From: a virus
Direction: 5' to 3' (one strand)
IMG/VR virus record: IMGVR_UViG_3300025085_000240
Span: 1-20,832 of that record
Length of the DNA: 20,832 bases
Positions 1 to 20,832 of the stretch are shown piece after piece (the stretch's first letter is position 1; each line of letters begins with the position of its first letter). The notes beneath the pieces are model-generated. The model did no database searches. It was not told where the DNA came from and saw only the letters and a program-made list of their open reading frames with translations. The position numbers and the translations under genes were made by a program.

Positions 1-65
1 GTCAAGGATTCCAAGAATTGCTTCGCGTTAAAAATACGAAACTTATCTGAGATAATAGCAGCCAT
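1..65 (-). CDS. 8: Baseplate wedge protein gp8-like, N-terminal fragment (cut by window edge)
   Basis: Only the first 21 codons are inside the window, starting at the ATG complementary to 63-65. The visible N-terminus includes ISDKFRIFNAKQFLES. Cyanophage baseplate proteins begin in this way, and it resembles the SKFR...FY..I stretch near the start of T4 gp8 as I remember it. In T4, gp8 is a wedge component encoded directly after gp7, and here the fragment follows the gp7-position gene by 60 bases. That gap carries a tandem late-promoter octamer, so this gene probably starts its own late transcript. The assignment rests on a short peptide plus gene order and could change once the rest of the gene is seen. 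Confidence 0.55.
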   Translation of the reverse strand, partial: MAAIISDKFRIFNAKQFLESL

Positions 66-101
66 TGGTTTTCTGTTCCGACGTAAGGTTTGTGCCTGAG
101 T

Positions 102-115
102 TATTTATATTTATA
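102..115 (-). promoter_or_regulatory. T4-type late promoter, two overlapping octamers
   Basis: On the minus strand the sequence reads TATAAATATAAATA, which is two TATAAATA octamers sharing two bases. TATAAATA is the late-promoter -10 consensus of T4-like phages, read by the phage sigma factor gp55 with gp33 and the sliding clamp. The site lies 36 bases upstream of the gp8-like start, between that gene and the end of the giant protein. There is no sigma-70-type -35 box, as expected for this class. Confidence 0.75.
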
Positions 116-125
116 CCGTTATTTA

Positions 126-3100
126 TTAAATTGTAAACGGAATCAATTCTTCTGCAGCGTTAATGGAATTTGATCCACTATAAAGACTACAACCAGTAAA
201 TTGAGTTGTTGTCTTACCAGTATATTGAATTACAGTTCCGCCACTAGTAAATAGATATCCTTCCGTAGGGAAATATGTTGTATCTTGAACAACAATGTTT
301 CCGCCAATAGTTCCAGAAGAAGAACTAATTGCAACTGGATTTTGAATAGATGGTGGCATCAAATTAAATTTATCTCCTGCTAAAGTATAACTAGAATCAG
401 ATCTTTCCTCAAAATCTTTTATAGTAAGTGCTCTAAAGTAAATATCAATTTCTGCAAGTGATAATCCAGAAACACCTGCTGTTCCGTCATCAAATATACC
501 CTCAAAATGTCCTATGGTATGACCAACATTAGTTTTAGTGTAGTTTCCTACGTACTCTGCATCAAGACCAAATATTGAATTATTGACATAGATTATAGTT
601 CCATCACGTTTAACAACTCCATAATCATCAAGAATACTTACAAATCCATTCAATCTAGTATTGATTGGATTCTCAATAAAGAGACTCTCTTGATATCCAT
701 CAACTACACCACCAGGAGGTGGAGTTAGAACTACCTCAGTTGCTGCTTTTTGAATATCAAGTTGAATTTGAACTGATTGTAATGTGTTGACAACCTCTAC
801 ATCTGAAGTAGTTGTAAAAGAAGATACAATATTAAAAGATGGTTCTAATTTGTAAACTACGAAAGTATTGACGTTAGAAATAGACTCAACATTAATTTGT
901 GGTTGTAATTGTGCTTCGATTACATTAGAAATTGTAGTGCTTACTACCGGTGTTTCAATTTGAAATTCAGTTTCTCTTTCAGTTCTGCCAACGTTAGCAC
1001 CACCTTTAACACTAACAATAGTAGACTCAGATTCGACCAGAGTGACACCACTGAATGCCACGGATACTGGATCTGGAATCTGTCTCAAGAACGTTCCAGC
1101 AATCCACTCTTGAGCAGTAGTATTCTGTTGACCTCTTTCTATTTTTAAGAAACGATCATTGATCTTGCGGAAATATTGAATAATTTCTGATCCAACAATA
1201 AGATATCCGCTGTTCTTGAACTTATCTGTATTGCCAACATAAACGACGGTATCATTAATACCAAGTGTGGTATCCAAGAACGCACCAACTTCAAAGTAAT
1301 TGATGTTAGTAAGAGCAGTATTGTTTATAACATTGTTAACACTAGAAGTTATCTCTCGTGTTGCTGATGCAGTGAGTGTAGAAGAAGATTCGATATCAAC
1401 AATGTATGGAGTGTTGATACGAATATAAACTTCCGTTCCATTGTAGAATGTATCAATTGGTGCTGCTTGCTGTTCTGTATGGAAAGTAGTTAATATTTCA
1501 TCAAGTTCTGCAGATAAATCTTCACTAACTGCTTCAGAAGCAGGTGTAATTATATCAACCAGTTTGGTGTCAATTACAAGAGGACTATCAATTAATGTTG
1601 AAGTAATAGTTGCAACACTTGCTGCTTGATTACCAACAATACTAATAGCAGAAATTACATTCAGTCCCAAAGACTGCTCTAAATTCATCGCAACGTTGAT
1701 TAACGATACTCCAATATCAGTTTCTTCTAAGATATCATAACGTCTAGCAACAACAACTTTTGGTGCTTTTGTGTATCCAGATCCACCTTCGATTAGTTCT
1801 ACACTAATAACTTGTCCTTTACTGACGATGACTTGTGCTCTAGCTCCACCGCCTTCTCCATTTTCGGGAATAAAATTAATTACTGGTGGGGTATAATATT
1901 GATAAGCAGTCGGTTGTGTGATGGGATCATAACTACGTTGATTCCAATCTAAATCTACAACAGCACCATTTTCAATTTTAGCAACAATACTAAGACCTTC
2001 GCCTCTTGTTACTCCATTATATGCTTGAACTTCAACTTGACCAAAATAACTATTTGATACTTGCTGTTGAGTTCTTTGTTCTTTACTTGTTAGTTTTGCT
2101 GGTATTTGTTTAATTTTTCTGAACTTATCCTCACCCTCAACTTTTATTAGACTATTGCTTGAGAGATTTATAAATGGATTTCTATATGTCTTTCTCCAAT
2201 AAGTACCACGCCAGTTTTGATCAGTTCCTCTAAGAATAGATCTGCCATCATTATCGGTTTCGTATACAATTTCCGACCCAGATGAATCTAAACCAACAGC
2301 AGTGTTAACATCATATCTCCTTGCTACAGAAAAATATACATCTCTTCCTTGAATTAAATCACACTTATAACCAAATACTTTCAAACTTAAAGTTGATCCA
2401 GAAACTTTCGGATCACTAACTTGACCAATCACATTATATGTTCCATCATCATTGATTTGGTAAGCATGAATTGGGGATCCTCTTCTAATACCCATCCATC
2501 CATTTCCTAAGAAAGTGGAAAGACCTGACGTAGTTTCTAAATTAATAACGCCATTTAAGTAATATACATCTGGATTGAAATCATACAAATTCAAAACTTG
2601 TCCAACATTTCTACCATAAAGGTATCTCATGTCAACTTTCATTTGTTTTGTAATTGGAAAATTGAAGAATATATTTGGACCAGATACTGTATACGATTCA
2701 ATATTTTTTTGAAGAACTCCGTCAATAAACACCAACAAGTAATCTGACTCTTCAACGTTAACAACCGTAAGATCTTCTAAGTCAAGAATTAAGAATGGTC
2801 CTGTCCTGACATTATTGACTAAATTCTTGTCCAGAGTCATTCTCTTGTAATTGCCAATGCCAATACCAACAACTTTCTCAACAGCTGTTGGTTCTCCTAA
2901 TGTTCTAGCACCAGAATATTGATCCCAAATAGGAGCAACATCAAATTTAAGTATATTTGGAATTACTGTTCTGTCGATATAATATGAATCATCCCCTGGA
3001 TAATCTGCATTATACTTAGTCTCTTGTAATACAGCATTAATTGATAGTAATAGATTCTCGTCTTGTTCTGTAATAACAGAACTTCCGTCTTCCCAATATA

Positions 3101-6100
3101 ATTCAAACTCTTTAGTTTCGCCGTCAATATAATCAGGAAGAGTTTTGGCGACTTCTACTTTGTTTAAAACATCGTCAAGATTGTTATAGAGAGAGTTAAT
3201 AGACGAAATTACATCATTACATTCTTGTGATGGAAGCAATGGATCTGGTAGTATATTGTAGTTTGAATATGTGGGAGTAGTAGACCAATATCCAGGTTTG
3301 TTTGGATTGATGTTTACAATTTCCACTACACCTGTTCCCTTAGCAATGATATCTTTTACAATATCAATCATAGTAGTAATTGTAGATTCAACATCGGCAC
3401 ATACAGGAAATTCCGAGTCTACAAATACTGTATTGTCTACGTAAGGTGTGATGCTAGTGTAAGTTCCACTTGTTAAAGTGTTCCTCATTGCCAGTATCAT
3501 GAGATCTCTTAACCTCTCCCATGCTGCAACTGCAGCAGTAACTTCCAATCCAGTCAGATAAGTTAATTCTTCTCCATATGGATATCCACGATTTGTGTAG
3601 TATAGTTGAGCAAATTCGACAATTTTAGCATTTCCACCAAATCTTAAGTGATAAACAATATCATCAATTAAAAATCCTAGATCTCTAGCACACTTTGCTT
3701 TGTCTGATACAGGTAGAGCATAGTTAGCATATACAAATTCACTTACCTCTTCCTGTAAATATTCTTTATTGTTGGCAATTAGTGTTGAAGCATCATAGTA
3801 AGTTCCATTATTAATTCCACTGAAGAAGAAAGTTGCACTATCAGTAGAAGCAAATGATGTAGGCACCTGTAAAACGTCATTTGGATTTATAGAATATTGA
3901 TCTCCTGGTTGAACTGCACCAGTACTAGTTCCCAAAACTTCACTTCCGGAAGAAGATCCACTAAGGAAAGTAGTAGATGAAGATGCTCCACCGGCACTAC
4001 CACCCGAGTTTGCTAGTGCTGGTTTTGATAATGTTACTTGTGTTCTGCTATCAATAGAAACAATAACTGTATCTGGACTGTATGCTCTACCTGCACTAAT
4101 TGTCATACCAATAGCAATATTATCAGTATTGCTAACTGTCACTTCCCTAGAACCTTGAATAAAGACTACAGATTCTTCAACATAATCCCAATTTCTAATT
4201 GCTAAATTTGCTAGATTTGTAGCATATTTGAAAATTGATAAAGATTCTACAGAATTATTCTTGATATAGTCTGAACTAGTAGCAAAAATATTCGCATAAT
4301 CTACAAGTTTGCTATTTCCCCCAAATCGAATATCGTGTTGATAAGCATCAAGAATATAACCAATATCAATAATATAGTCATCTAATTTTGTACTCCAATC
4401 CAAAGAACTATAGTATTGCTTTCCATAACCAATCGATTCTTCAATAATAAATTGCTTGTTTCTATCAATTTGATTAGCAGCATCAATCCATGTTCCACTA
4501 CGTTGGAAAATGTTTCTTAATTTTTTGAGATAACGAGTATTATACTGACTGTCTTTAAAGTAGAAATTTCTTCCAACAAACTTTGTTCCTTTATATGGAG
4601 ATGTATCACTAATATTATTTCCTGTTAATTTATTTCCAGGACCTAATGGAGGTGCGCTAAAAATAATATTATCTCCACTTACGGTATATGCAACTCCTGG
4701 TTCTTGTAAAATTCCATCAAGAGTGATAATCAAACTTTCTGCATTAACTGGAGTGAATGCTAGTCCTGTGTCATCCAATACCTGGAAAGATGTCGTTCCT
4801 TGCAACCTACCATCAGTATCAAAATATCCATCAAATGGAGCACTGAGAGTAAAGGAGAAAGCACGAGTTTCATTGAAGTTAAATTCTGAAGTAGCAGCAG
4901 AACCATTACCAGTACGTATTCTTGTGTTCTCAACAGTTTGAATAGTTTGAGTTGTTACCTGTTTTGTACTTTCAACAGTAATTTTATTTTTATTTGGATC
5001 CCACAGTTGAATAATCGAGAAAGTATCTGCTTTTCTTTCTCCAGCAGATGGCATTTCTGATTTTGCATCTGTCTCAATATCAACTTGACCAAATAATTTA
5101 AATCCAGCAGGGTGTGTAGTAGATTTAATTAAATCTCTCCACTGCTCAATAGAAGTTTTTGATTTAACAACGTAAGAGTAATCCTGATAGAAAAAACTAT
5201 CAGTTAATTTTTGATTTGCTGCACCAAGTCTTCCTTTATCGGAAGTATAATAACCTAAGTTGTCATATGTAGCTTTAGTTGTTGTCTTGAATGTTGTGAT
5301 AAATGCTTTCTTAACTACGCCAGAAGCACCAGATATAAAACCAACTACAGAAATATTTTCTCTAATGATACCGACAACTTTCTCAATTTTAATTAAATTT
5401 GATCCTTGTCTGTATTCAGAAACTACTGCTCTAGAAACTTCTATGCCATTAATTGATTGAGTTAAAATTTCTCCTTTTTGATATACACCATTGAAATTTT
5501 TCAATGCTAATGTATATTTTGAAGTTACTGTTGATGCTACAGTTTTGTCTAAATGATATCCAGCTCCATTGTTTATGATTCGTACACTTTGTGGGATTCC
5601 AATACTTTCACTTTCAGCATATAAACTCACTGCGGATTCAATAATTACAATTTCAGGAGCATATGTGTATCCAACACCGGGATTGTTAACGGTAATTGAG
5701 AATAACTTACCATTACGTTGAATTACTTTAAAATCTGCGCCGGTTCCATCAGAATTAATAATGATAACTTTAGGATTTACATAATTAGATCCAACATTGT
5801 CTATGTTGACACCAGTAATAATATTAGCAAATGTATCAAATAAAACTGTTGCTGAACCTCTATATGATTCTGAAGGATCACAACCTAAAACTAATGGAAC
5901 TTTTTTGTAGTTTTGTCCTAAATTTGTTATTTTAATACCGTTGATTTTGCCAATAGCAAATTGACCATTAGTGGTATATGAAATAGATCCAGAACCATCC
6001 CATAAAGGAGTACTCAAAACGTCATACACAAAACGATTTCGTGTGACATAGTTAAGTGTCTTTGTTCCTTGTAGTGGATCATCAATGACTTGCAAGTATG

Positions 6101-9100
6101 CTCCTTCTGCATTTACAATACCATTTTTATCAAAGTAATAAAAATTGAGGAAATCTGTTCCCACTTTAGTATCATAATTATTTTGTTCTAAAGCAGATCC
6201 AAATCCAAATTTAATTGTTGTTGATGATCCAGAATTGCCTGGTAAAATTGTAGTAGCAAGTTTTTCCGTAGTTAATAGATTATAACTCTTGCTTGGACTC
6301 ATATCAAAATATGTTCCAATCAAAGAAGAGTGTGAAGTATCAAAAATGTACTTATAAAACTCTTGTACATTGATATTTGGATTTGGTGTAAATACAGTAT
6401 TGTCTTCTGAGAATTCAAATTTGAAATCAATATCTCCAACCGAGACAATAGATACTAATCTTTGTTGACTACTTTCATCAAAAAATGATGTACTCAATGT
6501 TATTGCTTCTGCTTCTCGCTTATCGATACTATAATCAAATACGATAGTAGCATTTTGGGTATTTAAATCATACGACTGAATATATCCACTACCATTTGCA
6601 GAAGTAATTTTAAAATTATCCGAAAAATTATATCTAGGTTTGTATAAAGAAATAGATGCTCCATCATAATGATCTACAGCAATAGTTTCTTCTCTGGATC
6701 TAATTACTGTTAGTGTATTATTATTGATAGCAGAAATTTCTACAATCTCGGATCCAATACTTAATAAATCTCCTACAGCAAATCCTTTTGAAGTTTTAAC
6801 TTCAATAGTAGTAGCGTTGAATGAAACACCTGCATGATCAACATACAATGCTAATCTGGAAGAACTTAAAGATGCTCCTGATCTTTGTAGTTGATCATCA
6901 TCTACACCAAGATAATCTCCTCTCTTATAATCAGTACCACCATTTGTAATAGTGATATTATTAACAACTCCGGCAGCAGATACTGTAATGTTCGCAATAG
7001 CACCAGAACCAGAACCTCCTGTAATTGGAATATCAGTATATGTTCCTTCTGTATAGTCTGCTCCACCATTTAAAATAGAAAATCTACCAATACCATTAAA
7101 ATTAATTGTTGTTGTATTAGATGGAGGACTAAATGATACTTGCTGGTATAATCTTTTTCTGATATAATATGTTTTGGTTTTTGTAGAATCATCTGGAAAT
7201 ATATTAATATCAACAGAGTCTCCAATTGCTAATCCATGATCTTCTGTAGTCTCTACCAAAGCAACACTTTGGTTTACTTCAAATGGTTCTAAATTATCAC
7301 TCAACGAAACTAATGTAATAATTTTAGACCCAGATGTGTTGAAAAGATTATCTGACTGGATGTAATAATCATCATTAACAATCCATACACCAGATAATAC
7401 TTTAATAGTGACTGTGTTCTGCCTACTAGTTCCTTCTAAGATTTCTGCAGTAGCAATCGCTGGATTAACACCATCAGTTAAACTTAAGATGGCACCTTTA
7501 GTATAATTACTATCTTGGTCTATGGTAAGAATGAATGTTTTAATATCAGCAGAAAAAGTTCCAGTATTATTGAAAGTTCCTACTACATTTTTGAGTACAA
7601 TCAAATTATCATTGGAAACAGTTCCTACAATTGAACCCGATGCTCCACTTGCTGGTTGTCTTAATGTATCATCTACAAATAAGAAAGCATTTTGAATAGT
7701 TGTTAGTTTTACAACTTTATCTTCTTTACTCTGTAAGTAATTAACACCTTTTCCTTCAACTGAAGATACTAATGCATTGACATCTTTTCCTTCAGTTCCT
7801 GCATTATTAAAGTACAACTGCGAATTGACGGAAAAATTACTAGAAGAACTATCAATAACAACATTATCCACAGTTCCCGATCGTACTTCTGAAATAGTAG
7901 CTACTAATCCATCACCATTACCCAACATTCCGGGAGTAAAAAATCTTTTGGCATTTTTGGGAATATCGTTTTGATTAATTGTAGTAGTATAATTACTATC
8001 TACTGGTAGAGAATAATATTTGTCTCCCAAAACATATGGAAACTGTGGTACTTGACTACTATTAATAGTAATGAAATAAGCATATGTTCCATCGGGAAAA
8101 TCTGGGGTTATACAAAAACGACCATTGTTTTCATCTAAGGATCCACTTTTGTGTGAATAAACATAGTCATTGATAAAGGATCCTAATGGATACTCTATTG
8201 GCGAAGGACCATCTTGTCTATTTCCAGATAAAGAATAACTAGAAGTCATTCTTACAATTGATGAAGACTGATCCAATGGATTTTCATGTCCAAATGGACC
8301 ATAGATTGGATTGCCATCATAAGCAAAACCTAAAATAGGAGAATGTGTTTTGTTTGCTGGTTCGGTATCTGCAGAATTTAAATTATCATTTAATTGAATC
8401 CTAAGTGCTTTTGGATTCGCAACTTGACCATATCCATATTCGAGAACATTGTTTATATTTTCAAATACATAACCGTACTGCTTATCTAAATTTTCTTCTA
8501 ATTTAGAATAACGGTTTTTGTTCCATTCCTTTAGTAGTGGTGTTATTTCGGCACCTGTTCCGACAGGAATAATTTCTACTAGGATGTTTTGTTGTGTGTA
8601 TAATGTTCCACTTGCAACTTTAGTAAATTCTACAATAGATCCATCTCTATCAATTACTGTATTATATTCAGCAAATCTTCCTTTGCCAACTTTATCAGTA
8701 ATTCTTACAATAGGTGGTGTTGAATAAAATTTACCAGGATTTTCTACGACTATACTAGTTACTTCTCCGCCTGTTACAACTGCTCTAGCAACACCATCTC
8801 TTCCAGAAGTAATCTCTACAGTAGGAGTGACTGGGAATGCGATGTCTGTATCAACAATAATACTATCAACAACATTACCAACCATCTGTGCCCTTGCTCT
8901 TCCAGCAAGACCATCAACTACAACAAATGGAGGATTGACATATCCACGTCCTCTATTATCTACACGAATTTCTTCGAGTTTTCCGAAACGTAAACTTTCC
9001 GAATCTTTATATCCATAAATGGGAACACCATTTAATAAGATACCAACATCTCTTTTTTGCGTTTTGTAAATTTCTGTTGTTACTACAGGAGTTTTTCTGA

Positions 9101-10607
9101 GGACTCTAAGTATTTTTTGATCTTGGACAGGTTGTGTGATAATGGGACCATCAAAAATATTATATGATGGATAACTGGAAGATGTGATATAGTAATACTG
9201 ATCATCTGCAAAAATAGCAGATACATTATTAGAAATTCCAGCAAGTGATTGTTCTACTGGTGTATTAGTACTTGATGTTATTGATGTTCCAGTATCTTGA
9301 ATCCACCTAAGTTGATTAGTTCCAGTTTGAACAATTCTGGGATCTGATGTTTTAAATCCAGGTTGCGATACTTGTACAGTATCACCTGTAAACGAGTAAG
9401 GTTCTGAAACATCAGGCAAAGCATCATAAACAACACCCAAGGTTAGTAATGTAACATCAGAACCTTCGATTGTAACTGGTTTATAAACAAATTTACCTCG
9501 CAGATGCTCTACAGATAAACTTCTTTCACTAACAATAAATTGAGTTACTGTTTTATCAGAAAACTTAATAATTTCATTGCCAATTAAAATTTCTCCAATA
9601 GAACTCCATCCCATCGTAGAAAATACATTAACTCTATCACCTGCTCCAAGAGTTGGTGCTATGGTATTTTCTAATTTAGTTTTTGTTGAAATTTGAAATT
9701 CACCATTGACAGTTTCTGGAGCAACAACAATATTCCAGATTACTTCACCGTCAATTGTACCTTGAGCAATAACATTATCTACAGTAGCAGATGCATATCC
9801 ATAATCATCTGTTGGAGACTGTACTATTTTCTTGCCAATTAAGTCTTTTGGATTTCCTGATACTACTTTTACCTTAAGAGCATATACATTGATCCAATCA
9901 GATTCAGAGGATTTGTATGTAAATTCTCTTGGGTGGTATACTTCTGGTTTGTTTTCTACATCGTCAGATATAATAGTATTAAAAATAAATTTAATAGAAT
10001 CATCTGTTCCTTTTGCTTTGTAGAACTTCTGAATATTTTTAATCAGCGTTCTTTTATCTACCTCTCCTCTAAGATATTTTTCTGGGAATGATCCGAGGTA
10101 TTGATTTTCAAAATTTCTTACAAAAGCATATAAGAATAGATTACTGATGTTATAGACTTCAGCACCTTCTAAATGCTCTGTAGCAGTTGTACTAGAAAAA
10201 TTAGAAGCATTGTATAGATCTCCTAACTTAGTATTGCCGCTTACTCCTCTAGAGCAATTCAGCAATTGGTTATTGGTGCGACTTTCATAGAAAATAATTT
10301 CATCGTCAATTCTTACGTATCCATTTTTTTCTGGAAAAGACTGAGCATCTGCAAGAGTAATGATTGTATCACTAATGCTAATGTTAGCAATGATAGAATC
10401 TTTCTGATTAAGTAGATTTTTTTCGTAATAATCAATGTCAGCATATTTTTGAATGTTACTTAAAACATCCAAAGGACCACCTTGTACTTCCTGTGCTTCG
10501 TAATACTTCTCTACAAACTTACTAAACAGTTCATATTCAGAAGAAATAAATTCTGGAAGTTGTGATTCAATTAGAGTAGAAATTCTTTTAGTCTTTACAG
10601 AAGGCAT
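126..10607 (-). CDS. 7: Giant baseplate wedge protein in the gp7 position (3493 aa), YHYH domain and multiple internal repeats
   Basis: This intact frame fills half the window. Its place after gp25 and gp6 and before gp8 matches T4 gene 7, which is about 1030 aa in T4. Residues 14-60 (FSKFVEKYYE) and 185-220 (KAKGTDDSIKFIFN), followed by an IGKK segment near 257, resemble the C-terminal third of T4 gp7. Another gp7-like piece, W-RDLIK--HPAGF, sits near residue 1832. Between and beyond these are added domains: GxGY/P beta repeats (about 545-695, 1180-1230, 1555-1680, 2940-2955), a YHYH domain (about 750-865), five 'EII-Y' beta units, DG-LQ units (about 1955 and 2625), and two helical units sharing RFGGN (about 2026-2146 and 2269-2379). 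It starts five bases after the gp6 stop and is probably co-transcribed from the gp25 late promoter. The role is inferred to be baseplate wedge and possibly host contact. The gp7 label is less certain than the structural role. Confidence 0.7.
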   Translation of the reverse strand: MPSVKTKRISTLIESQLPEFISSEYELFSKFVEKYYEAQEVQGGPLDVLSNIQKYADIDYYEKNLLNQKDSIIANISISDTIITLADAQSFPEKNGYVRIDDEIIFYESRTNNQLLNCSRGVSGNTKLGDLYNASNFSSTTATEHLEGAEVYNISNLFLYAFVRNFENQYLGSFPEKYLRGEVDKRTLIKNIQKFYKAKGTDDSIKFIFNTIISDDVENKPEVYHPREFTYKSSESDWINVYALKVKVVSGNPKDLIGKKIVQSPTDDYGYASATVDNVIAQGTIDGEVIWNIVVAPETVNGEFQISTKTKLENTIAPTLGAGDRVNVFSTMGWSSIGEILIGNEIIKFSDKTVTQFIVSERSLSVEHLRGKFVYKPVTIEGSDVTLLTLGVVYDALPDVSEPYSFTGDTVQVSQPGFKTSDPRIVQTGTNQLRWIQDTGTSITSSTNTPVEQSLAGISNNVSAIFADDQYYYITSSSYPSYNIFDGPIITQPVQDQKILRVLRKTPVVTTEIYKTQKRDVGILLNGVPIYGYKDSESLRFGKLEEIRVDNRGRGYVNPPFVVVDGLAGRARAQMVGNVVDSIIVDTDIAFPVTPTVEITSGRDGVARAVVTGGEVTSIVVENPGKFYSTPPIVRITDKVGKGRFAEYNTVIDRDGSIVEFTKVASGTLYTQQNILVEIIPVGTGAEITPLLKEWNKNRYSKLEENLDKQYGYVFENINNVLEYGYGQVANPKALRIQLNDNLNSADTEPANKTHSPILGFAYDGNPIYGPFGHENPLDQSSSIVRMTSSYSLSGNRQDGPSPIEYPLGSFINDYVYSHKSGSLDENNGRFCITPDFPDGTYAYFITINSSQVPQFPYVLGDKYYSLPVDSNYTTTINQNDIPKNAKRFFTPGMLGNGDGLVATISEVRSGTVDNVVIDSSSSNFSVNSQLYFNNAGTEGKDVNALVSSVEGKGVNYLQSKEDKVVKLTTIQNAFLFVDDTLRQPASGASGSIVGTVSNDNLIVLKNVVGTFNNTGTFSADIKTFILTIDQDSNYTKGAILSLTDGVNPAIATAEILEGTSRQNTVTIKVLSGVWIVNDDYYIQSDNLFNTSGSKIITLVSLSDNLEPFEVNQSVALVETTEDHGLAIGDSVDINIFPDDSTKTKTYYIRKRLYQQVSFSPPSNTTTINFNGIGRFSILNGGADYTEGTYTDIPITGGSGSGAIANITVSAAGVVNNITITNGGTDYKRGDYLGVDDDQLQRSGASLSSSRLALYVDHAGVSFNATTIEVKTSKGFAVGDLLSIGSEIVEISAINNNTLTVIRSREETIAVDHYDGASISLYKPRYNFSDNFKITSANGSGYIQSYDLNTQNATIVFDYSIDKREAEAITLSTSFFDESSQQRLVSIVSVGDIDFKFEFSEDNTVFTPNPNINVQEFYKYIFDTSHSSLIGTYFDMSPSKSYNLLTTEKLATTILPGNSGSSTTIKFGFGSALEQNNYDTKVGTDFLNFYYFDKNGIVNAEGAYLQVIDDPLQGTKTLNYVTRNRFVYDVLSTPLWDGSGSISYTTNGQFAIGKINGIKITNLGQNYKKVPLVLGCDPSESYRGSATVLFDTFANIITGVNIDNVGSNYVNPKVIIINSDGTGADFKVIQRNGKLFSITVNNPGVGYTYAPEIVIIESAVSLYAESESIGIPQSVRIINNGAGYHLDKTVASTVTSKYTLALKNFNGVYQKGEILTQSINGIEVSRAVVSEYRQGSNLIKIEKVVGIIRENISVVGFISGASGVVKKAFITTFKTTTKATYDNLGYYTSDKGRLGAANQKLTDSFFYQDYSYVVKSKTSIEQWRDLIKSTTHPAGFKLFGQVDIETDAKSEMPSAGERKADTFSIIQLWDPNKNKITVESTKQVTTQTIQTVENTRIRTGNGSAATSEFNFNETRAFSFTLSAPFDGYFDTDGRLQGTTSFQVLDDTGLAFTPVNAESLIITLDGILQEPGVAYTVSGDNIIFSAPPLGPGNKLTGNNISDTSPYKGTKFVGRNFYFKDSQYNTRYLKKLRNIFQRSGTWIDAANQIDRNKQFIIEESIGYGKQYYSSLDWSTKLDDYIIDIGYILDAYQHDIRFGGNSKLVDYANIFATSSDYIKNNSVESLSIFKYATNLANLAIRNWDYVEESVVFIQGSREVTVSNTDNIAIGMTISAGRAYSPDTVIVSIDSRTQVTLSKPALANSGGSAGGASSSTTFLSGSSSGSEVLGTSTGAVQPGDQYSINPNDVLQVPTSFASTDSATFFFSGINNGTYYDASTLIANNKEYLQEEVSEFVYANYALPVSDKAKCARDLGFLIDDIVYHLRFGGNAKIVEFAQLYYTNRGYPYGEELTYLTGLEVTAAVAAWERLRDLMILAMRNTLTSGTYTSITPYVDNTVFVDSEFPVCADVESTITTMIDIVKDIIAKGTGVVEIVNINPNKPGYWSTTPTYSNYNILPDPLLPSQECNDVISSINSLYNNLDDVLNKVEVAKTLPDYIDGETKEFELYWEDGSSVITEQDENLLLSINAVLQETKYNADYPGDDSYYIDRTVIPNILKFDVAPIWDQYSGARTLGEPTAVEKVVGIGIGNYKRMTLDKNLVNNVRTGPFLILDLEDLTVVNVEESDYLLVFIDGVLQKNIESYTVSGPNIFFNFPITKQMKVDMRYLYGRNVGQVLNLYDFNPDVYYLNGVINLETTSGLSTFLGNGWMGIRRGSPIHAYQINDDGTYNVIGQVSDPKVSGSTLSLKVFGYKCDLIQGRDVYFSVARRYDVNTAVGLDSSGSEIVYETDNDGRSILRGTDQNWRGTYWRKTYRNPFINLSSNSLIKVEGEDKFRKIKQIPAKLTSKEQRTQQQVSNSYFGQVEVQAYNGVTRGEGLSIVAKIENGAVVDLDWNQRSYDPITQPTAYQYYTPPVINFIPENGEGGGARAQVIVSKGQVISVELIEGGSGYTKAPKVVVARRYDILEETDIGVSLINVAMNLEQSLGLNVISAISIVGNQAASVATITSTLIDSPLVIDTKLVDIITPASEAVSEDLSAELDEILTTFHTEQQAAPIDTFYNGTEVYIRINTPYIVDIESSSTLTASATREITSSVNNVINNTALTNINYFEVGAFLDTTLGINDTVVYVGNTDKFKNSGYLIVGSEIIQYFRKINDRFLKIERGQQNTTAQEWIAGTFLRQIPDPVSVAFSGVTLVESESTIVSVKGGANVGRTERETEFQIETPVVSTTISNVIEAQLQPQINVESISNVNTFVVYKLEPSFNIVSSFTTTSDVEVVNTLQSVQIQLDIQKAATEVVLTPPPGGVVDGYQESLFIENPINTRLNGFVSILDDYGVVKRDGTIIYVNNSIFGLDAEYVGNYTKTNVGHTIGHFEGIFDDGTAGVSGLSLAEIDIYFRALTIKDFEERSDSSYTLAGDKFNLMPPSIQNPVAISSSSGTIGGNIVVQDTTYFPTEGYLFTSGGTVIQYTGKTTTQFTGCSLYSGSNSINAAEELIPFTI

Positions 10608-10612
10608 TTACT

Positions 10613-12409
10613 TTACTCTTTGTATGCAGTGAACGATGAATTGGCAACGTCAACGTCAAGGTATACCTCACGGAGTGCCTTGATATCATTAAGAAGTGGT
10701 TTTACTCTAACAGAAATGCGGTTGTCGAAAAATGATCCTTTTATGATAGTAAGAGCATACATAATCAACTCTCCTTTTTCATAATCAATATCTCCAACAT
10801 TACTGTCTAGAACAACTTTTTCGCCTGTTACGCTATCTATTCTATATAGGACAATTTTGCCATCCCTATCTTCCAAATATACATCAAATGTAGGGTATTC
10901 TGTTACCCTAAAACCAGTTGACGACAGAGTAGGTTCTTCACAATCTTTATCGAAAGCATTCTGGAAACATACTTCATAATAGAAAGTGGAATTGAGACTA
11001 GGATAAAAATCCTTTCTCATAGTTACTTCTGTTAAATTTGAGTTGATTGATGGATCTGCGTCATCAATAACACTAACTAATTTACTGAATCTAAACTTAC
11101 CATTAAATTTTTCAATATCTGAAGTATCGAGATATGACTGCACAGAATTAATTGTCTTATCTCTAATCTGTGCTGGTTTTAAATCTGTTGCCTCGCCACT
11201 ATAATAAACCTTAGAAGTCAACTCAACAAATAAAATTGATGGATCTACAATAACTGGTCTAACAGAAGCAACCATATACTTCTTTAGATCTTCGATAATT
11301 TCTTGTTTTGTTAATGATGTGAGGAAAGATGCATCTTTTGGTTTTAATACAATAAAAACTTTACCATACTCTGGTGGATCTTGGTCTTCGCCACCAAAAA
11401 TAATAATATCACTTACTGATGGATATACTTTACGAATGATAGCAGAATAATCTTGAGCAGTTACAGCACGATCCTGTGTGCCATACATTTTTGGAGCATT
11501 TCTCTTGATGTTCTTAATAGACTCTTTATCTTCTCCACCGGAAGAAGCATTTACATTAGTAATGGCAGTACTAAAAGAGTTTGGAGATACACCATTTGGA
11601 TTTTCAATAACACCAGAAAACACAAATGTCCTAACACCGTTAGACTCTGGTCCTGATGTTGTAAGGTAAGATACTTCTACTCTAGATCCATTATCAACTT
11701 TTTTGCCTAAAACACCATCGCCTAATAAAATTTCGTACCTATCATCTTCGATCTCTTCAATGAAGAAAACTTTTGATGTAGAATCAACGTTTAAGATGTT
11801 ATCAGCAACTAGATACGATTCGTTAAAATTGCCACCAGAAGGATATACTTTTACTTTAATAGTATTGGTATCGATGTTTGGGTTGTCAAGAACAAACCTT
11901 TGAGATGTTAATGATGTGTTAACAGTAAACGTATTGAGAATTTGTGTTCCTTCTCTAATCTCAACATTATCAAATGTTGCAACGTTGTTAACTACTTGTC
12001 CTGTTACATCCTCTAATGTGATGTATTGATAAATGTTGTTGTCAAACGAACTGATAAACCCTGTTCCTTTCTTCAGTAGGAGTTCAGTATCAGTTGTTGG
12101 TGACCCATAAGTTATATTGAAAGAAACATAGGCAGTAGGAGAGGTGATACCTTTGGGTCTGTATCCTAATTGCTTCGCAATCGCTACTACGTTGTCTCTT
12201 AAGGTGGCAGAATCAATGAATAGTTCATTGACTACCAGATTAGCATTAAACGCCGTATAATAGGTATTATAGGCAAGTGTATCAATTAATGTTGAAAGGA
12301 CCGATCCATCAAAATCATAGTCAGTAAAATCTGACTGTGCTCTGATATATTCTTTCAGAGCAACTTTGATATCTTCAAAGTCTAAATTAGCAACCTGAGT
12401 ATATGGCAT
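10613..12409 (-). CDS. 6: Baseplate wedge protein gp6 (baseplate J-like)
   Basis: The 598-aa product is close in length to T4 gp6 (about 660 aa), the dimeric wedge protein that forms the inner baseplate ring. The N-terminus (FEDIKVALKEYI, then DFDGSVLSTLIDTLAYNTYY) is typical of gp6/baseplate J proteins. So is the central block at about residues 290-390, with GGEDKES, APKMYGTQDRAVTAQDY and KYMVASVRPVIVDP. The start ATG at 12409 overlaps the gp25 stop as TAATG, which implies translational coupling. The gene ends five bases before the gp7-position gene. It probably shares the late transcript that begins at 12826-12833. I see no truncation or frameshift. Confidence 0.93.
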   Translation of the reverse strand: MPYTQVANLDFEDIKVALKEYIRAQSDFTDYDFDGSVLSTLIDTLAYNTYYTAFNANLVVNELFIDSATLRDNVVAIAKQLGYRPKGITSPTAYVSFNITYGSPTTDTELLLKKGTGFISSFDNNIYQYITLEDVTGQVVNNVATFDNVEIREGTQILNTFTVNTSLTSQRFVLDNPNIDTNTIKVKVYPSGGNFNESYLVADNILNVDSTSKVFFIEEIEDDRYEILLGDGVLGKKVDNGSRVEVSYLTTSGPESNGVRTFVFSGVIENPNGVSPNSFSTAITNVNASSGGEDKESIKNIKRNAPKMYGTQDRAVTAQDYSAIIRKVYPSVSDIIIFGGEDQDPPEYGKVFIVLKPKDASFLTSLTKQEIIEDLKKYMVASVRPVIVDPSILFVELTSKVYYSGEATDLKPAQIRDKTINSVQSYLDTSDIEKFNGKFRFSKLVSVIDDADPSINSNLTEVTMRKDFYPSLNSTFYYEVCFQNAFDKDCEEPTLSSTGFRVTEYPTFDVYLEDRDGKIVLYRIDSVTGEKVVLDSNVGDIDYEKGELIMYALTIIKGSFFDNRISVRVKPLLNDIKALREVYLDVDVANSSFTAYKE

Positions 12410-12801
12410 TATCGTGTGCGCTCTAAGAAGAATTCTACTGCTACTGGTGTATCGTCTCTACCTACAATAGTATAAGATAATTCAACTTCGTATCCATTAC
12501 TCATATCATCTGGTATACAGTTGATAGTATTAACACGAATTCGTGGTTCGTAACGATTCAATACATCTGCAATTTCTGATCTGAGAATACCAGCACTACC
12601 ATAATCTAATGGTTCAAATAATATATTTTGAATATCACAACCTAATTCCGGTTGAAATGGTCTTTCTCCCTTCCTAGTAAGAAGTAAGGCAGTAATCGAT
12701 TGAACGATAGCTGCCTTATCTTTTACCGTTACTAAATCATCACTTACAGGATGCTTCTTAAAGGTAATGCTCAGATCTTTAAATGTCTGAAAGGTCGGCA
12801 T
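12409..12801 (-). CDS. 25: Baseplate wedge protein gp25
   Basis: The 130-aa length matches the gp25/gpW family (T4 gp25 is 132 aa). The family signature TRKGERPFQPELGCD is at residues 42-56 and YEPRI at 84-88, in the order seen in T4 gp25. The protein resembles a tail-sheath fragment and nucleates sheath assembly on the baseplate wedge. A late-promoter octamer lies 24 bases upstream. No Shine-Dalgarno sequence is visible before the ATG, although the frame and length leave little doubt about the start. Its stop overlaps the gp6 start as TAATG. In T4, gene 25 is away from genes 6-8; here it is joined to them. Confidence 0.95.
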   Translation of the reverse strand: MPTFQTFKDLSITFKKHPVSDDLVTVKDKAAIVQSITALLLTRKGERPFQPELGCDIQNILFEPLDYGSAGILRSEIADVLNRYEPRIRVNTINCIPDDMSNGYEVELSYTIVGRDDTPVAVEFFLERTR

Positions 12802-12825
12802 CTAGACACAGCAGTAGAATGTTAC

Positions 12826-12833
12826 TATTTATC
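12826..12833 (-). promoter_or_regulatory. Late promoter upstream of gp25
   Basis: The minus strand reads GATAAATA, a one-base variant of the T4-type late octamer, followed by AGTAAC. It ends 24 bases before the gp25 ATG and overlaps the stop codon of the preceding 63-aa gene (12832-12834). Position and sequence suggest it drives gp25, gp6 and the giant protein as one late transcript of more than 12.7 kb. Confidence 0.65.
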
Positions 12834-13023
12834 ACTTACCAACGAATCCATCCGCCCATTCCTGAGAATCAAAGATCTCTTCATTCTTTGCTTTGTTGCG
12901 ATTACGTTTCGCTGACATGTTCAGATACTTATCACTATCAGTCTCGGTGATGAGTGTCATGCCTTCATTAACAAAGTCTTCACCTTTGTCAACTGATCCG
13001 TCTAAACGATTAGGGTGTCCCAT
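12832..13023 (-). CDS. Conserved 63-aa cyanophage-type protein
   Basis: I recognise no domain. The product begins MGHPNRLDGSVDKGEDFVNE, is charged and hydrophilic, and has a basic patch (SAKRNRNKAK, residues 37-46). The start at 13023 is chosen because GGAGAAACAAA precedes this ATG; a longer frame to 13071 has no comparable signal. The gene overlaps the end of the 219-aa gene by 14 bases, so the two are probably translated from one message. Its stop lies within the gp25 late promoter. Function unknown. Confidence 0.75.
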   Translation of the reverse strand: MGHPNRLDGSVDKGEDFVNEGMTLITETDSDKYLNMSAKRNRNKAKNEEIFDSQEWADGFVGK

Positions 13024-13669
13024 TTTGTTTCTCCTGTTGTGTTTGCCAAAAATAATCATCGGTGTCTCCAAGGCGTCCCCAGTCGATTCCTGCCTCTACT
13101 TGGTATTCTATAGTAGATACTTTAAAGTCAGGGAACTTGGGTTCCTCGGGGGTAATAGAGAGGTCATACAGACGCATCCTGTTATTAGGATACAATGCAT
13201 ACTGACCATTGTTCAATGCAATGCAATTATGTGATTTGTGCTCTTGCGGCACTTCACTTACATTATTATCTATTACATCCGGATTTGCATGGTAGTTATC
13301 AAGTGTAAACAAGTATTGCCCTCTCATAAGACCATGATCTCTAGTAAAGACCTCACAGTCCATTGATGAGACAAATCCTTTGTTCATACATGCAACACCA
13401 TAATCCATACAATTCCAGAATTGTAGGTTCTCCAAACTCATGTCTGTGACTGGAGTTTCAGGGGACCGTACAAATGCACTAATAGGAAGTTTGTCATACA
13501 TTGCACCATATTCTGGCAAGTATGTCTCAAAGTAAAAAGCACGCCCAGGTATGCTTTTAGCAGCAACCCAGACACCCTCAACAAACTCCCCATGCCCATC
13601 TTGATGATCTCGTAAGTACTCCCTACGAACCCATACTTTCTCAGCAGGAAGATTGCAAATTAAATTCAT
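13010..13669 (-). CDS. Conserved 219-aa cyanophage-type protein of unknown function
   Basis: The product begins MNLICNLPAEKVWVRREYLR and carries GRAFYFETYLPEYGAMYDKLPISAF at about residues 42-66, then LENLQFWNCMDYG and a C-terminal half with NNGQYALYPNNRMRLYD. I recall this pattern from uncharacterised cyanophage proteins found close to the baseplate and PAAR genes. It has no signal peptide, membrane segment or catalytic motif I can name. The start forms an ATGA overlap with the stop of the 49-aa basic gene, and its end overlaps the 63-aa gene by 14 bases, giving a compact three-gene operon behind the promoter at 13846-13874. Abundant Trp, Tyr and Phe residues suggest a compact globular fold. 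Confidence 0.85.
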   Translation of the reverse strand: MNLICNLPAEKVWVRREYLRDHQDGHGEFVEGVWVAAKSIPGRAFYFETYLPEYGAMYDKLPISAFVRSPETPVTDMSLENLQFWNCMDYGVACMNKGFVSSMDCEVFTRDHGLMRGQYLFTLDNYHANPDVIDNNVSEVPQEHKSHNCIALNNGQYALYPNNRMRLYDLSITPEEPKFPDFKVSTIEYQVEAGIDWGRLGDTDDYFWQTQQEKQNGTP

Positions 13670-13815
13670 CCTCTACCTTGTCCTCTATAACGCTTCTTAG
13701 CATTGTTACGTGATGTAGCAGTATACTTGGTGTGCTTACCACGTCCTTGACGAGTACGCTTCGGACGAGACTCAATTGTGTCTGCTCCTGATAGTCCAAC
13801 TCTGCTTTTTGCCAT
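13666..13815 (-). CDS. Small highly basic protein, 49 aa
   Basis: The frame reads MAKSRVGLSGADTIESRPKR and continues with TRQGRGKHTKY and KKRYRGQGRG. Arg and Lys make up about a third of the residues, which suggests RNA or DNA binding by charge. I recall very similar short basic proteins in many T4-like cyanophages, none with a known function. It is the first gene after the sigma-70-type promoter at 13846-13874, with a leader of about 25-30 bases. No strong Shine-Dalgarno sequence is visible. Its stop overlaps the next start as ATGA, so expression of the 219-aa gene is probably coupled to it. Confidence 0.85.
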   Translation of the reverse strand: MAKSRVGLSGADTIESRPKRTRQGRGKHTKYTATSRNNAKKRYRGQGRG

Positions 13816-13845
13816 AGTTAAATCGGTGTTTGTGATTCAGTTTCT

Positions 13846-13874
13846 ATTGTAGGATACTTAAAGTATGCTGTCAA
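13846..13874 (-). promoter_or_regulatory. Near-consensus sigma-70-type promoter
   Basis: On the minus strand TTGACA (13869-13874) is followed after exactly 17 bases by TACAAT (13846-13851). The spacer itself contains an inverted repeat, ATACTT-TAAGTAT. The site lies between the PAAR gene and the 49-aa gene and points at the latter. It should be read by host RNA polymerase carrying its housekeeping sigma factor, so the three genes downstream can be expressed early although they sit among late structural genes. Confidence 0.85.
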
Positions 13875-13906
13875 GCATATCGGCGCATCCGTTTCGGCGT
13901 AGTTGT

Positions 13907-14224
13907 CTACCCTGCTATGACCTTTGCATACCCTGTGCTAATACTACCCAAATCAGCACTATCACCTACTCTCGCAATCCCTTTACCACCTACTAAAACT
14001 CTCCCAGATCCAGCATTAATAACTTGACCAGGATGTGGAACACATGGTGGTGCTGGTGGAGGACTGGGATTCGTGATTGTGTGCGCCTGTAAGGGGTCTC
14101 CTACTACTGCAACGGGGAATCCACCCACTATGACCGTTGCAGTCCCTCCTAGGATCTGTACAGTCGTATCACAACCATGCCCAGTTGTTACACTATCGGT
14201 GCCCTTTCTTGCTACTGCTCCCAT
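13907..14224 (-). CDS. PAAR-domain spike tip protein (gp5.4-like)
   Basis: This 105-aa protein has the PAAR pattern: short Gly/Val-rich repeats (TATVIVGGFPVAVVGDPLQ, then SGRVLVGGKGIARVGD) with His and Cys residues suitable for metal binding (H16, C18, H48, C61, H64). A proline loop (PSPPPAPP) separates the two halves. PAAR proteins form a metal-stabilised cone that sharpens the tail spike; in T4 the equivalent is gp5.4 (97 aa), sitting on the gp5 needle and encoded just before gene 6. GAGGA lies seven bases before the start. The ATG overlaps the stop of the coiled-coil gene as TAATG, so the two are probably coupled. Confidence 0.93.
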   Translation of the reverse strand: MGAVARKGTDSVTTGHGCDTTVQILGGTATVIVGGFPVAVVGDPLQAHTITNPSPPPAPPCVPHPGQVINAGSGRVLVGGKGIARVGDSADLGSISTGYAKVIAG

Positions 14225-14451
14225 TACATTGTCCTCGCAACATGTAGTAAATCTTTCTTAATACCTTCTATATTATTATGAAGATAATCTAATGTCTCTG
14301 AGAGACTCTCGTAATCAGATTCCGTGGGACGACGATACATCAATTGTGGTCGCTCCAGCTGCGATATCCGTTGGTCCAGGCTCGTCAACCTCTCGGACAG
14401 CTTCAGGAGTTGACTCTCCAACTTCTGCTGCTGCTGTAACAACTCTTCCAT
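14224..14451 (-). CDS. Coiled-coil protein, 75 aa, coupled to the PAAR gene
   Basis: The product starts MEELLQQQQKLESQLLKLSE and continues SLDQRISQLERPQL, a clear heptad pattern over residues 2-35. A second charged helix (NNIEGIKKDLLHVAR) lies near the C-terminus. The start at 14451 is preceded by a strong Shine-Dalgarno sequence (CCGAGGAG, about nine bases away); an upstream ATG in the same frame at 14514 has none. Its stop overlaps the PAAR start. The location suggests a small oligomeric tail or assembly protein, but this is inference. The first two-thirds of the gene is overprinted on the end of the 83-aa frame. Confidence 0.8.
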   Translation of the reverse strand: MEELLQQQQKLESQLLKLSERLTSLDQRISQLERPQLMYRRPTESDYESLSETLDYLHNNIEGIKKDLLHVARTM

Positions 14452-14566
14452 CGTTTTGATCTCCTCGGTTGAATGCTTCAGATGCCCTCGACTCAAATGC
14501 GTCACAGAATGCATCGAAATTATTTAATATACTATCGAAATTTTTAAACTCGTCTTTTTCAGGCAT
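14315..14566 (-). CDS. 83-aa protein, 3' half overlapping the coiled-coil gene
   Basis: The frame starts MPEKDEFKNFDSILNNFDAF and continues CDAFESRASEAFNRGD, which looks like a genuine phage protein over its first 38 residues, where nothing else is encoded. The remainder is Ala/Glu/Thr/Ser-rich and lies on top of the coiled-coil gene in another frame for 137 bases. A late-type octamer (ACTAAATA) is 57 bases upstream. No good Shine-Dalgarno sequence is seen before the ATG. Either two overlapping genes exist, or the N-terminal part is joined to the coiled coil by frameshifting. Function unknown. Confidence 0.6.
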   Translation of the reverse strand: MPEKDEFKNFDSILNNFDAFCDAFESRASEAFNRGDQNDGRVVTAAAEVGESTPEAVREVDEPGPTDIAAGATTIDVSSSHGI

Positions 14567-14623
14567 TTTTTTGCTGGGAAATTTTTTTGGGTTTCAAGGT
14601 TTTCAAAAAACCATTTTCAAAAA

Positions 14624-14631
14624 TATTTAGT
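14624..14631 (-). promoter_or_regulatory. Late promoter upstream of the 83-aa/coiled-coil/PAAR genes
   Basis: The minus strand reads ACTAAATATTTTT, matching the CTAAATA form of the cyanophage late octamer. It lies in the 170-base gap between the 14737-14946 gene and the 83-aa gene, so it is well placed to drive the late PAAR operon. The leader to the ATG is AT-rich. Confidence 0.6.
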
Positions 14632-14703
14632 GCTCGTCTGGATACTTTTGTAGGTTAGGAGGGACCCATGGATTTTCGCTTGGCGCAACCGCTAAGGGGC
14701 ATA

Positions 14704-14726
14704 GGGGGGCATATAACAGTCCCCCC
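14704..14726 (-). terminator. GC-rich hairpin after the 14737-14946 gene
   Basis: Six G (704-709) pair with six C (721-726) around an 11-base loop, about ten bases past the stop codon on the minus strand. No U-tract follows, so it is not a textbook intrinsic terminator. It could end or stabilise the message of the gene before the late operon begins. Confidence 0.45.
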
Positions 14727-14736
14727 ACCCTGTCCC

Positions 14737-14946
14737 TCATGCGAGAGCGAACCTGTTGACCCACTGCCCTGCGCTCTGCTTCAGATCAACCAAGAGGCGC
14801 AGCATATCACGGCGTCTCACCTGGTGGTTGCTGTAGTGACCCGAATGCCAGAAGATCATGCATTGACGGGTGACAGGGTAGAGGTTGATCTGAAAGGTTG
14901 CTGTGCTGTCAGTGTGGAGGATGATGACTGGGTTGAGCATTGCCAT
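14737..14946 (-). CDS. Small phage protein, 69 aa, unknown function
   Basis: The product starts MAMLNPVIILHTDSTATFQI and contains QCMIFWHSGHYSNHQ and a C-terminal GQWVNRFALA. The aromatic and His-rich core looks like a small folded domain, and I recall similar short proteins in marine phages. The frame can be extended to an ATG at 14976, but that extension runs over a promoter-like TACAAT, so I prefer the start at 14946; MLNPV at 14940 is a further option. A hairpin lies on each side of the gene. Its G+C content is much higher than in the structural genes. Confidence 0.7.
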   Translation of the reverse strand: MAMLNPVIILHTDSTATFQINLYPVTRQCMIFWHSGHYSNHQVRRRDMLRLLVDLKQSAGQWVNRFALA

Positions 14947-14978
14947 GTGGTTGTGTTCTCTTGTATATTGTACCATAG

Positions 14979-14993
14979 AAGGGGCGACCCCTT
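14979..14993 (-). terminator. Compact hairpin overlapping the stop of the 14992-15204 gene
   Basis: The minus strand reads AAGGGG-TCG-CCCCTT, a perfect six-pair stem with a three-base loop that includes part of the TAA stop codon. There is no U-tract. It sits immediately before the promoter-like region of the next gene. Confidence 0.4.
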
Positions 14994-15204
14994 ACAACTC
15001 CTGCAGCATCTCCTCCATCTCAGCGGTGTCGATGTTGATGTCGCTGTACTTCACACCGTCGCCTGTCTCTGTGATGCCGTTGACCATGAGCAGGTCGATG
15101 CAGTTCTGCCATGAGTAGGCACGACGGGCGATGCTGTAGAGAAACTCATCATTGCCCAACCAGAGGGAAGCGTTCCAAGTCTCGTAGTTTGCCCAACCGT
15201 TCAT
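14992..15204 (-). CDS. Small 'WANYETWN' family phage protein, 70 aa
   Basis: The N-terminus MNGWANYETWNASLWLGNDE matches a family of short, uncharacterised phage proteins that share a NYETWN-x-x-LW-x-x-NDE start (a DUF7249-like pattern as I remember it). The rest includes ARRAYSWQNCIDLLM and an acidic C-terminus (NIDTAEMEEMLQEL). AGGA lies seven bases before the ATG, and TACAAT, a possible -10 box, lies about 25 bases upstream without a clear -35. No catalytic motif is visible. The gene is in the GC-rich accessory block, and its role is unknown. Confidence 0.85.
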   Translation of the reverse strand: MNGWANYETWNASLWLGNDEFLYSIARRAYSWQNCIDLLMVNGITETGDGVKYSDINIDTAEMEEMLQEL

Positions 15205-15255
15205 GTGTGTCCTGTGTGGTGTACTTCTGAATTGTAGTCGATTTGGGGGCGCTGC

Positions 15256-15483
15256 CTATGCCAACAGTGCCAGCTCTTGGGTTGTCACACTGGAGATGTC
15301 CTCTCCTTCATAGACCCTCACCCATGGGATGGGTTGACCAGAGGTCAGACGCCAGATCATCTGATCACCCTCGCGCTCCTGCTGTCTGATCGCTGCGATA
15401 CGGTAGGCACCGCTGATCGTTGGCGTGTAGTCTGCACCGTGCTCATCAAAGGTGCCGAATGAAGTGGGTTGGACTGCGAACAT
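15256..15483 (-). CDS. Small phage protein, 75 aa, unknown function
   Basis: The product begins MFAVQPTSFGTFDEHGADYT and contains YRIAAIRQQEREGDQMIWRL followed by PIPWVRVYEGEDIS. This alternation of charged and aromatic residues suggests a small beta-rich fold. I recall comparable short proteins from cyanophage accessory regions but know no function. The start at 15483 is the first ATG; the leader is AAACAAACAAAC-like with no Shine-Dalgarno sequence. A 51-base gap follows before the next gene. Confidence 0.75.
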   Translation of the reverse strand: MFAVQPTSFGTFDEHGADYTPTISGAYRIAAIRQQEREGDQMIWRLTSGQPIPWVRVYEGEDISSVTTQELALLA

Positions 15484-15528
15484 GATTTTGTTTGTTTGTT
15501 TATTGAACTTAGTCTACAGGGTCAGCGT

Positions 15529-15717
15529 CTAGTGTCTGTCGCTGATGTTCCAGTTAGTGAATTGGTCGGGTTGGATGCGACCTGCTCTCACTGCCTGCCT
15601 GTACTCATGCTCTGCCTGCTGTTGGCGTTGGATTTTCTCCATGACTGTTTGCATGAGAGGGGAGGGGTTCTCATTGTGGAGAAAGAAACCGGTTCGTGTC
15701 ATTGCTTTGTTTTCCAT
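15529..15717 (-). CDS. Small Gln-rich phage protein, 62 aa
   Basis: The preferred start at 15717 gives MENKAMTRTGFFLHNENPSP, followed by a helical stretch MQTVMEKIQRQQQAEHEYRQAV and a C-terminal IQPDQFTNWNISDRH. An upstream in-frame ATG at 15762 would add 15 residues, but TATACT, a likely -10 box, lies 11-12 bases before 15717 and argues against it. No Shine-Dalgarno sequence is seen. Function unknown; the helix could support oligomerisation. Confidence 0.7.
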   Translation of the reverse strand: MENKAMTRTGFFLHNENPSPLMQTVMEKIQRQQQAEHEYRQAVRAGRIQPDQFTNWNISDRH

Positions 15718-15877
15718 GCTGTTAGTATAGACCCTAGAACGTTGATCGTGAGGTGTGACCATGACACTTTGGAAACTGACCTTTCTCCTATGGAAGGGAG
15801 ATAGGGCATGGAATAATGCGACATGAGGTGCTAGTATGGGCGAACTAGTGGTCAGCCGCCCTGAGTATCATTTAGTG

Positions 15878-15909
15878 ATGAAGCGATTAGTGTTAATTAA
15901 TCGCTTCAT
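15878..15909 (-). terminator. Strong 12-bp hairpin after the 15920-16294 gene
   Basis: ATGAAGCGATTA (878-889) and TAATCGCTTCAT (898-909) form a perfect 12-pair stem with an eight-base loop, ten bases beyond the stop codon. It is the strongest hairpin in the window. No U-run follows on either strand, so it may act as a 3' processing or stability element as much as a terminator. The roughly 160 bases between it and the 15529-15717 gene hold no convincing gene. Confidence 0.55.
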
Positions 15910-15919
15910 TCTGTTGCCC

Positions 15920-16294
15920 TTAGGCAAACACATAACCAGAGCAGAAGTTCACAGTCTTGTAGACATTTTTGCCGTTCACAGCACCAGTGAACTGGCGAAC
16001 ATACCACGCAAAGTCTTTTTGAAACACACCCTCACCAACAATGCAGAACTCAGAGCAAAGTGCATTCAAACGTGACTTAGTTGTGACTGACTGCCAACCG
16101 CCATCAAATAGGGTCAGTGAGGTGTCATCAACCATCGCAATCTTGTTGCCGTGGAGATACACAGTAGAAACGCCCATGTTTGTAACAACTTGGGTGTTAC
16201 CTGATGACCAGTTCTTGTCTGCCTTGATAGCAGCGATCATTTGGGATTCGATCTTACGCATGAGAGTCGTTGGTTGTTTGACTTGAATGAACAA
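15920..16294 (-). CDS. Conserved phage protein, 124 aa, unknown function
   Basis: The product contains LMRKIESQMIAAIKADKNW, then NTQVVTNMGVSTVYLHGNKIA, LTLFDGGWQSVTTKSRLNAL and GVFQKDFAWYVR. This order of a short helix, beta strands around LHGNKIA, and 'TKSRLNAL...' is one I recall from a widespread uncharacterised family in phages. The longest frame starts at a TTG (16294), which keeps residues that seem to belong to the family; the first ATG is at 16261 (MRKIESQM). Neither has a Shine-Dalgarno sequence. A hairpin lies upstream (16305-16325) and a strong one downstream. Confidence 0.82.
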   Translation of the reverse strand: MFIQVKQPTTLMRKIESQMIAAIKADKNWSSGNTQVVTNMGVSTVYLHGNKIAMVDDTSLTLFDGGWQSVTTKSRLNALCSEFCIVGEGVFQKDFAWYVRQFTGAVNGKNVYKTVNFCSGYVFA

Positions 16295-16304
16295 TAGAAT
16301 GGAT

Positions 16305-16325
16305 GAGGGGCGTTGTATACCCCTC
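16305..16325 (-). terminator. Hairpin between the 16334-16537 and 15920-16294 genes
   Basis: GAGGGG (305-310) pairs with CCCCTC (320-325) around a nine-base loop, shortly after the stop of the 67-aa gene and just before the next start. No U-tract is present. The loop holds TTGTATAC on the plus strand, the core of the promoter-like element found three times nearby, here in the opposite orientation. Confidence 0.4.
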
Positions 16326-16333
16326 TTGTGACA

Positions 16334-16537
16334 CTAGTCAGATTGGTTGGATTGGTCCACGTCTAGCATGATTTCCATGGCAAGATCACACAGGTCATCG
16401 TCTGCCTCGAATGGGCAGATCTGTGAGTCTACGAAATCCATCACCATGTCAAAGTCTGCCTCAGGGTTGCTGATACAGAAACCACGGATGCCAGCGGCGA
16501 TGTGGTGCAATTCGAGAGCAGTCATTTTGTCGTTCAT
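16334..16537 (-). CDS. Small acidic protein, 67 aa, unknown function
   Basis: The product starts MNDKMTALELHHIAAGIRGF and continues CISNPEADFDMVMDFVDSQIC and DDDLCDLAMEIMLDVDQSNQSD. It is strongly acidic and predicted helical, with three Cys. The start at 16537 directly abuts the repeated promoter-like element, leaving almost no leader; a second ATG (MTALEL) is four codons downstream. A small acidic protein expressed early could act by protein binding, but nothing in the sequence identifies a partner. Confidence 0.75.
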   Translation of the reverse strand: MNDKMTALELHHIAAGIRGFCISNPEADFDMVMDFVDSQICPFEADDDLCDLAMEIMLDVDQSNQSD

Positions 16538-16553
16538 GTGTCTACAATACAGG
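16538..16553 (-). promoter_or_regulatory. Promoter-like element TGTATTGTAGACA abutting a start codon (copy 1)
   Basis: The minus strand reads CCTGTATTGTAGACAC and runs straight into the ATG of the 67-aa gene. It matches the copies at 16732 and 17044 except for one base. The -35 position sixteen bases upstream of TATTGT (CCCATT) is poor compared with the other two copies. Confidence 0.55.
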
Positions 16554-16572
16554 ATGATGGGGCAGAATGGGG

Positions 16573-16731
16573 TCAGAGACCATTAAGAAAATCTGCCATT
16601 GCCTCTTGATACTCCTCAAAGGTAGCGAAGCGATCCTTGAAACGGTCAGGCACCTCACCCGTGCTAGGTTGTGCTTTAGGCAGGTCGCGACCCTTGGAGA
16701 GGATCTGCTGTTCGTAGGGGTTGTTTGTCAT
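16573..16731 (-). CDS. Short protein, 52 aa, unknown function
   Basis: The frame reads MTNNPYEQQILSKGRDLPKA and ends RFATFEEYQEAMADFLNGL. It is closed by TGA at 16573-16575. There is no other Met candidate near the N-terminus, and the ATG lies directly beside the promoter-like element at 16732, as in the neighbouring gene. The composition and the conserved layout support a real gene although it is short. Function unknown. Confidence 0.65.
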   Translation of the reverse strand: MTNNPYEQQILSKGRDLPKAQPSTGEVPDRFKDRFATFEEYQEAMADFLNGL

Positions 16732-16765
16732 GTGTATACAATACAGGATCTGAGGCAGAAATCAA
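16732..16765 (-). promoter_or_regulatory. Promoter TTGATT-N16-TATTGTATAC abutting a start codon (copy 2)
   Basis: The minus strand has TTGATT (16760-16765), sixteen bases, then TATTGT (16738-16743) inside CCTGTATTGTATACAC. TGTAT-TGT-ATACA is a perfect five-base dyad. The ATG of the 52-aa gene is the next base after the element, so transcription starting about six or seven bases past the -10 would give a leaderless mRNA. Confidence 0.6.
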
Positions 16766-16817
16766 GCGATAGTGGACGGTTTGAGAATTGGAGCGAAGCG
16801 GCTGACCTGGATAACAT

Positions 16818-17027
16818 TTAGTGGACCTCATCTAGCAGCAGTTTGTGACATCTATCTGCCTCTTCTAATGTATCATCATCTAGTTCATCAAATTCGACAT
16901 ACTCGTAAGCACCACGGTTTGATTCAACATTGCCATCAGATAGCAACGGGTGATACATAAGAATTCTCTGGTGATTACCATCCAATGTGTACACTAACTC
17001 GTTTGCCTTTGAATAGATGAAAACCAT
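16818..17027 (-). CDS. Small phage protein, 69 aa, unknown function
   Basis: The product starts MVFIYSKANELVYTLDGNHQ, continues RILMYHPLLSDG, and ends with an acidic helix (FDELDDDTLEEADRCHKLLLDE). The start at 17027 is the first ATG after the promoter element at 17044-17076; a longer frame from a GTG at 17057 would run across the -10 box. It looks like a small beta domain with an acidic tail. An 86-base gap follows, with two copies of GTCCACTA (after the stop and before the next promoter). Confidence 0.75.
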   Translation of the reverse strand: MVFIYSKANELVYTLDGNHQRILMYHPLLSDGNVESNRGAYEYVEFDELDDDTLEEADRCHKLLLDEVH

Positions 17028-17043
17028 GAAAAAATCCCGAACA

Positions 17044-17076
17044 TGTATACAATACACGATCGGGATGGAAAATCAA
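17044..17076 (-). promoter_or_regulatory. Promoter TTGATT-N16-TATTGTATAC (copy 3)
   Basis: TTGATT (17071-17076), a sixteen-base spacer and TATTGT (17049-17054) repeat the geometry of copy 2 exactly, with the same TGTATTGTATACA dyad. The next in-frame ATG is 17 bases beyond the element, so this gene could have a short leader. Confidence 0.6.
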
Positions 17077-17092
17077 GGACTAGTATGCCAGT

Positions 17093-17248
17093 TCAATAAG
17101 TGTCCTCATACTCATTGATTTCTCGTTTAAACTTTGATACCTTCTTTTTAGATGAACGTTTGACGTTTTTCACATCATATCCAAAGTCTTCAAAGTCATC
17201 GATAAATTGTTGCTTTGGATTGTCAGATTGATTGGATCTTTTACTCAT
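17093..17248 (-). CDS. Short basic protein, 51 aa, unknown function
   Basis: The frame reads MSKRSNQSDNPKQQFIDDFE, then DFGYDVKNVKRSSKKKVSKFKRE and an acidic end. The middle is Lys/Arg-rich and flanked by acidic segments, a pattern of small phage proteins that contact nucleic acid or RNA polymerase, although nothing specific can be named. A possible late octamer (CTAAATA) at 17287-17293 lies 38 bases upstream. It lies in a 200-base gap that no longer gene fills. Confidence 0.65.
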   Translation of the reverse strand: MSKRSNQSDNPKQQFIDDFEDFGYDVKNVKRSSKKKVSKFKREINEYEDTY

Positions 17249-17285
17249 TGTCTTGTTTGAATTGTTAACTCAATTGAATGCAAGA

Positions 17286-17531
17286 TTATTTAGATTCAAC
17301 AATCAAACCCTCTTTGATTTGATTGTGAAGAAACTTACCAACTGATCCTCCAGTCTTTAATTCAATCGATATCAGTTCTTTACACAAAGTATCTTCAAAT
17401 ACTTGTGTATTATCACAGTTAAATGTATATTCTTTGTCTTTATTACTATTATAGGTAATAATAACACTATTATCAGTGATATTAATAGAATTAATTGCTG
17501 TACTGATCAAATTGTCGTACATCTTAGTCAT
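17286..17531 (-). CDS. KTSC-like small protein, 81 aa
   Basis: The product begins MTKMYDNLISTAINSINITD and continues with beta strands (NSVIITYNSNKDKEYTFNC) and a C-terminal GGSVGKFLHNQIKEG. The pattern 'Y..n.KeYtF...' followed by SVGKF...IK resembles the KTSC domain, found in phage and bacterial proteins of mostly unknown role. ATG at 17531 lacks a Shine-Dalgarno sequence; MYDN three codons later is an alternative. Its stop codon overlaps a candidate late octamer for the next gene. The KTSC reading is by eye only. Confidence 0.75.
   Translation of the reverse strand: MTKMYDNLISTAINSINITDNSVIITYNSNKDKEYTFNCDNTQVFEDTLCKELISIELKTGGSVGKFLHNQIKEGLIVESK
17287..17293 (-). promoter_or_regulatory. 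Candidate late octamer before the 51-aa gene
   Basis: The minus strand reads TCTAAATAATC, matching CTAAATA, 38 bases upstream of the ATG at 17248. The match lies across the last codons and stop of the KTSC-like gene (TCT AAA TAA), so it may be a coincidence of coding sequence. Confidence 0.35.
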
Positions 17532-17571
17532 TTGGAGTTAAATAATGCGATTTAAGAAAGGAAAAAAAGAA

Positions 17572-17639
17572 AAAAACTTAAAAAACGAACTTTCTCAGTT
17601 TCTTAAGTTTTTAAAAAAGTCGTTTTTTTGACTTTTTAA
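17572..17639 (-). terminator. AT-rich hairpin cluster with U-tract
   Basis: AAAAACTTAA (17572-17581) can pair with TTAAGTTTTT (17603-17612), and AAAAAGTC (17614-17621) with GACTTTTT (17630-17637). On the minus strand the first hairpin runs into TTTTTTTCTTTTTTT, an intrinsic-terminator-like U-run, which would end transcription coming from the 17840-18743 genes before the KTSC-like gene. Parts of the arms are interchangeable, so alternative folds are possible. Confidence 0.5.
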
Positions 17640-17788
17640 GATTTTGAGAAAACCTCTGAATCCATGAATCTATTATAACGTGCTTTTGAGTGTTTCTGAG
17701 GGGTCTGTGTGCCACTTGGAGGTCTGTCACATGCTTTGTTGACTTTCGAGTGGTAGTCTGCTAAGCCAACATCTCCAGCGCACCTTAC
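17636..17788 (-). pseudogene. Possible gene remnant: 50-codon open frame without a start codon
   Basis: The frame is open from just after TAG (17789-17791) to TAA (17636-17638) and reads like the end of a real protein: GDVGLADYHSKVNKACDRP, PSGTQTPQKHSKARYNRF, then MDSEVFSKS. It has no ATG, GTG or TTG until the last nine codons. It could be a decayed gene, the 3' part of a gene disrupted by a frameshift, or a non-coding RNA whose frame is open by chance. The composition differs from the AT-rich flanks. Confidence 0.3.
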
Positions 17789-17839
17789 CTATATTTTTTT
17801 AATGATTAATTAAGAGTTGGGTAGTATCCAATAGTATCA

Positions 17840-18046
17840 TTAAAAACCCTTGCTATCACTGGTGCGCTTCTTAGTCTTATAGTCATGAATTATAACTGTT
17901 TGGTTAGTGATAGGAGTATTCCACCAATACTGTCTCAGTTGTTCATAATCATCAAATCTTTTGTTGTTGATAGTGTAGTAATGTCTATCGTAAGGTTTAT
18001 CTGATGTTGATGTAAACCAGGTATTGTTAGTTGTTGTTGGTGTCAT
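17840..18046 (-). CDS. Conserved cyanophage-type protein, 68 aa
   Basis: The product contains WFTSTSDKPYDRHYYTINNK, then RFDDYEQLRQYWWNTP, VIIHDYKTKK and a terminal KGF. I recall an uncharacterised cyanophage family with the same HYY-x-NNKRFDDYE-x-LR-x-WW core and basic end. ATG at 18046 is preceded by AAGAAAGAG and overlaps the end of the 78-aa gene by 20 bases, so the two are probably co-translated. Tyr and Trp are frequent, which suggests a folded beta domain. Function unknown. Confidence 0.8.
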   Translation of the reverse strand: MTPTTTNNTWFTSTSDKPYDRHYYTINNKRFDDYEQLRQYWWNTPITNQTVIIHDYKTKKRTSDSKGF

Positions 18047-18263
18047 ACTCTTTCTTTGTTTTGAAGTATAGTTTGTAGTAGGGTTTCTTCATTTGATCAA
18101 GAGTATGCATATCTTGTTCAAACCCCATCCATTTACATAATTGGTATGATCCTTCGAGTTCAGAGATGAGACGTAGTATGTTAGCAGGATGACGTTCTAG
18201 ACCATTAAACTGATACTTTGCCAGTGTATTGGTAGCATTTGTATTTGGGTTTGTATCTGTCAA
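18027..18263 (-). CDS. Small protein, 78 aa, TTG start
   Basis: The convincing part is KYQFNGLERHPANILRLISE, followed by LEGSYQLCKWMGFEQDMHTL and KPYYKLYFKTKKEYD. The only usable start upstream of this is a TTG at 18263; the first ATG is 46 codons in. The first 19 codons overlap the C-terminal end of the next upstream frame (18205). Either the two genes overlap or the true start lies after 18205 at a non-standard codon. No domain is recognised. Confidence 0.65.
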   Translation of the reverse strand: MTDTNPNTNATNTLAKYQFNGLERHPANILRLISELEGSYQLCKWMGFEQDMHTLDQMKKPYYKLYFKTKKEYDTNNN

Positions 18264-18465
18264 TGTACTTTTGTGCGTGATGTGTACAAGTAAACCAACA
18301 ACGTTTGTTATCAGTTAGATCATGTAGGAAGATAGGGAATGAATTTAGGTGTGGGAATAGATCAAGTTTGCGAGAGTTTAATACTATCAGTGTATTGTCT
18401 GATTGCTTCTTCTTTCGCTTCGTACCAGTTGTTAGGTTCTTTGTATTCTGAGATAGTGATTGCAT
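18205..18465 (-). CDS. Small protein with CWFTC-HH segment; start uncertain
   Basis: The C-terminal 50 residues look genuine: LDLFPHLNSFPIFLHDLTDN, then KRCWFTCTHHAQKYIDRYKP and KCYQYTG. The Cys and His spacing (C-x3-C-x-HH) could bind a metal. Going upstream, the frame enters the AbrB-like gene and becomes Lys/Ser/Asn-rich, as expected for an out-of-frame reading, and no ATG, GTG or TTG occurs between that gene's end and the convincing part. I give the ATG at 18465 as a nominal start. Expression by a +1 shift from the AbrB-like gene is an alternative. Confidence 0.45.
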   Translation of the reverse strand: MQSLSQNTKNLTTGTKRKKKQSDNTLIVLNSRKLDLFPHLNSFPIFLHDLTDNKRCWFTCTHHAQKYIDRYKPKYKCYQYTGKVSV

Positions 18466-18595
18466 CGTCTTTGATTTGCCAGACGATTTCTGTACCTTCT
18501 TTCCACCCGAGTTCTTGACAGAGTTCTTCTGGGAGTTCGATGAATTGTTCTTCCGAGTCATCAAATTGTTGGATAGTAGTAATAAATTTAGTCAT
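18362..18595 (-). CDS. AbrB/MazE-like (SpoVT-AbrB fold) small protein, 77 aa
   Basis: Residues 18-50 carry the swapped-hairpin signature: FIELPEELCQELGWKEGTEI followed by VWQIKDDAITI. Short AbrB/MazE-like DNA-binding or antitoxin proteins have this 'I-LP-ELL-ELGWKEGD-V' strand-helix-strand order. Similar small proteins beginning MTKF-TT are common in T4-like cyanophages as I recall. Residues 52-77 form a helical tail (NWYEAKEEAIRQY). The gene starts eight bases before the stop of the 51-aa gene, so it belongs to the overlapping operon. No toxin partner is evident next to it. A role in transcription control is inferred from the fold only. Confidence 0.8.
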   Translation of the reverse strand: MTKFITTIQQFDDSEEQFIELPEELCQELGWKEGTEIVWQIKDDAITISEYKEPNNWYEAKEEAIRQYTDSIKLSQT

Positions 18596-18743
18596 TTTGA
18601 TCTATGATAGTATACCAACGAATTCGTCGATCATGTTGTTTTATTGATTGAATAATGAACCATTCACTGGCGGTTGAATTAATAGTATGAGTAGTGCAAC
18701 CGCCATCAAGGTATTCAATTGTCACAACATATCGATGTCTCAT
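18588..18743 (-). CDS. Short protein, 51 aa, between metallopeptidase-like and AbrB-like genes
   Basis: The frame reads MRHRYVVTIEYLDGGCTTHT, INSTASEWFIIQSIKQHDRR and ends IRWYTIIDQND. Its ATG overlaps the stop of the metallopeptidase-like gene as ATGA, and its TAA lies eight bases inside the AbrB-like gene, so it fits the operon on both sides. The beta-strand start with a turn (YLDGG) and a following helix suggest a small folded domain. A perfect nine-base inverted repeat (18668-18676 with 18697-18705) lies inside the gene. Function unknown. Confidence 0.7.
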   Translation of the reverse strand: MRHRYVVTIEYLDGGCTTHTINSTASEWFIIQSIKQHDRRIRWYTIIDQND

Positions 18744-19411
18744 TCAATGTAACCGTTCTGTTCTAGGTATTTACGTGTCAAAGGAGTTGGTTCATATACT
18801 TCCCACATATTACCACCAGCACATGCTGCTAAGGCATTCATTGTCATGTTTTCAGTTCTACCTGCCCAACCAGCTTCTGCCTCCCATGGTAATGCTGATT
18901 TAGGATATGTACGCTCTGCTAATACACGCCAGATCATAGGAACTTCATCCTCTGGCATAATAATAGCAATGAGTGAGTTATCAATAGTACCTGCCATACA
19001 ATCTTGTGCAGCGTGCCATCCTTCATGACGCATTACCATCATAAGAGTACCTGGTTTACCCATGTAATCCTTATTCAGGAAGAAGTTGTTGCTCACAGTG
19101 TGATAAACACCACGATGACCTGATGGGAAATACTTTGAATCAGCAAGGAATACATTCACTCCGACTTGATTGAGTGAGTGCAACATATTATGAAACTCAC
19201 CTGTTACAGCAGTGAATTCTGCAGTGTTAGGATACTTAGATGAGATATCAAGCATTGAGTATACTTTTTCGACACCATCAGTACACTCACCTAGTAGCAT
19301 ACAACCAAGAGAATCCATGGTATTGTATCCTTGGGTGATCTTACTATCATCAGCAAATGCTGGTGTAGCGAGAGTTAATGCTGCTGCTAACAGTACATTA
19401 CGTAGTTTCAT
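18740..19411 (-). CDS. Secreted HExxH metallopeptidase-like protein, 223 aa
   Basis: The start at 19411 gives MKLRNVLLAAALTLATPAFA, a textbook signal peptide with an AFA cleavage site before DD. A longer frame to 19474 would bury it, and AAGGTG lies six bases before this ATG. HEGWH (residues 129-133) is an HExxH zinc motif, and WEAEA (176-180) about 45 residues later could supply the third ligand as in gluzincins. C37, C43, C138 and C197 could form disulfides after export. The gene overlaps the 45-aa gene by 14 bases upstream and the 51-aa gene by four downstream. The protein is inferred to act in the host periplasm, on an unknown substrate. Similar HExxH...ExEA proteins occur in cyanophages as I recall, without a proven activity. 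Confidence 0.82.
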   Translation of the reverse strand: MKLRNVLLAAALTLATPAFADDSKITQGYNTMDSLGCMLLGECTDGVEKVYSMLDISSKYPNTAEFTAVTGEFHNMLHSLNQVGVNVFLADSKYFPSGHRGVYHTVSNNFFLNKDYMGKPGTLMMVMRHEGWHAAQDCMAGTIDNSLIAIIMPEDEVPMIWRVLAERTYPKSALPWEAEAGWAGRTENMTMNALAACAGGNMWEVYEPTPLTRKYLEQNGYIE

Positions 19412-19535
19412 TTTGTTCACCTTGTGCTTTGATTTGTTCGAGTAGTTGTTCAGAGTCAGCATAACGTTGTTCATTACATGCTATCATGTATTGTACGATA
19501 AGACTACGCATCTCATCTGAAATAGGATCATCCAT
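19398..19535 (-). CDS. Short protein, 45 aa, bridging two overlapping genes
   Basis: The frame reads MDDPISDEMRSLIVQYMIAC and ends with EQLLEQIKAQGEQNETT. It fills the gap between the 84-aa gene and the metallopeptidase-like gene, overlapping the first by eight bases and the second by 14. It is acidic and predicted to be helical throughout. The overlap pattern and lack of any other frame in the gap support it. Function unknown. Confidence 0.65.
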   Translation of the reverse strand: MDDPISDEMRSLIVQYMIACNEQRYADSEQLLEQIKAQGEQNETT

Positions 19536-19782
19536 TAGTTTCAGGGAGTGAGAGATACAGGTTCAAGAGTTCATCCTCATTATAGAATGCTGTCTCTTCT
19601 TTCTCCATGTTATCAGGGTCCATCCATTCAAAGAACTCATCAGCAAGTGCTAATGCTTCATCGATGTTATCGTTTGCCATGTGATAGCGGAAACGCTCCA
19701 CACACCAGTCATAGATGTCATCACGTTGTTGTGAGAGACGATCAACAGTTGCGGAGTCGTCAGTAATGTTGTAGTTGCTCAT
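19528..19782 (-). CDS. Small acidic helical protein, 84 aa
   Basis: The product starts MSNYNITDDSATVDRLSQQR and continues DDIYDWCVERFRYHMANDN, IDEALALADEFFEWMD and EDELLNLYLSLPETNG. It is rich in Asp and Glu and looks all-helical, with a segment (NIDEALALADEF) like a single TPR-type helix pair. ATG at 19782 overlaps the previous stop as ATGA. It is the third gene after the promoter at 20284-20312. I recognise no family. Confidence 0.75.
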   Translation of the reverse strand: MSNYNITDDSATVDRLSQQRDDIYDWCVERFRYHMANDNIDEALALADEFFEWMDPDNMEKEETAFYNEDELLNLYLSLPETNG

Positions 19783-20027
19783 GATTTGGTAGCGAAGAGG
19801 ATGTTGGCGAGGTGATCGTATTGAATGAATTCTACATCATTGGGGAGTAGAGAGACGGCAGCAGCAGCAAAATCGTTAGGAAACTTCTTGAATAAGCGCC
19901 AATACTTTTGAACACCATCATAGTCTAGATCTTCACGCGGAAGAACACGGATCTCATAATCACCACGAGTGTAACGATTAGGATACGGTTGGATGTACTC
20001 TTTAATGTGATCTGCTAGCATGTTCAT
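19779..20027 (-). CDS. Small protein, 82 aa, unknown function
   Basis: The product starts MNMLADHIKEYIQPYPNRYT and includes GDYEIRVLPREDLDYDGVQK, KYWRLFKKFPNDFA and ends in VEFIQYDHLANILFATKS. It appears to be a mixed alpha/beta domain. The first ATG (20027) gives an ATGA overlap with the upstream gene; a second Met two codons later is possible. GAGG precedes the start. No family is recognised, but its position in a six-gene overlapping chain supports it. Confidence 0.75.
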   Translation of the reverse strand: MNMLADHIKEYIQPYPNRYTRGDYEIRVLPREDLDYDGVQKYWRLFKKFPNDFAAAAVSLLPNDVEFIQYDHLANILFATKS

Positions 20028-20260
20028 TTGACAAAGACCTCGTTGAGTTTGGTGTGTTCTTCAGTTAGTTTAGCAATTTGTTGCATGTGATATGCTACGT
20101 GAGCAAGATATTCCTGCTCTTCCTCATCTACTTCATCATAAGCAATGTCATAGCAGTCATCAATGTCAACAGTGTTATCATCATAACACGTCATGCCATA
20201 CATGGTATCCGTAGAAGAATCCATCGCATAGGCATTACCAGCAGCAACGAGATAGAACAT
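20024..20260 (-). CDS. Small acidic protein, 78 aa, first gene of the overlapping operon
   Basis: The product starts MFYLVAAGNAYAMDSSTDTM and has a very acidic centre (DIDDCYDIAYDEVDEEEQEY) followed by a helix (HVAYHMQQIAKLTEEHTKL). The N-terminus is mildly hydrophobic but lacks the positive charge of a signal peptide. The ATG is about 23 bases after the -10 box of a near-consensus promoter, leaving a leader of roughly 17 bases without a Shine-Dalgarno sequence. Its stop overlaps the next start as ATGA. Function unknown. Confidence 0.75.
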   Translation of the reverse strand: MFYLVAAGNAYAMDSSTDTMYGMTCYDDNTVDIDDCYDIAYDEVDEEEQEYLAHVAYHMQQIAKLTEEHTKLNEVFVK

Positions 20261-20283
20261 GGGAGTGGAAGCAGTGTGAATTT

Positions 20284-20312
20284 AGTATACTATGTATTGG
20301 ATGGAGTGTCAA
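20284..20312 (-). promoter_or_regulatory. Near-consensus sigma-70-type promoter of the overlapping operon
   Basis: The minus strand has TTGACA (20307-20312), a 17-base spacer and TATACT (20284-20289). The -35 box overlaps the stop codon of the upstream 151-aa gene (20309). It matches the promoter at 13846-13874 in -35 sequence and spacing, and fits host RNA polymerase. The next six or seven genes are joined by overlaps, so this is probably their main promoter. Confidence 0.85.
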
Positions 20313-20764
20313 GCACCCTGATAGTATGCATTCTTGTACAGATAACCACCAGACCAATCACAGTTCTCAAGCACAAACTCACGCTCACGGATGACACGAA
20401 GATCAAAACGTGGTTCTTTCACTGGTGCTTTGAATGATGCTGCTTTGTGCAGTTCACCAGTCTTGATGTTCACGAAGCAATGTACGCTACGATTGCCACC
20501 ATCAGTCTCCATGATGATCTTGTGATACTTACGACCACTCTCAATGGTGAACTTATACAGACATTCACCACTCTCAATAGAAGCAAGACGCTTTGCTTTG
20601 TATTCAGGTTCAGTATGGTTGAAGAAGTTAGCACGGCGGATGCTATCTTGCTTGAAGTCTTGCTCTAGTGCTTCACAGAGCATCAGGCAATACTCACGTA
20701 CCTTGAGTTGGATGTCGTTGCGAGCATCCTGGGTGGCAGCGTAGTCAGCGAAGGTGGCAGTCAT
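20309..20764 (-). CDS. Conserved phage protein, 151 aa, unknown function
   Basis: The product contains a helical N-terminal half (ARNDIQLKVREYCLMLCEAL) and a conserved C-terminal half: GRKYHKIIMETDGGNRSVHC, FVNIKTGELHKAASFKAPVK and a final DWSGGYLY. The combination 'GRKY-x-I...SVH-FV...TGE-YKAAS-KAP...DWSGGYLY' is one I recall from many uncharacterised phage and cyanophage proteins. ATG at 20764 is preferred over a longer frame to 20821, which would run over TATACT (a likely -10 box 25 bases upstream) and over the end of the preceding frame. No enzymatic motif is seen. Confidence 0.85.
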   Translation of the reverse strand: MTATFADYAATQDARNDIQLKVREYCLMLCEALEQDFKQDSIRRANFFNHTEPEYKAKRLASIESGECLYKFTIESGRKYHKIIMETDGGNRSVHCFVNIKTGELHKAASFKAPVKEPRFDLRVIREREFVLENCDWSGGYLYKNAYYQGA

Positions 20765-20798
20765 GGTGTTTGTGTCGATGTGAATAGTATAGGGCAGA

Positions 20799-20832
20799 TT
20801 AGGCGTTGCGGATCTCACCACCGACCACTATG
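20799..20832 (-). CDS. C-terminal tail of an upstream gene (cut by window edge)
   Basis: A minus-strand frame entering at the window edge ends IVVGGEIRNA then TAA at 20799-20801, 35 bases before the next start. This spacing, and the absence of another gene there, suggest the last codons of a further gene. Ten codons are too few to say more. Confidence 0.3.
   Translation of the reverse strand, partial: IVVGGEIRNA

Follow-up and report, generated by a model that had tools for sequence, protein, structure and literature searches.

The minus strand of a 20.8-kb viral fragment (the whole stretch of DNA analysed here, called the window below) carries an open reading frame of 3,493 codons beginning with ATG (P0001, positions 126..10607), and the locus raises the question of what a baseplate gene of this length encodes. 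A preliminary description, silent on the strand, proposed a baseplate wedge protein related to T4 gp7 that had expanded at an internal site. We conclude, with a probability of roughly 0.88, that the giant ORF encodes the gp7 of a T4-like cyanophage, its core, equivalent to the C-terminal third of T4 gp7, lying in three pieces, and the inserted and appended sequence probably making up an arm.

A giant gene at the gp7 position

Over residues 4-3493 the protein belongs to phrog_4406, a family annotated as "virion structural protein" of cyanophages. Its neighbors on the same strand are gp6 (10613..12409; PF21379, 7.5e-18; phrog_219) and gp25 (12409..12801; PF04965, 1.5e-16), both baseplate wedge proteins. 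The order gp25-gp6-giant ORF is common to the window, P-SSM4, P-HM1, and S-PM2. The giant gene is followed by gp8 in P-HM1 and S-PM2, while the window ends before the gp8 position; the arrangement in relatives reads gp25-gp6-gp7-(x)-gp8-VrlC. In T4, too, gp7 comes after gp25 and gp6, with gp8 next. Two further minus-strand genes lie upstream of gp25 or near it: a 219-residue protein (13010-13669) that matches phrog_3704, "ferredoxin", at 8e-120 without a Pfam match, a label that looks doubtful, and, upstream of gp25, a 105-residue PAAR-motif protein (13907-14224; phrog_281, 1e-16), with a similarly annotated protein near the same place in P-HM1.

The unusual length of the ORF, and nothing else, might suggest several genes joined by an error of assembly or annotation. 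The nearest isolates, S-CAM4 and ACG-2014j, show about 90-95% identity to the window in the parts tested, and the ORF is of equal length and content in isolates and viral contigs, with 3,494 residues in S-CAM4-like phages, 3,494 in ACG-2014i, and 3,495 in ACG-2014e. A still larger homologue, the 6,619-residue, 724-kDa "baseplate wedge initiator" of S-SZBM1, was detected in virions by mass spectrometry through 71 peptides (PMC9146016). Independent genomes have thus already refuted an artefact, to which we give practically no credence. Also found in virions by mass spectrometry was ORF 122 of S-CREM2 (PMC10665884), which lies directly after the gp6 position.

A gp7 core in three pieces

We built a hidden Markov model from compact gp7 cores of metagenomic viruses (alignment A1), including neither the window nor T4, and computed its E-values for a search space of 10^6. 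The model matches the window protein at residues 6-60 (5e-9), 161-332 (4e-19), and 1663-1854 (4e-18), in that order, and T4 gp7 at 1.6e-7. Profile-profile comparison by hhalign, run with the compact-core profile against T4 gp7, gave a probability of 97.5 and an E-value of 8e-12 over T4 residues 641-906. Identity in the T4 gp7 matches is remote, at 18-20%. The two methods agree beyond chance with the initial claim of two gp7-like segments in T4 order. The spacing claimed for them, about 150 residues in T4 and about 1630 here, also stood: KGTDDSIKF at residue 199 and HPAGF at residue 1832 are 1,633 residues apart in the window protein, as compared with 146 between KGIEASYKF (738) and HPVGF (884) in T4 gp7, and HPAGF is followed by 1,661 residues where about 1650 had been estimated. 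Of the motifs that had been placed within the first 220 residues, KGTDDSIKF does fall there; IGKK, near residue 258, is slightly beyond that limit.

The core is divided as follows. Piece A (residues 1-60; 10428..10607, minus strand, as are all features below) is helical, runs through FSKFVEKYYE to YADID, and contains the model match at 6-60. Piece B (about 159-317; 9657..10133) holds KGTDDSIKF and the beta barrel of domain V and corresponds to the match at 161-332. Piece C (about 1781-1853; 5049..5267), which runs from FFYQDYSYVVKS to WRDLIKSTTHPAGFKLFG, is recognized by the match at 1663-1854 and by the c2 profile. Pieces A and B are separated by insert 1, a small beta domain at about residues 61-158 (10134..10427; FPxxGYVRIDDEIIFY...RGVSGNT) that is absent from Ochrobactrum phage OC and viral contigs L042 and L049, and is found again in the window protein at residues 323-376, 3113-3174, and 3426-3488. 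Because this domain interrupts the first helical part, there are three core pieces; the giant insertion of the preliminary description is confirmed, and its single split is not. Insert 2, the giant one, spans about residues 318-1780 (about 1,460 residues; 5268..9656), with boundaries taken from alignment with L042, OC, and T4. It enters where the beta barrel ends, before the helix that carries YxYVxxS...HPAGF, and includes a YHYH domain (PF14240, E = 4e-30) at residues 751-852 (8052..8357). The C-terminal extension occupies about residues 1854-3493 (about 1,640 residues; 129..5048). Relative to T4 gp7 (PDB 5IV5, 5HX2; Pfam PF21428, PF21427), the core fold and its order over T4 641-906 are the same, but here inserts of about 98 and about 1,460 residues break up the core, and about 1,640 more residues come after it.

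T4 gp7 residues 1-640 have no counterpart in the window protein, whose core begins at residue 6, as the preliminary description had held, and the ORF has no match to the Pfam models Gp7_5th and Gp7_6th. In this comparison residues 1-640 and domain VI belong to T4 only. Since the matched compact relatives also lack the N-terminal domains and domain VI, these are not taken as defining the wider gp7 family. A phmmer search of PDB with the whole window protein found no gp7, and PF23786, scoring below its cut-off on residues 1798-1839, was set aside; the bridge from the window to T4 gp7 is provided solely by profiles of compact relatives. The fold of the core was examined in a template-free model of a natural compact relative rather than of the window sequence. 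The three best matches among 350,542 PDB chains were gp7 structures, from a KP1-like phage and T4 (E = 2.3e-11, 9.4e-10, and 9.9e-10; Z = 9.4, 9.3, and 8.5), with the next, unrelated rows at a Z of about 6. Mean pLDDT in this model is 56, near 80 in the beta barrel and below 50 in the HPAGF part, and we therefore infer the packing of the window's separated segments from homology to T4.

According to one published view, cyano- and pelagimyophages lack T4 gp7 and have VrlC in its place (PMC7029224), which would make the window protein an unrelated tail protein. VrlC is indeed encoded just downstream in relatives. However, it is present there in addition, after gp8, while the window ORF occupies the gp7 gene position and independent profile and fold matches both lead to T4 gp7 641-906. 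It is very unlikely that the published reading is right; the statement of absence is contradicted by the profile evidence. The orthologue is already named gp7 or baseplate wedge initiator in several database records, and we found no published description of a split gp7 or of its modules.

Graded growth among relatives

Identification of the window protein as a gp7 allows its size to be compared across the family. Direct orthologues include those of P-SSM4 (7,312 residues), P-HM1 (4,446), and S-CRM01 (1,454), in which the core is split where tested, and the S-SZBM1 protein is listed as another; content and size of insert and extension differ from those in the window. The same core occurs in Rhizobium phage RHph_I1_18 (528 residues), Ochrobactrum phage OC (631), L042, and L049, where the insert measures about 8 to 250 residues as against about 1,460 in the window. 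Phages of Pelagibacter, Methylophilales, and Sinorhizobium also have the core.

We measured insert size as the distance from the end of the barrel to the HPAGF block. L042 and L049 have only 8-9 residues there, and three further relatives (L057, L077, L087) about 100-110. RHph_I1_18 comes next with about 245 and Melnitz with about 300; phiM12 has more than 700 and S-CRM01 more than 900. The window and S-PM2 reach about 1,460-1,490, P-HM1 more than 2,000, and P-SSM4 more than 2,700. Modules of the GGxGY type are common to small and large inserts. Since the inserts are shortest in the compact forms and such modules are shared across the range, the cyanophage form is most simply viewed as derived and expanded. 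The proposed expansion at an internal site is thereby upheld, compact relatives having as few as about 8 residues there. Growth of gp7 is a graded series and not one event, and the protein has in addition another insertion and an extended C-terminus. In P-SSM4 gp7 (18147-40085 of the sequence analysed), the first insert (residues 116-617) is enlarged as well, to about 500 residues, so that the core accepts inserts at two sites at least.

Phycobiliprotein-fold modules in the C-terminal extension

The preliminary description did not mention that the C-terminal extension contains two modules related by profile to phycobiliproteins. Module 1 (residues 2035-2171; 4095..4505) is recognized by the A2 profile (E = 6e-16), carries the motif DDYIIDIG, and lacks the chromophore Cys; judged by its sequence, it is a degenerate copy. 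Module 2 (residues 2264-2423; 3339..3818), which contains KC-x-RD, is identified by profile and by predicted structure. In the window protein, residues 2289-2344 match phycocyanin alpha weakly (phmmer against PDB, E = 0.095). A 12-row profile of the module improved this to 2.2e-4, all matches being phycobiliproteins, and a 46-row profile to 3.2e-6, with phycobiliproteins in 54 of 55 matches and more phycoerythrins, along with allophycocyanin, now included. A segment of S-CREM1 gp7, searched against 18,950 NCBIfam families, hit five models, all of phycobiliproteins (best apcB, 1.6e-9), and phycobiliproteins only in PDB; the window module alone reached 0.029 against NCBIfam. PF00502 passes its cut-off in three phages, S-CREM1, S-PM2, and S-RIM32, and finds nothing in Melnitz, phiM12, and RHph_I1_18, which served as T4-like controls. 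The phage module profile, run on two whole cyanobacterial genomes, detected only CpcA (phycocyanin alpha) genes. Single module members match phycobiliprotein models weakly (phycocy_alpha in 10 of 46, best E = 5e-4), with a few unrelated NCBIfam models appearing once each.

The predicted structure of residues 2264-2470 has a pLDDT of 85. All 50 PDB matches listed for it are phycobiliproteins (Z = 13.6-15.8, rmsd 2.0-2.7 A), the best at Z = 15.8 and 2.6 A over 145 residues. Module 2 is thus predicted to have the globin-like phycobiliprotein fold. The fold is shared with phycoerythrin beta and phycocyanin alpha and beta (PF00502) over 136-145 residues at 15-18% identity. Model residues 1-159 align to about 30-177 of phycoerythrin beta; the match begins at residue 29-34 of the phycobiliprotein chains, so that residues 1-29, the region of alpha/beta pairing, are unmatched, and the modelled segment itself begins at window residue 2264. 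Unlike phycobiliproteins, the module sits inside a giant virion protein.

Searches by tblastn with three module queries against 50,697 phage records matched 148, 80, and 356 records, every one a cyanophage or a marine single-cell virus record. Genomes have up to 15 matches, spread over gp7 and other giant tail proteins; the S-SZBM1 protein has nine. We found no such module in RHph_I1_18 or OC. Confinement of the modules to cyanophages, when the gp7 core is more widely distributed, fits capture from the host. In two marine viral contigs (L283, L274) with at least five tandem copies, C-x-R-D reads C-x-D-D. We also note that the S-PM2 record (NC_006820, 8057-12884) puts 16 tRNA genes inside a giant tail gene in which ARAGORN found zero, with nine at 2883-4803; the annotated tRNA positions therefore seem shifted.

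Could the likeness reflect convergence on a common helical architecture, with a Cys that is merely structural? Helical models can reach a Z near 14 through a common arrangement, and the sequence match falls mainly within about 60 residues. Convergence would not be expected, however, to return one family in all 50 rows listed, to gain significance as the profile deepens, to yield 1.6e-9 for one S-CREM1 segment, to find CpcA alone in whole cyanobacterial genomes, or to be confined to cyanophages. We regard it as improbable, if somewhat less so than the absence of gp7. That the modules reuse a host fold in a structural or adhesive role is the interpretation we consider probable. The literature searched, which took in few subscription papers, yielded no published phycobiliprotein-like virion domain.

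The bilin site, CpeT, and light

Module 2 shares with phycobiliproteins a Cys-x-Arg-Asp bilin site and a second Cys. In profile alignments to phycocyanin alpha, Cys2306 (KCARD; 3690..3692) is the equivalent of the alpha84/beta82 bilin-attachment Cys. Cys2403 (3399..3401), just before the last helix and present in 33 of 46 relatives, is the positional equivalent of beta153/158, preceding the end of the aligned last helix by 19 residues, as does C153 of phycocyanin beta. Conservation counts from alignment A3 are inflated because many of its rows were fetched by KCxRD patterns; the modules of ten whole phage genomes were counted instead, though these too were collected with a profile built on A3, and with the window's two they make 55. 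The first Cys is kept in 49 of these, the Asp three residues on in 53, the full C-x-R-D in 33, and C-x-x-D without Arg in 16.

Of 20 module-bearing cyanophages, 19 yield a match over cut-off to the CpeT lyase family (PF06206) and one a marginal match; none over cut-off came from five cyanophages without modules or from five other phages. For the 25 cyanophages Fisher's exact test gives p = 1.1e-4; limited to T4-like phages that had been crudely dereplicated, it gives 1.3e-3. Both values come from related phages that are not independent cases. T-type lyases, among them the CpeT family, serve the Cys153 equivalent (PMC10452541). In S-CAM4 the gene immediately before a module-bearing tail gene of 4,057 codons is cpeT, which ends 290 bases ahead of it; S-PM2 has cpeT 1.4 kb upstream of a module-bearing tail gene of 3,779 codons. 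P-SSM4 encodes a CpeT-family ORF of 148 residues (within 16400-17300 of the sequence searched) that scores over the Pfam cut-off, where one review reports the gene absent. Bilin reductase (PF05996) was considered as a partner of the modules and rejected, since its occurrence does not track theirs: P-SSM2 and S-SSM7 have the reductase without modules, syn9 and S-PM2 modules without the reductase.

These observations invite a further reading, in which the modules are putative bilin binders loaded by the phage's CpeT-type lyase, and a pigmented tail may act in light-dependent adsorption. Such adsorption is reported for several cyanomyoviruses (PMC2984593), and the module carrier P-HM2 hardly adsorbs in the dark (PMC7112961). 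Both Cys positions in module 2, conservation of the first Cys and its Asp, the association with CpeT, the known Cys153 specificity of T-type lyases, and the placement of cpeT in S-CAM4 and S-PM2 all point the same way. Against this, the Cys is absent from the window's module 1, the Arg is missing from the C-x-x-D modules, P-SSM4 has cpeT while its three tail modules are each missing both bilin Cys residues, P-SSM2 has a reductase and no module, reductases at large do not follow the modules, kinship among cyanophages weakens the CpeT association, and cpeT may instead serve host phycoerythrin. The use of bilin genes in Prochlorococcus phages has been described as unclear (PMC2984593). We consider pigment binding unlikely, though a reading to be taken seriously and far less improbable than convergence. 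A shade more doubtful is the proposal that phage CpeT, with PebS or PcyA in Prochlorococcus phages, might serve putative chromophore-bearing modules in the virion's own baseplate and tail proteins and not only the host antenna, the pigment aiding light-dependent adsorption.

A model for the expanded wedge and its implications

Returning to gp7 as the preferred identity of the giant protein, the reassembled core would, as in T4, join two gp6 chains and gp25 into each of the six wedges. The giant insert would emerge from the core where the domain V barrel has its outer end and, together with the C-terminal extension, could form a large decorated arm at the rim of the baseplate for contact with the host. 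Such an arm may project outward and touch the cell, and the phycobiliprotein-fold modules, taken from the cyanobacterial host, would have been reused in it.

With modules added at one internal site and at its C-terminus, then, a central baseplate protein can expand from about 460 to 7,312 residues, and the published statement that gp7 is absent is corrected for these abundant marine phages. The modules link three questions: the reason for which cyanophages have genes for bilins and bilin lyases even where the host has no phycobilisome, the way in which light can govern adsorption when the virion is metabolically inert, and the role of the giant tail proteins of cyanophages. Domains resembling the host antenna, located in the tail, raise the testable question of whether a virus tail may bind pigment and sense light.
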